A stretch of DNA of 64,000 nt from Selenomonas ruminantium subsp. lactilytica TAM6421 (GTDB taxonomy: Bacteria; Bacillota; Negativicutes; Selenomonadales; Selenomonadaceae). A model generated the notes under the pieces. It was not told the DNA's origin. It saw only the letters and a list, made by a program, of their open reading frames with translations, and made no database searches. The stretch's first letter is position 1; every line of letters begins with the position of its first letter. The DNA lies in assembly GCF_000284095.1 (NCBI RefSeq), contig NC_017068.1:2232001-2296000 (forward strand), in the 5' to 3' direction. The translations under genes were made by a program, and so were the position numbers. Below are positions 1 to 64,000 of this stretch, piece by piece.

Positions 1-94
1 CAATATGGAAACTCACATCCTGCAGCGCTGTGAACTCCTGTTCCGTCCCCTGCCCGTAGATGTGCGTCAGATTTTCTGCTTCGATAAATGACAT
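1..94 (-). CDS. ECF-type ABC transporter ATPase, N-terminal fragment
   Basis: Only the first 31 codons are in the window; the gene continues past base 1. The peptide begins MSFIEAENLTHIYGQG and continues to TALQDVSFHI. This is the usual opening of an ABC ATPase of the energy-coupling-factor (EcfA) type, just ahead of the Walker A loop. The start is preceded by a purine-rich GAGGAAGAG site at good spacing. A promoter with TATAAT at 129-134 reads into it. The substrate cannot be inferred, and another ABC ATPase family remains possible because the Walker motifs are not visible. Confidence 0.6.
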   Translation of the reverse strand, partial: MSFIEAENLTHIYGQGTEQEFTALQDVSFHI

Positions 95-128
95 TTACTC
101 TTCCTCACGATAGAATCACACAAATTTC

Positions 129-156
129 ATTATACCGCATTTCAAGGATTTTACAA
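129..156 (-). promoter_or_regulatory. Sigma-A-type promoter for the ECF ATPase gene
   Basis: Read on the minus strand: -35 TTGTAA (151-156), a 16-base spacer and -10 TATAAT (129-134). Its -35 box overlaps the -35 box of the divergent DUF192 promoter. Confidence 0.6.
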
Positions 157-178
157 AAAAGAAGTTGTCGCTTATACT
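150..178 (+). promoter_or_regulatory. Promoter for the DUF192 gene
   Basis: -35 TTTACA (150-155), a 17-base spacer and -10 TATACT (173-178). The start codon follows at 214. It overlaps both the divergent ECF promoter and the hairpin at 159-196. Confidence 0.55.
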
Positions 179-196
179 AAAGCTGAACAACTTCTT
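153..196 (-). terminator. Rho-independent terminator, minus direction
   Basis: A 10-base perfect inverted repeat (159-168 with 187-196) is followed in the minus direction by a T-rich run. It would stop the niaR transcript after it has crossed the DUF192 gene in antisense. The DUF192 promoter lies inside it. Confidence 0.6.
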
Positions 197-213
197 TAGG
201 AAATGGTGATATT

Positions 214-570
214 ATGCAATTGGAAATAGCCGATACCTTTTTCCGCCGCTTCTGCGGTCTGATGCTGCGCAAGAAACTGCCTGCAGGCAAAGGCCTGCTG
301 ATTGCCCCCTGCAGCAGCATCCATATGTGCTTTATGCGCTTTGCCATCGATGCGGTCTGGGTGGACAAGGATATGAACATCCTCAAGATCAGCCGCAATG
401 TCAGGCCCTGGATAGGCCTTGCCTGGTGCCCCAAAGCCTGGGGCGTCGTAGAAATGACCGCCGGCGAAGCCGACCGGCTGGGACTTCAGCTTTCCACCAA
501 AATCCCTTTCGAGCGCAATTCTTCCTTGATGGCGGACAACGCCTCATCATCGGGAACCCGCACCGTATGA
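214..570 (+). CDS. DUF192 family protein
   Basis: A 118-residue protein of the DUF192 (COG1430) family. The family forms a small single-domain beta fold of unknown function. Typical features are visible: FFRRFCGLMLRKKLP near residues 9-23, a hydrophobic core ending IHMCFMRFAIDAVWVDKD (about 36-53), and a late EMTAGEAD segment. Length is normal. There is no signal peptide, although many family members have one. The last 85 bases overlap the end of niaR on the other strand, so the two genes converge and share sequence. Start: ATG behind a weak AGGA/GGTGAT site. It has its own promoter at 150-178. Confidence 0.85.
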   Translation: MQLEIADTFFRRFCGLMLRKKLPAGKGLLIAPCSSIHMCFMRFAIDAVWVDKDMNILKISRNVRPWIGLAWCPKAWGVVEMTAGEADRLGLQLSTKIPFERNSSLMADNASSSGTRTV

Positions 571-1007
571 AGGTGCACACCGCCAGTCACCACCAGCAAT
601 GGTGTTGCCTGGCATTTTTTCATCTTGCTGATGAAATTCTTGATATCCCGGCGGCTGGTGAGCAGCAGGTCGCTTTTCAACGGGCCGTAAACGGGATGCT
701 CCACGATCACATCCATGACTGCACCACCGTTATCCACAATGGCATTGAGTTCCGTTTCCATATCCTCGGCCGTATGCTTGCAGATCAGGGTATGCAGCTG
801 CTGACTGTCGTGTTTTTCCTCCTGCAGCATGAAATAGCCCCTTGGCGTGGCATAGATCTTCTGCCCCTCTGCCCGCAATATGCTGATATCGCCAACGATA
901 ATCTGACGGCTGACGCCCATTTCCCGGGAAAGTCTCGTCCCTGTCAATGGCTGCACAGCCCCCTGCAGACGCCGCAGGACCTCTGCCCGGCGTTCCTCTG
1001 TAGTCAT
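486..1007 (-). CDS. niaR: NiaR-type nicotinate-responsive repressor
   Basis: A 173-residue transcription factor of the NiaR/YrxA family, known in Firmicutes to repress NAD synthesis and niacin transport genes with nicotinic acid as co-repressor. An HTH_11 winged helix spans about residues 5-58. A 3H domain follows, with its histidines visible at H72/H78, H104 (EHPVYGPLKSDL) and H145/H147 (GGVHLHT). The ATG at 1007 is preferred because GGGAGG sits eight bases ahead of it; a TTG 18 bases upstream overlaps that site. The gene lies just downstream of the tRNA cluster terminator. Its 3' end overlaps the DUF192 gene, and the nearest terminator is at 153-196. No NAD gene is adjacent, so its targets lie elsewhere. 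Confidence 0.92.
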   Translation of the reverse strand: MTTEERRAEVLRRLQGAVQPLTGTRLSREMGVSRQIIVGDISILRAEGQKIYATPRGYFMLQEEKHDSQQLHTLICKHTAEDMETELNAIVDNGGAVMDVIVEHPVYGPLKSDLLLTSRRDIKNFISKMKKCQATPLLVVTGGVHLHTVRVPDDEALSAIKEELRSKGILVES

Positions 1008-1035
1008 ACTCAAATCCTCCCGCAATTTTTATAAC

Positions 1036-1059
1036 AAAAAAGCTGCCTTGCGGCAGCTT
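1036..1059 (-). terminator. Terminator of the tRNA cluster
   Basis: Eight-base stem AAGCTGCC/GGCAGCTT with a four-base loop, followed in the minus direction by a T run. Confidence 0.85.
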
Positions 1060-1069
1060 AAATTTCAAA

Positions 1070-1145
1070 TGGTGGGCGATAACAGGATCGAACTGCTGAC
1101 ATCCTGCTTGTAAGGCAGGCGCTCTCCCAGCTGAGCTAATCGCCC
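1070..1145 (-). tRNA. tRNA-Val (anticodon TAC)
   Basis: Complete cloverleaf on the minus strand: acceptor GGGCGAT/ATCGCCC, anticodon loop CTTACAA in a CCTGC/GCAGG stem, T loop GTTCGAT, encoded CCA. Last of three tRNAs before a terminator. Confidence 0.96.
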
Positions 1146-1148
1146 GAA

Positions 1149-1223
1149 TGGTGACGCGTATGGGATTCGAACCCATGAAGCCGCCGTGAAAGGGCGGTGT
1201 CTTAACCACTTGACCAACGCGCC
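1149..1223 (-). tRNA. tRNA-Glu (anticodon TTC)
   Basis: Minus-strand cloverleaf: acceptor GGCGCGT/ACGCGTC with one G-U pair, anticodon loop CTTTCAC in a CCGCC/GGCGG stem, T loop GTTCGAA, encoded CCA. Three bases separate it from tRNA-Val. Confidence 0.96.
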
Positions 1224-1224
1224 A

Positions 1225-1300
1225 TGGCTCCCCGAGCAGGATTCGAACCTGCGACATATGGATTAACAGTCCACCGTTCTACCGGCTGAACTATCGGGGA
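1225..1300 (-). tRNA. tRNA-Asn (anticodon GTT)
   Basis: Minus-strand cloverleaf: acceptor TCCCCGA/TCGGGGA, anticodon loop CTGTTAA, T loop GTTCGAA, encoded CCA. First gene of the tRNA transcript. Confidence 0.96.
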
Positions 1301-1330
1301 ATTCCTTGGTGTGTCTCACCAACGAAAATT

Positions 1331-1359
1331 ATTATACGACACTTTTCCGGAGAATGCAA
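1331..1359 (-). promoter_or_regulatory. Promoter of the tRNA cluster
   Basis: On the minus strand, -35 TTGCAT (1354-1359), a 17-base spacer and -10 TATAAT (1331-1336), about 30 bases ahead of tRNA-Asn. Confidence 0.75.
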
Positions 1360-1389
1360 CCCCTTTTTTTAACTTTTTTCAAAAAAAGT

Positions 1390-2196
1390 TTAAATTATTT
1401 TTTGTGCCGCCAAAAACACTGCGATTCCACTGTCATTATTGCTGGCAGTTACGGCCTTGGCCACGGCTTTCACATCGTCGGGAGCATTGCCCATGGCCAC
1501 GCTCATGCCCGTGTATTCCAGCATAGCCAAATCGTTGTAGTTGTCACCAAAGGACAGGGCCTCTGACTTGTCAAAACCATAATGCTGCAGGAGCACGGCA
1601 ATCCCTGCCGCCTTGGACACCTTGCCATCCATGATTTCCAGCAGGATATCCGAGGAACGGGCCACCTGGAACTGGGGATAATGCTGCTGGAAATACTTCT
1701 CCGCCGCCGCACAGTCCGCCGGTTCGGCCATCAGGAGAATCTTATGGGGCAAAATCCCCTGCTTCAATAACGCGTCAAAATCCGCCTGCTCAGCCTGCGC
1801 CGAGGTGATGTCCTCCTCTCGCTTAACGCGCGCGTCGGCTTTATCCGTCACATACCAATGATGGGCACTGTAAAAATTCACCGTCACTTTTGGAAAAGCC
1901 GCAGCAATATCCCCCAGCAGCTGCCGCACCGGCGCCGCTTCCATAAAATCACTGGCCAGCTCCTGCCCTTCCCGATCCAGCACATAAGCGCCGCTATAAC
2001 AGATAATCGGCATCTTGATCCCCATATCTTCCGTAATCGGATAAATCGCCTCCGGCATCCGAGCCGATACCAGCACAAAAGGAATATCCTCCGCCACCAG
2101 CTTCTTGACCGCATCTTTCGTCTGACTTGTCACTTCATGCTGACTGGTCAGAACCGTACCGTCAATATCGGAAAACACAATCTTCACATTTGACAT
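1390..2196 (-). CDS. Cof-type HAD-IIB sugar-phosphate phosphatase
   Basis: A 268-residue haloacid-dehalogenase hydrolase of the Cof/IIB subfamily, which dephosphorylates sugar phosphates or cofactor phosphates in the cytoplasm. Motif I is FSDIDGTVL, with nucleophile D10 and acid D12. Motif II is the serine in FVLVSAR, motif III the lysine in DGKVSKAAG, and motif IV is SFGDNYNDLAML near the C-terminus. A C2-type cap lies between motifs II and III. The ATG at 2196 is chosen because GGAGGGG lies just upstream; the TTG 15 bases earlier lies inside that site. It stands alone. The natural substrate cannot be told from sequence. Confidence 0.9.
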   Translation of the reverse strand: MSNVKIVFSDIDGTVLTSQHEVTSQTKDAVKKLVAEDIPFVLVSARMPEAIYPITEDMGIKMPIICYSGAYVLDREGQELASDFMEAAPVRQLLGDIAAAFPKVTVNFYSAHHWYVTDKADARVKREEDITSAQAEQADFDALLKQGILPHKILLMAEPADCAAAEKYFQQHYPQFQVARSSDILLEIMDGKVSKAAGIAVLLQHYGFDKSEALSFGDNYNDLAMLEYTGMSVAMGNAPDDVKAVAKAVTASNNDSGIAVFLAAQKII

Positions 2197-2286
2197 AATA
2201 ATCCCCTCCAAGGATATTATGACATATTATGAAGGAATGTGCCAGAGTGAAAAAGACAGTGCCCCTTCTGTAAGAAAATCGACAAC

Positions 2287-2469
2287 AGCCCCTTCCACCA
2301 CCTGCGGTGGTCCCCTCCCCCCAAGGGGGAGGCTGAGGGCAACTTGCCCTTGCGAAATTTTTATCTCGAAAAAAGAAACGGCTTCGGGGTACTGCATTAG
2401 CCAAAGGCTCGTACCTGATAGCCCGCCCCGTCGGGGAGGGGGGACCGCCGCAGGCGGTGGGAGGGGCTC
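2287..2469. repeat. Palindromic intergenic repeat, full copy
   Basis: An imperfect inverted repeat of about 183 bp. The left arm starts AGCCCCTTCCACC, the right arm ends GGTGGGAGGGGCT. Each arm carries small hairpins of its own, such as a GC-rich one around CCACC/GGTGG and one in the C-run/G-run segment. The centre has a further stem pairing GGTAC with GTACC at about 2388-2415. With the partial copy at 2929-3012 it brackets the DUF559 gene. Nothing else is seen in the 327-base gap from 2197 to 2523. It resembles a MITE or REP-like element, but no clear target duplication is visible. Confidence 0.7.
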
Positions 2470-2523
2470 CCAGCTCTCTTTGACATGACAAAGACAACCA
2501 TAAGCGGTTGGAACTTGAACATG

Positions 2524-2886
2524 TCATTTACCTTTTTGCAACTTTTCCTTTACCTGCATATCGATATAAGCACATACTTCAGCAAACTTTCGCTTTATAT
2601 CGCCATTAGTAAACCGCAGTACGCAAACGCCAAGTTTGGCCAATTCTGCTGTCCGCGCCTCGTCATACGCACGATTTTCGGTTTCGTAATGCTGTGCACC
2701 ATCTATTTCAATAGCCAGTTTCGCCTGATGGCAGTAGAAATCCAAAATGTAGTTCATAAACGGCCTTTGTTTGTAAAATTTGAGCTGGTAGCTTTGCAGG
2801 TAGTCGTACCATAGGTGCTTTTCTTCCGGTGTTAGGTTCTTCCTTAGGTTCTTGGCATTTTGTTTGGCTTGGTTGGTGGCGTACAT
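2524..2886 (-). CDS. DUF559 (Vsr/PD-(D/E)XK-like) endonuclease-domain protein
   Basis: A 120-residue single-domain protein of the DUF559 family, related to very-short-patch-repair (Vsr) endonucleases. The N-terminal NLRKNLTPEEKHLWYDYL and the body YILDFYCHQAKLAIEIDG match the family pattern. Candidate metal-binding and catalytic residues are D49, E60 and D62, with H66 following and a late VLRFTNGDI segment. The start is preceded by a GAGG site. Biological function is unknown for the family. It is bracketed by repeat copies at 2287-2469 and 2929-3012, with no adjacent methylase or mismatch-repair gene. The unit therefore looks like a small mobile or selfish cassette (inference). Confidence 0.88.
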   Translation of the reverse strand: MYATNQAKQNAKNLRKNLTPEEKHLWYDYLQSYQLKFYKQRPFMNYILDFYCHQAKLAIEIDGAQHYETENRAYDEARTAELAKLGVCVLRFTNGDIKRKFAEVCAYIDMQVKEKLQKGK

Positions 2887-2928
2887 TGTTTTTGCCTCTT
2901 TGATACTGTCGCTGCTTTTGCCCCTTCC

Positions 2929-3012
2929 ACCGCTGCGCGGTTCCCCTCCCCCATTGGGGGAGGCTTAAACAACTTGGCTTTATGGAACTTTCTCTCTCGA
3001 TAGGGAGACTGG
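2929..3012. repeat. Partial second copy of the palindromic repeat
   Basis: Starts GCCCCTTCCACCGC and continues through a C-run/G-run hairpin (CCCTCCCCC/GGGGGAGG), then AACTTGGC. It parallels the left half of the 2287-2469 element in the same order. The right arm is poorly preserved. It lies directly upstream of the DUF559 gene. Confidence 0.6.
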
Positions 3013-3103
3013 GAGGTGGCGTTAGCATGTTAGACCCACGTCATAGCGCAAGACAGCTGCTGCCTGCCACGCGTCTTTTGCCTCGACCCCCAAATCGTGG
3101 TAA

Positions 3104-3601
3104 TCAGATTCTGTCTCTCTTCGCATCCTCAGCAATAAGCTCTTCCAGCCGTCCCACGGTCATATCTTTCTCGGAATACACGGTAATGCCATGCTTTTGC
3201 AACAGGGCCGTGGTCACGCCCTGCCCTTTGATTTTCTTACCGTCGAAGTTACCGCCATGGATTTTCTTGACGCCGCAGGAGGGGCTGCCTTCTTTGAGGA
3301 TGGCGACTTTCGCATGGTAGGCTTCGGCAATCTTGAGCACCTTGTCGGCACCGGTCAAGAGGTACTGAGTGGTATCCATGCCGTTCTCGTCCATGGCTTT
3401 TGCTTTGCCCGTGAGGACTTTCTTGCCCGTGCCGCCCTGGATTTCCATGGCCGGTCTCGGGCAGGGCAGCATGGCGAAGCATTCGGGGCAGACGGCGATA
3501 AAGCGGCCCCGCTCGTTGTATTTTAGCAGCAGATCATGGGTATTGGCTCCCCCGCTGAATTTTACCTTATGGCCTAACAGGCAGGCACTTACCAGAATCA
3601 T
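3104..3601 (-). CDS. DUF523 family protein
   Basis: A 165-residue DUF523 (COG1683) protein, found in many bacteria and of unknown biochemical role. It begins MILVSACLLGHKVKFSGG, the usual family opening (SACLLG...Y/KxG). Conserved cysteines occur in VSACLLG, VCPECFAMLPCPRP and SPSCG. The last segment, EGSPSCGVKKIHGGNFDG, is also typical. The start at 3601 has an AAAGGGG site upstream and overlaps the stop of the exonuclease gene by four bases (ATGA), so the pair is translationally coupled. A metal or thiol role is possible but unproven. Confidence 0.88.
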   Translation of the reverse strand: MILVSACLLGHKVKFSGGANTHDLLLKYNERGRFIAVCPECFAMLPCPRPAMEIQGGTGKKVLTGKAKAMDENGMDTTQYLLTGADKVLKIAEAYHAKVAILKEGSPSCGVKKIHGGNFDGKKIKGQGVTTALLQKHGITVYSEKDMTVGRLEELIAEDAKRDRI

Positions 3602-4173
3602 CTTCGATACCCCTTTCTCCCAAACACACACACATTTATACCTAGCTTTTTCGCCAACGACTCCAAAGAATCCTCTTTTAATTCCTGCCCGGCTGCCAAG
3701 GGAATCGCTGCGCAGGTTCGTGCATCATCCATGGCATTATGATGCTGGAAATCAATATGCAGATGGGTGCCCACCGTATCCAGCTTATGATTCTCCAAAA
3801 ATGGCCAGGCCTTGCGGGCAATGGCCACTGTATCGCAGTAAGAAAAATCCGGTGCTGCCAATCCCTCCGTTGCCAGACACGCGCTCAAAACACTCATATC
3901 AAAGCGGGCATTATGGGCCACCACAATCCTGCCCTCCAAATGGCTTTTGAGTTCCGGCCAGATTTCGGCAAAGGTCGGCGCATTTTTCGTATCCTGCGGG
4001 GTGATGCCATGAATCTGCACATTGAAGTAATTGTACTTATTCATGGGCGGCTGAATCAACGTATAGTAAACGTCCTTCATCTGGCCATCTTCCACGGCAG
4101 TGACAGCCACACTGCAGGCCGAATTGCGACAGCCCGTAGCCGTCTCAAAGTCAATGGCGGCAAAGTTCATCAT
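3598..4173 (-). CDS. DnaQ-like 3'-5' exonuclease (DEDDh)
   Basis: A 191-residue exonuclease of the DEDDh superfamily, related to the proofreading epsilon subunit. Motif Exo I is FAAIDFETAT (D and E). Exo II contains VVAHNARFDMSVL. Exo III is HNAMDDARTCA, with the histidine and the final aspartate. The C-terminus, about residues 160-191, is extra and ends GRKGYRR. No polymerase domain is attached, so it is a stand-alone exonuclease, probably used in DNA repair or RNA trimming. It is followed by the coupled DUF523 gene; a link between the two is not established. The start is the first of two ATGs after AAGAAGGA; the second is equally possible. Confidence 0.88.
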   Translation of the reverse strand: MMNFAAIDFETATGCRNSACSVAVTAVEDGQMKDVYYTLIQPPMNKYNYFNVQIHGITPQDTKNAPTFAEIWPELKSHLEGRIVVAHNARFDMSVLSACLATEGLAAPDFSYCDTVAIARKAWPFLENHKLDTVGTHLHIDFQHHNAMDDARTCAAIPLAAGQELKEDSLESLAKKLGINVCVFGRKGYRR

Positions 4174-4220
4174 AAATCAATCGTTCCTTCTTCTCTATAA
4201 AATATAATTCTTGTAAATAT

Positions 4221-4266
4221 AAATAAAAACGGACAAATCCACCCTGACCTAATGCCAGGGTGGATT
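4221..4266 (-). terminator. Terminator of metF-nfnAB
   Basis: Eleven-base perfect stem (4236-4246 with 4256-4266), nine-base loop, then a T-rich stretch in the minus direction. Confidence 0.85.
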
Positions 4267-4293
4267 CCCCAATTTATATGCTTTTATAATCGC

Positions 4294-5697
4294 TTATTTA
4301 CGCTTGCCCTGCAGATACTCGTCAATGGCAGCGGCAGCCTTGCGGCCAGCACCCATGGCGAGGATTACCGTAGCGGCACCCGTGACGATATCGCCACCGG
4401 CGAATACGCCCGGCTTGGACGTTGCGCCGGTCTCTTCATCCGCAGCGATATTGCCGCGCTTCGTAATATCGAGGCCCGGCGTGGTCTGGGAGATGATGGG
4501 ATTCGGGCCCGTGCCGATGGACACGATGACCGTTTCCACTTCCAGATCGAATTCGGAACCGGCAATCGCTACCGGACGGCGGCGGCCGGATTCATCGGGT
4601 TCGCCGAGTTCCATCTTGATGCAGCGCATGCTGCTAACCCAGCCGTTCTCATCCCCTAAAATCTCAACCGGGTTGTTGAGGAGCTTGAATTCGATACCCT
4701 CTTCTTTTGCATGCTCGACTTCTTCCTTGCGGGCAGGCAGTTCTGCCTCGCTGCGGCGATAGACGATGTAGACCTTCTCAGCACCCAGACGCAGAGCCGT
4801 GCGGGCCGCATCCATGGCCACGTTGCCGCCGCCGATAACGGCTACATGCTTGCCGATCTTAATCGGCGTAGCATATTCCGGGAACTTGTAGGCCTTCATG
4901 AGGTTGCAGCGGGTCAGGAACTCATTGGCGGAATAAACGCCGCTGAGGCTTTCGCCGGGGATTCCCTGGAAACGGGGCAGACCGGCACCGGTGCCGATGA
5001 ATACAGCGCTGAAGCCTTCTTCCTCCATGAGCTCATCCACCGTGAACAGGCGGCCGGCTACGGAGTTCAGTTCAAACTTCACGCCCAATTTTTCCAGATT
5101 GGCGATTTCCTTCTTGACCACGCCATCCTTCGGCAGACGGAATTCCGGAATGCCATAGGAGAGCACGCCGCCCGCTTTATGCAGAGCCTCAAATACCGTC
5201 ACCTTATAGCCCTTCTTGGCCAGGTCACCGGCACAGGACAGGCCGGAGGGGCCGGAACCGATGACGGCAACTTTCTGGGCATCATCAGCGTATTCGATGG
5301 GCTTCACTTCCTCATTCTTGGCCAGCTGACGGTCAGCTACGAAGCGTTCGAGACGGCCAATGCCAACGGATTCACCCTTTTTCGCCAATACGCAGTATTT
5401 CTCACACTGATTTTCCTGGGGGCAGACACGGCCGCAGACTGCGGGCAGGGCGTTGCTTTCCTTGATTTTGGCAATGGCGCCATCAAAATCCCGCTCCTTA
5501 ATCTTGCCGATGAATTCGGGAATGTCAACGGACACGGGGCAGCCCTTGCGGCACTGAGGCACCTTGCAGTGCAGGCAGCGTTCTGCTTCGGCTACTGCCG
5601 TTTCCTCATCGTAGCCCAAAGCCACTTCGTCAAAGTTATGGGCGCGGACCTTCGGGTCCTGCACCGGCATTTCATGTTTCTTCAAAGACAGAGCCAT
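4294..5697 (-). CDS. nfnB: NADH-dependent ferredoxin:NADP+ oxidoreductase large subunit
   Basis: A 467-residue flavoprotein of the glutamate-synthase small-subunit family. Paired with its neighbour, it is the large subunit of the electron-bifurcating transhydrogenase Nfn (also described as sulfide dehydrogenase SudA). An N-terminal iron-sulfur domain carries two sets of cysteines: C41, C44, C49, C53 and C88, C92, C98, C102. An FAD-binding Rossmann motif follows (VAVIGSGPSGLSCAG), then an NADPH-binding motif (VAVIGGGNVAMDAA, about 287) and a C-terminal GGD segment typical of the family. NfnA ends four bases before it starts. No glutamate synthase large subunit is adjacent, which favours Nfn over GltD. 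Confidence 0.9.
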   Translation of the reverse strand: MALSLKKHEMPVQDPKVRAHNFDEVALGYDEETAVAEAERCLHCKVPQCRKGCPVSVDIPEFIGKIKERDFDGAIAKIKESNALPAVCGRVCPQENQCEKYCVLAKKGESVGIGRLERFVADRQLAKNEEVKPIEYADDAQKVAVIGSGPSGLSCAGDLAKKGYKVTVFEALHKAGGVLSYGIPEFRLPKDGVVKKEIANLEKLGVKFELNSVAGRLFTVDELMEEEGFSAVFIGTGAGLPRFQGIPGESLSGVYSANEFLTRCNLMKAYKFPEYATPIKIGKHVAVIGGGNVAMDAARTALRLGAEKVYIVYRRSEAELPARKEEVEHAKEEGIEFKLLNNPVEILGDENGWVSSMRCIKMELGEPDESGRRRPVAIAGSEFDLEVETVIVSIGTGPNPIISQTTPGLDITKRGNIAADEETGATSKPGVFAGGDIVTGAATVILAMGAGRKAAAAIDEYLQGKRK

Positions 5698-5700
5698 CGT

Positions 5701-6543
5701 TTATTTCCTCCCCAAACCAATGCGGCAAATATGATCTTTTTCCTCGGCCTCCATGTCGCGATACATGCGCTGGCGGCTCATGAGTTCAGGGAAATCCACC
5801 TTGTGACCGTCAAATTCCGGACCATCCACGCAGGCAAATTTCGTTTCATCACCTACGGTTACGCGGCAGCCGCCGCACATGCCCGTGCCGTCTACCATGA
5901 TGGGGTTCAGGCTCACAACCGTCGGAATGCCCATGTCACGGGTAGCATCAGCCACGCTCTTCATCATGATGACCGGGCCGATAGCCGTGATCTGGGCAAT
6001 CTTCTCGCCGCGGTCCACCAGTTCCTGCACGGCATAGGTAACAAAGCCCTTGATGCCGCGGGAACCATCGTCGGTGGTAATCAGGATTTCATCGGTGACT
6101 TCGGACATTTCCTTTTCCATAATCAAGATGTCTTTCGTCTTGGCGCCCATGATGGCGATGACCTTGTTGCCTGCTTCCTTCATGGCGCGGGCAATGGGGA
6201 ATGTGGGCGCAACGCCGATACCGCCGCCTACCACAACCACGGTACCATCAAACTTCTTGACTTCCGAGGGCTGGCCCAGAGGACCGGCAAAGTCCACGAT
6301 GCTGTCGCCGGCTTCCTTGGCAGCCAGCGCCATGGTGGAGGCACCGATTACCTGGAACACGATGTTGATGATGCCTTTTTCGCGGTCAAAGTTGGCGATG
6401 GTCAGAGGAATGCGCTCACCTTCCTCATCCACACGCAGAATGATAAACTGACCGGCAAGACACTTCTTGGCCACGCGTGGGGCTTCGATATCCATGGAGA
6501 AGACGCTGGGGGACAGCTCTTCCTTTTTCAGAATCTTAAACAT
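5701..6543 (-). CDS. nfnA: NADH-dependent ferredoxin:NADP+ oxidoreductase small subunit
   Basis: A 280-residue ferredoxin-NADP reductase-like protein, the small subunit of Nfn. The N-terminal FAD domain includes GQFIILRVDEEGERIPLT. The NAD-binding part has VVVVGGGIGVAPTFPI. A C-terminal cysteine cluster, GTGMCGGCRVTV then FACVDGPEFDGH, binds the [2Fe-2S] centre. In characterised Nfn complexes this subunit oxidises NADH and the two subunits together couple NADPH, NADH and ferredoxin. It lies 29 bases after metF and four bases before nfnB, so the three genes probably form one transcript. Confidence 0.9.
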   Translation of the reverse strand: MFKILKKEELSPSVFSMDIEAPRVAKKCLAGQFIILRVDEEGERIPLTIANFDREKGIINIVFQVIGASTMALAAKEAGDSIVDFAGPLGQPSEVKKFDGTVVVVGGGIGVAPTFPIARAMKEAGNKVIAIMGAKTKDILIMEKEMSEVTDEILITTDDGSRGIKGFVTYAVQELVDRGEKIAQITAIGPVIMMKSVADATRDMGIPTVVSLNPIMVDGTGMCGGCRVTVGDETKFACVDGPEFDGHKVDFPELMSRQRMYRDMEAEEKDHICRIGLGRK

Positions 6544-6572
6544 GATTCACTCTCCTAAATACACACATAATC

Positions 6573-7316
6573 TCAGGCAAGTACGCCTGCCAAATACGCT
6601 TCCAAATCGGTCCTGATGGGCATCAGATACACATTGGCATCTTCCTTGTCTGCCATCTCCATGACCTGACGGGAAAAATCCACGCTCCACTCAAGGGTAG
6701 GCTGGAACTTCTTCGGGAACACCACGTTGTTCTTGCGCTCCCAATAGCTCTGGGAAGCGGCGGTGACCACAGGGGACACGCCCCAGTAGACCTCAAGGCC
6801 ATCCAGCATATCCATATACATTTCCAGCATACGCATATCGAAGAAGGGCTGGGTAAAGAACCCGGCGGCACCGGCCTGTACCTTACGGCGGGTGCGATAG
6901 AGCTCATGGCGCATGGAAGATCTGTACTGGTCAATGCCCGCATAGACCTTGACCTCCGGCATCTCCTCCCGGAACTTGCGGATGACATCCGTGGATTCCG
7001 TGGGATAAACCTCGTGGGTCATGCGCTGGGGCGGATCGCCCTGCACCACCAGCACTTCCTTGATGCCCTTTTCCCGCAGATAATCCTTCATGGGCAGCTC
7101 TTTGTCGAGATCGATATCCATGGCACGGATATGGGGCATGGACATGGCAAAATACTCCTGAGCAATTGCCGAACCTTCCCAGCTGCGGGTGTCAAACCGC
7201 AGTAAGTCAGGGATATTGATGACATCAATCTTGCCTTCATACTGCTTCAGGAGCTGTAATTCGCCGCGCAAAGTCTCCTCGTCGCGGGGAATCAGCTCCA
7301 CGGATACTCGTTTCAT
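6573..7316 (-). CDS. metF: Methylenetetrahydrofolate reductase (short form)
   Basis: A 247-residue TIM-barrel protein matching the methylenetetrahydrofolate reductase family. Visible segments include VSVELIPRDEE at the start, EVLVVQGDPPQRMTH (about 88-102) and GAAGFFTQPFFD (about 148-159), the last typical of the flavin/folate site. It is shorter than the roughly 290-residue E. coli enzyme and keeps only the barrel. It would supply methyl-THF for methionine. It stands first in a transcript with nfnA and nfnB, which suggests its reducing power is tied to the NADH/ferredoxin/NADPH pool (inference). The start is ATG; the promoter was not clearly identified. Confidence 0.85.
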   Translation of the reverse strand: MKRVSVELIPRDEETLRGELQLLKQYEGKIDVINIPDLLRFDTRSWEGSAIAQEYFAMSMPHIRAMDIDLDKELPMKDYLREKGIKEVLVVQGDPPQRMTHEVYPTESTDVIRKFREEMPEVKVYAGIDQYRSSMRHELYRTRRKVQAGAAGFFTQPFFDMRMLEMYMDMLDGLEVYWGVSPVVTAASQSYWERKNNVVFPKKFQPTLEWSVDFSRQVMEMADKEDANVYLMPIRTDLEAYLAGVLA

Positions 7317-7488
7317 AGGCTGCCTCCAGACTGTTTGTTAATCTGTAAAGATAATAAGCTACACGAATACTATTGTAAAGTTTTTCTTATGAAAATGCAA
7401 GCAAAACCACCAAACAGCGTGAAGGAAAACTCCCCCTGCAAAGCGAATAAATGCAGTGATAATGTTTTTAGAGGAGGCAGGAAACATC

Positions 7489-9609
7489 ATGGGGAAAATC
7501 GATATTGCCAAAGGTCAGTTCTTCCATCGCAAAGGCGATGAAGTCAAGGATATCGCCCTTATCCTCAAAGGCAGTTTTACCCTCAATGGCGATGCTGATA
7601 TCAGCTTCACGGCCCACAACGGCGCCATTATCGGTGCCTTTTACCAAAGCGGCGATAAATATCACTACGACTATCAGGCAGCTGAGGACTGCACCCTCTT
7701 TGTCTATGACTACAATGACGAAGACGATCTGAGTTCTGCCATCAGTGCCACCCCCGCCATTGCCCCGGTTATGGCCACGGCCAGCATTGCTTTGCTGAAC
7801 AATATGCTGGAAACCCTTGACGTTCTCTACGATGATGCCATAAATCTTTGTGAAGGCCTGAAAAATGATTACTGTGATTACAAAAATATCTGCACTACCC
7901 TGATGATTCCTCCCCAGAAATTCGATCATGTCAATGACCTGCTGCCACCGGGAAAGCCTGCCATGCTTACCGGCTGGCAAACTGCCCTCTGCCATGCCTT
8001 TCAGGAAAAGAATGACCTGCTACGCAAGGAATGCTATCCTGCCGATGTAAATTTCTGCATTGGCGCCGTCATGCTGGCCTCCCAGCTGGCTCAGCAGATC
8101 CATCCCCAGCTGGACTTTATCACGGGTTTCATCAAGGATGCCAAAGCCTTCACCAACGACTTTACCAGCGAATACCGCTGCCAAAAATCGAAGCTGGATG
8201 AAGCGCAGCGACAGGAAGCTATGGAAGCCGGCAGCGGCAATATCCCCAAGATTGAAAATGCCCTCCATACGATTCTGGCCTTTGCCGGACTGGGGCACGA
8301 ACTCGACGAGGTCATGGCCAAGGATATCCGCGCCTTTATGAAAGCCCCGGACAAGACGGAAAAATCTGCGGAGATGCGCCGTCTGCGGGGCGATATCACC
8401 AAGAACTTCTTCACCATTTATGAAGCTGCCTTCTTCAAGAGCCTCGAAGCCGATACGATTCCGGCAGAAGTGAAGATGTTTTTCCTCTTTGGCTTCATCG
8501 ACGAGGAACTGGCCGGCGAGGAAAACACCGCCACCCTCTATCGTCATGCGGTCCTTTGGGAAGATGACAAGAACGGCATGGTCATCCCCGCTTATGACTG
8601 GCTGAAAAAAATCTATCTGGGCGAAGTTCCCCCTTCCAAGGATGAATTCGACAATGACTGGCCCGACCATCTGAAAGAGGAAGTGCGGCAGGGCAATCTG
8701 AAGCAGGCTGAGGCCGATAACATGCTGGAGGATACCACGGCCATGGTGCGCTTCGAGCTGCAGAGCATGATTGCCAGCGCCAATAAGATGACCTATGGCA
8801 GCATCTTCTCCTACATCCCCGCCTTCTATGCCCAGGTTGTCTCCCGGCCACTGGATACCTGTCTGTCCACCGCGGTAAAAATCACCAAAGCCCTCAATCA
8901 TATCCGCTCCATCGACTACAGCTGCTTCTACCGCCCGGCCTATGCCTCCTATCCGGAACTGAAGATCAACCGCTTCGACTACAATAAAGAGGTTTTGCCC
9001 TATATCATCCTGATGCCCAACTATGGCAGCCGCGGCCTCATGTGGCAGGAAATCGAAGGCCGCCGGCGCACCACACCCTCCCATATGGTACTTTCCATCT
9101 TCCATTCCGAAGATATCGAATCCACCCTGATCAAGATGTGTGCCCAATTCCGTTGGGAGATGTGCAAACGCATTCAGGGCGTGCGCTACAGCGATGTCAC
9201 CGAGCCTTCCCTGACTGCCGAATACTGCAACTACCTGCAGTTCTACAAGAAAAACTCCACCCTGTCTGCCGATATGAAGGAAAAGGTCAAAGGAGCACTC
9301 AAACGCTGGGGCAACAGTTACAGCAAGGTCTTTGCCGCCGAATACGAGCAGTTTGTCAAAAATGAATCCGAAGGACTGCCACGCCTCAACAAAGTGGCCC
9401 GGGAGATCCTTTTCAAATACTGCACCTTTGGCCGTGAATACCGGGATGCTCTGTCCATCAATCCCCAGTACAAGCCGCTGATTGACCGTTGGAATATCGC
9501 CCATGATGACAAAGTCCGTACCCTGGATCTCTTCGCCCGCAGGATTCTCGGACAGGTAAAGGAGCTGCCGGAAGAAGTGCAGTTGGAAAAAGATTTCCTG
9601 AAATTGTAA
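7489..9609 (+). CDS. Large protein with cyclic-nucleotide-binding-like N-terminal domain, function unknown
   Basis: A 706-residue soluble protein. Residues about 5-100 (IAKGQFFHRKGDEVKDIALILKGSF onward in two pieces) resemble the beta-roll of cyclic-nucleotide-binding domains of the Crp type. There is no helix-turn-helix behind it. The remaining 600 residues are mostly helical in character, without transmembrane segments, signal peptide or a motif I recognise. Acidic and aromatic residues are frequent (for example YHYDYQAAEDCTLFVYDYNDED). The ATG at 7489 follows GGAGG by eleven bases; an ATG 33 bases upstream has no site. It is monocistronic, divergent from metF, and ends at a strong terminator. 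A ligand-sensing role is possible but the output is unknown. Confidence 0.6.
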   Translation: MGKIDIAKGQFFHRKGDEVKDIALILKGSFTLNGDADISFTAHNGAIIGAFYQSGDKYHYDYQAAEDCTLFVYDYNDEDDLSSAISATPAIAPVMATASIALLNNMLETLDVLYDDAINLCEGLKNDYCDYKNICTTLMIPPQKFDHVNDLLPPGKPAMLTGWQTALCHAFQEKNDLLRKECYPADVNFCIGAVMLASQLAQQIHPQLDFITGFIKDAKAFTNDFTSEYRCQKSKLDEAQRQEAMEAGSGNIPKIENALHTILAFAGLGHELDEVMAKDIRAFMKAPDKTEKSAEMRRLRGDITKNFFTIYEAAFFKSLEADTIPAEVKMFFLFGFIDEELAGEENTATLYRHAVLWEDDKNGMVIPAYDWLKKIYLGEVPPSKDEFDNDWPDHLKEEVRQGNLKQAEADNMLEDTTAMVRFELQSMIASANKMTYGSIFSYIPAFYAQVVSRPLDTCLSTAVKITKALNHIRSIDYSCFYRPAYASYPELKINRFDYNKEVLPYIILMPNYGSRGLMWQEIEGRRRTTPSHMVLSIFHSEDIESTLIKMCAQFRWEMCKRIQGVRYSDVTEPSLTAEYCNYLQFYKKNSTLSADMKEKVKGALKRWGNSYSKVFAAEYEQFVKNESEGLPRLNKVAREILFKYCTFGREYRDALSINPQYKPLIDRWNIAHDDKVRTLDLFARRILGQVKELPEEVQLEKDFLKL

Positions 9610-9633
9610 AACAACTCACAGACAGCAAATCAT

Positions 9634-9695
9634 AAAAGTCCGTGATGAACATTCCTTAAACGCTCAACGTAAGGAAAAGTTATCACGGACTTTTT
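9634..9695. terminator. Bidirectional terminator
   Basis: A 12- to 13-base stem (9634-9646 with 9682-9694) flanked by A and T runs, between two convergent genes. A second small stem lies inside it. Confidence 0.85.
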
Positions 9696-9709
9696 ACATT
9701 GTATCTGTT

Positions 9710-10855
9710 TTAGAATCCCGCCGTCTTATTCTCCACCATGCGGAAGAGTTCGGATTCTTCGGGAATCTGGGTGTAGTTCAGGATGGTCTTGTGCAGGCCT
9801 TTTTCCTGAATGGTATCCTGTACCTCCTGCGCCTCTTTGTCGCCAGCATAGTCGAAGTGGAACGCAGCGCCAATAACGGTAGCCAGGGCCGCAGGTTTCT
9901 GCCCTTGGGCCAGCAGCTGGGAGGCAGGGCTTACAAGTCTGTCCTTGGCGCCCAATTTGCGCTTGGGGCCACGGGCCACCCGCGTCACTTCGTCGCTCAG
10001 ATGGGGATTGCGGAAGCGGTTTTCCGTGGTCTTGATGTATTCCTCATGCTTCTGCGGATCAAAACCGAATTTATGCACCAGCAGGTCGCCGGTTTCCTGC
10101 CAGACCTTACGGGCCATATCCACGATGCTCTTGTCCTGCATGGCGCTGTAGATATCCTTGATCCCCTTGCGATAGGCCAGATAGGCAATGGAGGCATGGC
10201 CCGTGTTGACGGTGAAGAGTTTGCGCTCGATATAAGCTTCGAGGTTCTCCACCCAGGTGAGGCCCTCAATCCGGGGCGGTTCACCCTTGGCCTGGGTCAC
10301 ATTGGCATCCCATTCGGCATAGGGTTCCACCTGTACCAGCAGGGGATCATCGTTTTTCTGCAGGGGCACAATCCGGTCTACTGCCGCATCGGGGAAGCCG
10401 ATATACTCTGCCACCGCTGCTTTTGCCTCTGCCGGCAGATTTTCCTCCACAAAACCTTTGAGCACCGTAGAGCCGCCCACCATGTTCTCACAGGCGATGA
10501 CATTGAGGGGCTCGTGATTATGCTTAACCCGTTCTGCCAGACCTGCGGCCAGGTTCGGGGCAATGAATTTCAGGATGTTGGGGCCGATGGCCGTGGTGAT
10601 GATATCGGCTTCGCCAATGGCTTGGATGAGTTCTTCCGGATGCTCGGCGCTGTTGATGGCCCGCACATGTTCCACATGGATGATTTCCGGCTGGTCGCCC
10701 ACAATCTTGATATCATAAGCGCGGCGCTCATTGATAAGATCCACCAGTTCCTTATTCACATCAACGAAGGTTACCTCATAACCAGAACGGACTAAAAGTT
10801 CCCCGATAAAGCCTCTGCCGATATTGCCTGCACCAAAATGAATTGCCTTTTTCAT
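9710..10855 (-). CDS. mtlD: Mannitol-1-phosphate 5-dehydrogenase
   Basis: A 381-residue NAD-dependent polyol-phosphate dehydrogenase that turns mannitol-1-phosphate from the PTS into fructose-6-phosphate. The N-terminal Rossmann motif is IHFGAGNIGRGFIGE. The conserved catalytic-domain segment KLFTVNTGHASIAYLAY holds the lysine, asparagine and histidine typical of the long-chain family. Length is usual. The ATG at 10855 has GGAGG eight bases upstream; an in-frame start five codons earlier has no such site. It is downstream of mtlA, but a terminator-like hairpin (10879-10929) separates the two, so its expression may be set apart from that of the transporter. Confidence 0.96.
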   Translation of the reverse strand: MKKAIHFGAGNIGRGFIGELLVRSGYEVTFVDVNKELVDLINERRAYDIKIVGDQPEIIHVEHVRAINSAEHPEELIQAIGEADIITTAIGPNILKFIAPNLAAGLAERVKHNHEPLNVIACENMVGGSTVLKGFVEENLPAEAKAAVAEYIGFPDAAVDRIVPLQKNDDPLLVQVEPYAEWDANVTQAKGEPPRIEGLTWVENLEAYIERKLFTVNTGHASIAYLAYRKGIKDIYSAMQDKSIVDMARKVWQETGDLLVHKFGFDPQKHEEYIKTTENRFRNPHLSDEVTRVARGPKRKLGAKDRLVSPASQLLAQGQKPAALATVIGAAFHFDYAGDKEAQEVQDTIQEKGLHKTILNYTQIPEESELFRMVENKTAGF

Positions 10856-10878
10856 GATATTTACCTCCAAAATTCGTC

Positions 10879-10929
10879 AAAAAAATTGTCCCTTTTCCCC
10901 AGGATAGACTCCTGCCAGGAAAAGGGACA
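10879..10929 (-). terminator. Terminator between mtlA and mtlD
   Basis: Twelve-base perfect stem (10887-10898 with 10918-10929) followed by seven Ts in the minus direction. It sits inside an otherwise co-directional mannitol operon, 24 bases ahead of the mtlD start. Confidence 0.8.
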
Positions 10930-10943
10930 TGTTTATTTATTTG

Positions 10944-12842
10944 TCAGTTTGCCAACGCAAAGCGCTCGTAGAGAACATTTGCGTCTTTTGTCTTGTAGAG
11001 CTGTTCCAGCTCCTCATCACTGCATTCATCCATGGTGGCGGCGATATTGGCCAGGATGGAGAGATGATCGTTGTCCTTGCCGGCAATGCCCACGAGGATA
11101 TGGGCGGTGTCGTTGCCGAACTTAATGCCTTCAGGATACTGGAGCACCACGATACCGGACTGACGGATGGAGTCCTTGACAGCGGCTTCGCCATGGGGAA
11201 TGGCAATGCCTTTGCCCACATAGGTGCTGATATCGGCTTCGCGTTTGAGCATGCCTTCGATGTAACCTTCGTCCACAAAGCCTGCTTTAACCAGAGCTTT
11301 GCCGGCGGCGGTGATAGCTTCTTCCTTGCTCACGCTTTTAAGGCCGAGCTGGATATTCGTGAGGTCCAAAACGTGTTTTTCGCGGGAACCGGACTGACCG
11401 GCAGCCATTACGCCGTCCATCTTGTTTTCGGAAAGGCGGGCGATAATCTGCTCAAACACATCATTCTGCGTGAAGTTGCGCACAAGGATATGTTCAGCCT
11501 GCGGCGAATCTTCCATGGCACGCTGTGCCAGTTTTTCATGGGTGACGACAATCTGCGCCTCCTTGGGGATATTGCCGATGGCGGCGTTGGTTACGGAGAT
11601 ATGCGTGTAACCTGCATTGCGCAGTTTCTTGCGCAGGCTGGCAGCACCGAGAGCGCTGGAGCCCATGCCGGCATCACAGGCATAAACGATATTCTGCAGT
11701 TCGCTGCCGCTGATGCGTACAGCACTTACGGCTACCTGACCACGCTGTTTGCGTTCCTGCATAGCGGCTTTTGCTTCTTCGAGGGATTCGCCGCTTTCTT
11801 CTGTGGCGGAAACTTTAATGAATACCGAGGCTACGGCACAAGAAACCACCGTGGCTACGAGGAAGTCTGCCATGTTCGCGATAAAAGCACCTTTCGGCGT
11901 CATGGCGAGCACGGCGATAATGGACCCCGGAGAGGACGGAGCGATAAGGCCGCCGCCTAAGAGCTGCAGTGTTGCTACACCAGCCATACCGCCGGCGATA
12001 ACGGCAATCAGGAGAATCGGCTTCATGAGGACATAGGGGAAGTAAATTTCATGGATACCGCCGAGGAGGTGAATAATCATCGCACCGGGGGTGGAATCTT
12101 TGGCCATGCCTTTGCCGAAGAACCAGTAAGCCAGCAGTACGCCAAGGCCGGGGCCGGGATTTGCTTCGAGCAGGAAGAACATGGACTTGCCAAATTCTTC
12201 GGCCTGCTGAATCCCCAGCGGTGAGAGCACGCCATGATTGATGGCGTTGTTGAGGAAGAGTATCTTCGCCGGTTCAATGATAACGGATGCCAGCGGCAAA
12301 AGACCTGCTGCCACAATGCCTTCTACGCCAGAGCGCAGCACGCCATTAGCAGCCAGCACCACGGGGCCGACGCCGACAAAGGCGAGCACGGCCAAGACAC
12401 CGCCTAAGATACCTGCCGAGAAGTTATTGACGAGCATTTCAAAGCCCGTGGGAATCTTGTCCTCGATGACGGCATCAAATTTCTTCATCAGGTAGCCAGC
12501 CAGTGGGCCCATAATCATGGCACCCAGGAACATGGGAATGTCGGCACCGGCGATAACGCCCGCCGTGGCAATGGTACCGACCACGCCGCCGCGATGTTTA
12601 TAGACAGCCGCACCGCCGCTATAACCTAAGAGCAGGGGAATGAGCCATTTGCTCATGGGGCCGCCCACCTGCGCTAAGTATTCATTGGGCAACCAGCCCG
12701 TGGGAATAAAGAGCGCCGTCAAAAAGCCCCAGGCGATAAATGCACCAATGTTCGGCAAAACCATACCGGACAAAAACCGGCCAAATTTCTGCATGGCTTC
12801 CTGAAAGTTGAAGCCCTTGGCAGAAGCTGTCGCTGTACTCAT
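10944..12842 (-). CDS. mtlA: PTS mannitol transporter, EIICBA
   Basis: A 632-residue fused mannitol permease that takes up and phosphorylates mannitol. The membrane IIC domain spans about 20-345 and contains the signature GGIHEIYFPY with H264 and E265. The IIB domain starts near 380 with VYACDAGMGSSAL and its phosphocysteine C389. The IIA domain occupies about 490-632 with GIAIPHGE and phosphohistidine H550. All three domains are intact, as in E. coli MtlA. It follows mtlR by three bases and is probably co-transcribed with it. A terminator lies between it and mtlD. Confidence 0.96.
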   Translation of the reverse strand: MSTATASAKGFNFQEAMQKFGRFLSGMVLPNIGAFIAWGFLTALFIPTGWLPNEYLAQVGGPMSKWLIPLLLGYSGGAAVYKHRGGVVGTIATAGVIAGADIPMFLGAMIMGPLAGYLMKKFDAVIEDKIPTGFEMLVNNFSAGILGGVLAVLAFVGVGPVVLAANGVLRSGVEGIVAAGLLPLASVIIEPAKILFLNNAINHGVLSPLGIQQAEEFGKSMFFLLEANPGPGLGVLLAYWFFGKGMAKDSTPGAMIIHLLGGIHEIYFPYVLMKPILLIAVIAGGMAGVATLQLLGGGLIAPSSPGSIIAVLAMTPKGAFIANMADFLVATVVSCAVASVFIKVSATEESGESLEEAKAAMQERKQRGQVAVSAVRISGSELQNIVYACDAGMGSSALGAASLRKKLRNAGYTHISVTNAAIGNIPKEAQIVVTHEKLAQRAMEDSPQAEHILVRNFTQNDVFEQIIARLSENKMDGVMAAGQSGSREKHVLDLTNIQLGLKSVSKEEAITAAGKALVKAGFVDEGYIEGMLKREADISTYVGKGIAIPHGEAAVKDSIRQSGIVVLQYPEGIKFGNDTAHILVGIAGKDNDHLSILANIAATMDECSDEELEQLYKTKDANVLYERFALAN

Positions 12843-12845
12843 GGA

Positions 12846-14951
12846 TTACCCCTCCATCAATTCCTTGTATTTCTTGGCATGAAATTCCTGGAATATGCGG
12901 ACCAATTCCTCGTGAATCAGCCGCTTGTTCCCTTCATGCAACACTTCGATAAAGCCCCACCGCTCCAACAGGATGGCGGATATATAACCAATTGTCTCTA
13001 ATTCATACGCACTACATTCCTTCGGTGCCACCATCACCGCCGCCGTGCGGATCCGCTCCGTCGGTTCAGCGGGATAGAAGAAGAATTCTCCCATATGCAC
13101 GATGCCAAAGTGAATGCTCTGTATGTGATTGCTGCGGCAGTGCAGCAGGATCAGATGATTGCCACTGACTGCCGTGCTGCCCTTGTCCTCCCGGGCCAGC
13201 AAATCCCGGGCAATAGCTGCCGCTGCAGCTTTTTCCTCGCTGATCTGCCTGCCTGCGAGCTGGGCAACACCCTGCACCGTCATGGATTCTGCATCTTCCG
13301 CGAAGAAAAATCCATCCAGCAGGGTAAGGATGCTCTGCTCGTAAGCGGACAAGATCCGCAGGGCCTCCACAAAAGGCAAGCGCTTTGTGCCCTTTGGCTG
13401 TTTCTCTGCTACGCTGCCTGCGCTGTTATCCAGCAACGCATCGATCTTTTCCTGATCGTCAGGACTCAGCAGCGCGCTTACCACCACCACCGGCAGCGGC
13501 ATATGCCGGACCGGCACGGTGGCAATGATGAAATCAGCCTCGTGGCTGGCGAAGTATTCCGGCGTGAGCTGCAATGTCGATACCATATCATGGACGATAA
13601 GGTTATCATACATCTGCCGCAGACGGCTGGCCAGCAGGCGGCTCGTCCCCATGCCCGTAGGACAGGCCACGATGACCCGCCGCTCCAGCTTTTTGAGCGT
13701 CTGGGTATCATTGAGCGCCGCCCCGAGATGCATGGCGATGTAAGCAATTTCCTCTTCCGGGAAAACGACTTCTAATTCCTGCTCAATCTCCCTCACCGAA
13801 CCAGCCGCCAGCTGCATCAGTTCCGGATACTCCTGATTCATCTCTCCCAGCAGGGGATTGCGAATCGGCATCCCCATTTTCAGCCTGCTGATGGACGGGC
13901 CCAAATGATTGACCAGCCCCGTCAGCAAAGCAGAATTGCGATATAATTTCTGACCACTGAGCCGCTCTGCCGCGCCCATGATCGCCTTGGCCATGCGCAC
14001 CAGATGGAAATTGTCCAGTGATGCGGGCATGCCCTGCGGCTGGTAACGGCTGCGGGCTCCCAGGATATGCATGGCAATATAGCCTGTTTCTGCCATATTG
14101 ATTTCAATGGCAAATTCCTGCGCTATTCGCTCCCCCAGCTCCCTTGCCAATGCAAATTCCCGTTTTTGCTGCAATTCCTGCAGCACTTCCGGCGCCAGGT
14201 TGATGGGCTCATGACGGCGGATACGCTGTACTGCCAGTGCCAGATGCACCAACAGCCCCACAAATGCCTGGTCGGAAAGTTTTTCCTTCAGACCCTTTTC
14301 GGTCTGGCGGATCAAGCGTTCCAAACGCTGGATGATTTCTTTATCTACCAGTTCCAGTAGGTATGAGGAAGCCTTGTCTGCTGCCTGCTCATCTTCGGTG
14401 AGATTGGCCTGCACCAGCTGCAAAAGCTGAGCCTCGCCTACATGTTCATAAATATACGTTACGATTGCCTGCCGGATATCCTGTTCCCGGCCCTCGATAT
14501 AGACACCCAGCCCCGGCTTGCGGACAAGTTTCAGCCCATGTCCCTTAAACCAGCCTTCCAGCTTGTCCAGATCGTTGCTGATGGTGCCATCGGTCACGCC
14601 CAAGAGTGATGCGAGGGCAAAGAGCTTTACCGGCTCTTGATTGGGAAGCAGCTGGCTCACGATGATCGAGCGCCGCTCCTCCGGAGAAAAAGTTCTGTCA
14701 TTCACCTGCCCCAAGAATTCCCTGAGCGAAGCCTGGGCCTCGGCGCCGCCGTCAATCTGGTAGCCCGCCCCCTTCTTTTTGTTCAGGTTCAGGCCGTATG
14801 ATTTCAATGCTTCCGCCACGGCCGGCAGTTCCCGGGAAACCGTCTTCGTGCTGACGCCCAGCTTTTCCGCCAGTTCCGCCGCACTCTGACCGCCGGATTT
14901 CCCCTCGGTCAGCATCTTCAATATTGCTGTCGTTCGCTCACGCAGATTCAT
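12846..14951 (-). CDS. mtlR: Mannitol operon activator MtlR (PRD family)
   Basis: A 701-residue PTS-controlled activator. Order of domains: an N-terminal HTH (about 5-60) and a second Mga/DeoR-type HTH (about 85-160), two PRDs (about 180-290 and 295-400, containing histidines such as in GYIAMHILGAR and IAYIAMHLGAAL), an EIIB-Gat-like domain with VIVACPTGMGTSRL, and a C-terminal EIIA-like domain (about 540-690). Phosphorylation by HPr and the mannitol EII normally controls such proteins. The ATG at 14951 follows AGGAGG; an earlier in-frame start lies upstream of that site. It is the first gene of the mannitol operon and should control its own transcript. Confidence 0.92.
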   Translation of the reverse strand: MNLRERTTAILKMLTEGKSGGQSAAELAEKLGVSTKTVSRELPAVAEALKSYGLNLNKKKGAGYQIDGGAEAQASLREFLGQVNDRTFSPEERRSIIVSQLLPNQEPVKLFALASLLGVTDGTISNDLDKLEGWFKGHGLKLVRKPGLGVYIEGREQDIRQAIVTYIYEHVGEAQLLQLVQANLTEDEQAADKASSYLLELVDKEIIQRLERLIRQTEKGLKEKLSDQAFVGLLVHLALAVQRIRRHEPINLAPEVLQELQQKREFALARELGERIAQEFAIEINMAETGYIAMHILGARSRYQPQGMPASLDNFHLVRMAKAIMGAAERLSGQKLYRNSALLTGLVNHLGPSISRLKMGMPIRNPLLGEMNQEYPELMQLAAGSVREIEQELEVVFPEEEIAYIAMHLGAALNDTQTLKKLERRVIVACPTGMGTSRLLASRLRQMYDNLIVHDMVSTLQLTPEYFASHEADFIIATVPVRHMPLPVVVVSALLSPDDQEKIDALLDNSAGSVAEKQPKGTKRLPFVEALRILSAYEQSILTLLDGFFFAEDAESMTVQGVAQLAGRQISEEKAAAAAIARDLLAREDKGSTAVSGNHLILLHCRSNHIQSIHFGIVHMGEFFFYPAEPTERIRTAAVMVAPKECSAYELETIGYISAILLERWGFIEVLHEGNKRLIHEELVRIFQEFHAKKYKELMEG

Positions 14952-15024
14952 CTTCACTTTGCCTCCTATGATCACTCAGAAGCGTATCGAAACCGTTTTG
15001 TTTTCCTCTTGTTTCGATGGTTTT

Positions 15025-15053
15025 ATTATAAGGTTTATTCTGGTTTTATACAA
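15025..15053 (-). promoter_or_regulatory. Promoter of the mannitol operon
   Basis: Minus strand: -35 TTGTAT (15048-15053), a 17-base spacer and -10 TATAAT (15025-15030), 74 bases upstream of mtlR. The weak -35 box fits an activated promoter. Confidence 0.6.
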
Positions 15054-15177
15054 GTCAAAGACATTCAATCTTGTCCCGGACAAAAATGGACAAAAATAAA
15101 GAATGACGCCATTGCCAAAATACCAGGGATGCTATAAAATAGAACAATCATTATTTATAAAGGAGTCTCTAACCTCT

Positions 15178-15780
15178 ATGACCAATAGCGAAAACGAATG
15201 GGACAAGCTGCTGCATATCAGGACCACCGGGCGGGATGATACCATCTCCGACCTCACCCGGTATCCCTATGAGCCAACGGATTACAACGTCCTCGAACAA
15301 TTGGCCGGCAGCGGCTATATCAGCAGGGAGAATACCGTCGTGGACTATGGCTGCGGCAAGGGCCGTGTCAGCTTCTTTCTGAGCAGCCAGACCAAATGCC
15401 ATACCATCGGCATCGAATACAATCCCCGCCTCTATGCGCGGGCCTGCAGCAATCAGGAAACCGCCCCTCGCGGCAACCGCGTCACGCTCCTCCAAACCGA
15501 CGCCATGGACTTTGTCGTCCCTGCAAAAGTTGACCGCTGCTTCTTCTTCAATCCCTTCTCCGTGGAAATCCTGCGCACCGTACTGGAGAATCTGCAAAAA
15601 TCCTGCCAGGAGTCCCCCCGGGAAATCCTGCTGATCTTCTACTATCCCTCCCCCTCCTACACGGAATACCTCGCTACCGTTTCCCATCTGACACTGATTG
15701 ATACCATTGCCTGCCGTCCCCAGGGAAAATACGGGGACACCAGGGAAAAGCTGCTGATATTCCGTCTGGCCTGCGCTTAA
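15178..15780 (+). CDS. Class I SAM-dependent methyltransferase
   Basis: A 200-residue protein with a seven-strand Rossmann methyltransferase fold. Motif I is VVDYGCGKGRVSFFL (about 54-68), motif II is IGIEYNP, and a later motif has FFFNPFS where many N-methyltransferases carry a (D/N)PP(Y/F)-like loop. The substrate is unknown. The ATG at 15178 sits twelve bases after AGGAG. A possible promoter lies just upstream (TTGCCA at 15114 with a TATAAAAT region near 15133-15140). The gene is single and ends at a terminator shared with rpoC. Confidence 0.8.
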   Translation: MTNSENEWDKLLHIRTTGRDDTISDLTRYPYEPTDYNVLEQLAGSGYISRENTVVDYGCGKGRVSFFLSSQTKCHTIGIEYNPRLYARACSNQETAPRGNRVTLLQTDAMDFVVPAKVDRCFFFNPFSVEILRTVLENLQKSCQESPREILLIFYYPSPSYTEYLATVSHLTLIDTIACRPQGKYGDTREKLLIFRLACA

Positions 15781-15793
15781 TATTTTATATGCC

Positions 15794-15831
15794 AAAAGAG
15801 AGAACCAACCAATTGGTCAGTTCTCTCTTTT
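15794..15831. terminator. Bidirectional terminator
   Basis: Twelve-base perfect stem (15794-15805 with 15820-15831), A run on one side and T run on the other, between the methyltransferase gene and rpoC. Confidence 0.9.
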
Positions 15832-15842
15832 TGTATATGGAA

Positions 15843-18800
15843 TTATGCTTCTACCGTATCGGTTTCCGCCGTTTCTTCAACAGCTTCTTCTACCGGTTTC
15901 GGATCGTTATCCACAATCTTGAGGTTGCGGTAACGGCTCATACCCGTACCAGCCGGAATCAGCTTACCGATGATAACATTTTCCTTGAGGCCGATAAGCG
16001 GATCAACCTTGCCCTTGATGGCGGCATCCGTGAGTACACGGGTGGTTTCCTGGAAGGAAGCAGCCGACATGAAGGAATCGGTGGCCAGAGATGCCTTGGT
16101 GATACCGAGGAGGATCGGTTTGGCCACAGCGGGTTCGCCGTTTTCCTCGATAGCCTTGGTGTTGGCCGTCTCGAACTGGTTGATGTCGATGTACTCGCCA
16201 GGCAGGAAGTCCGTGCTGCCGGATTCTTCAATCTTGACCTTATGGAGCATCTGACGAACCATGACTTCGATATGCTTATCGTTGATCTCAACGCCCTGGG
16301 ACTTATACACTTTCTGTACTTCGTATACCAGATAGCGCTGGGTTGCCTGCAGGCCGCAAACCCGAAGGATATCATGCGGATTGATGGAACCTTCCGTGAG
16401 CTTGTCACCCGGCTTCAGATGCATGCCCTGCTTGGCAGCCATACGGGCGCCATAGGGGATTGCATATTCGCGGGCTTCGCCTTCGTCCGGAACAATCGTG
16501 ACCTTGCGCATGCCCTTACCGGAATCTTCCACTTCAGCACGGCCTTCGATCTCAGCGATGATGGCATGGTGCTTCGGCTTACGTGCTTCGAACAATTCTT
16601 CGACACGGGGAAGGCCCTGGGTGATATCGTCACCGGCAACGCCGCCGGAGTGGAACGTACGCATGGTGAGCTGTGTACCCGGTTCACCGATGGACTGAGC
16701 TGCGATGATACCAACTGCTTCACCGATTTCAACCTCTGCCTGATTAGCCAGGTCGCGGCCATAGCACTTGATGCAGACGCCGAACTGGGACTTACAGGTC
16801 AGCACGCTGCGGATGGATACGCGGTCACGTACCTTTTCGATGCGCTTAGCCAGCTCTTCATCCACCGTATCGTTGATGGAAGCAATGCGCTCGCCCGTAG
16901 CCGGGTCATCGATATTTTCAGCCAGCACGCGACCCACGATACGTTCAGCCAGGGATTCGATGATACCATCGCCTTCCTTGATGGCTTCGACTTCAATACC
17001 ACGGACATTGTTGTTGCGCACGCGGATTTCCTTGGCATCAGATGCCAGGATCGTATCGATGAGCTCAGCCGTAAGCTTCGTGCCGGCAGCCACAACTACG
17101 TTGTTTGCAGAATCTACCACATCGCGGGTAATTTCCTTGCCGCTCATTTCGTGAACCATGGAATCCTTAGCCTTGACACGGGCAGCCTCGTCCGGCTCGC
17201 CCAGCGTGATGGCTTCGGTAATCATGGCATTGCTGATAGCAGCTTCGGATGCCAGGGAGGAACCACGGACCATGATCTCGCGGATTTCCTTTTCGCCAAT
17301 GACGGCCAGCTTCTCTTCGTCGAGGATGGTATCCCGGGCAAAGAGGACTTCCTTCGTCTCCGGATCGAAGACATCGGCACCCAGCAGACGGCCCATCAGG
17401 CTGTCATTGAGGATTTCCAGTGCGTCGAAGGTGGACTCGGCCAGTCTTGCACGAGCCTGTACCAGGTTCAGCGTGGAAATATCGCAGTCTTCTTCACGGA
17501 CGATGACATCCTGTGCCACGTCAACCAGACGACGCGTGAGGTAACCGGAGTCAGCCGTACGCAGTGCCGTATCGGCCAGACCTTTACGGGCACCATGGGA
17601 AGAAATAAAGTAATCGGATACGGACAGGCCTTCACGGAAGTTGGCCGTGATCGGCAGGTCGATGATCTTACCGGACGGATCAGCCATGAGACCGCGCATA
17701 CCGGCCAGCTGACGCATCTGCTGTTTGTTACCGCGGGCACCGGAGTCAGCCATCATGAAGATGGGGTTGAAGGCGTCCATGTTGTCCATCATGGCGTCAG
17801 CCACGTCATCGGTGGCCTTGGACCAGAGGTCAACAACCTTGTGGTAACGTTCTTCCTCGGTAATCAGACCGCGGTCATAACGACGCTCAACCTTGTTGAC
17901 GATCTGCTGCGTATCGTTGATGATGGTCTTCTTCTTCGGCGGCACGATAACGTCAGAGATAGCAACGGTCATACCGGCTACGCAGGCGTAGTGATAACCG
18001 AGGTTCTTGACATCATCGATGACATGAGCCGTTTCCGTGGCACCAAAGGCGTTGTAGCACTTGGCAACCAGCTTACCCAGCTCTTTCTTATTCATGAGCA
18101 CGCCCAGGCACCACTGGTCGGACTCTTTATCTTTGTAGTAGTAACGGATTTCCTGCGGCAGGATCTCGTTGAAGATCATGCGGCCCAGGGAGGTCTTGAC
18201 GAGGCCATAACCTTCGATGCGGCACTGGATAGCAGCCTGCAGGTCGAGGTCATGCTGCTGGTAAGCCAGCAGTGCTTCGGCAATACCCGTGAGGACTTTG
18301 CCTTCGCCCTTGGCCCCGGGACGGATATTCGTCAGGTAGTAGGAACCCAGAACCATATCCTGCGACGGAACGATGATAGGCTTACCATCTTTCGGTGCCA
18401 GGATGTGGTTGGCAGCCAGCATCAGGATGCGGGCCTCCGTCTGTGCTTCGGAGGACAGCGGCAGATGGATAGCCATCTGGTCACCGTCGAAGTCAGCGTT
18501 GTATGCCGTACAAGCCAGCGGATGCAGCTTCAGGGCACGGCCTTCGGTGAGTACCGGCTCGAATGCCTGGATACCCAGACGATGCAGCGTCGGGGCACGG
18601 TTCAGGAGAACCGGATGCTCTTTGATAACGCCTTCAAGAACGTCCCAAACCTCAGGTTTAGCACGTTCCACCATGCGTTTGGCGGATTTGATGTTATGCG
18701 CAGAACCGGAAGCAACCAGCTTCTTCATAACGAAGGGCTTGAAGAGCTCCAGCGCCATTTCCTTCGGCAGACCGCACTGATGCAGTTTCAGTTCCGGGCC

Positions 18801-19841
18801 GACAACGATAACGGAACGACCGGAGTAGTCAACGCGCTTACCGAGCAGGTTCTGACGGAAACGGCCCTGCTTACCTTTCAGCATATCGGAAAGGGATTTG
18901 AGTGGGCGGTTGCCCGGGCCCGTAACTGGACGGCCGCGGCGGCCGTTATCGATCAGGGCATCGACAGCTTCCTGCAGCATGCGCTTCTCGTTGCGCACGA
19001 TGATGTCCGGCGCACCGAGATCTAAGAGTCTCTTCAGGCGGTTGTTACGGTTGATCACACGGCGATACAGGTCGTTGAGGTCGGACGTTGCGAAACGGCC
19101 GCCATCGAGCTGTACCATCGGGCGCAGTTCCGGCGGAATGACCGGAACGACATCCATGATCATCCAGGACGGCTTGTTGCCGGATTTGCGGAATGCTTCC
19201 ACAACTTCCAGACGGCGGATAGCACGAATTTTCTTCTGGCCGGAAGCCGTGCGGACTTCCTTGCGCAGAACTTCGCTCATGCGTTCCAGATCAAGCTCGT
19301 CGAGGAGTTCTTTGATGGCTTCGGCACCCATGCCAACACGGAAGGTGTTGCCATATTTTTCCAAAGCATCGTGGTATTCCTTTTCGGAGAGCAGGCTCTT
19401 CTTCGTGAGGTCCGTGTTTTCCCCGGAATCCAGCACGATGTAGTACGCGAAGTACAGAACCTTTTCCAGCGCGCGCGGGCTGATGTCGAGGATCAGGCCC
19501 ATGCGGCTCGGAATGCCCTTGAAATACCAAATATGTGAAACCGGCGCAGCCAGTTCGATATGTCCCATGCGCTCGCGGCGGACTTTTGCGCGAGTTACTT
19601 CGACACCGCAGCGGTCGCAGACAATGCCCTTATAGCGGATACGCTTGTACTTACCGCAATGGCATTCCCAGTCACGGGTCGGGCCAAAGATACGCTCGCA
19701 GAACAGACCATCGCGCTCAGGTTTGAGGGTACGATAGTTGATGGTCTCCGGCTTCTTGACCTCACCGTAGGACCACTCGCGGATTTTGTCCGGAGAGGCC
19801 AGACCGATGCGCATCGAATCAAAATTATTTACATCCAGCAA
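15843..19841 (-). CDS. rpoC: RNA polymerase subunit beta'
   Basis: A full-length 1332-residue beta' subunit. Zinc-binding cysteines of the N-terminal finger are C60, C62, C75 and C78. The catalytic magnesium motif NADFDGD is at 448-454. The trigger-loop and C-terminal zinc cysteines occur in the segment containing [17 protein letters not shown]. The end is acidic. It starts 18 bases after rpoB and is followed at once by a terminator, so rpsL, rpsG and fusA, which follow rpoC in many Firmicutes, are not here. Confidence 0.98.
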
Positions 19842-19859
19842 AGAGATGACACTCCCTTC

Positions 19860-22800
19860 TTATTCCTCACCATTATCCGCATCTTCTGCACCCGGCTCTA
19901 CGATAGAACCAAGGCTGCCGATATCGGCAATGATGTCGTCCGGCTTCTCATCATCAGAGGGTGCCCCTTCATCATAGGAGTCCTCTGCTTTCGGTGCAGC
20001 TGCACCTTCCTGGCTGGGATCTACGCCCGCCACATCAAAGTCAAGTTTCTTGGCCGTCTCGTTGATATCTTCATCATCCTCATCCTGCAAGGAGATTTCC
20101 TTGGCATCTTCGTTGAGGACCTTGATATCCAGACCAATGGACTGCAGTTCCTTAATAAGTACCTTGAAGGATTCAGGCACACCCGGTTCGGGGATGTTCT
20201 CACCCTTGACGATGGCTTCGTACGCTTTGACACGGCCGACCACATCATCGGACTTGACCGTCAGGATTTCCTGCAGGGTATAAGCAGCGCCGTATGCTTC
20301 CAGCGCCCAAACTTCCATTTCGCCGAAACGCTGACCGCCGAACTGAGCTTTACCACCCAGCGGCTGCTGCGTAACGAGGGAGTACGGGCCGGTAGAACGG
20401 GCATGAATCTTATCGGCAACCAGATGATGCAGCTTGAGGAAGTACGTGCAGCCAACGGTTACGCGGTTTTCGAACGGTTCACCGGTACGACCATCGTAGA
20501 GCACCGTCTTGGCATCGTCAGCCAGACCGGCAGCGCGGATGGTACCGAATACAGCTTCGTCGCTCGCACCGTCGAAGACTGGCGTTGCAATGTGCAGACC
20601 AGCCACATCCGGAATTGGCATGCCATTCTTGTCAAAGTCATAACCTGCTTCACGCAGACGGGCTTCCACGGTGGGATCGCCATCCTTGATCTGCTGGCCC
20701 AGTACCTTGACGGCCATACCCAGATGCGCTTCGAGAATCTGACCGATGTTCATTCGGGACGGCACGCCCAACGGGTTCAGCACGATATCAACCGGCGTAC
20801 CATCGGGCAGGAACGGCATATCTTCCTGACGCATGATGCGGGAAACGACACCCTTGTTACCATGACGACCTGCCATCTTATCGCCGACGCTGATCTTACG
20901 CTTCTGAGCGATGTAGACGCGCACGAGGCGATTTACGCCAGGCGGCAGTTCGTCGTTGTTGTCGCGGCAGAAGATCTTGACATCCACAATCTTGCCCTGT
21001 TCACCATGCGGCACACGCAGGGAAGTATCACGGACTTCGCGGGCCTTCTCACCGAAGATGGCGCGCAGCAGGCGTTCTTCAGCGGTCAGTTCCGTCTCGC
21101 CCTTCGGCGTTACTTTACCAACAAGGATATCGCCAGGACGCACGTCAGCACCAATGCGGATGATACCTTCATCATCGAGGTCTTTGAGTGCTTCTTCGGC
21201 AACATTGGGGATATCACGGGTGATTTCCTCAGGGCCGAGTTTCGTATCACGGGCATCGCATTCGTATTCTTCGATATGGATGGACGTGTAGAGGTCACGT
21301 TTTACGAGGTTTTCAGACAGCAGTACGGCGTCCTCGTAGTTGTAACCTTCCCAAGGCATGTAGGCAACAACGATGTTGTAACCCAGTGCCAGTTCGCCAT
21401 GGTCCGTAGCCGGGCCGTCAGCGATGGGCTGTTTTTCCACCACTTCATCGCCCTTGTAGACGATAGGAATCTGGTTGATGCAGGTTCCCTGGTTGGAACG
21501 GATGAATTTCTGTAATTTATAATGGTCAAGCTCGCCATTCTTCGTGCGGACATCGATGTAATCAGCCGTTACATTCTCAACCACACCGGCACGTTTGGCC
21601 AGGATCATGACGCCGGAGTCGCAGGCTGCCTTGTATTCCATACCGGTACCAACGAGCGGTGCCTGCGTACGGAGCAGAGGTACAGCCTGACGCTGCATGT
21701 TCGCACCCATCAGGGCACGGTTCGCATCGTCGTTTTCGAGGAATGGGATCATCGCCGTAGCGATGGAGAACACCTGACGCGGGCTCACGTCCATGTAGTC
21801 AACGGTTTCACGGGCATGCAGACCAGTTTCCTCGTTGTAACGAGCCGTTACACGGGGATTCACGAACCATTCGTTTTCGTCCAGCGGTTCGTTGGCCTGT
21901 GCGATTACAAGCTCATCCTCTTCATCAGCGGTGAGGTAACGCACTTCGTCCGTTACGCGCTGGGTTTCCTTGTCCACACGGCGGTACGGCGTTTCCATGA
22001 AGCCGAACTGGTTCACGCGGGCATAGGTTGCCAGCGAACCGATCAGACCGATGTTCGGGCCTTCAGGAGACTCTACCGGGCACATACGGCCGTAATGGGA
22101 GTTATGTACGTCGCGGACTTCGAAGCCTGCGCGTTCACGGGACAGACCGCCCGGGCCCAGGGCCGACAGACGACGCTTATGGGTAAGTTCGGACAGCGGG
22201 TTGTGCTGGTCCATGAACTGGGACAGCTGGGAGGAACCAAAGAATTCCTTGATGGCTGCCACCACCGGACGGATGTTGATCAGAGCCTGCGGCGTGATGA
22301 CATCCACGTCCTGGATGGTCATGCGCTCACGTACCACACGTTCCATACGAGACAGACCGATGCGGAACTGATTCTGCAGCAGTTCGCCTACCGCACGTAC
22401 GCGGCGGTTGCCCAGATGGTCGATATCATCCGTGCTGCCCACACCATCCATGAGGTTCAGCAGATAGTTGATGGAAGCGATGATATCATTCTTCGTGATG
22501 GTACGGTCATGGATGTCCAGCGTCGGCGAGCACAGGAGTTTCATGCGGCTGCCATCCTTCTTCAGGAGGTACAGCTGTACGATATTGCCTTCGCCGAAAA
22601 TCTGGCGTTCACGTTCCACGTCAACTGCATCCAGCATGTCTTCCGTAACCACTTCATTGGCCGGAACGACGATTTCGCCGGTTTCCATGTCCACGATTGG
22701 TTCAGCCAGGACCTTGCCCAGGATGCGGCGCTTCCATCCCAGCTTCTTGGTGAGTTTGTAGCGACCTACCGTAGCCAGGTCATAGCGCTTCGGATCGAAG

Positions 22801-23588
22801 AACAGGGAATCCAGCAGCTGCTGAGCATTGTCTTCGTTGGCGGGTTCACCCGGACGCAGACGGCGGTAAATCTCGATGACAGCCTTGCCCTGAGACTTCA
22901 CGTCCTCGCCATCGCGTTCCAGCGTGTTCATGATGCGGGGATCTTCGCCAAAGAGGTCGATGATCTCTTCATCAGTAGCAAAACCAAGGGCGCGAATGAA
23001 GTACGTCACCGGCATCTTACGGGTACGGTCGATGCGGACGGAAACCACGTCATTGGTATCCGTTTCGAGTTCGATCCATGCACCACGGTTCGGAATGACC
23101 GTTGCATTATAAAGATGCTTACCAGTCGGATCGATTTCTTCTCCATAATATGCACCTGGAGAACGAACCAACTGGCTGACGATAACACGCTCTGCACCGT
23201 TGATGATAAACGTACCGGTATCCGTCATAAGCGGGAAATCGCCCATGAACACTTCCTGCTCTTTAATTTCGCCTGTCTCACGGTTGATAAGACGGACATT
23301 TACGCGGATTGGAGCAGCCAGCGTGACGTCACGCTCTTTGCACTCGTCGAGCTCATACTTCGGCTCGCCCAGCGAGAAGCTCTCAAAGGACAGCACGAGA
23401 TTACCCGAGAAGTCCTGAATCGGCGAAATGTCATTAAAGATGTCCTGCAAACCTTCATCAAGGAACCACTGGTAGCTGTTCCGCTGGATATCCAGCAGAT
23501 GCGGCATCTCCATGACTTCCTTGATTTTAGCATAGCTATACCTGGTTCTTTTGCCTACCGGCACAGGATTAAATAACAAATCCTTCAC
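19860..23588 (-). CDS. rpoB: RNA polymerase subunit beta
   Basis: A 1242-residue beta subunit. The rifampicin-binding region reads [16 protein letters not shown] then [13 protein letters not shown], with the usual sensitive-type residues (D, H and S at the key positions). The C-terminus has an acidic tail. The start is taken as the GTG at 23588, with purines AAGGG directly ahead; a nearby downstream TTG is a less likely alternative, so the N-terminus is uncertain by a few residues. The leader holds two promoters and a terminator-like hairpin. No rplJ or rplL precedes it. Confidence 0.97.
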
Positions 23589-23607
23589 CCCTTAGCCTGA
23601 TTTTACT

Positions 23608-23636
23608 AGAATATTATTTCCTGAAATGAAGGGCAA
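23608..23636 (-). promoter_or_regulatory. Possible proximal rpoB promoter
   Basis: Minus strand: TTGCCC (23631-23636), a 17-base spacer and TATTCT (23608-23613). Weaker than the upstream promoter at 23767-23795. Confidence 0.4.
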
Positions 23637-23671
23637 TAGCGCACGCCTAAAAAGACGGAATGGATGAACAA

Positions 23672-23708
23672 GAAAAAAAACAAGGTCTAACCAAAATTTT
23701 ACACCTTG
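23672..23708 (-). terminator. Attenuator-like hairpin in the rpoBC leader
   Basis: Six-base stem CAAGGT/ACCTTG (23681-23686 with 23703-23708) followed by nine Ts in the minus direction. It lies about 60 bases after the strong promoter at 23767-23795 and 84 bases before rpoB. It may be a true attenuator or only the end of the upstream transcript. Confidence 0.6.
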
Positions 23709-23766
23709 CTTCCAGTTCCTTTCCGCTTGCGCACACTAATCCCTATTCAATTTCCTGTAGTTTTTA

Positions 23767-23795
23767 AGTTTAGCACCTATTTATAGTTCTGTCAA
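23767..23795 (-). promoter_or_regulatory. Main rpoBC promoter
   Basis: Minus strand: consensus -35 TTGACA (23790-23795), a 17-base spacer and -10 TAAACT (23767-23772). The predicted leader is about 170 bases. Confidence 0.7.
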
Positions 23796-23840
23796 TAGAC
23801 AGTCCCCTGTAAAAATAAATCTTTTTTCTTACGTATATTT

Positions 23841-24494
23841 TTATTTCCGCTTGCGCCAGTTAGGCCGGGGGTGGAACAGATGCCAGCCAAAGAACAGCGC
23901 ACTGAAGCGCAGGCTGATGACCAACACAAAACAGATCCAGGCCATGGCGACCACATCCACATGATTCTGCAGGGAGCAGGCGACGATGGCCCCGAACAGG
24001 GCGGCCGTAGCGTAGATATCCTTGTAGAGCACCGATGGCATGCGATGGGCCATCAGATCCCGCAGGATACCGCCGCCCACCGCCGTGATCACCCCCAGCA
24101 GCACCGGCAATACATAGGGATTGCCCGCATCCCGAGAAAGCCCGGTGAGCATCCCTGTGATGGTAAAGGATGCCAGCCCCACAGTATCAAACATATTATA
24201 TAGGAAAAGCATGATGTATTTGTTCGGCGCGGAAAAAGGCCAAAAGCTATAGGCCAGGGAAACCAGCAGGGCTATGATGATCGAGAGCATGAAATCCGTC
24301 ACATTGCGCAAGGCCATGGGCGGCGTGATGCCGGCCAGCACGTCGCGCACCATGCCGCCCCCCACAGCCGTAAGGGCCGCCAGCACGATAATGCCGAAGA
24401 TATCCATGCGCCGGTTGATGGCCACCATAGCGCCTGACACGGCAAAGGCAATGGTTCCCATAATATCAAAAATCACCCAGGTCAAACTATCCAT
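23841..24494 (-). CDS. TRIC-type cation channel family protein
   Basis: A 217-residue membrane protein of the UPF0126 (YadS) family, the prokaryotic TRIC channels that conduct potassium. The domain is duplicated. Each half carries a glycine motif, AVGGGMVRDV (first half) and AVGGGILRDL (second half). Seven hydrophobic helices are expected. The basic C-terminus ends NWRKRK. The ATG at 24494 is favoured, although it overlaps the end of the ketopantoate reductase gene by eight bases and its ribosome site is 14 bases away; an ATG at 24524 lacks a site. The overlap indicates translational coupling. Confidence 0.85.
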   Translation of the reverse strand: MDSLTWVIFDIMGTIAFAVSGAMVAINRRMDIFGIIVLAALTAVGGGMVRDVLAGITPPMALRNVTDFMLSIIIALLVSLAYSFWPFSAPNKYIMLFLYNMFDTVGLASFTITGMLTGLSRDAGNPYVLPVLLGVITAVGGGILRDLMAHRMPSVLYKDIYATAALFGAIVACSLQNHVDVVAMAWICFVLVISLRFSALFFGWHLFHPRPNWRKRK

Positions 24495-25419
24495 GCAGCT
24501 GCAGATTTTCCTTTCCCCAATCATTTATTTTCTGATACAAGGGCACCGGTACATGATACGTTTCGCCCAGCTCCACCACACGGGTTACGAGCCCGGCAAA
24601 TTCCGACTGCCGCCCCCGCAGGATATCCCGCTGCATGGACGTGGTGGAACCCGGTTTCAGGGCATCCATGATTTTCAGCCCCGTCTCCACCAGATCTTTC
24701 TCAAACTCAATGCCCATGGCCTTGCCCAAGGCCACGACTTCCTTGATCAGCCCGGTAAACATCTCCCGCTCCGGGCCATTTTGCTGCAACTTTTCACTGG
24801 TGACGTTGAAATAAGCACCAGCCGCCCCGGCAGGCGATACATAAGCAAACTTCTGCAGGGCATCCCGGACGATATTGTCGCTGAAATGGCCACGGATCTC
24901 TGCTGCCTGCAGGACTTTTTCCAAGTCTCGCGCCATCGTCAACAGATCCTGACGCTGACCGGGGCGATACCCATAGATCACCCGCAGCATCTTGTCCGAC
25001 TGATAGATCACGCCGGGAGCTTCAATCTCACCCATCACATAGATGCAGCCATCCAGGCAGGTAAGCTCCGGCAATTGCTCCTGCATGACACCGCCGGTAC
25101 CGAAGACATTCAGCACCGGAATAATCAACGTGCCCTTCCCCATCTTCTCCCGGACAAAAGAGATGGCATCAGCGAGATTATAATACTTCACGCACACGAA
25201 ACAAACGTCAGGTACATCCTCATACTCTGCCGCCGTGCAGACCTGCAAATTGCGAATAATCTCCGTCCCCCGATGATTGGTATGCAAGGTCAGTCCGTTC
25301 TCCCGGATTGCCGCCAGATGTTTTCCCCGGGCAATCAAGGTCACATCATGCCCTGCCAGGGAAAGATACGCCGCCAACACACCACCGGTGCCGCCGGCAC
25401 CAAAGATACAGAATTTCAT
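24487..25419 (-). CDS. panE: Ketopantoate reductase family protein
   Basis: A 310-residue NADP-dependent reductase of the ketopantoate reductase (ApbA/PanE) family, which makes pantoate for coenzyme A. It opens with the Rossmann motif KFCIFGAGGTGGVLAAY. It then shows the CVKYYNLADA segment with the conserved lysine, and a C-terminal helical domain with SMQRDILRGRQSEF, where the family has its conserved S-M-x-x-D pattern. The ATG at 25419 has GGGGG eight bases upstream, excluding an earlier in-frame start. Family members with other 2-oxoacid substrates exist, so the panE symbol is likely rather than certain. It is followed by the overlapping TRIC gene. Confidence 0.8.
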   Translation of the reverse strand: MKFCIFGAGGTGGVLAAYLSLAGHDVTLIARGKHLAAIRENGLTLHTNHRGTEIIRNLQVCTAAEYEDVPDVCFVCVKYYNLADAISFVREKMGKGTLIIPVLNVFGTGGVMQEQLPELTCLDGCIYVMGEIEAPGVIYQSDKMLRVIYGYRPGQRQDLLTMARDLEKVLQAAEIRGHFSDNIVRDALQKFAYVSPAGAAGAYFNVTSEKLQQNGPEREMFTGLIKEVVALGKAMGIEFEKDLVETGLKIMDALKPGSTTSMQRDILRGRQSEFAGLVTRVVELGETYHVPVPLYQKINDWGKENLQLHG

Positions 25420-25509
25420 AAGTTCAGCCCCCTTTTTCTTTAAGCTAAAACTATTGTATAAAAGGTGCACGGACATGTCAATTTATCCGCGCACCTTTCA
25501 TGCTATCAT

Positions 25510-26628
25510 TTACTTTTCTGCTACAGTCCTGACAATCTCCAGAGCCCATCTGGCGGAATCATACAGATCTTTTTCTTCAATGTATTCTTCCTTGGTATGA
25601 GCATTTTCCATGCCCACAGAGAGCACCACCGTCGGCACACCATAGGTATTGAAATGGTTGGCATCGGAACCGCCGCCAGACTCTTCGAGGTTCACGGGCA
25701 GGCCGAGTTTTTCCGCCGCCCGAATGGCCGTCTGGATGGCTGGCGAATCCTTTTCCAGCAGATACGGGCCATAATCGGGGCTGACCTCTGCCGTGATATG
25801 GCAATTGGTTTTCGCCGCGCCATTTACGAAATGGTCGCAGATTTCCTGCGTGATCTTGTCAAGCTTTGCCTTATCACGGCTGCGGCTTTCGTAGAATACA
25901 TCGCAGCTTTCGGCCACCACATTGGTCGCCGAGCCCCCCACGATCCTGCCCAGATTGCAGGTGGTTTCCTCGTCGATGCGGCCCTGGGGCGCGTCCGCAA
26001 TCAGCAGGCCTGCTGCACAGATGGCATTGATTCCCGCTTCGGGATTCACCCCGGCATGGCTGGCCTTGCCCTCGATATGGATTTTGATCTGATTCTTGCC
26101 CGGCGCCATAAAGGTCATATTGCCGGGATGGTTATGGGTATCCAGCGTAAAGCCGAAATCCGCATGCAGAAGGCTCGTATCGAGGTTCTGGGAGCCATGG
26201 ACACCATTTTCTTCCGCTACCGTGAACACGACCTGCAATGGGCCATGGGGAATATCCTTTTCCTTGAGCTGGCGCAGGGTTTCCAGTATCGCCACGACAC
26301 CAGCCTTATCGTCGCCGCCTAAGATGGTGGTGCCATCGGAACGGATGATACCGTCCTTGATCACAGGCTTGACACCACCGCAGGGTTCCACGCAGTCCAT
26401 ATGGGCCGTAAGCATTACCGTGGGCGCCTCGATGGTACCGGGGAAATCCGCCACAAGGTTGCCCGTATTGCCGCCAATCTTTGCACCGGCATCATCTTCC
26501 TTGACCACACCGCCTAAATCCGTCAGGCGTTTGATCAGCAGATCTGCCACCTCCCGTTCATCATGGGTGGAGCAGCGGATCTGCACCAGTTCCAAGAATT
26601 CTTCCAGCACGCGCTGTTCATCAATCAT
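25510..26628 (-). CDS. M20 family metallopeptidase, PepT-like
   Basis: A 372-residue zinc aminopeptidase or dipeptidase of family M20, closest in pattern to peptidase T-like proteins. Metal ligands and catalytic residues are visible in TAHMDCVEP (H76, D78), ILGGDDKAG (D106) and VAEENGVHG (E139 acting as base, E140 binding zinc). A dimerisation domain occupies about 180-290. GGGSDANHFNTYGVPTV carries the final ligands. It starts 31 bases after the DcuC gene, so the two may be co-transcribed. The ATG at 26628 follows GAAGAGGG. Confidence 0.87.
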   Translation of the reverse strand: MIDEQRVLEEFLELVQIRCSTHDEREVADLLIKRLTDLGGVVKEDDAGAKIGGNTGNLVADFPGTIEAPTVMLTAHMDCVEPCGGVKPVIKDGIIRSDGTTILGGDDKAGVVAILETLRQLKEKDIPHGPLQVVFTVAEENGVHGSQNLDTSLLHADFGFTLDTHNHPGNMTFMAPGKNQIKIHIEGKASHAGVNPEAGINAICAAGLLIADAPQGRIDEETTCNLGRIVGGSATNVVAESCDVFYESRSRDKAKLDKITQEICDHFVNGAAKTNCHITAEVSPDYGPYLLEKDSPAIQTAIRAAEKLGLPVNLEESGGGSDANHFNTYGVPTVVLSVGMENAHTKEEYIEEKDLYDSARWALEIVRTVAEK

Positions 26629-26659
26629 GAGTATACCCTCTTCCGTTTCGTTCAAAAAA

Positions 26660-27934
26660 TTACAGGAACAGCATCAGCACCAAAGCCGCCGCCAGACAAG
26701 GCAGGGCATTGCGCTTGGAAATCTCCATGGGGTTGACCTTGGCCAGGCCTGCGCAGATGATGGCTGCACCGGCCACCGGGGACATGGAACGCCCCATGGC
26801 ACCGGCAATCTGCGCCAGTGAACCCAGATCCATGATGCTCATGCCGAAGCTTTCCGCAAAGGGCGTCACGGCACCATTGAAGGCAAAGGCGGCAGCATCA
26901 CCGGAACCGGAAATCACGGCAATCAGGAAAGGACCGAAGGTACCGGCAGCCGCAGCGGCGGACTGGGAACCCTTCATGACTTCCGTCAGCGCGCCCGTCA
27001 GTCCCACAGCTGCCATACCGGTGGTGAATACACTGGCGCAGACAATCAGGCCGATGACATTGGCATAGGCACTGCCCATACCGTCAAAGAAGTTCTTGCA
27101 GACTTCCTGCGCATTGGACCAGGTTGCGAGCAAACCTAAGACCACACCGATGATCATGGACAGGGCTACGCTCATCTCCGGCATGATACCCACCTGCTTG
27201 GAACCGAGAATCAAGAGCACCAGCGGTACCAGCGGCACGATGGCCCGCAGGGGATTTACCTTGAAATCATGCAGGTCATGATGCTGTTCTTCTTCCAGTG
27301 TAGCCAGATAGGCTTCCCGGCGTTCATCTGTCGCCCCTTCCTTCATGACCACGGCATAGACCGTCATCACGGCAATGCAGGCAAAGGAAGCAATCACGGA
27401 AGCCGGCGTTTCATTGATGATGACCGTCATCATATCCGTACCAGCCAGGTCAGCCACAAAGGGATTATGGGCGTTGCCCGGGCTGATGGCACTGCCCCAG
27501 GTACCAGCCAGTACTGTAGCAGCTGCCATAGCCGGATGGACACCGGCGGCAATCAGTGTCGGAATCAGGATACTGCCCACGGCCGCCGAGCAGCCAGCTG
27601 CCGAAGGAATGGCCAGACTGATCCACCAGGTCAGGAAAAAGGACAGCGGCACCAAGACCGTACGACCTTTTTTGAGGACACCGGAAATGGACTGGACCAG
27701 ATGCTGGTCACATTCGGTAAGTTTCATGACATAGGAAAAACCCATGACCGTACAGATTGTGGGAACCAGGGAATTATTGGTCATGGCCTTCATAAAGGCT
27801 TTCATGATATCCCCCGGCAGGCCGCCAATCAGGCACATGATGACACCGGCCAAAAAGAGTACCAGGCGCGCTTCGATCTTCTTGATGATCAGCGCAAAAG
27901 TCAGGATAACAATCAATCCACCAGCGAGTAACAT
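26660..27934 (-). CDS. dcuC: DcuC-type C4-dicarboxylate transporter
   Basis: A 424-residue inner-membrane carrier of the DcuC family, used in anaerobic bacteria for succinate efflux or fumarate/succinate exchange. About eleven hydrophobic segments are visible. Conserved glycine/serine-rich stretches include SAAGCSAAVGSILIPTL and GTWGSAISPGNAHNP in the first half and AVISGSGDAAAFAFNGAV in the second. It starts the dcuC-M20 peptidase pair behind a good promoter. Other members of this family carry different acids, so the substrate is inferred. Confidence 0.82.
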   Translation of the reverse strand: MLLAGGLIVILTFALIIKKIEARLVLFLAGVIMCLIGGLPGDIMKAFMKAMTNNSLVPTICTVMGFSYVMKLTECDQHLVQSISGVLKKGRTVLVPLSFFLTWWISLAIPSAAGCSAAVGSILIPTLIAAGVHPAMAAATVLAGTWGSAISPGNAHNPFVADLAGTDMMTVIINETPASVIASFACIAVMTVYAVVMKEGATDERREAYLATLEEEQHHDLHDFKVNPLRAIVPLVPLVLLILGSKQVGIMPEMSVALSMIIGVVLGLLATWSNAQEVCKNFFDGMGSAYANVIGLIVCASVFTTGMAAVGLTGALTEVMKGSQSAAAAAGTFGPFLIAVISGSGDAAAFAFNGAVTPFAESFGMSIMDLGSLAQIAGAMGRSMSPVAGAAIICAGLAKVNPMEISKRNALPCLAAALVLMLFL

Positions 27935-27976
27935 AATAATACCTCCTGCTCACTGTAAAATATTTATGACACCATA

Positions 27977-28005
27977 ATTATATATTATTTTATTTTACGT
28001 GACAA
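27977..28005 (-). promoter_or_regulatory. Promoter of dcuC
   Basis: Minus strand: -35 TTGTCA (28000-28005), a 17-base spacer and -10 TATAAT (27977-27982). An inverted repeat ATTTTACG/CGTAAAT (27992-28015) overlaps the -35 box and could be an operator. Confidence 0.65.
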
Positions 28006-28075
28006 TCAGCGTAAATAATATTTAAGTGCCGTTATGGAGGACAAGTTTTTTCCTATTCTGTAAACTTTACACAAT

Positions 28076-28108
28076 AAAAAAGAAACCTTCCCGCTAAGAG
28101 AAGGTTTC
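28076..28108 (-). terminator. Terminator after ftsH
   Basis: Nine-base stem GAAACCTTC/GAAGGTTTC (28082-28090 with 28100-28108), then six Ts in the minus direction. Confidence 0.9.
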
Positions 28109-28114
28109 CAAATA

Positions 28115-30145
28115 TTACTTATCGTAATGGGTTACATTGAATTTCGGTTCCCGGGAATTTTCCGTTACGCCTTCAGCAGGCACCGGCTCCTTTGCAACGG
28201 GCTCTTTGGGCGTTTCGATGCCCATGGCTTCGTTGTGGATCTGCTGTACCAGTGTCGTCGGCGGAATCTGGGCCGGATCGCCATCCTTAGGACCATCGTT
28301 GTTGTCCTTGGGCGGTTCTTTCTTCGGCTCTTCGTCGGTAAGGAATCCCTTTTCCAGCAGTTCTTCAAGCTGCTTGGCGGTGAGGGTTTCACGTTCCATC
28401 AACGCCTGGGCGATGAGTTCCAGCTTGTCGCGGTGTTCCGTGATGATCTGGCGGCAGGCCTCGTAGGCCTCTTCCAGATACTTGCGGACTTCCTTATCGA
28501 TTTCGCTGGCCACTTCTTCGGAGTAGTTGCGTTCCTGATGGAAGTCACGGCCTAAGAACACCTGATGGTTCTGGCTTTCACCATAAGCCACCGGGCCTAA
28601 GACATCGCTCATGCCGTACTGCATGACCATGCCGCGCACCATGCGAGTGGCCTGCTGGATATCCTGTGAAGCGCCCGTGCTGATTTCCTGCAGCACGATT
28701 TCCTCAGCCACACGGCCGCCCATGGCAACCTTGAGCTTGTCAAGGAGCTCGGACTTGGTGGCATAGTTGCGGTCTTCCTTCGGCAGCATCAGCGTGTAAC
28801 CGCCGGCACGGCCACGGGGAATGATCGTAACCTTGTGTACCGGATCAGCATGCTTGAGCATCATGCCCACGAGGGTATGGCCGCCTTCGTGGTAAGCCGT
28901 CAGGCGCTTTTCCTCATCGTTCATGATGTGAGACTTGCGCTCAGGACCGGCCATGACGCGCTCAATGGCTTCTTCCAGTTCCTGCATGTAGATCTTCTTC
29001 TTGTCGCGACGGGCAGCCAGCAGAGCTGCTTCGTTCACGAGGTTGCTGAGGTCAGCGCCCGTGAAGCCCGGCGTACGGCGGGCCAGGATGTCGAGATCCG
29101 CGCCCTCATCCACCGGCTTGCCGGAGGTATGCACCTTAAGAATGGCCAAACGGCCGCGAACATCCGGCTTGTCCACCACAATCTGCCGGTCGAAACGGCC
29201 GGGACGCAGGAGGGCCGGGTCAAGGATATCGGGACGGTTGGTGGCCGCGATGATGATGATGCCTTCATTGGCGGCAAAACCATCCATCTCCACCAAGAGC
29301 TGGTTCAAGGTCTGTTCGCGTTCATCATGACCGCCGCCGACACCAGCGCCACGCTGACGACCTACCGCATCAATTTCATCAATGAAGACGATGCAGGGCG
29401 CGTTCTTCTTGGCCTGATCGAAGAGGTCACGGACACGGGAGGCACCGACACCCACAAACATCTCCACGAAATCCGAACCGGAAATGGAGAAGAATGGCAC
29501 GCCAGCCTCACCGGCTACGGCACGGGCCAGCAAGGTCTTACCGGTACCCGGAGGGCCAAAGAGCAGTACGCCCTTCGGAATGCGGGCACCCAGGTCATTG
29601 TACTTCTTGGGATGCTTGAGGAACTCGACGACCTCTTCCAGTTCCTGCTTGGCTTCATCAGCACCAGCTACATCCTTGAAGTTGACCTTGATCTTGTCCG
29701 AACCACTCATGCGGGCACGGCTCTTGCCGAAGGACATCACCCGGCCGCCGCCGCCCTGAGTCTGCTGCATGATAAAGAACCATACGCCAACCAACAGGAG
29801 AATCGGCAACAGGGACGAGAACATGGTGGACCACCAGGGTGGTTCCGGCGGATTTTCCGCATTGATCTCCACGCCCTTGGCGGAAAGTTTGTCAAAGAGC
29901 TTCGGATCCCGGTTGGGATTATCCGGCGTGATGGTGGTGAATTCCGTACCATCACTCAGTGTACCGCGAATCGTGTTTTGAATGAGGACAACCTTTGCTA
30001 CTTTGCCTTCATCCACTTGCTGCAAGAATTGGGTATAGCCCACTTCCTGTTTGGTCGTGTTCCTTGTTGAGAAGTAGTCAATAATGGAAATGGCTACCAG
30101 GATAATCAACAAATAGAACCCTACATTGCGTAGAAACTTATTCAA
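28115..30145 (-). CDS. ftsH: ATP-dependent zinc metalloprotease FtsH
   Basis: A 676-residue membrane-anchored AAA protease that degrades misfolded membrane proteins and short-lived regulators. Two membrane segments lie at about 9-26 and 108-127, with a periplasmic loop between them. The AAA module has Walker A GPPGTGKT (197-204), Walker B FIDEID (about 254-259) and an arginine-finger region ending RPGRFDR. The zinc site is HEGGH (419-423). A proline- and charge-rich tail follows about residue 610. Last gene of the divIC-yabR-tilS-hpt-ftsH block. Confidence 0.98.
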
Positions 30146-30197
30146 TCCATTGCCCTCCTTCCGAGAAGCCGCAGCCCCTCAGGATTTTTGCTATATA

Positions 30198-30743
30198 TTA
30201 GGCGTAAATCTCAGGCTTTAACACGCCGATGTACGGCAGGTTGCGGTAAACTTCCGCATAGTCAAGGCCATAGCCCACGAGGAATTCATCCGGCACTTCA
30301 AAACCGCAGTAGTCGATGGGTACTTCCACCACACGGCGGGACGGCTTGGACAGCAGGGAGCAGAGCTTCACGGATTTCGGCTTGCGCTCCTTGAAGTACT
30401 TGGACAGATAGTTCATCGTCGTACCGGAGTCTATTATATCTTCGATAACAATCAGGTGTTTTCCTTCAATATCGTAGTCCAAATCCTTGAGAATCTTTAC
30501 AGAACCCGTGGTGGACGTGCCGTTGCCATAGCTCGAAGCGATCATGAAGTCAAAGCGGACCGGCAGTTCCAAACGGCGTACCAGATCCGTATAGAACACC
30601 ACAGCGCCCTTCAGGATACCCACGCAGTAGATTTCTTCCTTGGCATCCTTATAGTCTTCCGTGATCTGCTTTGCCATTTCAGCAATACGGTTTTGAATCT
30701 GTTCCTCCGAAAAAACAACTTTCTCGATATCTTCGTGTAACAT
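30198..30743 (-). CDS. hpt: Hypoxanthine phosphoribosyltransferase
   Basis: A 181-residue purine-salvage enzyme converting hypoxanthine or guanine with PRPP to IMP or GMP. The PRPP-binding signature VIEDIIDSGTT is present. GILKGAVVF lies in the N-terminal half and FLVGYGLDY near the C-terminus, both typical of the family. It starts two bases after tilS ends, the classic tilS-hpt-ftsH arrangement of Firmicutes. Confidence 0.96.
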   Translation of the reverse strand: MLHEDIEKVVFSEEQIQNRIAEMAKQITEDYKDAKEEIYCVGILKGAVVFYTDLVRRLELPVRFDFMIASSYGNGTSTTGSVKILKDLDYDIEGKHLIVIEDIIDSGTTMNYLSKYFKERKPKSVKLCSLLSKPSRRVVEVPIDYCGFEVPDEFLVGYGLDYAEVYRNLPYIGVLKPEIYA

Positions 30744-30745
30744 GA

Positions 30746-32146
30746 TTAATTTCCTCTCTTCTCTATCCTGAGATACAAAATTTTATGATAATCCGCAACG
30801 CCCTGCAAGCATCTTGCACTGCGCCGGCGGCCAATCATCCAGATTATCTCGCTGCCTGCGGCCAAAAGCAGCAGCCTGTCCCGCTCCTCCTGCGGGATCT
30901 TATCGTCGATCAGCAGTTTCTTTAGCTTCTTGCGTCCTCCGGGAAGCTGCATGAAATCCCCCGGCCTGCGAGTACGCAGGACAAGTGGCTCACTGAAATT
31001 GGCCGGATCCAGATAAAGCTCATGGGGAAGCGTCTTATGCCCATCAGGCTTCCGCCATTCCCCCTGCAAAATCCACTCTCCCCAGCTGGTCATACCGGGA
31101 ACTGCCACTTCTGACTGGTCAGATTTTGACTGGTCAGCCTGACGGTCAGGTTTTGACTTGTCAATCTGCAGATAGCCATAGGCCAGCCGGGCCACATAAT
31201 GATGGGACAGTTCCTGCTGGCTGCTAGTCTGTCCGGTCAACAGCAAACTGCGCAAGCGCTCCGTCTGCACATAACTCAGATCAAGGGCTGAACCTGTAAC
31301 CTCTGCCCATAACCTGCGGATAAGGCCCCGCTGCAACGCAGGATGAAGGCCGGCCACAGTCTTCTGGCTGAGCGCCCAGTCTCCCTGCCGCACATAGGCA
31401 GCATCCTGCCAGTAACGATTCACTTCACTTTGCAGGAAATCGCTTGTCTCAGCCGCCACCTCTGCCAGCTGACAAAGGCTACGGCGAATTTCCGGATTAT
31501 AATCCCGCTGCAGCTGTGGCAGTAATTCCAGCCGCAGGCGGTTGCGGGTACAGTCCGCCACAGAGTTGGTGGCATCCTCCCGGAATGCCAATCCTGCCTG
31601 CTCACAATAAGCCATGATTTCTGCCTTGCTTGCCCCCAGCAGCGGGCGCACAAGGAGAATCTCGTCTCCGCTATAGGGACGCATCGCCCCCAGTCCCTTG
31701 ACACCAGTGCCCCGCAGAATCCGCATCAGCACGGTTTCCGCCTGATCATCGGCATGATGGGCCGTGGCGATATAACCAAAGCCCTTTTCCCGGCAGATGC
31801 GCTGCAGGAAAGCATAGCGCAGGTCCCTCGCAGCCTGTTCCAAGGTGTGGGAATTCTCTGCGGCTGCCCCGGGCACATCCCCATGTTCCACAAAACAGGG
31901 AATCCGGCGCTTTTGGCAGAAGTCCGCCACAAAACGGGCATCAGCCAGGGACGCTTCCCCCCGGATACCATGCTCATAATGCGCAACAGCCACCTGCCAT
32001 TGAAAGCGCGGCGCCAGCCGCCAAAGGATATCCAGCAAGGCCATGGAATCGGCGCCGCCGGAGCAGGCCGCAAGGATCCTAGCCCCCTTCGGCAGTAAAG
32101 AACAAAAGCACCCTTTGCAGAGTGCTTCCAATTTATGCCAGACCAT
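30746..32146 (-). CDS. tilS: tRNA(Ile)-lysidine synthase
   Basis: A 466-residue enzyme that converts the wobble cytidine of the CAU tRNA-Ile to lysidine. The PP-loop ATP motif SGGADS is at 29-34, followed by the AHYEHGIRGEAS and ATAHHADDQAET segments. The C-terminal lysidine domain contains RRPGDFMQLPGGRKKLKKLLID. A low-complexity insert rich in K, S, D and Q sits near residue 330. It is encoded by two tandem copies of a 27- to 28-base repeat (31112-31166), a local expansion not expected to affect the active site. Its start overlaps the yabR stop by one base. Confidence 0.95.
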   Translation of the reverse strand: MVWHKLEALCKGCFCSLLPKGARILAACSGGADSMALLDILWRLAPRFQWQVAVAHYEHGIRGEASLADARFVADFCQKRRIPCFVEHGDVPGAAAENSHTLEQAARDLRYAFLQRICREKGFGYIATAHHADDQAETVLMRILRGTGVKGLGAMRPYSGDEILLVRPLLGASKAEIMAYCEQAGLAFREDATNSVADCTRNRLRLELLPQLQRDYNPEIRRSLCQLAEVAAETSDFLQSEVNRYWQDAAYVRQGDWALSQKTVAGLHPALQRGLIRRLWAEVTGSALDLSYVQTERLRSLLLTGQTSSQQELSHHYVARLAYGYLQIDKSKPDRQADQSKSDQSEVAVPGMTSWGEWILQGEWRKPDGHKTLPHELYLDPANFSEPLVLRTRRPGDFMQLPGGRKKLKKLLIDDKIPQEERDRLLLLAAGSEIIWMIGRRRSARCLQGVADYHKILYLRIEKRGN

Positions 32147-32610
32147 CAGTCACGACGGGAACCACGCCCGCCACGCTTGGAATCGGTCTTGCGGCGCAAG
32201 TCCGTCAGGCGCTCATCGCTGTCCTTAAGGAACTTGGAAAGCTTATCCTCAAAGGAAGCCGAAGTAGCACTGTAACGATTCGGTTTTCTAAAGTCACGGC
32301 CGCCAAAGTTGCCTCTGGGGGCACGGAAGGAAGAACGCTCACGAGCTGGGGCTTCAGCTGGTGCCTCGGCCTTTTTCTCCTGCAGCTGCTTGATGGAGAG
32401 GCCAATCTTGCCCTTTTCATCAATGGCTACTACCTTTACCTTAACCTTGTCTTTCTCTGCCAGGAAGTCGTGGACATCCTTTACATACTCATCTGCTACT
32501 TCCGAAATATGTACAAGTCCCGTTTTCCCCTCTGGCAATTCAATAAATGCACCAAAATTAGTGATGCCCGATACGACACCATCCAGCACGCTGCCAACTT
32601 CAATGGACAA
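32146..32610 (-). CDS. yabR: S1-domain RNA-binding protein (YabR-like)
   Basis: A 154-residue protein with one S1 RNA-binding domain at about 3-75 (GSVLDGVVSGITNFGAFIEL, then GLVHISEVADEYVKDV). An alanine/glutamate/arginine-rich low-complexity tail ends in RGGRGSRRD. Homologues such as YabR sit between divIC and tilS in Bacillus, and the same order is seen here. A general RNA-binding or translation-related role is likely. The stop overlaps the tilS start by one base. Confidence 0.88.
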   Translation of the reverse strand: MSIEVGSVLDGVVSGITNFGAFIELPEGKTGLVHISEVADEYVKDVHDFLAEKDKVKVKVVAIDEKGKIGLSIKQLQEKKAEAPAEAPARERSSFRAPRGNFGGRDFRKPNRYSATSASFEDKLSKFLKDSDERLTDLRRKTDSKRGGRGSRRD

Positions 32611-32692
32611 ATTAATTCTTCCTCCTTAGAGTATTTAGAAATACAAAAAATATTATACCCTTGACAACTTGCGGGTGTCAAGATATACAAGC

Positions 32693-32980
32693 TTATTTAT
32701 GACCGGTGCTGTAGGGAAGTTCCCCTGCCCTGGTCATCCCCAGTTCCTCCCGGGCAATCTTCTCGATATACCCGAGCTCATTGAGCTGCCGCGTCTCTTC
32801 CTTCAAGGCCTCATTTTCCTTTTGAGCAGCCTCGAGCCTTGCCTTAGCTGCCGCATAATCATCGGCCGCCTGGCTCAGGTAGACCTGCTGAGAGATGAGG
32901 ATGGAGGAAAAATAAACAATGATCGCCAACATGATCAGGGCGAACCAGTTTATTCCCCGTCTTTCCCGTCTTGCTTTCAT
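32693..32980 (-). CDS. divIC: Septum formation initiator (FtsB/DivIC)
   Basis: A 95-residue bitopic membrane protein. A basic N-terminus (MKARRERRG) precedes one transmembrane helix (about 12-30). A coiled coil follows (about 35-70, rich in E, A, K) and then the family end YIEKIAREELGMTRAGE. Such proteins join FtsL and DivIB/FtsQ in the divisome. The ATG at 32980 is preceded by GGGAGGGAGAAGG. Position ahead of yabR matches Bacillus divIC. Confidence 0.92.
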   Translation of the reverse strand: MKARRERRGINWFALIMLAIIVYFSSILISQQVYLSQAADDYAAAKARLEAAQKENEALKEETRQLNELGYIEKIAREELGMTRAGELPYSTGHK

Positions 32981-33051
32981 CCTTCTCCCTCCCCGCCAAA
33001 AACTCAATCTATTCTATAATAACCGCAAATTTTTCCCATGGCAAGACAAAT

Positions 33052-33525
33052 CTACTTTTCTGACCATTGGAAATAATTTGTGGTGGCAATACGGCGAAAA
33101 TAGGAATCACAATTGCTGCAATGGAAGTGGTCTTTCACATTCTCCATGTCCGGACGGCCGTTGACCAGACGCACGGCCTGACCTTCCACATAATCCATCA
33201 TTTTCCCGCAGCGGGGGCATTTACATTTGTTATTGGCATCCCGCTTCAATTCCATGGGCTTCAGATCCCCTGTGGGAATCCAATTTGCCCTGTTCTTTGA
33301 TCCAACGTTTGACGGCAGATCGTGCTCATCATAGAAGCCCGATCCCAATAACTCCTGAAAATACACCTTGCAGTGATGGCATTCATATTTGGGCAGGATC
33401 GATGCCATATCCGCTCGGCCACCGACGATCTGCACCGCCGTACCATCTACGAAATGCAAGGCCCGGCCACATTTGGGACATATGAAATTATTGGAGCCAT
33501 CCTTCTGCAATTGAAATACAGCCAT
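33052..33525 (-). CDS. Tandem zinc-ribbon protein, function unknown
   Basis: A 157-residue cytoplasmic protein made of two copies of the same cysteine module. Copy one has C16-x2-C19 and C49-x2-C52; copy two has C103-x2-C106 and C136-x2-C139. Both share the spacing segment (F/Y)V(D/E)G(T/Q)AV, an (V)NGR or GGR step, DM, then an aromatic run after the second cysteine pair. Each module should bind one zinc. I recognise no named family. It sits between a glycosyltransferase gene and divIC on the same strand. The ATG at 33525 is chosen to begin at the first repeat; an earlier in-frame start at 33573 is possible. Confidence 0.72.
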   Translation of the reverse strand: MAVFQLQKDGSNNFICPKCGRALHFVDGTAVQIVGGRADMASILPKYECHHCKVYFQELLGSGFYDEHDLPSNVGSKNRANWIPTGDLKPMELKRDANNKCKCPRCGKMMDYVEGQAVRLVNGRPDMENVKDHFHCSNCDSYFRRIATTNYFQWSEK

Positions 33526-33578
33526 GCTATCACCAATCTTTTCCAAAACTGCCAACCCTTGCGAAATCCGCATTTATA

Positions 33579-34718
33579 TTATTCCCTATTCACTTCGCAA
33601 AAACCTGCCGACTGCAAAATTATTTTCACAATTTCTTCACCAGCCAATGGTCTGGCGCAGGCCAGTGCCTGTTGGCGCATTCTGGGCAAAGCATCCCCCG
33701 CAAAGAGTTCCTCCACCGCCGGCGAAAGGCATTCTCCCGGATGGAGCCATATGGCAGCTCCATGCCTTGTGGCATAGACAGCATTTTCGGTTTCCGGTCC
33801 CGGAATTGGATCATGGAGCAGCAGAGGCGTCCCCAAAGCAAAGGCCTCACTGATGGTCAGCGCACCCGGCTTGGTGATCAAAAGGTCTGATGCCCCCATC
33901 AGTTTCCTGGCTTCATCGGTATAGCCCCAGACCTTCATGTCATGCCGGGAGCTGGCGGCAAAATTCCGCACCTTCTGCAGAAGCTGTTCATTGCGGCCAG
34001 CGATAACCAAAAGCGTCAATGGCTGATCGATCTTTTCCAGCTCCTGCAGATTTTTCCCGATGCCACCTAAGCCCAAGCCGCCCCCCATCAACATGATGAC
34101 CTTGCGCTCCGGGGCAATGCCCAGCTGCCGCCGCATCTCACCCTTATCCGGCAGGAATTGCAGGTCACGGCTGATGGGAATGCCCGTGGCATGAAGAGTT
34201 TCCCTCGCAAAATCCTGCTGCAGCATGCCGCGCTCCATGGCCTTTGTGGCCATGAAATAGTGGTTCACGCCGGGGCAGAGCCACATCTGATGCAGGGAAT
34301 AATCCGTCATCACCACAGACAGGGGCAGATCGCTATGCTCCCGCTCCTTCCACAGGGAAACCGTCTCCGCCGGAAAGGGATGGGTGCAGATGACATAATC
34401 CGGCTGATGTTCCCGTTGCAAACGGCGGAACACCGGCAGCATGAAATAGGCAAACATATTCTTGCCACAGCTGGCCCCCATCTTACAGCTGGAAAGCCTG
34501 TAAAATACATCATAGAGATTGGGCACGAAGTTCAGCATCTCCAGATAGATCTTCTTCGTTAGCCAATGCCAGAAGGACGTGGCCCGGGCCATAAAGTCCA
34601 CCGTGACAATCTCAGCTTCCGGCAGCTGACGCTGCAGCTCCTCTGCCACCGCCTCTGCCGCCTTGATATGTCCTGAGCCGATGGATGCCGTCAATATCAT
34701 GAACTTTTTCCTGGCCAT
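33579..34718 (-). CDS. Diacylglycerol glucosyltransferase-like GT28 protein
   Basis: A 379-residue glycosyltransferase with the MGDG-synthase N-terminal domain (ILTASIGSGHIKAAEAVAEEL at the start) and a GT28 C-terminal domain. The latter has VIMLMGGGLGLGGIG and the nucleotide-sugar segment LLITKPGALTISEAFALGTPLLL. UgtP/YpfP and MGDG synthases of this family add glucose or galactose to diacylglycerol for membrane glycolipids. Donor and acceptor here are unknown. The ATG at 34718 follows GGAGG. It is upstream of the zinc-ribbon and division genes on the same strand. Confidence 0.85.
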   Translation of the reverse strand: MARKKFMILTASIGSGHIKAAEAVAEELQRQLPEAEIVTVDFMARATSFWHWLTKKIYLEMLNFVPNLYDVFYRLSSCKMGASCGKNMFAYFMLPVFRRLQREHQPDYVICTHPFPAETVSLWKEREHSDLPLSVVMTDYSLHQMWLCPGVNHYFMATKAMERGMLQQDFARETLHATGIPISRDLQFLPDKGEMRRQLGIAPERKVIMLMGGGLGLGGIGKNLQELEKIDQPLTLLVIAGRNEQLLQKVRNFAASSRHDMKVWGYTDEARKLMGASDLLITKPGALTISEAFALGTPLLLHDPIPGPETENAVYATRHGAAIWLHPGECLSPAVEELFAGDALPRMRQQALACARPLAGEEIVKIILQSAGFCEVNRE

Positions 34719-34769
34719 CAGCCACACCTCCGCACTTACAAAATTCACACCTGCTCATTGTAACACAAT

Positions 34770-35516
34770 TCAGGCCGTCAAACCACCATCAACATGCAAA
34801 ATCGTGCCCGTGATGAAGCCAGCCGCCGGCGAGGCCAAAAAACTGATGGCAGCCGCCGCTTCCTGAGGCGTGCCGATACGGCCCAAGGGATAGACGGAAG
34901 CCATCTCCCGCAGGGCCTGCTCGCGGTCAGGTGCGGCCTGCAGCTGTGTCTCCGTCAGCGGCGTCATGATATCCCCTGGTGCAATGGCATTGACACGCAC
35001 GCCAAAGCCAGCCAGTTCCAAAGCCAGCGCCCGGGTAAACAGTACGACCGCCCCCTTGCTGGCACAGTAAAGGCTGCAATAGTAATTGCCATGCACGCCG
35101 GCATCCGAGGCCACATTGACCATATTGCCACGAGACGCCTTGAGGTGCGGTACAGCTGCCTGACTCAGATAATAGGTACCCTTCACATTGGTGGCCAGTA
35201 CATCATCCACCTGTGCCTCCGTCATATCCTCCAGGGCACCTTCCACATAGATGCCCGCGGAATTAACCAGCACATCAAGGCCACCCCAGCGCTCCACCAC
35301 CTGCTTTACCGCCCGCTGACAATCCTGCAGGCTGCTCACATCTCCCGGCACAAATATGGCCTGCTTACCAGTAGCCAATTCCGCCAGCGCCCGCTCGCCC
35401 CGTTCAGCATCCCTGCCCATCAGTGCCACTTTGGCCCCTGCGGCTGCAAATAATTTGGCTGCTGCCAGCCCGATGCCCGAGGTTCCCCCGGAAATCAAGA
35501 TTCGTTTATCCTGCAT
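34770..35516 (-). CDS. Short-chain dehydrogenase/reductase
   Basis: A 248-residue classical SDR. The cofactor motif is ISGGTSGIGLAAAK (about 8-21). The NSAG structural motif is at about 86-89 (VLVNSAGIY). The catalytic serine lies in VNVASDAG, and YxxxK is YCASK. The C-terminus ends GTILHVDGGLTA. An R or K typical for NADP preference appears in ALMGRDAERG. The substrate is unknown. FabG-like ketoreductases look similar, but no fatty-acid genes are adjacent. Confidence 0.87.
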   Translation of the reverse strand: MQDKRILISGGTSGIGLAAAKLFAAAGAKVALMGRDAERGERALAELATGKQAIFVPGDVSSLQDCQRAVKQVVERWGGLDVLVNSAGIYVEGALEDMTEAQVDDVLATNVKGTYYLSQAAVPHLKASRGNMVNVASDAGVHGNYYCSLYCASKGAVVLFTRALALELAGFGVRVNAIAPGDIMTPLTETQLQAAPDREQALREMASVYPLGRIGTPQEAAAAISFLASPAAGFITGTILHVDGGLTA

Positions 35517-35534
35517 AATTTTTCTCCTTACATG

Positions 35535-35566
35535 AAAAAAGAGCCGTGAAAAATTTTCACAGCTCC
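35535..35566 (-). terminator. Terminator after the HU gene
   Basis: Twelve-base stem with one mismatch (35541-35552 with 35554-35565), followed by six Ts in the minus direction. Confidence 0.85.
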
Positions 35567-35579
35567 TATATCAGCTCTA

Positions 35580-35852
35580 TCAGTTCACAGCGTCCTTCAA
35601 AGCCTTGCCAGCCTTGAACACCGGATTCTTCGCTGCCGGAATCTCGATTTCCTTGCCCGTCTGCGGGTTGCGGCCCTTACGAGCAGCGCGTTCTTTCACT
35701 TCGAAAGTACCAAAGCCGATCAGCTGTACGCGGTCGCCTTCGATCAGTGCCTGCTGCACGCTTTCAAAGAAAGCACCCAGAGCCTTTTCCGCGTCTTTTT
35801 TCGTCAGACCGGATTTTTCTGCGATATTAGCTACCAATTCAGTTTTATTCAT
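35580..35852 (-). CDS. hup: HU-family DNA-binding protein
   Basis: A 90-residue histone-like protein that bends and compacts DNA. It starts [25 protein letters not shown] (given here in one piece only to show the family opening is split at residue 15). The DNA-binding arm carries [23 protein letters not shown], again as the family pattern, shortened here: GRNPQTG then the conserved [11 protein letters not shown]. The ATG at 35852 has AAGGAGG upstream; a longer reading frame ahead of it is non-coding leader. It has its own promoter and a leader of two small hairpins. Confidence 0.97.
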
Positions 35853-35885
35853 GAGCGTAGCCTCCTTAAAGAAGATTATTGCCAT

Positions 35886-35921
35886 CCCACGGCAAGCCGC
35901 GGGCCTTGGGGCTTGCACCCC
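35886..35921 (-). promoter_or_regulatory. Two leader hairpins ahead of the HU gene
   Basis: In the transcript, GGGG/CCCC (35908-35911 with 35918-35921) is followed by a seven-base stem with a four-base loop (35886-35892 with 35897-35903). No T run follows, so they are not terminators. They could affect mRNA stability or translation. Confidence 0.5.
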
Positions 35922-35931
35922 ACTATAAGAG

Positions 35932-35960
35932 AATTTATCAGAAAACCCGCGAAAAATCAA
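35932..35960 (-). promoter_or_regulatory. Promoter of the HU gene
   Basis: Minus strand: -35 TTGATT (35955-35960), a 17-base spacer and -10 TAAATT (35932-35937). Confidence 0.65.
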
Positions 35961-36001
35961 GGGTTTTCGGGAAAAAACAAGGCTTCAGCCCCATTCTAGT
36001 C

Positions 36002-36418
36002 CTATTTTTTGCGATAAGCGCGTGGTTTGCCTAAGATTTCGGACCAGATAACAGCCTGCTGCAGGGTATTCAGACCTATAGCAGGCTGCCTGGTCTGAGC
36101 TGCAACATTTTGCTTTTCCTGCGGGACTGCAGTCCGTTCCTGCCGTTTTTTGCGGCGCATCATTTCCTGATAACGCTGCTGCTCTGCTAAGATCGCATCG
36201 CGCTCCTGCACCTGTGGCGTGGTCATCACGTTGGGCAGGGGCGGTGCTCCCCGCAGTTCCGGAATCTCAATCTTTTCCCGGCGGGGCGGCGCGATATCCG
36301 GCAAGGGCCGCTGCGGCAGATCCGGCGTACGGCGCTTGGGCACGGGCTTTTTCCCGCCCTTCTTATCCGAAAAGATCGCAAAGAGGATAAAGAGGACAAT
36401 CACCCAAAAGGAATCCAT
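36002..36418 (-). CDS. Small membrane-anchored proline-rich protein
   Basis: A 138-residue protein starting with one hydrophobic helix (about 3-16, VIVLFILFAIF), followed by a basic, proline-rich linker (residues 20-65) and a Q/R/E-rich segment. The C-terminus LNTLQQAVIWSEILGKPRAYRKK looks ordered. It starts 12 bases after floA and is probably translated from the same mRNA. In Bacillus the yqfA gene is followed by yqfB, but I cannot confirm homology. A role with the flotillin is inferred only from position. Confidence 0.65.
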   Translation of the reverse strand: MDSFWVIVLFILFAIFSDKKGGKKPVPKRRTPDLPQRPLPDIAPPRREKIEIPELRGAPPLPNVMTTPQVQERDAILAEQQRYQEMMRRKKRQERTAVPQEKQNVAAQTRQPAIGLNTLQQAVIWSEILGKPRAYRKK

Positions 36419-36430
36419 GGGAATCCCCCC

Positions 36431-37432
36431 TTATTTTACCGGAGCCTGGGGCGCCTGCAATTTATTGCCGGCACTGCTGGTGCTGATGGCATTGCGCATA
36501 TCCGTATCGGCCTGCACATTGTTGAGATTGTAATAATCCATCACCCCGAGCTTGCCTTCCCGCAAAGCCTGCGCCATAGCATGGGGAACTTCCGCCTGGG
36601 CTTCCACCACCTTGGCTTCCATTTCCTGGGTATAGGCCTTCATTTCCTGTTCCTTGGCCACGGCCATGGCACGGCGTTCCTCAGCTTTGGCCTGGGCAAT
36701 GCGCTTGTCAGCTTCGGCCTGGTCGGTCTGCAGTTCCGCACCGATATTGCGGCCTACATCCACGTCCGCGATATCGATGGAGAGGATCTCAAAAGCCGTA
36801 CCGGCATCAAGCCCCTTGCCCAGCACCGTCTTGGAAATATCGTCCGGGTTGGCCAGCACATCATTATGGCTTTCCGAGGAACCAACTGTCGTGACGATAC
36901 CTTCACCGACACGGGCGATAATCGTCGGTTCGCCAGCGCCGCCCACCAAGCGGTCAATATTAGCCCGCACCGTAACCCGGGCCTTGATCTTGAGCTCGAT
37001 ACCATTCTTGGCCACCGCCGAAACCACCGGCGTCTCGATGACCTTCGGATTGACACTCATCTGCACCGCTTCCAGCACATCACGACCGGCCAGGTCAATG
37101 GCTGCCGACCGCTCAAAAGGCAGAGGAATCTGCGCCCGGTGCGCTGCGATAAGGGCATCCACGACCTTATCCACATTGCCCCCCGCCAGATAATGGGCCT
37201 CCAACTGATTGACCGCCACATCCAGCCCCGCCTTGTTAGCCTTGATCAAAGGCAGGATGATCTTATTAGGCGGCACCCGCCGCATCCGCATACCAACCAA
37301 AGTCATGATGCCGACTCGGACATTGGCCGCCAGCGCCGAAATCCACAAACCAATCGGCACGAAATGCAGGAATACCATGATAAAAGCAATGATAAGGACT
37401 AACAAAAAACCTGTTCCAATCAAACCACTCAT
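36431..37432 (-). CDS. floA: Flotillin-like protein FloA
   Basis: A 333-residue membrane scaffold protein of the FloA (YqfA) family, which organises membrane microdomains. The N-terminal hydrophobic hairpin is at about 4-50. [19 protein letters not shown] starts the conserved SPFH-like part. A glutamate/alanine-rich coiled coil spans about 225-300 (for example [18 protein letters not shown]). It follows nfeD, the usual partner, but with a repeat-filled gap of 210 bases between them. Confidence 0.94.
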
Positions 37433-37478
37433 AAATGCAAAACCTCCTTAAACACCTCATCCGAGCGCTTCGCGCCCA

Positions 37479-37498
37479 CCTTCCCCTCAAGGGGAAGG
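37479..37498. repeat. Short GC hairpin in the nfeD-floA gap
   Basis: Eight-base perfect stem CCTTCCCC/GGGGAAGG with a four-base loop, preceded by GCGCTTCGCGC. It resembles the C-run/G-run hairpin of the repeats at 2.3-3.0 kb. It lies 46 bases ahead of floA. Confidence 0.5.
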
Positions 37499-37540
37499 CT
37501 TTTCGTCCCGCATCGAATCCATAAAGGTATATCGTTGCCC

Positions 37541-37636
37541 AGCGCTCAAGGATGAGCGCTGTCGGCCGTAAATCCCGTGATGGGATTTCAGGCCGAGTTT
37601 TCTTTTGGTACTTTTCTTTGCGCCAAAGAAAAGTAC
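37541..37636. repeat. Three consecutive hairpins (REP-like) after nfeD
   Basis: Three palindromes in a row: AGCGCTC/GAGCGCT (37541-37560), CGGCC..AAATCCC/GGGATTT..GGCCG (37563-37595) and a twelve-base stem of GTACTTTTCTTT with its complement (37608-37636). None has a T run in the minus direction. They separate nfeD from floA within one operon and may act as RNA stabilisers or be an inserted repeat. Confidence 0.6.
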
Positions 37637-37642
37637 AGCAGT

Positions 37643-38275
37643 CTATACTTGCCGAACCACAACTCTATTACCTTGTACATCAACGACCTGAACTTGCGAG
37701 CCTTTGGGCACGAATGCCCCCTCAGAAACCACATCAACCGGTTTCCCGTTAAGCCGTACACTCCCCGAAGGCCGCAGTTCCGTAAGCACTTCTCCCACAG
37801 CTCCGAGAAGTTCCTGCCGCGGCTCCGCACTCACAAAGCCGCGCTCACTGCGGCTTTCATCCTTGAGCACCACCTTATTCCAAAGCCTGCTGGATGGCAG
37901 CCGCTTCACAATCAGCGCAAAGATCACAATGGCGGCCACAAAGGAAATCAACATGGCATAAAGGGCCTGGATATCGCCCCCGAGAGCCAGCACCACGCTA
38001 TATAGCATGGCCGCCACGCCAAGACCGGCCAAAAGCCCCACCGTGGGTAACAGCATTTCCACAATGATACAGATGATGCCGCCCATAAAAATGGCCACCT
38101 GATACAGGGACACCAGCCCCTTCACATACTGACTGCCCCAGAATACCCCGGCAGCCACCAGCCCTAATAAAATCCCGGCTCCCATGCCGCCGGTCTTGAT
38201 CTCCACCATTACGGCCAGAAACATAATGACCAGCAAAAGCATCTGCAGCACCGGCATATTGATAATCGCCTCCAT
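37643..38275 (-). CDS. nfeD: NfeD family membrane protein
   Basis: A 210-residue NfeD protein (YqeZ/YuaF group), a partner of flotillins. Four or five hydrophobic segments fill residues 5-125. A C-terminal OB-fold domain follows (GAVGEVLTELRPSGSVRLNG, about 160-179, ending VVDVQGNRVVVRQV). There is no N-terminal ClpP-like protease part, so it is the short form. It is upstream of floA on the same strand. Palindromic repeats lie on both sides of it. Confidence 0.9.
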   Translation of the reverse strand: MEAIINMPVLQMLLLVIMFLAVMVEIKTGGMGAGILLGLVAAGVFWGSQYVKGLVSLYQVAIFMGGIICIIVEMLLPTVGLLAGLGVAAMLYSVVLALGGDIQALYAMLISFVAAIVIFALIVKRLPSSRLWNKVVLKDESRSERGFVSAEPRQELLGAVGEVLTELRPSGSVRLNGKPVDVVSEGAFVPKGSQVQVVDVQGNRVVVRQV

Positions 38276-38343
38276 AATGTCACCCCCTTCTTTATTCTAT
38301 TATTCCATACATTTATGAAAAAATCCTGCCCGTTCAAGCAATT

Positions 38344-38490
38344 ATATCGTACTAAACCCAAGAGGGCTGACGATGTTTTCCGCAGTATTTGACGACTTGC
38401 GTCTCGGCGAAGCAAACATATCGCACTAAGCCCGAGGGGGCTGGTGATGTTTTTCCGTAGCGTTTGACGCTTGCGTCTCAGCGAAGGAAA
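38344..38490 (+). repeat. Two tandem copies of a 74-bp repeat
   Basis: Copy one runs 38344-38417 and copy two from 38418 to about 38490. Both begin ATATCG(T/C)ACTAA and share GACG, CTTGCGTCTC and CGGCGAAG or CAGCGAAG with scattered substitutions. The unpaired motifs match the outer linkers of the nested palindromes at 45.7-46.2 and 50.6 kb, so this looks like a reduced relative. Copy one can form only a weak outer stem. Confidence 0.65.
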
Positions 38491-38512
38491 AATATTACCA
38501 GCCCCCTCGGGC
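38430..38512 (+). repeat. 27-bp hairpin with conserved linker motifs
   Basis: Arms 38430-38456 and 38486-38512 pair over 27 bases with two G-U-type mismatches. The loop holds GTAGCGTTT, a small stem GACGC/GCGTC and TCAGCGAA. These flanking motifs are the same as linkers L1 and L1' of the larger elements. It lies 18 bases downstream of the yqeY stop and could also serve as a 3' stabiliser or weak terminator. Confidence 0.65.
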
Positions 38513-38530
38513 GCCTTGAGCCTCTAGCCC

Positions 38531-38977
38531 TTAACCCTGCAAAAAGCTCTTGACGATATTGTTGACCATCTTCCCATCGGCACGGCCCTTGACCTTAGGC
38601 ATGAGCACGCCCATGACCTTGCCCATATCCTTCGGCGTGGCTGCCCCAGTCTGTTCCACAGCGGCCTTGACCAATTCCTTGACTTCCTCTTCCGAAAGCT
38701 GGGCCGGCAGATACGGCATCAGCACATCGATCTCTGCCTGAGTCTTTTCCACGAGATCCTCGCGGCCGCCCTTCTGGAATTCCTCGATGGAATCGCGACG
38801 CATCTTGACTTCCTTGCTGATTACGGCAATGACATCATCCTCGCCCAGTTCCTTCTGTCCGTCGATTTCCTGCTGACGGATGGCACCACGTACCATGCGG
38901 ATTACGGCCAGGCGATCCTTCTCCTTGTTCTTCATGGCTTCTTTCATATCAGCGGTAAGCTGTTCTTTCAACGACAT
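38531..38977 (-). CDS. yqeY: GatB/YqeY domain protein
   Basis: A 148-residue protein of the YqeY family, related to the tRNA-binding tail of the amidotransferase GatB. It opens MSLKEQLTADMKEAMK and contains the typical RMVRGAIRQQEIDGQKE and LPAQLSEEEVKELV segments and the ending MGKVMGVLMPKVKGRADG. The ATG at 38977 lies nine bases after GGAGG; another ATG six bases earlier is too close to it. It follows rpsU as in Bacillus. Function is not established in the family. Confidence 0.93.
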   Translation of the reverse strand: MSLKEQLTADMKEAMKNKEKDRLAVIRMVRGAIRQQEIDGQKELGEDDVIAVISKEVKMRRDSIEEFQKGGREDLVEKTQAEIDVLMPYLPAQLSEEEVKELVKAAVEQTGAATPKDMGKVMGVLMPKVKGRADGKMVNNIVKSFLQG

Positions 38978-39003
38978 ATCCATCTTCCTCCTTATATGCA
39001 TAA

Positions 39004-39041
39004 CAAAAAGACACCTGAAAATCTTGCGATCTGCAGGTGTC
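39004..39041 (-). terminator. Terminator or attenuator between rpsU and yqeY
   Basis: Eight-base stem GACACCTG/CAGGTGTC (39010-39017 with 39034-39041) and a T run in the minus direction, ten bases after rpsU. Partial read-through would set the ratio of S21 to YqeY. Confidence 0.8.
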
Positions 39042-39050
39042 CCGCGCAAA

Positions 39051-39230
39051 TTATCTGAACTTGCGTTTACGAGCTGCCTCAGATTTCTTCTTGCGGCGAA
39101 CGCTCGGTTTCTCGTAATGTTCACGTTTTCTCACTTCAGCCAGCGTACCAGCCTTCTGGGACATACGCTTGAAGCGGCGGAGAGCACTATCGATTGATTC
39201 GTTTTTACCAACTTTAATTTCGTTTGCCAT
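39051..39230 (-). CDS. rpsU: 30S ribosomal protein S21
   Basis: A 59-residue basic ribosomal protein. The translation starts [20 protein letters not shown], continues through [19 protein letters not shown] and ends in a lysine/arginine-rich tail ([15 protein letters not shown]). Length and pattern match S21 of Firmicutes. It has its own promoter at 39290-39319 and is followed by a hairpin and yqeY. Confidence 0.98.
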
Positions 39231-39289
39231 CTATTTTTCCCCCCCTCCACTTAACTTGGGAGTTTGTGTTTTCAAAACTACACCACGCT

Positions 39290-39319
39290 ATTATACAATA
39301 ATAAACACGGGCCTGTCAA
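39290..39319 (-). promoter_or_regulatory. Promoter of rpsU
   Basis: Minus strand: -35 TTGACA (39314-39319), an 18-base spacer and -10 TATAAT (39290-39295). Both boxes are perfect. Confidence 0.85.
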
Positions 39320-39339
39320 CACAAAATCCGCATAATTCA

Positions 39340-39687
39340 TCAACCGGGGGGCCACTGCATGGAACGGCCGCCTAAGAGGTGGAAATGCAAATGCTTGACC
39401 GTCTGGCCGCCTTCATCGCCAGTATTGGCAACCACACGGAAACCGGACTGGTCAATTTTCTGCTCCCGGGCAATCTGGGGAATCACATCCACCAGAATGT
39501 GGGCTGCCAGTTCCTTATCCTCGGCCTTCAGCTCAGCAATGCTTGCCACATGCTTCTTGGGGATCACCAGCACATGCACCGGGGCCTGAGGCTCCAGATC
39601 CTTGAAGGCCAATACCTGCTCGTCCTCGTAGACCACAGTGGCAGGGATTTCCTTATTGGCAATCTTACAAAAAATACAATCTGCCAT
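39340..39687 (-). CDS. Histidine triad (HIT/HINT) nucleotide-binding protein
   Basis: A 115-residue HINT-type protein that hydrolyses nucleoside phosphoramidates. The N-terminus CIFCKIANKEIPATVVYED has the two cysteines usual for the group, and the histidine triad is HLHFHLL near the end. It ends GGRSMQWPPG, the typical HINT C-terminus. Two adjacent ATGs follow GGAGG; the second (39687) has the better spacing. Single gene. Confidence 0.94.
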   Translation of the reverse strand: MADCIFCKIANKEIPATVVYEDEQVLAFKDLEPQAPVHVLVIPKKHVASIAELKAEDKELAAHILVDVIPQIAREQKIDQSGFRVVANTGDEGGQTVKHLHFHLLGGRSMQWPPG

Positions 39688-39868
39688 CATTTACACCTCC
39701 TTTACAAATCGCATATCACTATTATTCTGCAAAAAATACATTTTTCCTGCTTTTTCAACTAAAAACAAGCAGGATTTTGCCAAAAACTGTGGAAAAGATT
39801 TCCTAAGAAAGTGTAAAAGTGTAGTTGACACTGTTTCGAATCAGCCACGACCATAAAGGAGAAATACA

Positions 39869-40324
39869 ATGAAGAAGATACTTTTTGTCTGTCATGGGAA
39901 TATTTGCAGATCGACAATGGCCGAGTTTGTGATGAAGGAACTGGTGCGGCAGGCGGGACTTTCCGATGAGATCTATGTGGCTTCGGCAGCCTGCCGCAGG
40001 GACGAGATCGGGTCGGATACCCATTATGGCACGAAGGCCAAGCTAAGGGAGGAAGGCATCCCCTTTACACCACGGAAGGCCGTGCAAATCACCCTGGATG
40101 ACTATGAAAAATACGATTACATCATCGGTATGGACAGTGAAAACATGAGGGATCTGAACCGGCTGACCCATGGCGATCCCCAAAGGAAAATCTGCCTTCT
40201 GCTGGAACTTACCGGTGAAGACCGAGATGTGGCCGATCCCTGGTATACGGGGAATTTCGACGATACCTATACGGACGTATACAAGGGCTGCACGGCTTTG
40301 CTGGAAAAAATAAGGACAAAATGA
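39869..40324 (+). CDS. Low-molecular-weight protein tyrosine phosphatase
   Basis: A 151-residue LMW-PTP. The phosphate loop CHGNICRS (C8 nucleophile, R14) is at the N-terminus and the general acid D123 lies in VADPWYTG. Such enzymes dephosphorylate tyrosine kinases for exopolysaccharide synthesis or arsenate-like substrates. No kinase or capsule gene is adjacent, so its partner is unknown. The start follows AAAGGAG. It ends at a terminator shared with mgsA. Confidence 0.93.
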   Translation: MKKILFVCHGNICRSTMAEFVMKELVRQAGLSDEIYVASAACRRDEIGSDTHYGTKAKLREEGIPFTPRKAVQITLDDYEKYDYIIGMDSENMRDLNRLTHGDPQRKICLLLELTGEDRDVADPWYTGNFDDTYTDVYKGCTALLEKIRTK

Positions 40325-40361
40325 AAATAAACCTCCCTGCACTTCACAGGGAGGTTATTTT
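40324..40361. terminator. Bidirectional terminator
   Basis: Stem of about 15 bases (40324-40339 with 40347-40361; core CCTCCCTG/CAGGGAGG) between the convergent phosphatase and mgsA genes. Confidence 0.85.
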
Positions 40362-40741
40362 CAGCTGTTCAGCTTTTTGGCCGCGTATTCCAGCAGGATA
40401 TGACCGCTCTTGCGGTTGGTGGCCAGGGGGATGTTATGCACATCGCAGAGACGCAGCAGGGCGTTGATATCCGGCTCATGGGGCTGGGAGGTCAAGGGGT
40501 CACGCAGGAAAATCACATACTGCACCTTTTCCGTGGCCACCAGAGCGCCAATCTGCTGATCGCCGCCTAAGGGGCCAGACATCATGGTTTCCACATCCAG
40601 CCCCAGCTTATCCTTGAGCAGGGTGCCTGTGGTGCGGGTCGCCACCAGATGGAACTGGGCCAGCAGATCTTTATGATGGGAGGCAAAATCCAGCATATCT
40701 TCCTTTTTCTTGTCGTGGGCAATCAAGGCAATCGTTTCCAT
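40361..40741 (-). CDS. mgsA: Methylglyoxal synthase
   Basis: A 126-residue enzyme turning dihydroxyacetone phosphate into methylglyoxal, a bypass that relieves sugar-phosphate stress. It opens [23 protein letters not shown] is the phosphate site, [11 protein letters not shown] holds the catalytic aspartates, and a histidine lies in [11 protein letters not shown]. Length is slightly below the 130-150 usual but all motifs are there. Single gene between terminators. Confidence 0.94.
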
Positions 40742-40763
40742 AAAAAATCCCTCATTTCGTCAA

Positions 40764-40807
40764 TTTTGAAAAACCACCATGTTAATTTCTACATCAACAT
40801 GGTGGTT
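40764..40807 (-). terminator. Terminator after the yabN-like gene
   Basis: Twelve-base perfect stem (40772-40783 with 40796-40807) followed by a T-rich run in the minus direction. Confidence 0.88.
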
Positions 40808-40812
40808 TCCTT

Positions 40813-41502
40813 TTATTCCGCTGATTTTTTTTGCAAAGGACGGATATAGAGACTGGTCAGATGGTCCAGATCCAGCTGGCGATCCAGCTCATACAGGGGA
40901 ATCTGACGGATGGACTCATCCTCCATGGCCAGATTATGGATATAGGTGATCTCATATTCATCGGGATAAAGATCCATCAGCATGAGTTTGGCATCCGAGG
41001 CAATAGGCTGGCTGTAGACCTGGGTGACGATCAGGGACTGGGCCGGCGCTTCCCGCAAGGTCTCAATATCCAGGGCATCGAGGATGGTCAGCCCCTCCAC
41101 CGGATCTATCCCTAAGCGGGTATACATGACCTCAACAAAACTCATGCCAGGGCGGATATCCACCTCCACAGAGGTGTCCTTGGCCATATCCCGCAGCAGT
41201 ACCACCGTGCGCTCTGCCACCAGGGGACTGCCGGGCACCACATAGACCAGCTCGCCCACTTCCTCAGCCTTTTTCAGCAGGTCGGTGGCAATGCCCCGAT
41301 AGAGGCTTTCAAAATCCGCCGCTTCCTCGTAAAAGCCATCATAGGTCGTATACTTCATACCGGCTTTATCCAGAGCCTCCACTGTGGGATGGATCTTCGT
41401 CCGCAGGATCAGGTTCCGGGCCTGTTCCATGATTGTCCAGCTCTCCCGGGTAATCAGGCCGGCGTGGCCGGGGCCTAAGCCCAATACAGTTATTTTTGCC
41501 AT
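40813..41502 (-). CDS. YabN-type tetrapyrrole-methylase domain, lacking MazG
   Basis: A 229-residue protein matching the N-terminal tetrapyrrole (SAM-dependent) methylase-like domain of YabN. It starts MAKITVLGLGPGHAGLITRE in family style and has VYVVPGSPLVAERTVVLL. In Bacillus YabN this part is fused to a MazG nucleotide pyrophosphohydrolase of about 250 residues. Here the protein stops right after the domain (SLYIRPLQKKSAE) and a terminator follows, so there is no decayed MazG remnant nearby. It starts one base after mfd ends, the usual order. The methylase domain's substrate is unknown. Confidence 0.85.
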   Translation of the reverse strand: MAKITVLGLGPGHAGLITRESWTIMEQARNLILRTKIHPTVEALDKAGMKYTTYDGFYEEAADFESLYRGIATDLLKKAEEVGELVYVVPGSPLVAERTVVLLRDMAKDTSVEVDIRPGMSFVEVMYTRLGIDPVEGLTILDALDIETLREAPAQSLIVTQVYSQPIASDAKLMLMDLYPDEYEITYIHNLAMEDESIRQIPLYELDRQLDLDHLTSLYIRPLQKKSAE

Positions 41503-41503
41503 T

Positions 41504-44500
41504 TTATTTCTTCACTTTCTTTGGAGTTTTTCCCTTTGCGCTGCCATCCTGCAGGGCAGCTTCTTCCTCACCCTTGGCCAGCAGCAGGAGCCGCAGGACA
41601 AAGTTCAGGATCTTCTTTTTCTGGCTGTCCTGCAGGGCAAAGCGGTAGCCGTTTTTCCCGGGCAGGGAGCGCATGCTGCGCCCCAGCACCTTGTCCACTG
41701 CGATAAGCCCCTTGGCGGGCAGGCGATGGCCGGGCAGGATGTAGAGATCAAGGGCCTTGGGCAGCTCCGCAATGGTACGGATTTTGAGTTCCCGGGCGTA
41801 GTTCTTGATGCGGGCCACTTCCAGCAGATTCATCACGGCCTGGCTGGGCTCGCCAAAGCGATCGATGAGCTCGTCCAGCAGATATTTGATCTCCTCATTG
41901 CTGCGGATGGCGGCAATGCGCTGATAGATTTCGATCTTATGCATGGCGTCGCTGACATAGTCCCCATCGATATAGGCTTCCACCTGCAGATCGATGATGG
42001 GATCCGGCTGCACCTCTGCCACTTCTTTTTCGCCATGCTGCAATTTGTCCACAGCTTCTTCCAGCAGTTTGCAGTACATCTCAAAACCAACGCTGGCAAT
42101 ATGGCCATGCTGCTGGGAGCCTAAGAGATTGCCCGCGCCACGGATTTCCAGGTCACGCATGGCAATCTTGAAGCCGGCACCCAATTCGGCAAATTCCTTC
42201 ATGGCCTGCAAACGCTTCTCGGCCGTTTCCGTCAGGATCTTGTCCGCCTGATAGACGAAATAAGCAAAGGCCATGTGATGGGAGCGGCCTACGCGCCCCC
42301 GCATCTGATAGAGCTGGGACAGGCCGAAATGGTCGGCATTGTAGACGATGATGGTGTTGGCGTTGGCCACATCCAAACCGTTTTCCACGATACTGGTGGC
42401 CAGGAGGATATCGTATTCCCCTTCGTAGAAATCCATCATCACCCGCTCCAGCAAGGCCTCAGGCATCTGTCCATGAGCGGTCTGGATGCGGGCATCGGGC
42501 ACGAGGGCTTCCAGCTTTTCCCGCATGCGGTCGATGGTATCGACGCGGTTATAGACAAAGTAAACCTGACCACCACGCTTTATCTCGCGCTTGATGGCCC
42601 CGGCGATAATGGCATCATTGTCCTCCACCACATAGGTCTGCACGGGGAAACGGTCAGCAGGCGGCGTTTCGATGATGCTCATATCCCGCGCCCCCACCAA
42701 GGACATATGTAGGGTGCGGGGAATCGGCGTTGCCGACAAGGTCAACACATCAATGCCCGCAGAAAGCTTGCGGATCTTATCCTTTTGCTTGACGCCAAAA
42801 CGCTGTTCCTCGTCCACGATCAGCAAACCTAAATTCTTGAACTGCACCTTGTTCTGGTTGAGGATGGCATGGGTGCCGATCAGGATATCCACCTGCCCCA
42901 TCTTCACCTTTTCAATGGTCTGCTTCTGCTCTTTCAAGGTGCGGAAACGGCAGATTACATCCACCTTGGGGGCAAATTCCATAAAGCGGGCATTGAAGGT
43001 CTGGAAATGCTGTTGGGCCAGGACTGTGGTGGGCACCAATACAGCCACCTGCTTACCATCCATAGCAGCCTTATAGGCCGCCCGGATAGCCACCTCAGTC
43101 TTGCCAAAGCCCACATCACCGCAAAGCAGGCGGTCCATGGGCTTCTCCTTTTCCATATCGGCCTTGATTTCCGCAATGGCCTTTAATTGGTCATCCGTTT
43201 CCTGATAGGGGAAGGCATCCTCAAAATCATGCTGGCTGCTGTCGTCCGGGGCAAAGGCAAAGCCCTTGGCCTGACGCCGCTTGGCATAGATTTCAATCAG
43301 CTGCTTGGCAATATCCTCCACGGATTTTTTCGCCCTGGCCTTGGCCTTGGCCCATTCCGTACCGCCCATGCGATGGAGACGGGGCACTTCCCCTTCTGCA
43401 CCGATGTATTTCTGCAGCAGGTTGACCTGTTCTGTCGGGACGTATAGCTTATCGTCGCCGCCGTATTTGATATGCAGGTAATCCTTGTGGATACCGCCCA
43501 CATCCAGCGTTTCCACGCCGATATACTTACCGATACCATGGGCGGAATGAACCACGTAATCCCCGGGCTTGATATCCCGGAAATGGGAGAGCTTCTCCCC
43601 CTTGCTTTCCTTGCGGATTGCCCGGCGCTTGGCATGGCCGAAAATATCCTTTTCCGTCACCACCACGAGACTGGCCGCAGCCATCTCAAAGCCATTGATC
43701 AGACGTCCCACCTGGATATTGACGCAGTCATGACGCAGTTCTGTGCCGGCATCGATGACGAGGGAGGGATAGCGGTGACGGGCCAGCAGTTCCCGCAGGG
43801 AATCGGCCTTGCTCTTTTCCGACAACAGGATGAGGATGCGCTGTTTCTGGACCAGCCAGCGGCTGATCTCATCCATCAAGAGATCCATCTGCCGTTGGAA
43901 GCTGGCTACATTGGGTGCCGTGAAGCTGATGGTCTGCTGAGGTTCTGCCCCATGTACCTGCTGCAGGAGCATGGCCGTATACAGTACCCGGTTTTCCTTG
44001 GCCGCTTCCTGGATTGTTTCCCAGGAAAAAACTTTGCCCTTGATATCCGGATTTTCCCGCACCATGGTGCGCATCTGTTCCCGCAGGCGCGTTGGTTCAT
44101 CAAAGAGCACGGCACCTTTGCCTTCCAGATAAGACAGGAATACTTCCGCCTGCCCGGCGCTGTCCGTCTGCGCCAAAGGCATGATCGTGCCGCTGTTGAT
44201 ATTCTTCAAGGAGCGCTTGCTTTCCAGATCGAATTCCCGCAGGGAATCGATTTCATCCCCAAAGAACTCGATGCGCAGAGGATTTTCCCCATTGATGGGA
44301 TAAACGTCCACAATGCCGCCCCGGGAGCTGAACTGGCCGATGCGCTCCACTTCATCTGCATGTTCATAGCCCAATTGGACCAACCGCTGCAAAAGCTTTT
44401 CCAGCGGAATTTCATCGCCCATGCTGATGCTGACGCTGAGCCGGGCAAAGTCCTGCCGGCTGATGCCCTTCTGTACCGCAGCCGTGGCCTTGGCCAGCAC

Positions 44501-44851
44501 GATCACCGGATCTTTGCGCATGAGACGGACCAGCACATCCATACGGCGGGCAGAGCGTTCCATACTGCGGGCCTGGGCCTGCACAGTCATCATGTCCAGT
44601 TCCGGCAGTTCGAGGACTTCCGTGCCCGGCAGCAGGGACAACAAATCCTCCCGCCAATCCTGCAAGGCCTCCATGCTATGAACGATGATGACCATTGGCT
44701 GAGGAGCCTGCTCATAGGCAGAAGCCAGAATTGCATGTTTTTGGGAGTTGGAAAGACCATATATCAATGTTTCCTGGGGCGCAGCCTGCATACAGGCCTG
44801 GAGTTTTTTCACCCCGGCGTTGCTGCCCAGAGCAGCAAATAAAGAATTCAT
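41504..44851 (-). CDS. mfd: Transcription-repair coupling factor
   Basis: A 1115-residue SF2 translocase that removes stalled RNA polymerase at DNA damage and recruits UvrA. A UvrB-like N-terminal region is followed by the CarD-like RNA-polymerase-binding domain (KPGDYVVHSAHGIGKYIGVE). The helicase has Walker A LLCGDVGFGKTEVA, the DEEQ box DEEQRFGVKQK and later RVGRSHHMAFAYF. A TRCF C-terminal domain closes it. The ATG at 44851 follows GAGGTGTGAGG. It is upstream of the yabN-like gene, as in Bacillus, but a Cys-rich gene replaces the usual pth neighbour. Confidence 0.97.
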   Translation of the reverse strand: MNSLFAALGSNAGVKKLQACMQAAPQETLIYGLSNSQKHAILASAYEQAPQPMVIIVHSMEALQDWREDLLSLLPGTEVLELPELDMMTVQAQARSMERSARRMDVLVRLMRKDPVIVLAKATAAVQKGISRQDFARLSVSISMGDEIPLEKLLQRLVQLGYEHADEVERIGQFSSRGGIVDVYPINGENPLRIEFFGDEIDSLREFDLESKRSLKNINSGTIMPLAQTDSAGQAEVFLSYLEGKGAVLFDEPTRLREQMRTMVRENPDIKGKVFSWETIQEAAKENRVLYTAMLLQQVHGAEPQQTISFTAPNVASFQRQMDLLMDEISRWLVQKQRILILLSEKSKADSLRELLARHRYPSLVIDAGTELRHDCVNIQVGRLINGFEMAAASLVVVTEKDIFGHAKRRAIRKESKGEKLSHFRDIKPGDYVVHSAHGIGKYIGVETLDVGGIHKDYLHIKYGGDDKLYVPTEQVNLLQKYIGAEGEVPRLHRMGGTEWAKAKARAKKSVEDIAKQLIEIYAKRRQAKGFAFAPDDSSQHDFEDAFPYQETDDQLKAIAEIKADMEKEKPMDRLLCGDVGFGKTEVAIRAAYKAAMDGKQVAVLVPTTVLAQQHFQTFNARFMEFAPKVDVICRFRTLKEQKQTIEKVKMGQVDILIGTHAILNQNKVQFKNLGLLIVDEEQRFGVKQKDKIRKLSAGIDVLTLSATPIPRTLHMSLVGARDMSIIETPPADRFPVQTYVVEDNDAIIAGAIKREIKRGGQVYFVYNRVDTIDRMREKLEALVPDARIQTAHGQMPEALLERVMMDFYEGEYDILLATSIVENGLDVANANTIIVYNADHFGLSQLYQMRGRVGRSHHMAFAYFVYQADKILTETAEKRLQAMKEFAELGAGFKIAMRDLEIRGAGNLLGSQQHGHIASVGFEMYCKLLEEAVDKLQHGEKEVAEVQPDPIIDLQVEAYIDGDYVSDAMHKIEIYQRIAAIRSNEEIKYLLDELIDRFGEPSQAVMNLLEVARIKNYARELKIRTIAELPKALDLYILPGHRLPAKGLIAVDKVLGRSMRSLPGKNGYRFALQDSQKKKILNFVLRLLLLAKGEEEAALQDGSAKGKTPKKVKK

Positions 44852-44953
44852 CCTCACACCTCGATGTTTATGCTTATATATTACGCGAAAATGGGACTGT
44901 CGGCGCATGTCCGATAGTCCCTGATTCTCATGTCAATGTTATATATGATAATC

Positions 44954-45589
44954 CTATTTTCCTGTCGCGTCAAGCCATGGACGCATTCGCCAGATAAATT
45001 TCGTTCCCTGGCCGGGTTTTAGTGCCTGCAGGTCCTCCGCTGTTTTGGCGGGAAGTTCGCAGTAGTTGCCGCAGTAGCGGCAATCCAGCCGCACCGAATC
45101 CCGCTGCACAGCCGCGGTAATATCAGCACTGCCACAGGTACATTCCAGCTCCCCGCTGGCCGCCAGATCGTGAATGCGATTGAGCGCCTCCAGCAGTGTC
45201 TGCTGATGTTCGATGTAGCAATCGCCATCGGCAGGATGCAGGGCATCGTATTCCGCCGTATTGAAGTCCAAGAATTCGGCAATATCCTGCCACCGGCCAA
45301 TGTAGCCCAGTTCAAAATTATCGTGCTGACAGTAAAGTCTGGCAAACCTGAGTCTCCGCAGCTGCCGCCAGGAAAAAGTCTGGCGGTTCCTGCCGTTGCA
45401 AACACCGCATTCCATGTTCAGTTCCAGTCCTTTGCGCGGCCGCAAGGTAATTTTGCCCATCTCGTGTCCGCAGTTCCCACACTCCATAACGAATTGCATC
45501 TGCCCGTTAAAGAGCGGTACATCCCGCAGCTGGATTCGGCCGCAGCGCTGGCAGTAGAACGCCAAAGAACAGGCCGTATCGATAAGCAT
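44954..45589 (-). CDS. Cysteine-rich zinc-ribbon protein, function unknown
   Basis: A 211-residue cytoplasmic protein with several CxxC pairs: C13-x2-C16, C37-x2-C40, C60-x2-C63, then CTCGS and CRYCGNYC in the last third. They suggest at least two structural zinc sites. The middle (ARLYCQHDNFELGYIG onward) lacks cysteine pairs. I recognise no named family. The ATG at 45589 follows GGAGG by seven bases. It lies 102 bases ahead of mfd on the same strand, so a link with transcription-coupled repair is possible but only positional. Confidence 0.7.
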   Translation of the reverse strand: MLIDTACSLAFYCQRCGRIQLRDVPLFNGQMQFVMECGNCGHEMGKITLRPRKGLELNMECGVCNGRNRQTFSWRQLRRLRFARLYCQHDNFELGYIGRWQDIAEFLDFNTAEYDALHPADGDCYIEHQQTLLEALNRIHDLAASGELECTCGSADITAAVQRDSVRLDCRYCGNYCELPAKTAEDLQALKPGQGTKFIWRMRPWLDATGK

Positions 45590-45730
45590 TGAAAATCCTC
45601 CTCTCCCATAAAAATCCCAGTTCCAAGCCAAAATTTCCTTACATTTGACTCTCTCATCTTTTATAGTTCATTATTTCTACGAATGAGAAGGCTTATCCTG
45701 CTTGATTGAAAGTTTTTTTGTCGAAAAGGC

Positions 45731-45924
45731 GGCGGGGGCGGGGGATTATGCACGCTGCGCTGAGACAGTGGACTAAACTTATTTTTTTCGCTTAATCAAG
45801 GAAGCTGGCAAAGGTTAAACTCGCTTCGCTCAAACAAAACCTTTGCCAGCTTCCCTGACGAAAAAAATAAGTTCTTAACGCCCACTGCCTCACGCTCCGC
45901 TTAGCATAATCCCCCGTCCCCGCC
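45731..45924 (-). repeat. Nested four-stem palindrome, copy 1
   Basis: Four concentric stems: 45731-45751/45904-45924 (21 bp, one mismatch), 45766-45771/45882-45887 (6), 45776-45790/45859-45873 (15) and 45800-45816/45838-45854 (17). The terminal loop (45817-45837) reads TTTGAGCGAAGCGAGTT on the minus strand. Linkers on that strand are TAAGCGGAGCGTGAGG, GCGTTAAG and TCTCAGCGCAGCGT. The linkers match copies 2 and 3; the stems do not. The stretches on either side (45590-45730, 45925-46002) show nothing else beyond the start region of the Cys-rich gene. Confidence 0.85.
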
Positions 45925-46002
45925 TCACTACCTGCCTATTGGCACTTTTTAGTTCGTGGCTCTTGCAGCGATAGTGACAATATTGTGCAGGCAAGTGACT
46001 TC

Positions 46003-46202
46003 TGGCCGCTCAGGGAGTTTTTCTAAGCGGCGCGTTTGCTGGCAGGCGTCAAGAAACTATTTTTTGCCCACTATAACATTAACGCGAAAAGTCTACTGTT
46101 TGAGCGCAGCGAGTTTAGACTTTTCGCGTCAGTTCATTAAAGGGCAAAAAATAGTTTTAGCCTGACAGCTCAGCGAAGCGTGAAAAACTCCCTGAGCGGC
46201 CA
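46003..46202 (+). repeat. Nested four-stem palindrome, copy 2
   Basis: Stems: 46003-46023/46182-46202 (21 bp, perfect), 46038-46047/46160-46169 (10, one mismatch), 46055-46069/46142-46156 (15, perfect) and 46082-46095/46116-46129 (14, perfect). Loop 46096-46115 contains TTTGAGCGCAGCGAGTT. Linkers: TAAGCGGCGCGTTT, GTCAAGA, TTA and TCAGCGAAGCGT. It lies 20 bases downstream of pyrG in the minus direction and is oriented opposite to copy 1. Confidence 0.85.
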
Positions 46203-46222
46203 GGCTACTCTATAGCAACAGA

Positions 46223-47830
<1,608 letters not shown>

Positions 47831-47838
47831 TTACCTCC

Positions 47839-48168
47839 TTATTCCTGAATGCTTTCCAGCTTCTTCTGACGGCTGTTGATTGCCTTGTTGGCAGCCTTGG
47901 AACGGGATGCCGTGCCACGGGCAGAATGACGCTTCACTTCAGGCGGATTCCATTCCGTAAGGCCCCACTGCTGGTCGCCTTCATGCTGGAAACGGCTGTC
48001 CATATTGATGAGCGTATATACTTCCGAGATAGCTGCGGACAGGGACTGCACCGGCTTATGCTTCTTCTCGATCACCTCGAGAATCAAATCCTTGTAATAC
48101 ATGGTCTGACCTTTTTCCGTCAGCACATGATAAGCAATATCTACTTCCGAGCTATTGATAAAATCCAT
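47839..48168 (-). CDS. rpoE: RNA polymerase delta subunit-like protein (HARE-HTH)
   Basis: A 109-residue protein whose first 80 residues form the HARE-HTH domain of the delta subunit (VDIAYHVLTEKGQTMYYKDL, then AISEVYTLINMDSRF and WGLTEW). In Bacillus delta the C-terminus is a long acidic tail; here the tail is short and basic (RHSARGTASRSKAANKA), so polymerase-recycling activity may differ. The position directly before pyrG matches Bacillus rpoE-pyrG. The ATG at 48168 follows GGAAGGAG at eleven bases. Confidence 0.8.
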   Translation of the reverse strand: MDFINSSEVDIAYHVLTEKGQTMYYKDLILEVIEKKHKPVQSLSAAISEVYTLINMDSRFQHEGDQQWGLTEWNPPEVKRHSARGTASRSKAANKAINSRQKKLESIQE

Positions 48169-48201
48169 AATCAAAGGGTCTCCTTCCAATCTAAAATTAC
48201 C

Positions 48202-49857
48202 TTACATCTGTTCCGGTGCGGATACGCCCAGAATTCCCAAAGAATGACGGATCACATGAGCCGTTACCGTCACCAGAGCCAAACGGGCTTCTGCCAGTTT
48301 CGGCTCTACGCCGACAATGCGGCATTTATTATAGAAGCTATGGAAGGCACTGGCCAGATCATAGCTATAGCGGGCAATGCGCTGCGGTGCATAGTCACGG
48401 GCAGCACGCTCGATTTCTTCCGGATATTCCTCAATCTTCTTGATCAGATCGATTTCCGATTCATCCGTAAGCAGGGAAAGTTCCGGCTTGTCGCTCAGGG
48501 ACAGCCCCGTTTCCTTGCACTGGCGGAAGATGCTGCAGATACGGGCATGGGCGTACTGGATATAGTACACCGGGTTATCGTTGGATTTCTTCTTGGCCAA
48601 ATCCAGATCGAAGTCGAGCTGGCTGTCCAGGGAACGCATCAGGAAGAAATAACGGGCAGCATCGGTGCCAACTTCTTCCATGAGTTCGTTAAGGGTTACG
48701 CTCTGACCGGTGCGCTTGCTCATCTTCACGAGCTCGCCGCCACGGTAAAGGGCCACCATCTGCAACAGCAGCACCGTGAGCTTCTTGGAATCATGACCCA
48801 GAGCATCCATGGCAGCCTTTACGCGGCAAACATAGCCATGGTGGTCAGCGCCCCAGATGTTGATGAGACGGTCAAAGCCGCGCTCATATTTATTATGGTG
48901 GTAAGCGATATCGGCAGCCAGATAAGTGGGCACGCCGTTGTCGCGGATAACCACGCGATCCTTGTCATCACCATAAGCCGTGGACTTCAGCCAGAGAGCG
49001 CCATCCTTTTCATAGATATTGCCGTTGTCCTGCAGGATCTTCACGGCAGCATTGACGGCTTCCGGATGCAGGGTGCGCTCGCTGAACCATTTGTCAAAAG
49101 TCACATTGAAAGATGCCAGGTCTTCTTTGAGGGCAGCCAGTTTTTCCACATAGGCCAGATCCTTGAAGATTTCCATGCGTTCTTCATCGCTCATGGAAAG
49201 GTACTTGTCACCTTCCTTGTCGATGATGCGCTGAGCCGTGTCGATGATGTCCTGGCCATGATAGCCGTCTTCCGGGAACTCGACGTCCTGTCCCAGAAGT
49301 TCGAGGTAACGGGCATTGACGGAACGGGCCAAATTGTTCATCTGATTGCCGGCGTCATTGATGTAATACTCGCTTTCCACGGGATAGCCAGCCGCCCGCA
49401 GCAGGTTCACGAGAGCGGAGCCGGCTGCCGCACCGCGCCCATGGCCCACATGAAGCAAACCGGTAGGATTAGCGCTGACATATTCCACCTGAATCTTCGG
49501 TGCGTCTTTCTGCGGCAGCTGACCGTAGTTTTCGCCTGCTTCGAGGATTTTCTGGAAGGAGTCGTAGAGCACATTGCCCTTCAAATAGAAGTTAAGGAAG
49601 CCCGGGCCGGCAATCTGGGCATGGTCGAGCCAGTCACCCTCGATGCGTTTCACCAGTTCCTCAGCGATCTGACGGGGCGCCTTGCGGAACACCCGTGCCG
49701 ACTGCATGGCAAAGTTCGTGGCAAAATCACCGAATTCCTTCTGCGGGGGTACTTCCAACACAACAGCGGGAAGTTCGCCTTCGGGGAACACGCCATCGGC
49801 AATAGCACTTTTCGCAGCCGCAACAATGGCTTCTGTCAGTGTATCTTTAATATCCAA
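48202..49857 (-). CDS. argS: Arginyl-tRNA synthetase
   Basis: A 551-residue class I synthetase. The HIGH-type motif is in ANPTGLLHVGHGRG and the KMSK motif is VKMSKRTGQSV. An N-terminal Add-1 domain and a C-terminal DALR anticodon-binding domain (ending AHVIRHSLGILGVSAPEQM) are complete. It follows the DUF1934 gene by 17 bases and precedes rpoE by 33, all on one strand. Confidence 0.97.
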   Translation of the reverse strand: MDIKDTLTEAIVAAAKSAIADGVFPEGELPAVVLEVPPQKEFGDFATNFAMQSARVFRKAPRQIAEELVKRIEGDWLDHAQIAGPGFLNFYLKGNVLYDSFQKILEAGENYGQLPQKDAPKIQVEYVSANPTGLLHVGHGRGAAAGSALVNLLRAAGYPVESEYYINDAGNQMNNLARSVNARYLELLGQDVEFPEDGYHGQDIIDTAQRIIDKEGDKYLSMSDEERMEIFKDLAYVEKLAALKEDLASFNVTFDKWFSERTLHPEAVNAAVKILQDNGNIYEKDGALWLKSTAYGDDKDRVVIRDNGVPTYLAADIAYHHNKYERGFDRLINIWGADHHGYVCRVKAAMDALGHDSKKLTVLLLQMVALYRGGELVKMSKRTGQSVTLNELMEEVGTDAARYFFLMRSLDSQLDFDLDLAKKKSNDNPVYYIQYAHARICSIFRQCKETGLSLSDKPELSLLTDESEIDLIKKIEEYPEEIERAARDYAPQRIARYSYDLASAFHSFYNKCRIVGVEPKLAEARLALVTVTAHVIRHSLGILGVSAPEQM

Positions 49858-49874
49858 TCCAAAATCCTCCTACA

Positions 49875-50309
49875 TTATTTGTCACTCAGGGTTTCAATCA
49901 CTACATTCAAGGTATTGTGGCTTTGCAGTACATCGTTCAGGTGCATATCGTATTCCGCCTGCACCGTGCCCTGCCCCTCCTTGAAGTAGATATCCAGCTT
50001 CCGGCAATCAACCAGTAAATCAAAATTACCGTAGGGCGTTCGATACACACTACGGGTCTTTTCCCCCAGCCGAAATTCCAGCTGCATATCCACAGCTCCA
50101 CGCCGGATCAGCGTCAGTCCCTCCGTGCTGAACTTGAGCACCGTAGGCACTGCTTCCTTATCGTGAAGCGAGGCATCCTCATAACGCACATAATGCTTGC
50201 CAGCCCGCGCTGCATACCTGCCACGCGCGGCCGATTTCAGCACGGTCCGCTCACCTGCCGTATCAACCTGCACGCCTTCTACCGTCACCGCAACCAAAGC
50301 ATCCGCCAT
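49875..50309 (-). CDS. DUF1934 (YwiB-like) protein
   Basis: A 144-residue protein of the DUF1934 family, a small lipocalin-like beta barrel. YVRYEDA, TVLKFSTEGLTLIRRG and RTPYGNFDLLVD are typical. The Bacillus homologue ywiB lies next to argS, as here. Its function is not known. First gene of the DUF1934-argS-rpoE-pyrG run. Confidence 0.87.
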   Translation of the reverse strand: MADALVAVTVEGVQVDTAGERTVLKSAARGRYAARAGKHYVRYEDASLHDKEAVPTVLKFSTEGLTLIRRGAVDMQLEFRLGEKTRSVYRTPYGNFDLLVDCRKLDIYFKEGQGTVQAEYDMHLNDVLQSHNTLNVVIETLSDK

Positions 50310-50415
50310 TTAGCCACCTCTTTAAAACATACTGTACACCATTATAAACCAAACTCCCTACCTTGCCAACAGTTTTTTTGCACTTCATCGGCTTATTTTT
50401 TGTTAGTACGCTGCG

Positions 50416-50473
50416 CCGTGAAGGCTGGGGGCTTTTACACGCGCCGCTTGGCAAAAGCCCCCAGCCTCCACGG
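50416..50473 (-). repeat. Reduced relative of the nested palindromes
   Basis: A 21-bp stem with one mismatch (50416-50436 with 50453-50473). On the minus strand the loop contains AAGCGGCGCGTG, the L1 linker of the larger elements, and CGCAGCGT (L1'-like) follows the second arm. It lacks the inner stems. It sits in the 495-base gap between the chemoreceptor and DUF1934 genes, together with copy 3. Confidence 0.55.
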
Positions 50474-50554
50474 CAAGTTACAATCTATTTCACCAGCAAA
50501 GCCACTATCTCCTCAAGTTCATCCGAGCCACAAGGCCGATACCGTCCCTTGGAC

Positions 50555-50753
50555 GGCGGGGCAGTGATGATTTGCCAAAGCGGAGCGTTTGACCGTAAGC
50601 GTTAAGAAACCAATTTTGACCTACAATAAAATTAGCAGGAAAAGCCATTTGTCTGAACGCAGTGAGTTTATGGCTTTTCCTGCTAAATAAAAGGTCAAAA
50701 TTGGTTTTAGCTTACGGTCTAAGCGCAGACTGGCAAAGCATCAATGCCCCGCC
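50555..50753 (+). repeat. Nested four-stem palindrome, copy 3
   Basis: Stems: 50555-50577/50731-50753 (23 bp, two mismatches), 50591-50600/50710-50719 (10, perfect), 50608-50622/50692-50706 (15, perfect) and 50633-50648/50670-50685 (16, perfect). Loop 50649-50669 contains CTGAACGCAGTGAGTT. Linkers: AAGCGGAGCGTTT, GTTAAGA, TTA and TAAGCGCAGA. The linkers match copies 1 and 2 while the stems are unrelated to theirs. Confidence 0.85.
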
Positions 50754-50804
50754 TGCACGAGCCCAACTTCGCAAGCCACGATGTCAACCAAACGAACTCG
50801 GTAA

Positions 50805-52811
50805 TCAAATTGTGAACTTCTCCACTTCATGTGCCAGCTGTTCTGCCTGTTCAGCCAACCCTCTGGTCGCCGCGGCAATTTCTTCGGCGGATGCGGACTG
50901 TTCCTCCGTGGTAGAGGATACAGACTCTGCCCGATGGGCGTTGTCCTGGCTGATTTCGGCAATATCCTTAACGGCCTGCTGCATGGAATCCGTACCATCC
51001 GAAACCGACTTGATACTGCTGGAAACCTCGCGGATACCCTCAGCCAAAGCGTCAATTGCCACCTTAATGGACTTAAAGATTTCATCTGCCTCATTTACCG
51101 AGTCGATGCTGCTCGTCACGCTTTCCGCGCTTTCCTCACTGGCAGCTACCGCCTTTTTCATATCCGTCTGAATCTTGGTCACGAGATTGGCAATCTGCTG
51201 CGTGGAGCTGGCAGACTCCTCGGCCAGTTTGCGAACTTCATCGGCCACCACGGCAAAGCCCCGGCCATATTCACCAGCACGGGCCGCCTCAATCGCGGCA
51301 TTGAGCGCCAGCAGATTCGTCTGTTCCGCAATCCCGGAAATCAGCTCCACGATTCTGCCGATTTCATCCGAACTCTTGGCCAGCTCCTTAATGGACGACT
51401 TCACGGTAGTGGTACTGTCGCCAATGGCCTTCATGGATTCCACCACCGTTTGAATGGCATCACGCCCCGTATTGACACTGCCTACGGTCTGTTCCGTAAC
51501 AATGGCAATCGCATCGGCACTGTTTGCCACCAGCGTAGTACGCTCGGCAATTTCCACAGCCGTTTTATCTGCACCAGCTGCCGATTCAGACTGGGCAGCA
51601 ATACCTGCAGCAATGTCCGTAATCTGCTGCGCAGCCTGCGTAGCCGCATCAGCAGACTGATGGGATGCAGCCGAAAGTTCTTCTGCCGAAGCCGATACCC
51701 GCTCCGCATTCTTCTGGATATGGCCAATCAGTTCCCGGATGGTGCTGCGCATTTCCTTGAAGCCCCGGGCCAGCTCTCCCAGCTCATCATTGCTGTCTAC
51801 AGCCAAAGGACGGGCACGCAGGTCCCCCGTATTGATGACCTTGCATTCATCCCGCAGAGCCTCTACCGGACTGCACATCTTGTTGCCCATATACCAGATG
51901 ATGGCACTGATGATCAACACCATGATGACAGCTACCAGCCCCATGATCCGCACCAGCGAATAGGCCTCGGCGCGCACTTCGGTAATGGGGGCTACCGATA
52001 CGGCAATCCAGGTGCGATACCCCAGATGCACAGGGGTGAATACCGCCTGGGAAGCTACGCCCTGTGATGTCGTATATTCTGTAGAGATCTGCTTGTCCTG
52101 CTGTATCGAGCTGGTAAAACCATTTACAAGAGCGATGTCAATCTTCTTGCTGGAAACCTCCTTGGTCAGGTCCATCTTGCCTACTTCTTCCGGCAACTGG
52201 GCATAGGCAATGCAAAGGCCATCCTGGTCAGCCAGATAGACGCGGCCATGTTCCATGTATTTGATTTTTCCCACCAATTCGGTCAGGTCATCCAATTCAA
52301 CCGTACCATAGACAATGCCCGTAAGTTCACCGTTTTCCAACACCGGATAGGCCAGGATGGTGATGAGCTTGCCGCTTGTCCCTGATACAGATGGCCCCGT
52401 CATAACCGGCTGTTTGGTTTCCCGTACCTTCTTGATGTAACCCCTGCTGGTACGGTCCATATCCTTCCCCTTGTCGCTAATGGCATGGCCTTCCACATCC
52501 GAATAAGCCAGCATGGTGAAGTTCTTGCGCTTGGCCAACGCCTCTGACAATACCTGCACCCGTTCTTCCCGGGTACCATGCCGGATAATGGGGTTACTGG
52601 CTAAAGCCTCCACCGTCATTTCCCGCTGCTGATAGAGCTTTTCCAGCTGTTCTGCTGTACTCTTGCCGATTTCCTGAGCCAATAAATCCGTATTGCGCGT
52701 CAATGCCGAACTAGACATATAGTAGCTGATAGCAAAGAACACCAGGAAGCTGCCCACAAACAGGGGGATAAACCCTGCCAGAAATTTAAACCGCAAACTG
52801 TTAAATTTCAT
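50805..52811 (-). CDS. Methyl-accepting chemotaxis protein
   Basis: A 668-residue transmembrane chemoreceptor. TM1 is at about 8-30, a periplasmic double-Cache sensor at about 32-280, TM2 at about 288-308 and HAMP at about 310-362. The cytoplasmic signalling domain carries the conserved tip [20 protein letters not shown]. The ligand is unknown; dCache domains commonly bind amino acids or organic acids. There is no C-terminal CheB/CheR-binding pentapeptide (it ends EVEKFTI). The ATG at 52811 follows AAGGAGG. It is the third gene after the receiver-CheX and CheX genes on the same strand. Confidence 0.94.
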
Positions 52812-52915
52812 TTTCTCCTCCTTGTTTATAAATCCCATAAAAAATTCCTTACGAAAATAGCATTGCACACACTTCATCATGCATACAATGCTAATTTCAT
52901 TTCAGCGGTATAATC

Positions 52916-53380
52916 TCACTGCTGTTCAACTGCAATATCTAGTTCGACTACATGGCCAGCCAGATCCATTTCCACGGTCAGATAATTCTCATCGCTGATC
53001 TTCACCTGAAAGTTCTCTCCAATAGAGAGGGACGGCGTGGAAATATCTACCTCCAGCCCCATGCCTGTAAGATTGGTAGCCGCATTGGCGGTCAGCATGT
53101 TACTCATTTCCGAAATGGCACTCTGCGCCATGGCATCAAATTCCGCCACCGGCATGCCCATCATCATGGTCGATGCAATGAATTTAGCCGTGTCCTCTGA
53201 CATATTGTAGACCACATTGCCCCGGATCTGCTTGGTGAAACCTACGATAACCGATACTCCCAAGCTCACCGCATTCTTGGTCTTTACTCCCATCTTCAGC
53301 CGCGTCGGCTCCGGAAAGCCCATCTGCGGCATTACGGTGGTGAATGCATCGACGAACGGATTAACTAATTTGGCATCCAT
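52916..53380 (-). CDS. cheX: CheX-type chemotaxis phosphatase
   Basis: A 154-residue CheC/CheX/FliY-family protein. The catalytic helix motif E-x2-N is seen at E91 and N94 (AISEMSNMLTANA), and the flanking beta strands fit CheX. Only one such motif is present, as in dimeric CheX. It would remove phosphate from CheY. It starts four bases after the receiver-CheX gene and precedes the chemoreceptor gene, so the three probably act together. Confidence 0.88.
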   Translation of the reverse strand: MDAKLVNPFVDAFTTVMPQMGFPEPTRLKMGVKTKNAVSLGVSVIVGFTKQIRGNVVYNMSEDTAKFIASTMMMGMPVAEFDAMAQSAISEMSNMLTANAATNLTGMGLEVDISTPSLSIGENFQVKISDENYLTVEMDLAGHVVELDIAVEQQ

Positions 53381-53384
53381 CTTA

Positions 53385-54248
53385 TCATTCTCCTTCCGCA
53401 AATCCCACACTCATATTGATATCGCCCAATCTCGTCTTGGCACTGATACGGAAGGTCGTAAGTTTCGGACTGGCAATGCGGATCTTGCTGCCCACAATGG
53501 TGCCTGGCGGCGTGATGCGCATTTCCTTATCCTTGAACACATCATTGATATTGGATACCCCGCGTCCCACGATGATGTTTACCGCTTCTTCTACCGATTC
53601 ACTGGCTTCATCCTCCGTAATCTCATCCTCTTCCTCGGCATCGAGCATCACGGTAGCAAAATCCTTCATGGTCTTATCATCCATATAGACAATAGCGCGC
53701 CCATTTGGTATGCCCGTAAGGCCTACGATGACGGCAATACCGCTGATATCCAGGAAACTGCGTCCCTCTTCCTCCAGCTCCACTTCGCTATGGACACCGG
53801 TCATGCTGAAAATGCCCTGCTGCAAGGCTTTCACGAAGGGTTTGGCATAGGATTCCCGCAAGACTGCCACCTTCCCCACCTTGTTCTGGCAAAGGATCAT
53901 CAGGGTATCAATGAGCTCATTGATGCTGACGGGTTTCTGCAAAAAAGCACTGATACCCGCTTCCCGGCCACGAGCCACAAGGCTGGCATCCTTCATCGCA
54001 CTAATCATGACAATCTTGGCATCCGGGTCCACAGCACGAATCCGGCGGGTGCATTCAAGGCCATCAGCATCCGGAAGATTCATATCCATGGTAACCACAG
54101 CCGGCTTGTACTGTTCATAGAGCTCCACTGCTTCAGCAGCATTTTTGGCTTGTGCACATACCTCAAAGTTCGTCTTAGCCAGATTCCCTTCAATCATCGC
54201 TCGGCTGACCTTCGAATCATCGACGATCATTACTTTGACTTTCTCCAC
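53385..54248 (-). CDS. Response regulator fused to a CheX-like domain
   Basis: A 287-residue fusion. Residues 1-125 are a receiver: acidic pocket D10/D11, phospho-acceptor D55 (VVTMDMNLPD), S83 and K105. Residues 135-287 resemble CheX, with the E-x2-N motif at E221 and N224 (SVEEAVNIIVGRG). Both a phosphorylation site and a candidate phosphatase are thus in one chain. There is no DNA-binding domain. It may be a self-resetting CheY-like output or a phosphate sink (inference). Coupled to the separate cheX gene. Confidence 0.88.
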   Translation of the reverse strand: MEKVKVMIVDDSKVSRAMIEGNLAKTNFEVCAQAKNAAEAVELYEQYKPAVVTMDMNLPDADGLECTRRIRAVDPDAKIVMISAMKDASLVARGREAGISAFLQKPVSINELIDTLMILCQNKVGKVAVLRESYAKPFVKALQQGIFSMTGVHSEVELEEEGRSFLDISGIAVIVGLTGIPNGRAIVYMDDKTMKDFATVMLDAEEEDEITEDEASESVEEAVNIIVGRGVSNINDVFKDKEMRITPPGTIVGSKIRIASPKLTTFRISAKTRLGDINMSVGFAEGE

Positions 54249-54375
54249 AAATGCTCACCTGCTTCTCTACATTCCTTACATTGCCTACTCATAATATAAA
54301 AATTACCTATACGATTTTCATAACTAGAATTTTCGCTATACCCGAAGGAAATCCCTGCCTGCAAAAAAAATATTT

Positions 54376-55854
54376 TTAGATTTCGCTTTTCCCTACGGCA
54401 TCAAAAGTTTCCACGATAGCCGGCGCAGGTTCTTCATCCAACCGGCTCACCACATAAACAGCCAGCAGGGAAAGCAGGAAGCCCGGCACGATCTCATAAA
54501 GCCCCAGCCAGTCGATCTGCTTCCAGACCAGCACCGTGATGCCGCCCACAATGATGCCGGCCAGCACGCCATTGCGGGTGGTGCGCCGCCAGAACAGGGC
54601 ACAGAGCAGGGCCGGCCCGAAGGCTGCACCAAAGCCGGCCCAGGCATAGGCTACCATATCCAGAATGAAACTGGAGGGGTTAAGGCCGATAAAGATGGCC
54701 AAAGAAGCGATGATCAGCACTGAAGCCCGGCTGATCCAGATCAGCTCCGTCATGCTGGCATCCTTGCGCAGCAGTGTCCGATAAAAATCCTGGGCAAAGG
54801 CCGAAGCCGCCACCAGCAGCTGGGAGGAAGCCGTACTCATGATGGCCGCCAATACTGCCGAGAGGATCAGGCCTGCCACAATCGGCGGGAAGAGTTCATT
54901 GGTCATCACGAGGAACACCGTTTCCGACTGGTTGCCATTCAAGGGTTCAGCCAGGAACACCCGCCCCACCATGCCTACAGCGACGGCAGCGGCCAGAGAT
55001 AGTACCACCCAGGTCATGGCAATGCGGGTAGCCTGCTTAATTTCCTTAGAACTGGAAATCGCCATAAAGCGCACGAGGATATGAGGCTGGCCAAAGTAGC
55101 CAATGCCCCAGGCCAGCAGGGAAATCAGCTCGATGGTCCCCAGCGTGGAACCATCCGGCTTGGTGAAGGGCTCCAGCATGGAATGGCTCACATTGTCAAT
55201 GGCATTGACCGTTGCCGTAAAGCCCCCCATTTCCATGCCTGCGGTAATGGGTACCACCAGGATGGCGAAGAACATCATGACGCCCTGGATGAAATCCGTG
55301 CGGGATACCGCCAGGAAGCCGCCCACTAAAGTGTAGAACACCACGGAACCCGCGCCAATGAAGATAGCATACTGATAAGGCAGGCCAAACACCGTTTCAA
55401 ACAGACGCCCCGAGGACACAAACCCGGAAGACGTATATATGGTAAAGAAAATCAGAATAAACACCGCAGGAATCGTTCTGAGCAGTCCACTGTTATCCTC
55501 AAAACGGTTCTCCAAGAACTGCGGCACGGTCAATGAATTCTTAGCCAGCTCCGTATACTTGCGCAGGCGGGCCGCCACAAAATGCCAGTTTGCCCAGGTT
55601 CCCAGCGCAATGCCCACGGCAATCCAGCCTGCATTGAGACCTGCCAGGTAGGCAAAGCCCGGCACGCCCATAAGCATCCAGCCGCTCATGTCCGAAGCCT
55701 CGGCACTCATGGAAGTCACCCAGGCCCCCAGCTTGCGGTTGCCCAAAAAATAATCGCTCATATTGCGGGTACGGCGGTAATAATACACGCCAATGGCCAT
55801 CATCAGGCCGATATACAGAATAAACGTATTAATTATTGCCAACTGATCTGTCAA
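54376..55854 (-). CDS. putP: Sodium/proline symporter
   Basis: A 492-residue SSSF-family transporter. Thirteen hydrophobic segments are expected. MSAEASDMSGWMLMGVPGFAY is the PutP signature region near residues 49-69 (shown here split: MSAEASDMSGW then MLMGVPG). WGIGYFGQPHILVRFMA is the second characteristic region. It uses the sodium gradient to import proline. A good promoter precedes it; single gene. Confidence 0.93.
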   Translation of the reverse strand: MTDQLAIINTFILYIGLMMAIGVYYYRRTRNMSDYFLGNRKLGAWVTSMSAEASDMSGWMLMGVPGFAYLAGLNAGWIAVGIALGTWANWHFVAARLRKYTELAKNSLTVPQFLENRFEDNSGLLRTIPAVFILIFFTIYTSSGFVSSGRLFETVFGLPYQYAIFIGAGSVVFYTLVGGFLAVSRTDFIQGVMMFFAILVVPITAGMEMGGFTATVNAIDNVSHSMLEPFTKPDGSTLGTIELISLLAWGIGYFGQPHILVRFMAISSSKEIKQATRIAMTWVVLSLAAAVAVGMVGRVFLAEPLNGNQSETVFLVMTNELFPPIVAGLILSAVLAAIMSTASSQLLVAASAFAQDFYRTLLRKDASMTELIWISRASVLIIASLAIFIGLNPSSFILDMVAYAWAGFGAAFGPALLCALFWRRTTRNGVLAGIIVGGITVLVWKQIDWLGLYEIVPGFLLSLLAVYVVSRLDEEPAPAIVETFDAVGKSEI

Positions 55855-55898
55855 AGATTTTCCTCCTCTTGTTTTACAAGTTTACAACGATAGGATAA

Positions 55899-55928
55899 AT
55901 TATACTTGTTTTTACCCCCATTTGGCAA
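55899..55928 (-). promoter_or_regulatory. Promoter of putP
   Basis: Minus strand: -35 TTGCCA (55923-55928), an 18-base spacer and -10 TATAAT (55899-55904), 45 bases upstream of the start. Confidence 0.75.
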
Positions 55929-56020
55929 CTTTATTTTTATAGTAGCTATATAATTATAGTTATAGTGGACAATTCCCACGGATTTTTTCCGATTTTTTTC
56001 GATTTTGCAGGAAAAAACAC

Positions 56021-56049
56021 TTGCATTATCGAAAGTCTTCCCGTATAAT
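56021..56049 (+). promoter_or_regulatory. Promoter of the flavoprotein gene
   Basis: -35 TTGCAT (56021-56026), a 17-base spacer and -10 TATAAT (56044-56049). It gives a leader of about 115 bases. The 318-base gap from 55855 holds this, the putP promoter and the leader hairpin, and nothing else that I can see. Confidence 0.75.
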
Positions 56050-56086
56050 AGCTAAGGTTTTTCGAAAAGCTATAAAACAAGACAAA

Positions 56087-56138
56087 CGCAGATAGCCTTA
56101 GTGTATATATCTATACATTTTTATAGGCATAATCTGCG
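56087..56138 (+). promoter_or_regulatory. Structured leader hairpin
   Basis: Three stacked stems CGCAGAT/ATCTGCG, GCCT/AGGC and TGTATA/TATACA, followed by a moderately U-rich CTCTTTTC. It lies between the promoter and the AGGAGG site (56161). It may be an attenuator or protein-binding leader. Confidence 0.5.
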
Positions 56139-56172
56139 CTCTTTTCGTGTGTGAAATTTTAGGAGGATACCT

Positions 56173-57558
56173 ATGACGAAGTATGATGTTGTGATTGTGG
56201 GCGGCGGCCCGGCTGGCGTGTTTGCTGCCTATGAACTGGCGGAAAAAGCTCCCGAACTGAGAGTTTTGCTTTTGGAAAGCGGCAAGGATATCTACACCCG
56301 TGTCTGCCCCATTTCCGCGGGCAAGGTAAAGAGCTGCATTGGCTGCAAGCCCTGCAGCATCATGCGCGGCTTCGGCGGCGCCGGTGCTTTTTCCGATGGC
56401 AAATACAACTTCACGACGCAGTTCGGCGGCTGGCTCAACGAATATCTCTCTGACGAAGAAGTCATGGACCTCATCTATTATGTAGACAAAATCAACATGA
56501 AGCATGGCGCTCCGGCACAGGTTTTCAGCACGGAGAATTCCGATATCGGCTATCGCGCCCTGCAGCACGACCTGCACCTGCTCTCCGCCAGCGTCCGGCA
56601 TCTGGGCACGGAAAACAATCTGGAAATGCTCAAGGCTACTTATGAATACCTCAAGGACAAGGTGGAATTCCGCTTTGAATGTCCCGTGGCTCATATCCAC
56701 TCCGACGGTCAGGGAGAAAACGAAGTGGAACTGACTAACGGCGAAAAGATTGCCGCCGAATACCTGATTGTGGCTCCAGGCCGTGCCGGCGCCGAATGGT
56801 TCTCCACGGAATGTGACGCCTTGGGCCTCAAGCAGGAAAACAACCGCGTGGACGTCGGTGTCCGCGTGGAAGTTCCCGATGAGATCTGGAATCCCATCAC
56901 CAGCCAGGTCTATGAAGCAAAACTCGTCTACCGCACCAAGCGCTATGGCGATCAGGTGCGCACCTTCTGCATGAATCCTCATGGTCATGTGGTCATGGAA
57001 AACACCGATGGCATCATCACGGTCAACGGCCATTCCTACAGCGATCCGAAGCTCCAGAGCAAAAACACCAACTTCGCCCTGCTGGTCAGCAACCGCTTCA
57101 CGGAACCCTTCCATTCTCCCCATCAATACGGCAAGCGCATCGCCTCCTTCTCCAATCTCCTGGGCGGCGGCATCATCGTGCAGCGCTTCGGCGACCTTAT
57201 GAAGGGACGCCGCTCCAATGCCCACCGCATGAGCAAGAGCTTCACCCGTCCGACCCTGCAGGCCACCCCAGGGGATCTTTCCCTGGTACTGCCCAAGCGC
57301 CATGTGGACAACCTCATTGAGATGATCCAGGCTCTCGACAATATCGCGCCTGGTATGACCAATGACGACACCCTGCTCTACGGTGTCGAAGTCAAGTTCT
57401 ACAGTTCCCGCGTAAAACTCACCAAAGAACTGGAAACAGAACTTCAGAACATCTTTGCCATCGGCGATGGCGCCGGTGTAACCCGCGGCCTCTCCCAGGC
57501 TGGTGCCAGTGGCGTATATGTGGCCAGACAGATCATTGCCCGCCATAAGAGCAACTAA
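56173..57558 (+). CDS. FAD-dependent dehydrogenase (COG2509 type)
   Basis: A 461-residue flavoprotein. The N-terminal dinucleotide motif is YDVVIVGGGPAGVFAAYELA. A cysteine-containing segment follows (TRVCPISAGKVKSCIGCKPC), then a conserved GGAGAFSDGKYN. The C-terminus has IFAIGDGAGVTRGLSQAG, typical of FAD-binding family members. It matches the uncharacterised COG2509 FAD-dependent dehydrogenase group. The substrate is unknown. It has its own promoter, a structured leader and a terminator, so it is not co-transcribed with the lactate permease that follows. Confidence 0.85.
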   Translation: MTKYDVVIVGGGPAGVFAAYELAEKAPELRVLLLESGKDIYTRVCPISAGKVKSCIGCKPCSIMRGFGGAGAFSDGKYNFTTQFGGWLNEYLSDEEVMDLIYYVDKINMKHGAPAQVFSTENSDIGYRALQHDLHLLSASVRHLGTENNLEMLKATYEYLKDKVEFRFECPVAHIHSDGQGENEVELTNGEKIAAEYLIVAPGRAGAEWFSTECDALGLKQENNRVDVGVRVEVPDEIWNPITSQVYEAKLVYRTKRYGDQVRTFCMNPHGHVVMENTDGIITVNGHSYSDPKLQSKNTNFALLVSNRFTEPFHSPHQYGKRIASFSNLLGGGIIVQRFGDLMKGRRSNAHRMSKSFTRPTLQATPGDLSLVLPKRHVDNLIEMIQALDNIAPGMTNDDTLLYGVEVKFYSSRVKLTKELETELQNIFAIGDGAGVTRGLSQAGASGVYVARQIIARHKSN

Positions 57559-57582
57559 ATGAACCAACACTAAAATAAAAAC

Positions 57583-57623
57583 TCCCGCAGACATTCTTAA
57601 CCCTGCCTGCGGGACAATTTTTT
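57583..57623 (+). terminator. Terminator after the flavoprotein gene
   Basis: Eight-base stem TCCCGCAG/CTGCGGGA (57583-57590 with 57607-57614) and a run of six Ts. Confidence 0.85.
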
Positions 57624-57705
57624 ACCTTTTTCATAATTCATCATACAAATTTTTTATTTTTTGCAGGAAAAAGCTCCTTATTCGCGAAAAAGGCAATTAT
57701 ATAGA

Positions 57706-57735
57706 TTGACATTTTTTAGTACCTGCTTATATAAT
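57706..57735 (+). promoter_or_regulatory. Promoter of the lactate permease gene
   Basis: -35 TTGACA (57706-57711), an 18-base spacer and -10 TATAAT (57730-57735). Confidence 0.8.
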
Positions 57736-57794
57736 TAATTATCTTATTCATACATTTTTCATATCTCTATTTAAATGGGAAAGGACTTGATATC

Positions 57795-59327
57795 TTGTTT
57801 CTGATTGCACTTTCACCGATTATCTGGCTGGCAGTGGCCTTATGCGTTCTGCATATGCAGCCCCACAAAGCCTGCCTGCTTGCCCTGCTGCTCTCTGCAG
57901 TTGTGGGCATCGGCCTCTACGACATGACAACCATCCATGCGTTCCAGGCCTTCCTGGAAGGTGTGGCCCTGGCCTGCTGGCCTATCCTGCTTGTAATCAT
58001 CGCCGCTATCTTCACCTACAACCTGTCGGAATACACGAAGGGCATGGAAGGCATCAAGAAGATGCTGACCTCCGTCAGCAATGACCGCCGCGTGCTGATT
58101 CTCCTGATTGGCTGGGGCTTCGGCGGCTTCATGGAAGGCATGGCCGGTTTCGGTACTGCCATCGCCATCCCCGCCAGCATGCTGGTGGGCATCGGCGTGA
58201 ATCCGATCTTGTCCGCCTGTGTCTGCCTTGTGGCCAACTCCGTGCCGACAGCCTATGGCTCCATCGGTATTCCTCTGGTTACGCTGGGCAATGTCACCGG
58301 CACGGATGCCACGACACTGGCTACTTACACCTGCCTGCAGCTGGCTCCGCTGACGATTCTCTGCCCCTTCATCATGACGCTGGTAGCCGGCGGTTCCTTC
58401 AAGGCGCTGAAGGGCATGACCATCATCTGCCTGGGTGCTGCCCTGGGCTTCCTGCTTCCGGAACTGGCCGTAGCTCTGACCATGGGCCCTGAACTGGCCG
58501 TTGTTGCCGGTTCCATCGGTTCCATGGCTGCCATTGTGGCCTGCGCCAAGCTGTTCCCGGTTGACGATCCTGCTTATGCGATGCCGGCCCATGAAGATGA
58601 AGAGCCGCTGACCGCTGGCGATGCCATCAAGGCATGGCTCCCGTTCATCCTGATCTTCGTCTTCCTGCTGGCTACGTCCAAGCTGATTCCGGCCATCCAT
58701 GATCCGCTGAACCTCATCAAATCCTCTGTGCTGATCTATGACGGCGAAGGCGGCGCACCTTATACCTTCACCTGGGTTGCTACACCGGGCGTGCTGATTT
58801 TCCTGGCCGCTTTCATCGGCGGTTCCAAGCAGGGCGCCAGCTTTGGCGAAATGCTGAACGTACTCAAAACTACGATCATCAACCTGCGTTTCACCATCGT
58901 TACCATTATCTCCGTTATCGCTACGGCAAAAGTCATGGGCTATGCCGGCATGACCCACGAAATCGCCGAAGCTGCGGTGGCAGCAACGGGTACGGCTTAC
59001 CCCTGCATCGCGCCCTTCATCGGCTCCATCGGTACCTTCATCACCGGTTCCGCAACGTCGAGCTGCGTGCTGTTCGGTAAATTGCAGACCGAAGCTGCCC
59101 AGGCTATCGGTGCAACACCTGCCGCTCAGGCATGGATTGCTGCCGCTAACGCTACCGGGGCCTGCGCCGGCAAGATGATCTCCATCCAGAGTATCGCCAT
59201 CGCCGTGGCTGCCATTCAGGTACAGGGCGCAGATGGCAAACTGCTCTCCTTCGCTGCCAAGGTATATGCTCCCTTCATCATCATCATGGGACTTATCGTA
59301 TACTTCGGTCAGTCCGTAGTAGGCTAA
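57795..59327 (+). CDS. lctP: L-lactate permease (LctP family)
   Basis: A 510-residue membrane carrier of the lactate permease family, importing lactate with protons. About 13 hydrophobic segments are visible. Family regions include WGFGGFMEGMAGFGTAIAIP, NSVPTAYGSIGIPL and GSIGTFITGSATSSCVLFG. It starts with TTG at 57795, with GGAAAGGA ahead of it; no ATG in the frame gives a better site. Together with the lar genes 2-4 kb away it points to lactate use by this organism. Confidence 0.93.
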   Translation: MFLIALSPIIWLAVALCVLHMQPHKACLLALLLSAVVGIGLYDMTTIHAFQAFLEGVALACWPILLVIIAAIFTYNLSEYTKGMEGIKKMLTSVSNDRRVLILLIGWGFGGFMEGMAGFGTAIAIPASMLVGIGVNPILSACVCLVANSVPTAYGSIGIPLVTLGNVTGTDATTLATYTCLQLAPLTILCPFIMTLVAGGSFKALKGMTIICLGAALGFLLPELAVALTMGPELAVVAGSIGSMAAIVACAKLFPVDDPAYAMPAHEDEEPLTAGDAIKAWLPFILIFVFLLATSKLIPAIHDPLNLIKSSVLIYDGEGGAPYTFTWVATPGVLIFLAAFIGGSKQGASFGEMLNVLKTTIINLRFTIVTIISVIATAKVMGYAGMTHEIAEAAVAATGTAYPCIAPFIGSIGTFITGSATSSCVLFGKLQTEAAQAIGATPAAQAWIAAANATGACAGKMISIQSIAIAVAAIQVQGADGKLLSFAAKVYAPFIIIMGLIVYFGQSVVG

Positions 59328-59336
59328 AAGCAAATA

Positions 59337-59392
59337 CAGCATATAAAAATTCCCCGGCAGGTTCGTTCCTGCCGGGGAATTTTTATATGCTG
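59337..59392. terminator. Strong bidirectional terminator
   Basis: A perfect 25-base stem (59337-59361 with 59368-59392) with a six-base loop TTCGTT, with A and T runs inside the arms. It serves the permease and folB, which converge. Confidence 0.95.
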
Positions 59393-59755
59393 TTATTTCT
59401 GATGGCGAACCACTTCCACCTCTATATAGTCAATCGGACCGGAGATGGGAACAGAAGGTTTGCGGACACGGGCCATAGCCGTCTTGAAATGCGGATATTT
59501 CGCCAACAGTTTATCGCCGATAGCTGCAGACAGGGTGCCCAGCATGGTATAGCGTTTATTTTCCGTGATATCTTTGACGATGTCATATACAGCAGCCGTA
59601 TCAACACCATCTTTCAGCTCGTCGGTCTCTACCAGCTTGTCATCCTGGGTTTCGATTTCCACATCAATGTAGAATTTCTGCCCCTGCTCACGTTCATATT
59701 CATAAACGCCGTGGAAACCATAGAACATCATGTTGAGAATTCTCACTTTTGCCAT
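59393..59755 (-). CDS. folB: Dihydroneopterin aldolase
   Basis: A 120-residue enzyme of folate synthesis that cleaves dihydroneopterin to hydroxymethyl-dihydropterin. FYGFHGVYEYEREQGQKF near the N-terminus contains the conserved GxHGV/Y..E pattern, and the catalytic lysine is in the late RVRKPSVPI. The ATG at 59755 follows AGGAG; an in-frame ATG 48 bases earlier has no site. It stands alone rather than with folP/folK. The stop codon abuts the terminator. Confidence 0.92.
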   Translation of the reverse strand: MAKVRILNMMFYGFHGVYEYEREQGQKFYIDVEIETQDDKLVETDELKDGVDTAAVYDIVKDITENKRYTMLGTLSAAIGDKLLAKYPHFKTAMARVRKPSVPISGPIDYIEVEVVRHQK

Positions 59756-59875
59756 TGTGGTCACTCCTATCACATTATAATCCAGCTTTGCCTGTAGGTT
59801 CATTACAGGGTTTTTCTATAATTGTGTATTTCGCTAAACCACGACAAAATCCTGCCGCTATAATAAATTTAATTA

Positions 59876-59953
59876 TCAGTCACTGAGCATTTCTTCCCAG
59901 CAGGCATAGGCACAAGCAAAAAAGATCAGCACGAGCAAAAACAAATCCCCCAT
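59876..59953 (-). CDS. Predicted 25-residue membrane peptide
   Basis: A short reading frame starting MGDLFLLVLIFFACAYACW and ending EEMLSD. The first 18 residues are almost purely hydrophobic, enough for one membrane span, with an acidic tail. A strong GGAGG site is placed eight bases ahead of the ATG. It lies just after the terminator of the NlpC/P60 gene and before folB's leader. No family is known to me. It could be chance, but the ribosome site and membrane character argue for translation. Confidence 0.5.
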   Translation of the reverse strand: MGDLFLLVLIFFACAYACWEEMLSD

Positions 59954-59969
59954 TATTTTTCCTCCATAG

Positions 59970-59995
59970 AAAAATAGGAGAGGCCTCGCCTCTCC
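59970..59995 (-). terminator. Terminator after the NlpC/P60 gene
   Basis: Eight-base stem GGAGAGGC/GCCTCTCC (59977-59984 with 59988-59995), then TATTTTTC in the minus direction. Confidence 0.85.
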
Positions 59996-60007
59996 GTAAA
60001 ACGCCCA

Positions 60008-60670
60008 TTACATCACCCGGCGGGCACCCAGGTAGCAATTGCTCCAATAAGAGCTGTCCAAAGAAGCTACACTGACTCCGCGGCTGGAGGACGCGTGAAT
60101 GAACTGACGGTCGCCAAGATAAATGCCCACATGGGACGCTCCTGGAGCATACGTCGAAAAGAATACCAAATCCCCTGGCATAGGCTCACCGATGGGCGAA
60201 CCTGCTTCATACTGCACATCTGCCGTACGCGGAAGATGTACGCCAGCATGGGCAAATACATACTGTACATAACCGGAGCAGTCAAAACCTCTGGGGCTCG
60301 TACCACCGAACACATACGGTACACCAAGGTACTGCATGGACTCAGAAATGATTGTACGGTTGATGTAATTGCCACCATGGGAAACCACCGGCATGGATTT
60401 GCCTAAAAGTGCCGTATAGGTTGACGGCCCTACCTGTCCATCTGCAGCCATCCCATGGGAAGACTGGAATCCCTTTACTGCCTCAGCCGTTGCCGGACCG
60501 AAGTCCCCATCTGCTGATACATCGTAACCAAGACGGACCAATTGTCCCTGGATCTCGGCTACCTCTGTGCCCTGGTCTCCTACGCGGAATGCAGACGCAC
60601 TACACACAGAAAACATGGACATAAGGATCATAGACAGCGCAAATACACGCTTTGTTGCTTTTTTAAACAA
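60008..60670 (-). CDS. Secreted NlpC/P60 peptidoglycan endopeptidase
   Basis: A 220-residue secreted hydrolase. A signal peptide (about 1-27, cleavage after SASA) leads into a PG_binding_1 domain (about 30-90) and an NlpC/P60 domain (about 105-220). The catalytic triad is C131 (GFDCSGYVQ), H180 (GASHVGIYLG) and H192. It cuts stem peptides in the cell wall. The start is TTG at 60670, with AGAGGAG eight bases ahead. A c-di-AMP riboswitch directly precedes it, so it should be turned down when c-di-AMP is high. Confidence 0.93.
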   Translation of the reverse strand: MFKKATKRVFALSMILMSMFSVCSASAFRVGDQGTEVAEIQGQLVRLGYDVSADGDFGPATAEAVKGFQSSHGMAADGQVGPSTYTALLGKSMPVVSHGGNYINRTIISESMQYLGVPYVFGGTSPRGFDCSGYVQYVFAHAGVHLPRTADVQYEAGSPIGEPMPGDLVFFSTYAPGASHVGIYLGDRQFIHASSSRGVSVASLDSSYWSNCYLGARRVM

Positions 60671-60686
60671 AAAGCCAACTCCTCTC

Positions 60687-60828
60687 TCTGTTCGCTTACG
60701 AGGTTAGCTGCCGGGCTCGGGTAGAGAAGACCACCCGCTTCATTACTTGTACCCTTGAATATGGCACAATCTGACGTTCGCCCCAAAAACCTGGTTCCCC
60801 CGCTCCTGGGCTGGATTCAGCTTAATCC
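60687..60828 (-). ncRNA. c-di-AMP riboswitch (ydaO/yuaA type)
   Basis: The minus-strand leader of the NlpC/P60 gene contains the conserved blocks of this riboswitch in order: GCTGAATCC, GCGGGGGAACCA, TTTTTGGGGCGAA and, at the 3' side, CCCGAGCCCGGCAGCTAACC followed by TCGTAAGCG. The class is known to bind cyclic di-AMP and to control cell-wall hydrolases and osmolyte or potassium transport, normally repressing when ligand is bound. Helix P1 is less clear here than in Bacillus. The end overlaps the region just ahead of the ribosome site, so control of translation is possible; no separate terminator was seen. Confidence 0.92.
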
Positions 60829-60957
60829 TATGTTATTTTTTTCACCCATTTATAGATATACGACAAAAAATGCCGTAATCCTGCTATTTTTTTCGCAACA
60901 CGAAATTCTGTATAACTCTAAACAATTTTCAGTTTTCTTTCAGAATTCATGCTGACA

Positions 60958-60985
60958 TGAAAAGTGGCTGTCAAAATGACAGCCA
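60958..60985 (-). terminator. Terminator of rnpB
   Basis: Eight-base stem GGCTGTCA/TGACAGCC (60966-60973 with 60977-60984) and a short T run in the minus direction. Confidence 0.8.
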
Positions 60986-60999
60986 ACATATTTCCATTC

Positions 61000-61367
61000 A
61001 AGTTGAATAAGCAATCAATAAGCCGAGTTTTGTTCCACCCACAAACGTGGGGGCGACAATCATTTATCTAGGCGCGGCAGTTGCCTGCCGGCTCAAGCGA
61101 CTCAACCCGGAAGGTTCCGCGGGCCGCATCATCCCTTCCCTATTTGGTCTTGCTCCGTGTGGGGTTTACCCAAGCCAGCCAGTCACCTGACTGCTGGTGC
61201 GCTCTTACCGCACCTTTCCACCCTTACCTGACAAGTCAGGCGGTCTAAATCTCTATGGCACTGTCCCTAAGGTCACCCTCGCTGGACGTTATCCAGCACA
61301 CTGCCCTATGGAGCCCGGACTTTCCTCATCTGGTGTCATGCACCAGCCGCGATTGTCTTGACAACTT
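61000..61367 (-). ncRNA. rnpB: RNase P RNA, bacterial class A
   Basis: The catalytic RNA that trims the 5' leader from tRNA precursors. Hallmarks on the minus strand: GAGGAAAGTCCGGGCTCC near the 5' end, GGGTAAACCCC, and ACAAAACTCGGCTTA near the 3' end. The P1 helix pairs AAGTTG (61362-61367) with CAACTT (61000-61005). A consensus promoter precedes it and a hairpin terminator follows. P1 ends set the limits, so true ends may differ by a few bases. Confidence 0.96.
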
Positions 61368-61382
61368 ATTTCAACATCGGTG

Positions 61383-61412
61383 ATTATAACATATTTAGCA
61401 GCATTTTGTCAA
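61383..61412 (-). promoter_or_regulatory. Promoter of rnpB
   Basis: Minus strand: -35 TTGACA (61407-61412), an 18-base spacer and an extended -10 TGTTATAAT (TATAAT at 61383-61388). Confidence 0.9.
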
Positions 61413-61442
61413 ATCAGGTGCTAAATAAATACAATACACGTT

Positions 61443-62651
61443 TCAGCCAATGATATCATTAAAGGATTTTATGGCTTCCTGCTGAACGAGTTTCAAGGGA
61501 ACATTCTGCGCCATAGCCAGAGCCTTACAGTCTTCATATTCCGGAGAAACGCTGCATATCCTGCCGTCCCAGGCACTGACCTTGCAATTTACCACACCAT
61601 AGGACGTTTCCACTTTGGCCATATGCCGGGCAGCCTCTAAGCGCTCGCCCACGGGCATCACCCGCAGACCAATGCTGGTGGTTTCCGCAAAGATAATCCC
61701 TGCGCAGTCACTCTGCCGGCCGGACTCCACCAGCACGGAGAGCTTCTGGGCCGGGCGGTTTTTCTTCATGAAGATAGGTGTGGTCCATACATCCAGGGCC
61801 CCGGCTGCCAAAAGTCTTTCATAGAGATAGCCGTAGATCTGCGGATTCATATCGTCGATATTGGCCTCCAAAACAGCCAGCTCGCTGACAGCAGCACCAT
61901 GATATTCGCCAAAATACAGGCGCAGGACATTTGGCAGGCTCAGTTCATGGCTGCCGGCTCCATAACCGATCTTCTCCGACACGAAGCCCTTGGGCAGTCC
62001 TTCGCTATAGGTTCCCAAAGCCTTGACAATGCCGGCTCCCGTGGGCGTGACCAGTTCTTTTTTCTCAGTGCCCGTTTCTGTCTGCCAGCCCAGCAAAAGC
62101 TCGGCCACCGCCGGTGCCGGTACCGGCATCATGCCGTGGGCACACTGCACAAAGCCGCTGCCTGTAGTCAGCTTTGACACGAACACCCGCTCCACTTCCA
62201 GATAGTCGAGGCAGATGGCCGCACCGACAATATCCACGATGGAATCCACCGCGCCGACCTCATGGAAAGCCACCTCATCCGCCGGCTTGCCATGGACTTT
62301 GCCCTCAGCTTCGGCAATCTCTGTAAAGATTGCCACTGCCTGCTGCTTCACGGCCATGGAAAGGGCCGACTGTTCCAGGATTTCCCGGATATCCTTCATG
62401 GTCCGATGTGCATGGTGGTGTTCGTGATGTTCAGGGTGAGCATGGTCAGCCGCTGTCAATTTCACATCTACATATACGGCATGGATCCCCTTCTGCCAGA
62501 CTTCCTGAACCTCAAGGGCAAATTCATCCGCCATGGGCAGCTTCTGCAGTTCCTTTTCCAGATAAGCCTGAGGCACACCGGCCTGCAGCATGGCCCCCAA
62601 AAACATATTGCCGCTGATACCGGCAAAACAATCCAAATATATCGCTTTCAT
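61443..62651 (-). CDS. larC: Nickel-pincer cofactor biosynthesis protein LarC
   Basis: A 402-residue nickel-insertion enzyme that completes the pincer cofactor of lactate racemase. It begins AIYLDCFAGISGNMFLGAML, as in the family. A histidine-rich stretch (HAHPEHHEHHHAH, about 70-82) can bind nickel. A middle segment has VAFHEVGAVDSIVDIVG, and the C-terminal part has LEANIDDMNPQIYGYLYERL. In Lactobacillus plantarum larC is split into two frames joined by ribosomal frameshifting; here it is one uninterrupted frame. It starts three bases after larB. Confidence 0.94.
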   Translation of the reverse strand: MKAIYLDCFAGISGNMFLGAMLQAGVPQAYLEKELQKLPMADEFALEVQEVWQKGIHAVYVDVKLTAADHAHPEHHEHHHAHRTMKDIREILEQSALSMAVKQQAVAIFTEIAEAEGKVHGKPADEVAFHEVGAVDSIVDIVGAAICLDYLEVERVFVSKLTTGSGFVQCAHGMMPVPAPAVAELLLGWQTETGTEKKELVTPTGAGIVKALGTYSEGLPKGFVSEKIGYGAGSHELSLPNVLRLYFGEYHGAAVSELAVLEANIDDMNPQIYGYLYERLLAAGALDVWTTPIFMKKNRPAQKLSVLVESGRQSDCAGIIFAETTSIGLRVMPVGERLEAARHMAKVETSYGVVNCKVSAWDGRICSVSPEYEDCKALAMAQNVPLKLVQQEAIKSFNDIIG

Positions 62652-62654
62652 AAG

Positions 62655-63413
62655 TCACCTCAGTTTATTGATTTTGCTGGCCAGCGCACCTGCGCCAAAA
62701 CCATTGTCGATATTGACCACAGATACGCCCATGGCACAGCTGTTGAGCATGGAGAGCAAAGCCGCCACGCCCTGAAAGGAAGCGCCATAGCCTACGCTGG
62801 TGGGCACGGCGATGACCGGTTTATTGGTCAAGCCGCCCACCACGCTGGCCAGCGCCCCTTCCATGCCGGCAATCACGATGATCACATTGGCCGCCTTGAT
62901 TTCCGGCAGATGGGCAAAGAGACGATGGATACCCGCCACGCCGCAGTCATAGCAGGTATGGACACTGTTGCCAAAGAGATAGGCCGTAAGCCGCGCTTCC
63001 TCCGCCACCGGCACATCGCTGGTGCCGGCGGTCATGATCAGGATATTGTGCTTTTCATCCCGCTCAAGGCTTTTATCCCGGTCGAGGTAAATTGCCCGGG
63101 CCATTTCGTCGAACTGGGCCTCCGGCACCTTTTCGAGCACCTTTTCATAATGTTCCCGGTTGGCTCTGGTGGCCAGCAGATTGCCCTCGCTATGCTCATA
63201 GAGAGAGGCAAATATATCCCGCACCTGTTCCGGTGTCTTGCCGGCGGCATAGATGACCTCCGGCATGCCCTGCCGCATTTCCCGGTGATGGTCAATCTCG
63301 GCAAAGCGCATCTCCTCAAAGGGCATTTCCGCCAGCTTGTCCAGGGCTTCACCCTCGGGTAAAATTCCCGCTTTATAGGCCTGCAGGATGCCGGCTATAT
63401 CCTCACGTTTCAT
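62655..63413 (-). CDS. larB: Pyridinium-3,5-biscarboxylic acid mononucleotide synthase LarB
   Basis: A 252-residue enzyme that carboxylates and hydrolyses nicotinic acid adenine dinucleotide, the first step of the nickel-pincer cofactor. The C-terminal half is related to the PurE (AIR carboxylase) fold: ILIMTAGTSDVPVAEEA, IVIAGMEGALASVVGGL and PVIAVPTSVGYG are visible. Length is normal. It precedes larC with a three-base gap. A hairpin lies between it and the aquaporin gene, with a TATAAT (63444-63449) just after it, so it may have its own promoter. Confidence 0.94.
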   Translation of the reverse strand: MKREDIAGILQAYKAGILPEGEALDKLAEMPFEEMRFAEIDHHREMRQGMPEVIYAAGKTPEQVRDIFASLYEHSEGNLLATRANREHYEKVLEKVPEAQFDEMARAIYLDRDKSLERDEKHNILIMTAGTSDVPVAEEARLTAYLFGNSVHTCYDCGVAGIHRLFAHLPEIKAANVIIVIAGMEGALASVVGGLTNKPVIAVPTSVGYGASFQGVAALLSMLNSCAMGVSVVNIDNGFGAGALASKINKLR

Positions 63414-63454
63414 CTGTCCACCTCATTTTTCTCATTTCCTTACATTATAACAAA

Positions 63455-63489
63455 CTTCGCCAAAGGATGAAAAATATCCTTTGGCGAAG
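63455..63489 (-). terminator. Hairpin after the aquaporin gene
   Basis: A 14-base perfect stem (63455-63468 with 63476-63489) and only three Ts after it in the minus direction. It is probably a weak terminator or processing site between the channel gene and larB. Confidence 0.65.
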
Positions 63490-63507
63490 AAAAAACCTGT
63501 CTGCAAA

Positions 63508-64000
63508 TCAGATATTGAAGAAGGCCCGCATGAAGATGGCAGCAGCAGCGGCGCCGAAGAAGGGGGCAATGCCCGGCACGAGAATGCCATACTGCCAGTC
63601 GTTGTCCGCTTTGTTCTCAATGGGCAGCACTGCATGAGCAATGCGGGGGCCCATATCACGGGCCAGGTTCATGGCAAACCCTGTCGTACCGCCCATGCCC
63701 ATGCCGATAGCCCAGACCAGCAGGCCGATGGCAATGGGAGCCAGCATGGCTTCCGGGCCCGTGCAGGCCTTCAGGATGCCCAGGATGCCCGAAATGAATA
63801 CGAAGGTAGCGAAGAACTCGCAGAAGAAATTACGGGGCAGGTTGCGGATGCCCGGCGTCGTGGAGAAGATATTGCGGATGCGCACCGGATCGATCTTGCC
63901 CACAGAAGCCTTGAAGTGATCCGCATAGCAGAACCACATGATGGCTGCGCCGAAGAAACCGCCGGCCAGTTCCACTAGGGAGATGGGAATCACCATACCC
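63508..64000 (-). CDS. Aquaglyceroporin family protein, LarD candidate (5' end outside the window)
   Basis: At least 164 residues of the C-terminal part of a MIP channel. The second pore motif is NLARDMGPRI, with leucine where the classic motif has proline, as is common in Firmicutes GlpF proteins. Several hydrophobic helices are visible (EFFATFVFISGILGIL, PIAIGLLVWAIGMGMGG and the final segment). The first pore motif and the start lie beyond base 64000. In Lactobacillus plantarum the lar operon includes LarD, a lactic-acid-conducting member of this family. Its place directly upstream of larB suggests the same role; glycerol uptake is the alternative. Confidence 0.82.
   Translation of the reverse strand, partial: GMVIPISLVELAGGFFGAAIMWFCYADHFKASVGKIDPVRIRNIFSTTPGIRNLPRNFFCEFFATFVFISGILGILKACTGPEAMLAPIAIGLLVWAIGMGMGGTTGFAMNLARDMGPRIAHAVLPIENKADNDWQYGILVPGIAPFFGAAAAAIFMRAFFNI

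Follow-up and report, generated by a model that had tools for sequence, protein, structure and literature searches.

Stand-alone DUF559 genes flanked by repeats of the BoxC/PIT/TM kind: candidate mobilising nucleases of bacterial hairpin DNA

Among the closest described counterparts of a small nuclease gene lying between inverted palindromic repeats is the REP/REPIN system, whose RAYT (TnpA-REP) is an HUH/Y1 enzyme. The REPs of RAYTs carry GTAG-type tags (PMC3733652). Repeats of another kind, BoxC/PIT/TM, have been on record in E. coli since the 1990s; beyond E. coli they are described from over 260 further genomes, as formers of intrastrand triplexes (PMC4666352). The E. coli repeat sequence forms a triplex in vitro, and in vivo footprinting in E. 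coli, as given in the same report, showed no stable triplex (PMC4666352). The repeats are presented there as intergenic, without a mobile element or a functional class of neighbouring genes (PMC4666352). Counts, melting experiments and footprinting of these repeats have so far not accounted for their spread. As for the protein, DUF559 is still a family to which Pfam assigns no function. In Caulobacter, deletion of the methyltransferase ScmA leads to a DNA-damage response that needs VsrA, a protein with a DUF559 domain (PMC12907096). In the literature consulted, this is the sole in vivo phenotype of a DUF559 protein. A word search of the main text of PMC4666352 returned no link to DUF559, and a prior report of a link between DUF559 and repeats was not found in searches of open-access papers.

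The locus described here lies in a window of 64,000 nucleotides, the whole stretch of DNA that was analysed, from the 3.63-Mb genome of Selenomonas ruminantium subsp. lactilytica TAM6421. A gene for a DUF559 nuclease of 120 aa (2524..2886, minus strand) has on its left a compound palindrome (2287..2470, not assigned to a strand), which is supported by folding with RNA parameters and by blastn of the element against itself. The fold energy of the stretch 2286-2480 is -118 kcal/mol with RNA parameters. The palindrome is composed of two units of about 48 nt each in opposite orientation. Unit A (2287..2334, minus strand) has a hairpin at 2314-2332, a second hairpin at about 2297-2311 and a minus-strand purine tail at 2287-2296 that points away from the gene. 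Unit B (2421..2470, plus strand) has a hairpin at 2422-2440 with one mismatch, a second hairpin at about 2445-2459 and the purine tail GGGAGGGG, which points toward the gene. On the right side lies unit C (2920..2966, minus strand), with hairpins at 2945-2963 and 2929-2941 and a minus-strand purine tail at 2920-2928, also pointing toward the gene. The plan common to the three units is a G/C hairpin, a small second hairpin (ACC..GGT or ACCGC..GCGGT) and then the purine tail. A reading made from the sequence alone had described, at 2287-3012, a solitary DUF559 gene flanked by a full palindromic element of 183 bp and a partial copy in the same orientation. The full element is confirmed as a palindrome of 184 bp, and unit C indeed has the orientation of unit A (82% over 33 nt and 83% over 47 nt in two comparisons), yet units B and C, which are the closest to the gene on each side, are mutually inverted. 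The range given for the locus was also good; by eye, unit C and the inner part of the left element gradually cease to resemble each other past about 3010. The stretch at about 3020-3107 resembles a different repeat.

Rfam at gathering thresholds gave no match on the element. A two-part exact repeat pattern has two matches in the whole genome, both flanking the DUF559 gene. BLAST with the whole element on the genome gave nine matches, in which the element itself is included and unit C is not separately listed; the eight further matches are single arms of 24-51 nt. Because the gene is the sole PF04480 match in the genome (E up to 0.001) and the repeat pattern matches only at its flanks, the arrangement of gene and repeats is not a matter of chance.

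The window protein matches PF04480 with 96.8 bits against a cut-off of 20.6 (E 8.9e-28), residues 6-110 being aligned on positions 2-106 of the 109 of the profile, and a Vsr/EDxHD-like PD-(D/E)XK fold is predicted for it (pLDDT 87.9 for the structure model). Foldseek with this protein found 3HRL (E 2.9e-6), 3R3P (E 1.2e-3) and Vsr 1CW0 (E 0.092, probability 0.95), and a sequence-profile search gave 3HRL at 1.4e-38 and 3R3P at 5.6e-4, so that the DUF559 structure 3HRL and the homing endonuclease I-Bth0305I are the closest by both sequence and fold. Cholera-toxin-B lines in the sequence-profile search were rejected as chance matches (E at least 0.1). Invariant in an alignment of 73 sequences are E22, W26, D49, F50, E60, D62, H66, R78 and R91 (window protein numbering), and we take E22, D49, E60, D62 and H66 to correspond to the active sites of Vsr or I-Bth0305I. 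From its modelled fold and conserved acidic and histidine residues, the DUF559 protein is best read as a probable PD-(D/E)XK nuclease of the Vsr/EDxHD branch.

Bracketing of DUF559 genes by hairpins is found in several distant bacterial groups. Hairpins lie on both sides in 49 of 73 stand-alone DUF559 loci, mostly of Pseudomonadota, against 16 of 665 genes of other kinds from those loci (73 of 80 loci were scored, and 161 genes near DUF559 were kept apart). In the family of the window genome, 23 of 58 DUF559 genes are bracketed against 12 of 752 other genes; here 58 of 65 DUF559 genes were scored, the rest being too close to contig ends or N runs, and 124 genes close to DUF559 were kept apart. 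Strong family matches outside the locus set include G013:C98, G106:C321, G082:C121 and G057:C38. Vsr-type genes of the same family have hairpins on both sides in 0 of 15 and on either side in 1 of 15 places (15 of 17 places were scored, two being without a gene found, and the 17 are part of several dozen such matches). The left and right flanks resemble each other in 45 of 73 DUF559 loci against 3 of 665 other genes, and in a further count that took in 55 of the 65 family genes, in 30 of 55 against 11 of 763. Flank similarity of at least 18 is inverted in 39 of the 73 loci and direct in 26. Records with a match in plasmid and phage collections number 39, of which 9 were taken for study. The association between DUF559 and repeats is thus strongly supported in two bacterial groups and reaches distant phyla, and DUF559 genes do adjoin such repeats more often than other genes, as had been supposed.

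In Pseudomonadota, most of the repeats consist of a hairpin followed by a short spacer and a purine tail that mirrors the stem, with the tail toward the gene. Orientation was taken from the tails because the two strands of a perfect hairpin read alike, each with pyrimidines before purines. A strict detector found mirror-tail units with both tails inward in 37 of 74 DUF559 loci (74 of 80 scored) against 0 of 664 other genes; counted by single sides of the 74 loci, units are inward at 49 left and 48 right sides and outward at 24 and 20. The tail of the nearest hairpin, counted only on sides where the hairpin has enough sequence on both sides, points inward in 93 cases and outward in 15, and in 30 loci of an order-wide search, which are the top-scoring ones and not a random draw, inward in 35 and outward in 2. 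Within the window's family this preference is weak, with 41 tails pointing inward and 24 outward (p 0.046), and there the strict detector, run on 59 of 65 loci plus the 30 order-wide loci, performed poorly and found both tails inward in 1 of 59 and any unit in 36 of 59 loci against 68 of 759 other genes. In Deinococcus psychrotolerans the rule is reversed, as judged by inspection. Among 138 asymmetric hairpins, the tail fits a mirror of the stem better than a direct copy in 64, worse in 10 and equally in 64, and the mean mirror score is 6.59, compared with 5.27 once tails are swapped among hairpins (at most 5.54 in 300 such swaps). The flanking repeats of the main, mostly Pseudomonadota, locus set are hairpins with a mirror purine third strand, as in BoxC/PIT/TM. 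In the window, the tail of unit B has a score of 8 with the mirrored stem arm and of 7 with a direct copy, those of units A and C fit the mirror partially (5 against 4), and the common tail of the family scores 5 for both. Since the tails of the window and its family favour the mirror barely or not at all, the case for a triplex rests on other phyla. The sequence-only reading had missed this mirror-tail (intrastrand triplex) grammar of BoxC/PIT, which is clearest in Pseudomonadota, and the reach to distant phyla. In E. coli K-12, TM_ECO no. 9, one of 23 copies, lies between the DUF559 gene ycjD and fabI and agrees with the consensus CCCTCNCCCN3-6GGGNGAGGGN3GGGNGAGGG. The window units are outside this consensus, with a second hairpin replacing the 3-nt spacer and a different stem sequence.

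Copy number of the repeats depends on the presence of DUF559. Among 200 genomes of one order, at least six repeat stems were counted in 43 of 55 genomes with DUF559 against 5 of 145 without (Fisher p 5e-27, where relatedness of the counted genomes and hairpins makes p-values overstate the independent events), and the mean numbers of stems are 54.9 (n=55) and 1.26 (n=145). Genomes of Lelliottia and Microbulbifer reach about 200 stems. In the window's family, the mean is 14.7 copies with DUF559 (n=48) against 2.1 without (n=103). Abundant repeats without DUF559, which had been named as the case that would speak against the whole idea, do occur, but in a minority, namely in those 5 of 145 genomes and in 10 of the 103 family genomes, which hold at least 10 copies of the pattern used. 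Fewer than six stems of the searched pattern are found in 12 of the 55 DUF559 genomes, and fewer than three copies in 14 of the 48 of the family, in counts by a single pattern that overlook other repeat variants. Among 15 repeat-rich genomes without intact DUF559, seven have no profile match even at E 5, seven have only long-frame, Vsr-like or weak matches, and in G274 the remains of a disrupted DUF559 gene lie next to a repeat. Within the 55 genomes, stem number is only loosely tied to how many DUF559 matches a genome has (Spearman 0.29, p 0.03). The class of the repeat also tracks the DUF559 lineage. On a tree of 72 of 80 proteins, 52 of them with a stem class, 13 changes suffice for the class, against 21.5 ± 1.6 for shuffled classes (none of 500 shuffles gave so few), and the left and right repeats are of the same class in 24 of 29 loci. 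In two Variovorax species with the gene at seemingly the same site, judged by eye, the repeat class still follows the DUF559 tree.

Sites without the cassette are known from several comparisons. The stretch 2227..3107 of the window (no strand), which includes part of the other repeat at about 3020-3107, is absent from three congeneric genomes (L217, L220 and L222) in genome comparison; there, about 25 nt separate the conserved blocks that carry the genes on either side. In D. psychrotolerans, the DUF559 gene lies between paaD and paaZ in a cassette whose ends are 56-bp inverted repeats with one mismatch (judged by inspection), and the site without the cassette is found in Deinococcus sp. QL22. 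When E. coli alx-sstT and ygfF-gcvP, the window genus and Deinococcus were compared, sites without the cassette or minus one unit were found, with no target-site duplication seen and no exact boundary of insertion obtained in any of them. Azospirillum plasmids gave no empty site, all seven matching records covering 99-100% of the query. The E. coli sapF-fabI locus without ycjD was rejected as an empty site, having an efflux operon there instead in two strains (PMC12817139).

We propose, with a probability of about 0.62, that stand-alone DUF559 is the dedicated mobilising nuclease of repeats of the BoxC/PIT/TM kind, likely nicking or cutting beside the folded unit. The G-rich single strand would fold back, and the tail mirroring the purine arm of the stem would make a three-stranded structure. 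On an exposed strand, for example at replication forks, the nuclease, metal-dependent and of the Vsr/EDxHD fold, would recognise the folded unit of its own lineage and nick or cut beside it. Transposition would then proceed by break repair or strand transfer, which may place copies of the unit, or of the entire cassette, at further intergenic positions. The gene has a unit on each side, and the gene-less units scattered over the genome, often in inverted pairs, would be non-autonomous copies. The interpretation in the sequence-only reading, that DUF559 nicks or cuts at these hairpins and drives their spread, is partly supported: the association with the repeats stands, and the enzyme may cut at them and drive their spread.

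The repeats may instead be spread by other machinery or by replication slippage, DUF559 being a passenger caught between two units. Repeats do exist in the DUF559-less genomes mentioned above (5 of 145 and 10 of 103), and inverted units are described as sites of rearrangement (PMC4666352). However, other genes are almost never bracketed, none of 664 having both tails inward, copy number tracks DUF559 and hardly Y1 transposase, and the repeat class follows the DUF559 tree even in the two Variovorax species; we consider this explanation unlikely. Stem counts bear also on the idea that the repeats are ordinary REPs moved by RAYT. Y1 transposases, the only other gene family tried for correlation of presence, are present in 62 of 151 genomes and in 106 of 200, and when DUF559 is ignored they have a slight positive association with stems (mean 19.6 vs 12.0, p 0.015). 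Stratified counts contradict the REP idea, since genomes with Y1 and without DUF559 have a mean of 1.9 stems (n=69) and those with DUF559 and without Y1 59.8 (n=18), and PF01797 (Y1 transposase) has no match in the window genome at E 1e-5. RAYT as the mover was set aside as extremely improbable, and the analogy with REP/RAYT that had been drawn for the window holds for how the system works, although DUF559 itself does not belong to the RAYTs.

It is quite unlikely, in our view, that DUF559 serves the host in repair, clearing away folded repeats that block replication and being kept by repeat-rich genomes, with the repeats as the cause and the gene as the consequence. The Vsr-like fold would suit such a role, a correlation of copy number alone gives no direction, and triplex motifs are tied to instability (PMC4666352), but oriented bracketing of the gene in many unrelated places, the cognate pairing and the cassette-free sites would all be left unexplained. 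DUF559 might also act in restriction or mismatch repair linked to cytosine methylation, with the repeats merely aiding its spread, as the VsrA-dependent response upon loss of ScmA in Caulobacter could suggest. At the window locus, however, the two neighbours of the gene are read as a putative Cof-type hydrolase and a putative DUF523-type protein, neither of them a methyltransferase, and we hold this to be very unlikely.

If the link between DUF559 and the repeats is causal, one gene family accounts for one large class of bacterial repeats, a new type of enzyme is added to the nucleases of mobile elements, and DUF559 becomes a possible reader of intrastrand triplexes. The chance that DUF559 elements form a hitherto undescribed class of mobile DNA across bacterial phyla, with a solitary Vsr/EDxHD nuclease and an intrastrand triplex as the recognition structure, seems to us slightly better than even. 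This would explain the origin of BoxC/PIT/TM and make DNA triplexes a substrate of a dedicated enzyme.

Compared with known systems, the repeats have in common with BoxC/PIT/TM the CCCTC-type arm, loop, GAGGG-type arm, 3-nt spacer and mirror purine tail as well as the inverted pairs. Vsr nickase and the EDxHD enzyme I-Bth0305I, which acts in a mobile intron, share the fold of DUF559, but in the window's family none of the scored Vsr-type genes lies between hairpins, and I-Bth0305I carries extra DNA-binding parts (PMC3943268). As MITEs accompany autonomous elements, so copies reduced to the ends, with no gene, accompany the DUF559 cassette, and terminal inverted repeats of the transposon and MITE type are seen in the 56-bp ends of D. 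psychrotolerans and the inverted flanks of 39 of 73 loci, whereas DUF559 cassettes are without a target-site duplication found and without a known transposase domain. With REP/REPIN and RAYT, they share a short nuclease gene that has inverted palindromic repeats on both sides, a lineage-specific repeat sequence, inverted pairs and many non-autonomous copies elsewhere; they differ in the PD-(D/E)XK Vsr/EDxHD fold and in the mirror purine tail. The DUF559 system is best read as probably like RAYT/REP in function and unrelated in fold and repeat. Mobile elements are classed by catalytic domain, and to our knowledge none relies on a solitary Vsr-fold nuclease.

The DUF559 gene of the window (2524-2886, minus strand) lies between a gene at 1390-2211, which we recognise as, and take to be, that of a Cof-type hydrolase, and a gene at 3104-3631 for a 175-aa protein. 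Repeat units A (2287-2334) and B (2421-2470) stand on one side and together form a 184-bp palindrome; unit C (2920-2966) stands on the opposite side. All three share one plan: first a G/C hairpin that is perfect or nearly so, next another, small hairpin, and last a purine tail. Units B and C are mutually inverted with both tails facing the gene, 53 nt from its stop end to B and 33 nt from its start to C. The window has 53% G/C. In the 3.63-Mb source genome, PF04480, the DUF559 profile, has one match, and BLAST with the whole element gives nine, itself included; a stricter two-part repeat pattern is present solely at the DUF559 gene, on both sides. By eye, a remnant of about 85 bp at about 3020-3107 belongs to a different, apparently palindromic repeat of about 300 bp ending in gtggtaat or similar, which fills the same intergenic site in four congeneric genomes (L218, L221, L223, L224). 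This site beside the flanking gene seems to attract insertions. Elsewhere in the window, an RNase P RNA and a c-di-AMP riboswitch lie side by side at 60677-61368 (minus strand), an ordinary arrangement.

The sequence-only reading had proposed that DUF559 nicks or cuts at such hairpins and spreads them, to be checked by whether its genes lie beside the repeats more often than other genes do. This placement is found in the family Selenomonadaceae and beyond. PF04480 matches proteins in 82 of 151 Selenomonadaceae genomes. The stand-alone type, taken as E < 1e-20, occurs in 48 of the 82, once inside a 563-aa frame. The other matches are mostly proteins of about 140 aa, covering only about profile positions 64-108 and taken for Vsr, and proteins of 1,100-1,700 aa (e.g., G016:C16:58667 and G053:C8:1134304), whose DUF559-like domains probably have another function. 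With phmmer, 65 stand-alone genes were located in 63 DUF559 regions (80 regions taken). G/C hairpins with a stem of at least 8 within 200 nt of the gene flank 48 of 58 scorable DUF559 genes on one or both sides, 23 of them on both, against 162 and 12 of 752 control genes in the same regions; for Vsr-type genes the counts are 1 and 0 of 15. Hairpin density is 0.7-0.9 per 250 nt adjoining the DUF559 gene and about 0.1 farther out. The two flanks resemble each other (local score at least 20) at 30 of 55 DUF559 genes, 11 of 763 other genes and 2 of 166 genes of like size. A tandem of two equal-scoring DUF559 genes at one locus (L062, G054:C27, 9460-10482) has flanks of high similarity, which gives the appearance of a duplicated cassette.

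Of 39 matching records in plasmid and phage collections, nine were examined (Neisseria, Picosynechococcus, Azospirillum, Deinococcus, Sinorhizobium, Novosphingobium, Photobacterium, E. coli and a faecal scaffold named as phage). By eye, in all nine the gene adjoins C-rich/G-rich sequence that is palindromic or nearly so, though in some this is confined to one side. In seven, a G/C-run hairpin whose stem is at least 7 was found from -600 to +900 of the match start, the exceptions being the E. coli record with imperfect copies and the Novosphingobium record with a long loop. On the Picosynechococcus plasmid pAQ6 (L124, 5974-6339), DUF559 and its repeats have a PIN-domain gene on one side and a DUF1156 gene on the other, with a DUF499 gene nearby; as a guess, these surroundings may be a defence cluster. 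A larger set comprised relatives of four proteobacterial proteins, one genome per species, the best 80 of at least 543 and hence selected; most of its loci are from Pseudomonadota, and one each is titled Dadabacteria, Spirochaetes, Auribacterota and Chitinophaga. Hairpins flank 49 of 73 scorable DUF559 loci on both sides and 63 on either, against 16 and 153 of 665 control genes and 1 and 21 of 100 genes of like size. Flank similarity of at least 18 occurs at 45 of the 73 loci and 3 of 665 other genes, and hairpin density beside the gene peaks at about 14 times background. The association itself is as good as certain.

Repeat and DUF559 copies were also counted in related genomes, and they go together as the same proposal expects. 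Among Selenomonadaceae, one common variant, CACCTTCCCCN{0,8}GGGGAAGG, averages 14.7 copies in the 48 DUF559 genomes against 2.1 in the 103 others (medians 7 and 0, Mann-Whitney p 2e-10), its backward control being 0 in every row shown. In 200 genomes from the order of a Xanthomonas (L166, G156), DUF559 is present at E 1e-12 or better in 55. The stem CCCTCYCCN{1,10}GGRGAGGG averages 54.9 copies (median 45) in these and 1.26 (median 0) in the 145 without; at least six stems are found in 43 of 55 against 5 of 145 (odds ratio 100, Fisher p 5e-27, statistics that ignore kinship), and the backward pattern gives 0-4. The stem CCCTCTCCC/GGGAGAGGG likewise occurs in 18 of 20 DUF559 genomes of the 80-locus set, four of which are also in the order-wide set, with up to 213 copies and a backward control of 0 in all 20. 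The Y1 (RAYT-type) transposase, the sole gene family set beside DUF559 here, is present in 106 of the 200 order-wide genomes. It does not explain the stem abundance, since genomes with Y1 but without DUF559 average only 1.9 stems (n=69), against 59.8 with DUF559 alone (n=18), 52.6 with both (n=37) and 0.7 with neither (n=76). As the 55 DUF559 genomes hold 3,022 stems and 90 DUF559 matches, almost every copy is distant from the gene, so that mobilisation, if any, is in trans. In an Azospirillum genome (G168), stems are often paired about 110-119 bp apart in many places, so that what moves may be the inverted pair. A broken DUF559 remnant adjoins a repeat unit at L288 (G274:C2), in a genome with 36 stems and no intact DUF559.

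Gene lineage and repeat class are also paired. With stem classes that we label GAGA, GAG, GAAG and GAGAAGG, both sides could be classed at 29 loci and agree at 24 of these, where class frequencies alone would give 34%. A tree of 72 DUF559 proteins, 40 of whose 69 inner branches are open, requires 13 changes of stem class (known for 52); 500 class shuffles need 21.5 on average and never fewer than 17. In two Variovorax species (L153, L197), DUF559 genes of distinct lineages, each with its own stem class, lie behind an upstream coding sequence that by eye seems to be the same in both, which points to either a hot spot or a replacement; thus species descent alone does not account for the pairing.

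The repeats have a grammar. In most of the 48 loci with hairpins on both sides, the order towards the gene from either side is pyrimidine arm, loop and purine arm, then about 3 nt of spacer and the purine tail; a second hairpin replaces the spacer in the Magnetospirillum, Ferrovibrio and Sphingopyxis loci, and in some flanks the tail points away. A mirror-tail detector applied to the 80-locus set finds inward units on both sides at 37 of 74 DUF559 loci and at none of the 664 other genes, and any unit at 63 and 34, respectively; by side, 49 and 48 are inward, 24 and 20 outward. Any unit is found at 21, and both inward at 11, of the 30 top order-wide loci; for Selenomonadaceae the figures are 36 and 1 of 59. 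The better tail of the nearest hairpin is inward in 93 and outward in 15 cases (p 6e-15), 35 and 2 at the 30 order-wide loci, and 41 and 24 in Selenomonadaceae (p 0.046), with 44 to 43 and 15 to 20 in two control sets. The Selenomonadaceae tail GGATGAGG faces the gene in 26 flanks and the other way in 11 (at other genes, 51 and 46). D. psychrotolerans has its tails outward. The inward rule is thus solid in Pseudomonadota and elsewhere a tendency only.

If the tail is the third strand of a triplex, its sequence must be the mirror image of the stem arm, G lying over G and either A or T over A. Of 159 hairpins, 138 have an asymmetric purine arm; in these the tail fits better as a mirror than as a direct copy in 64, equally in 64 and worse in 10 (p 9e-11, a generous value because the hairpins stem from related loci). 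The mean mirror fit of 6.59 exceeds all 300 tail exchanges (mean 5.27, highest 5.54); typical stem-tail pairs are GGGGAGAGGG with GGGTGAGGGG and GGGGGAGGG with GGGTGGGGG. In the window's units the mirror is ahead by one (8-7, 5-4, 5-4), and for the common tail of its family the two scores are equal. A triplex is the likely but unproven form recognised by DUF559.

The modelled DUF559 protein of the window (pLDDT 87.9, pTM 0.82) most resembles 3HRL, from N. gonorrhoeae, a putative endonuclease-like protein; the catalytic domain of homing endonuclease I-Bth0305I comes second, and Vsr ranks below both; a profile search returns the same first two. E22, W26, D49, F50, E60, D62, H66, R78 and R91 are invariant across 73 sequences. 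YcjD, the DUF559 protein of E. coli K-12, was placed in the PD-(D/E)XK superfamily by 2005, and its profile detects Vsr, as described in PMC1189080. The one in-vivo phenotype encountered is from Caulobacter, where a DNA-damage response needs VsrA, a DUF559 protein, when a cytosine methyltransferase is missing, as PMC12907096 describes it.

Sites with and without the cassette can be compared. Three of 22 genomes of the window's genus (L217, L220, L222) have the conserved blocks with the two genes beside the window's cassette about 25 nt apart, the remainder having other content or being unresolved. In D. psychrotolerans, a DUF559 gene whose inverted ends are 56 bp long separates paaD from paaZ; in Deinococcus sp. 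QL22 (about 78% identical), 83 nt lie between these two genes. At E. coli alx-sstT, two strains are without 75 bp of the repeat pair, as if deleted between both CCCTCTCCC arms. No target duplication was seen at the window-genus, Deinococcus or alx-sstT sites compared. Given the bracketing, the copy-number effect in trans and the cognate pairing, the most economical reading is that DUF559 moves the repeats (probability about 0.6). Searches of open-access papers, outside which lie most subscription journals and all preprints, where a report is possible, yielded none linking DUF559 to such repeats.

The plan of hairpin, short spacer and mirror tail is known from the BoxC/PIT/TM repeats of E. coli, with the consensus CCCTCNCCCN3-6GGGNGAGGGN3GGGNGAGGG and 23 copies in K-12 (Holder et al., 2015; PMC4666352). 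As that article describes them, the G/C-rich motif occurs in more than 260 genomes, the E. coli repeat forms a triplex in vitro with no stable triplex seen in vivo, and it has no association with mobile elements or any class of neighbour genes; its main text contains none of the words ycjD, DUF and endonuclease. Copy no. 9 of its Table 1 (1,351,204-1,351,239) falls between fabI (1,350,251-1,351,039) and ycjD (1,351,407-1,351,760) of NC_000913.3, where the motif was confirmed in the sequence. Between sapF and fabI of E. coli (L132, L133, L134), a single site is taken either by ycjD and the repeats beside it or by the eefRABCD efflux operon, judging from the loci compared and from PMC12817139. 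K-12 copies are paired tail to tail at the three loci examined, with 28-29 nt between them, and the DUF559 cassette looks like such a BoxC pair with a gene in its middle.
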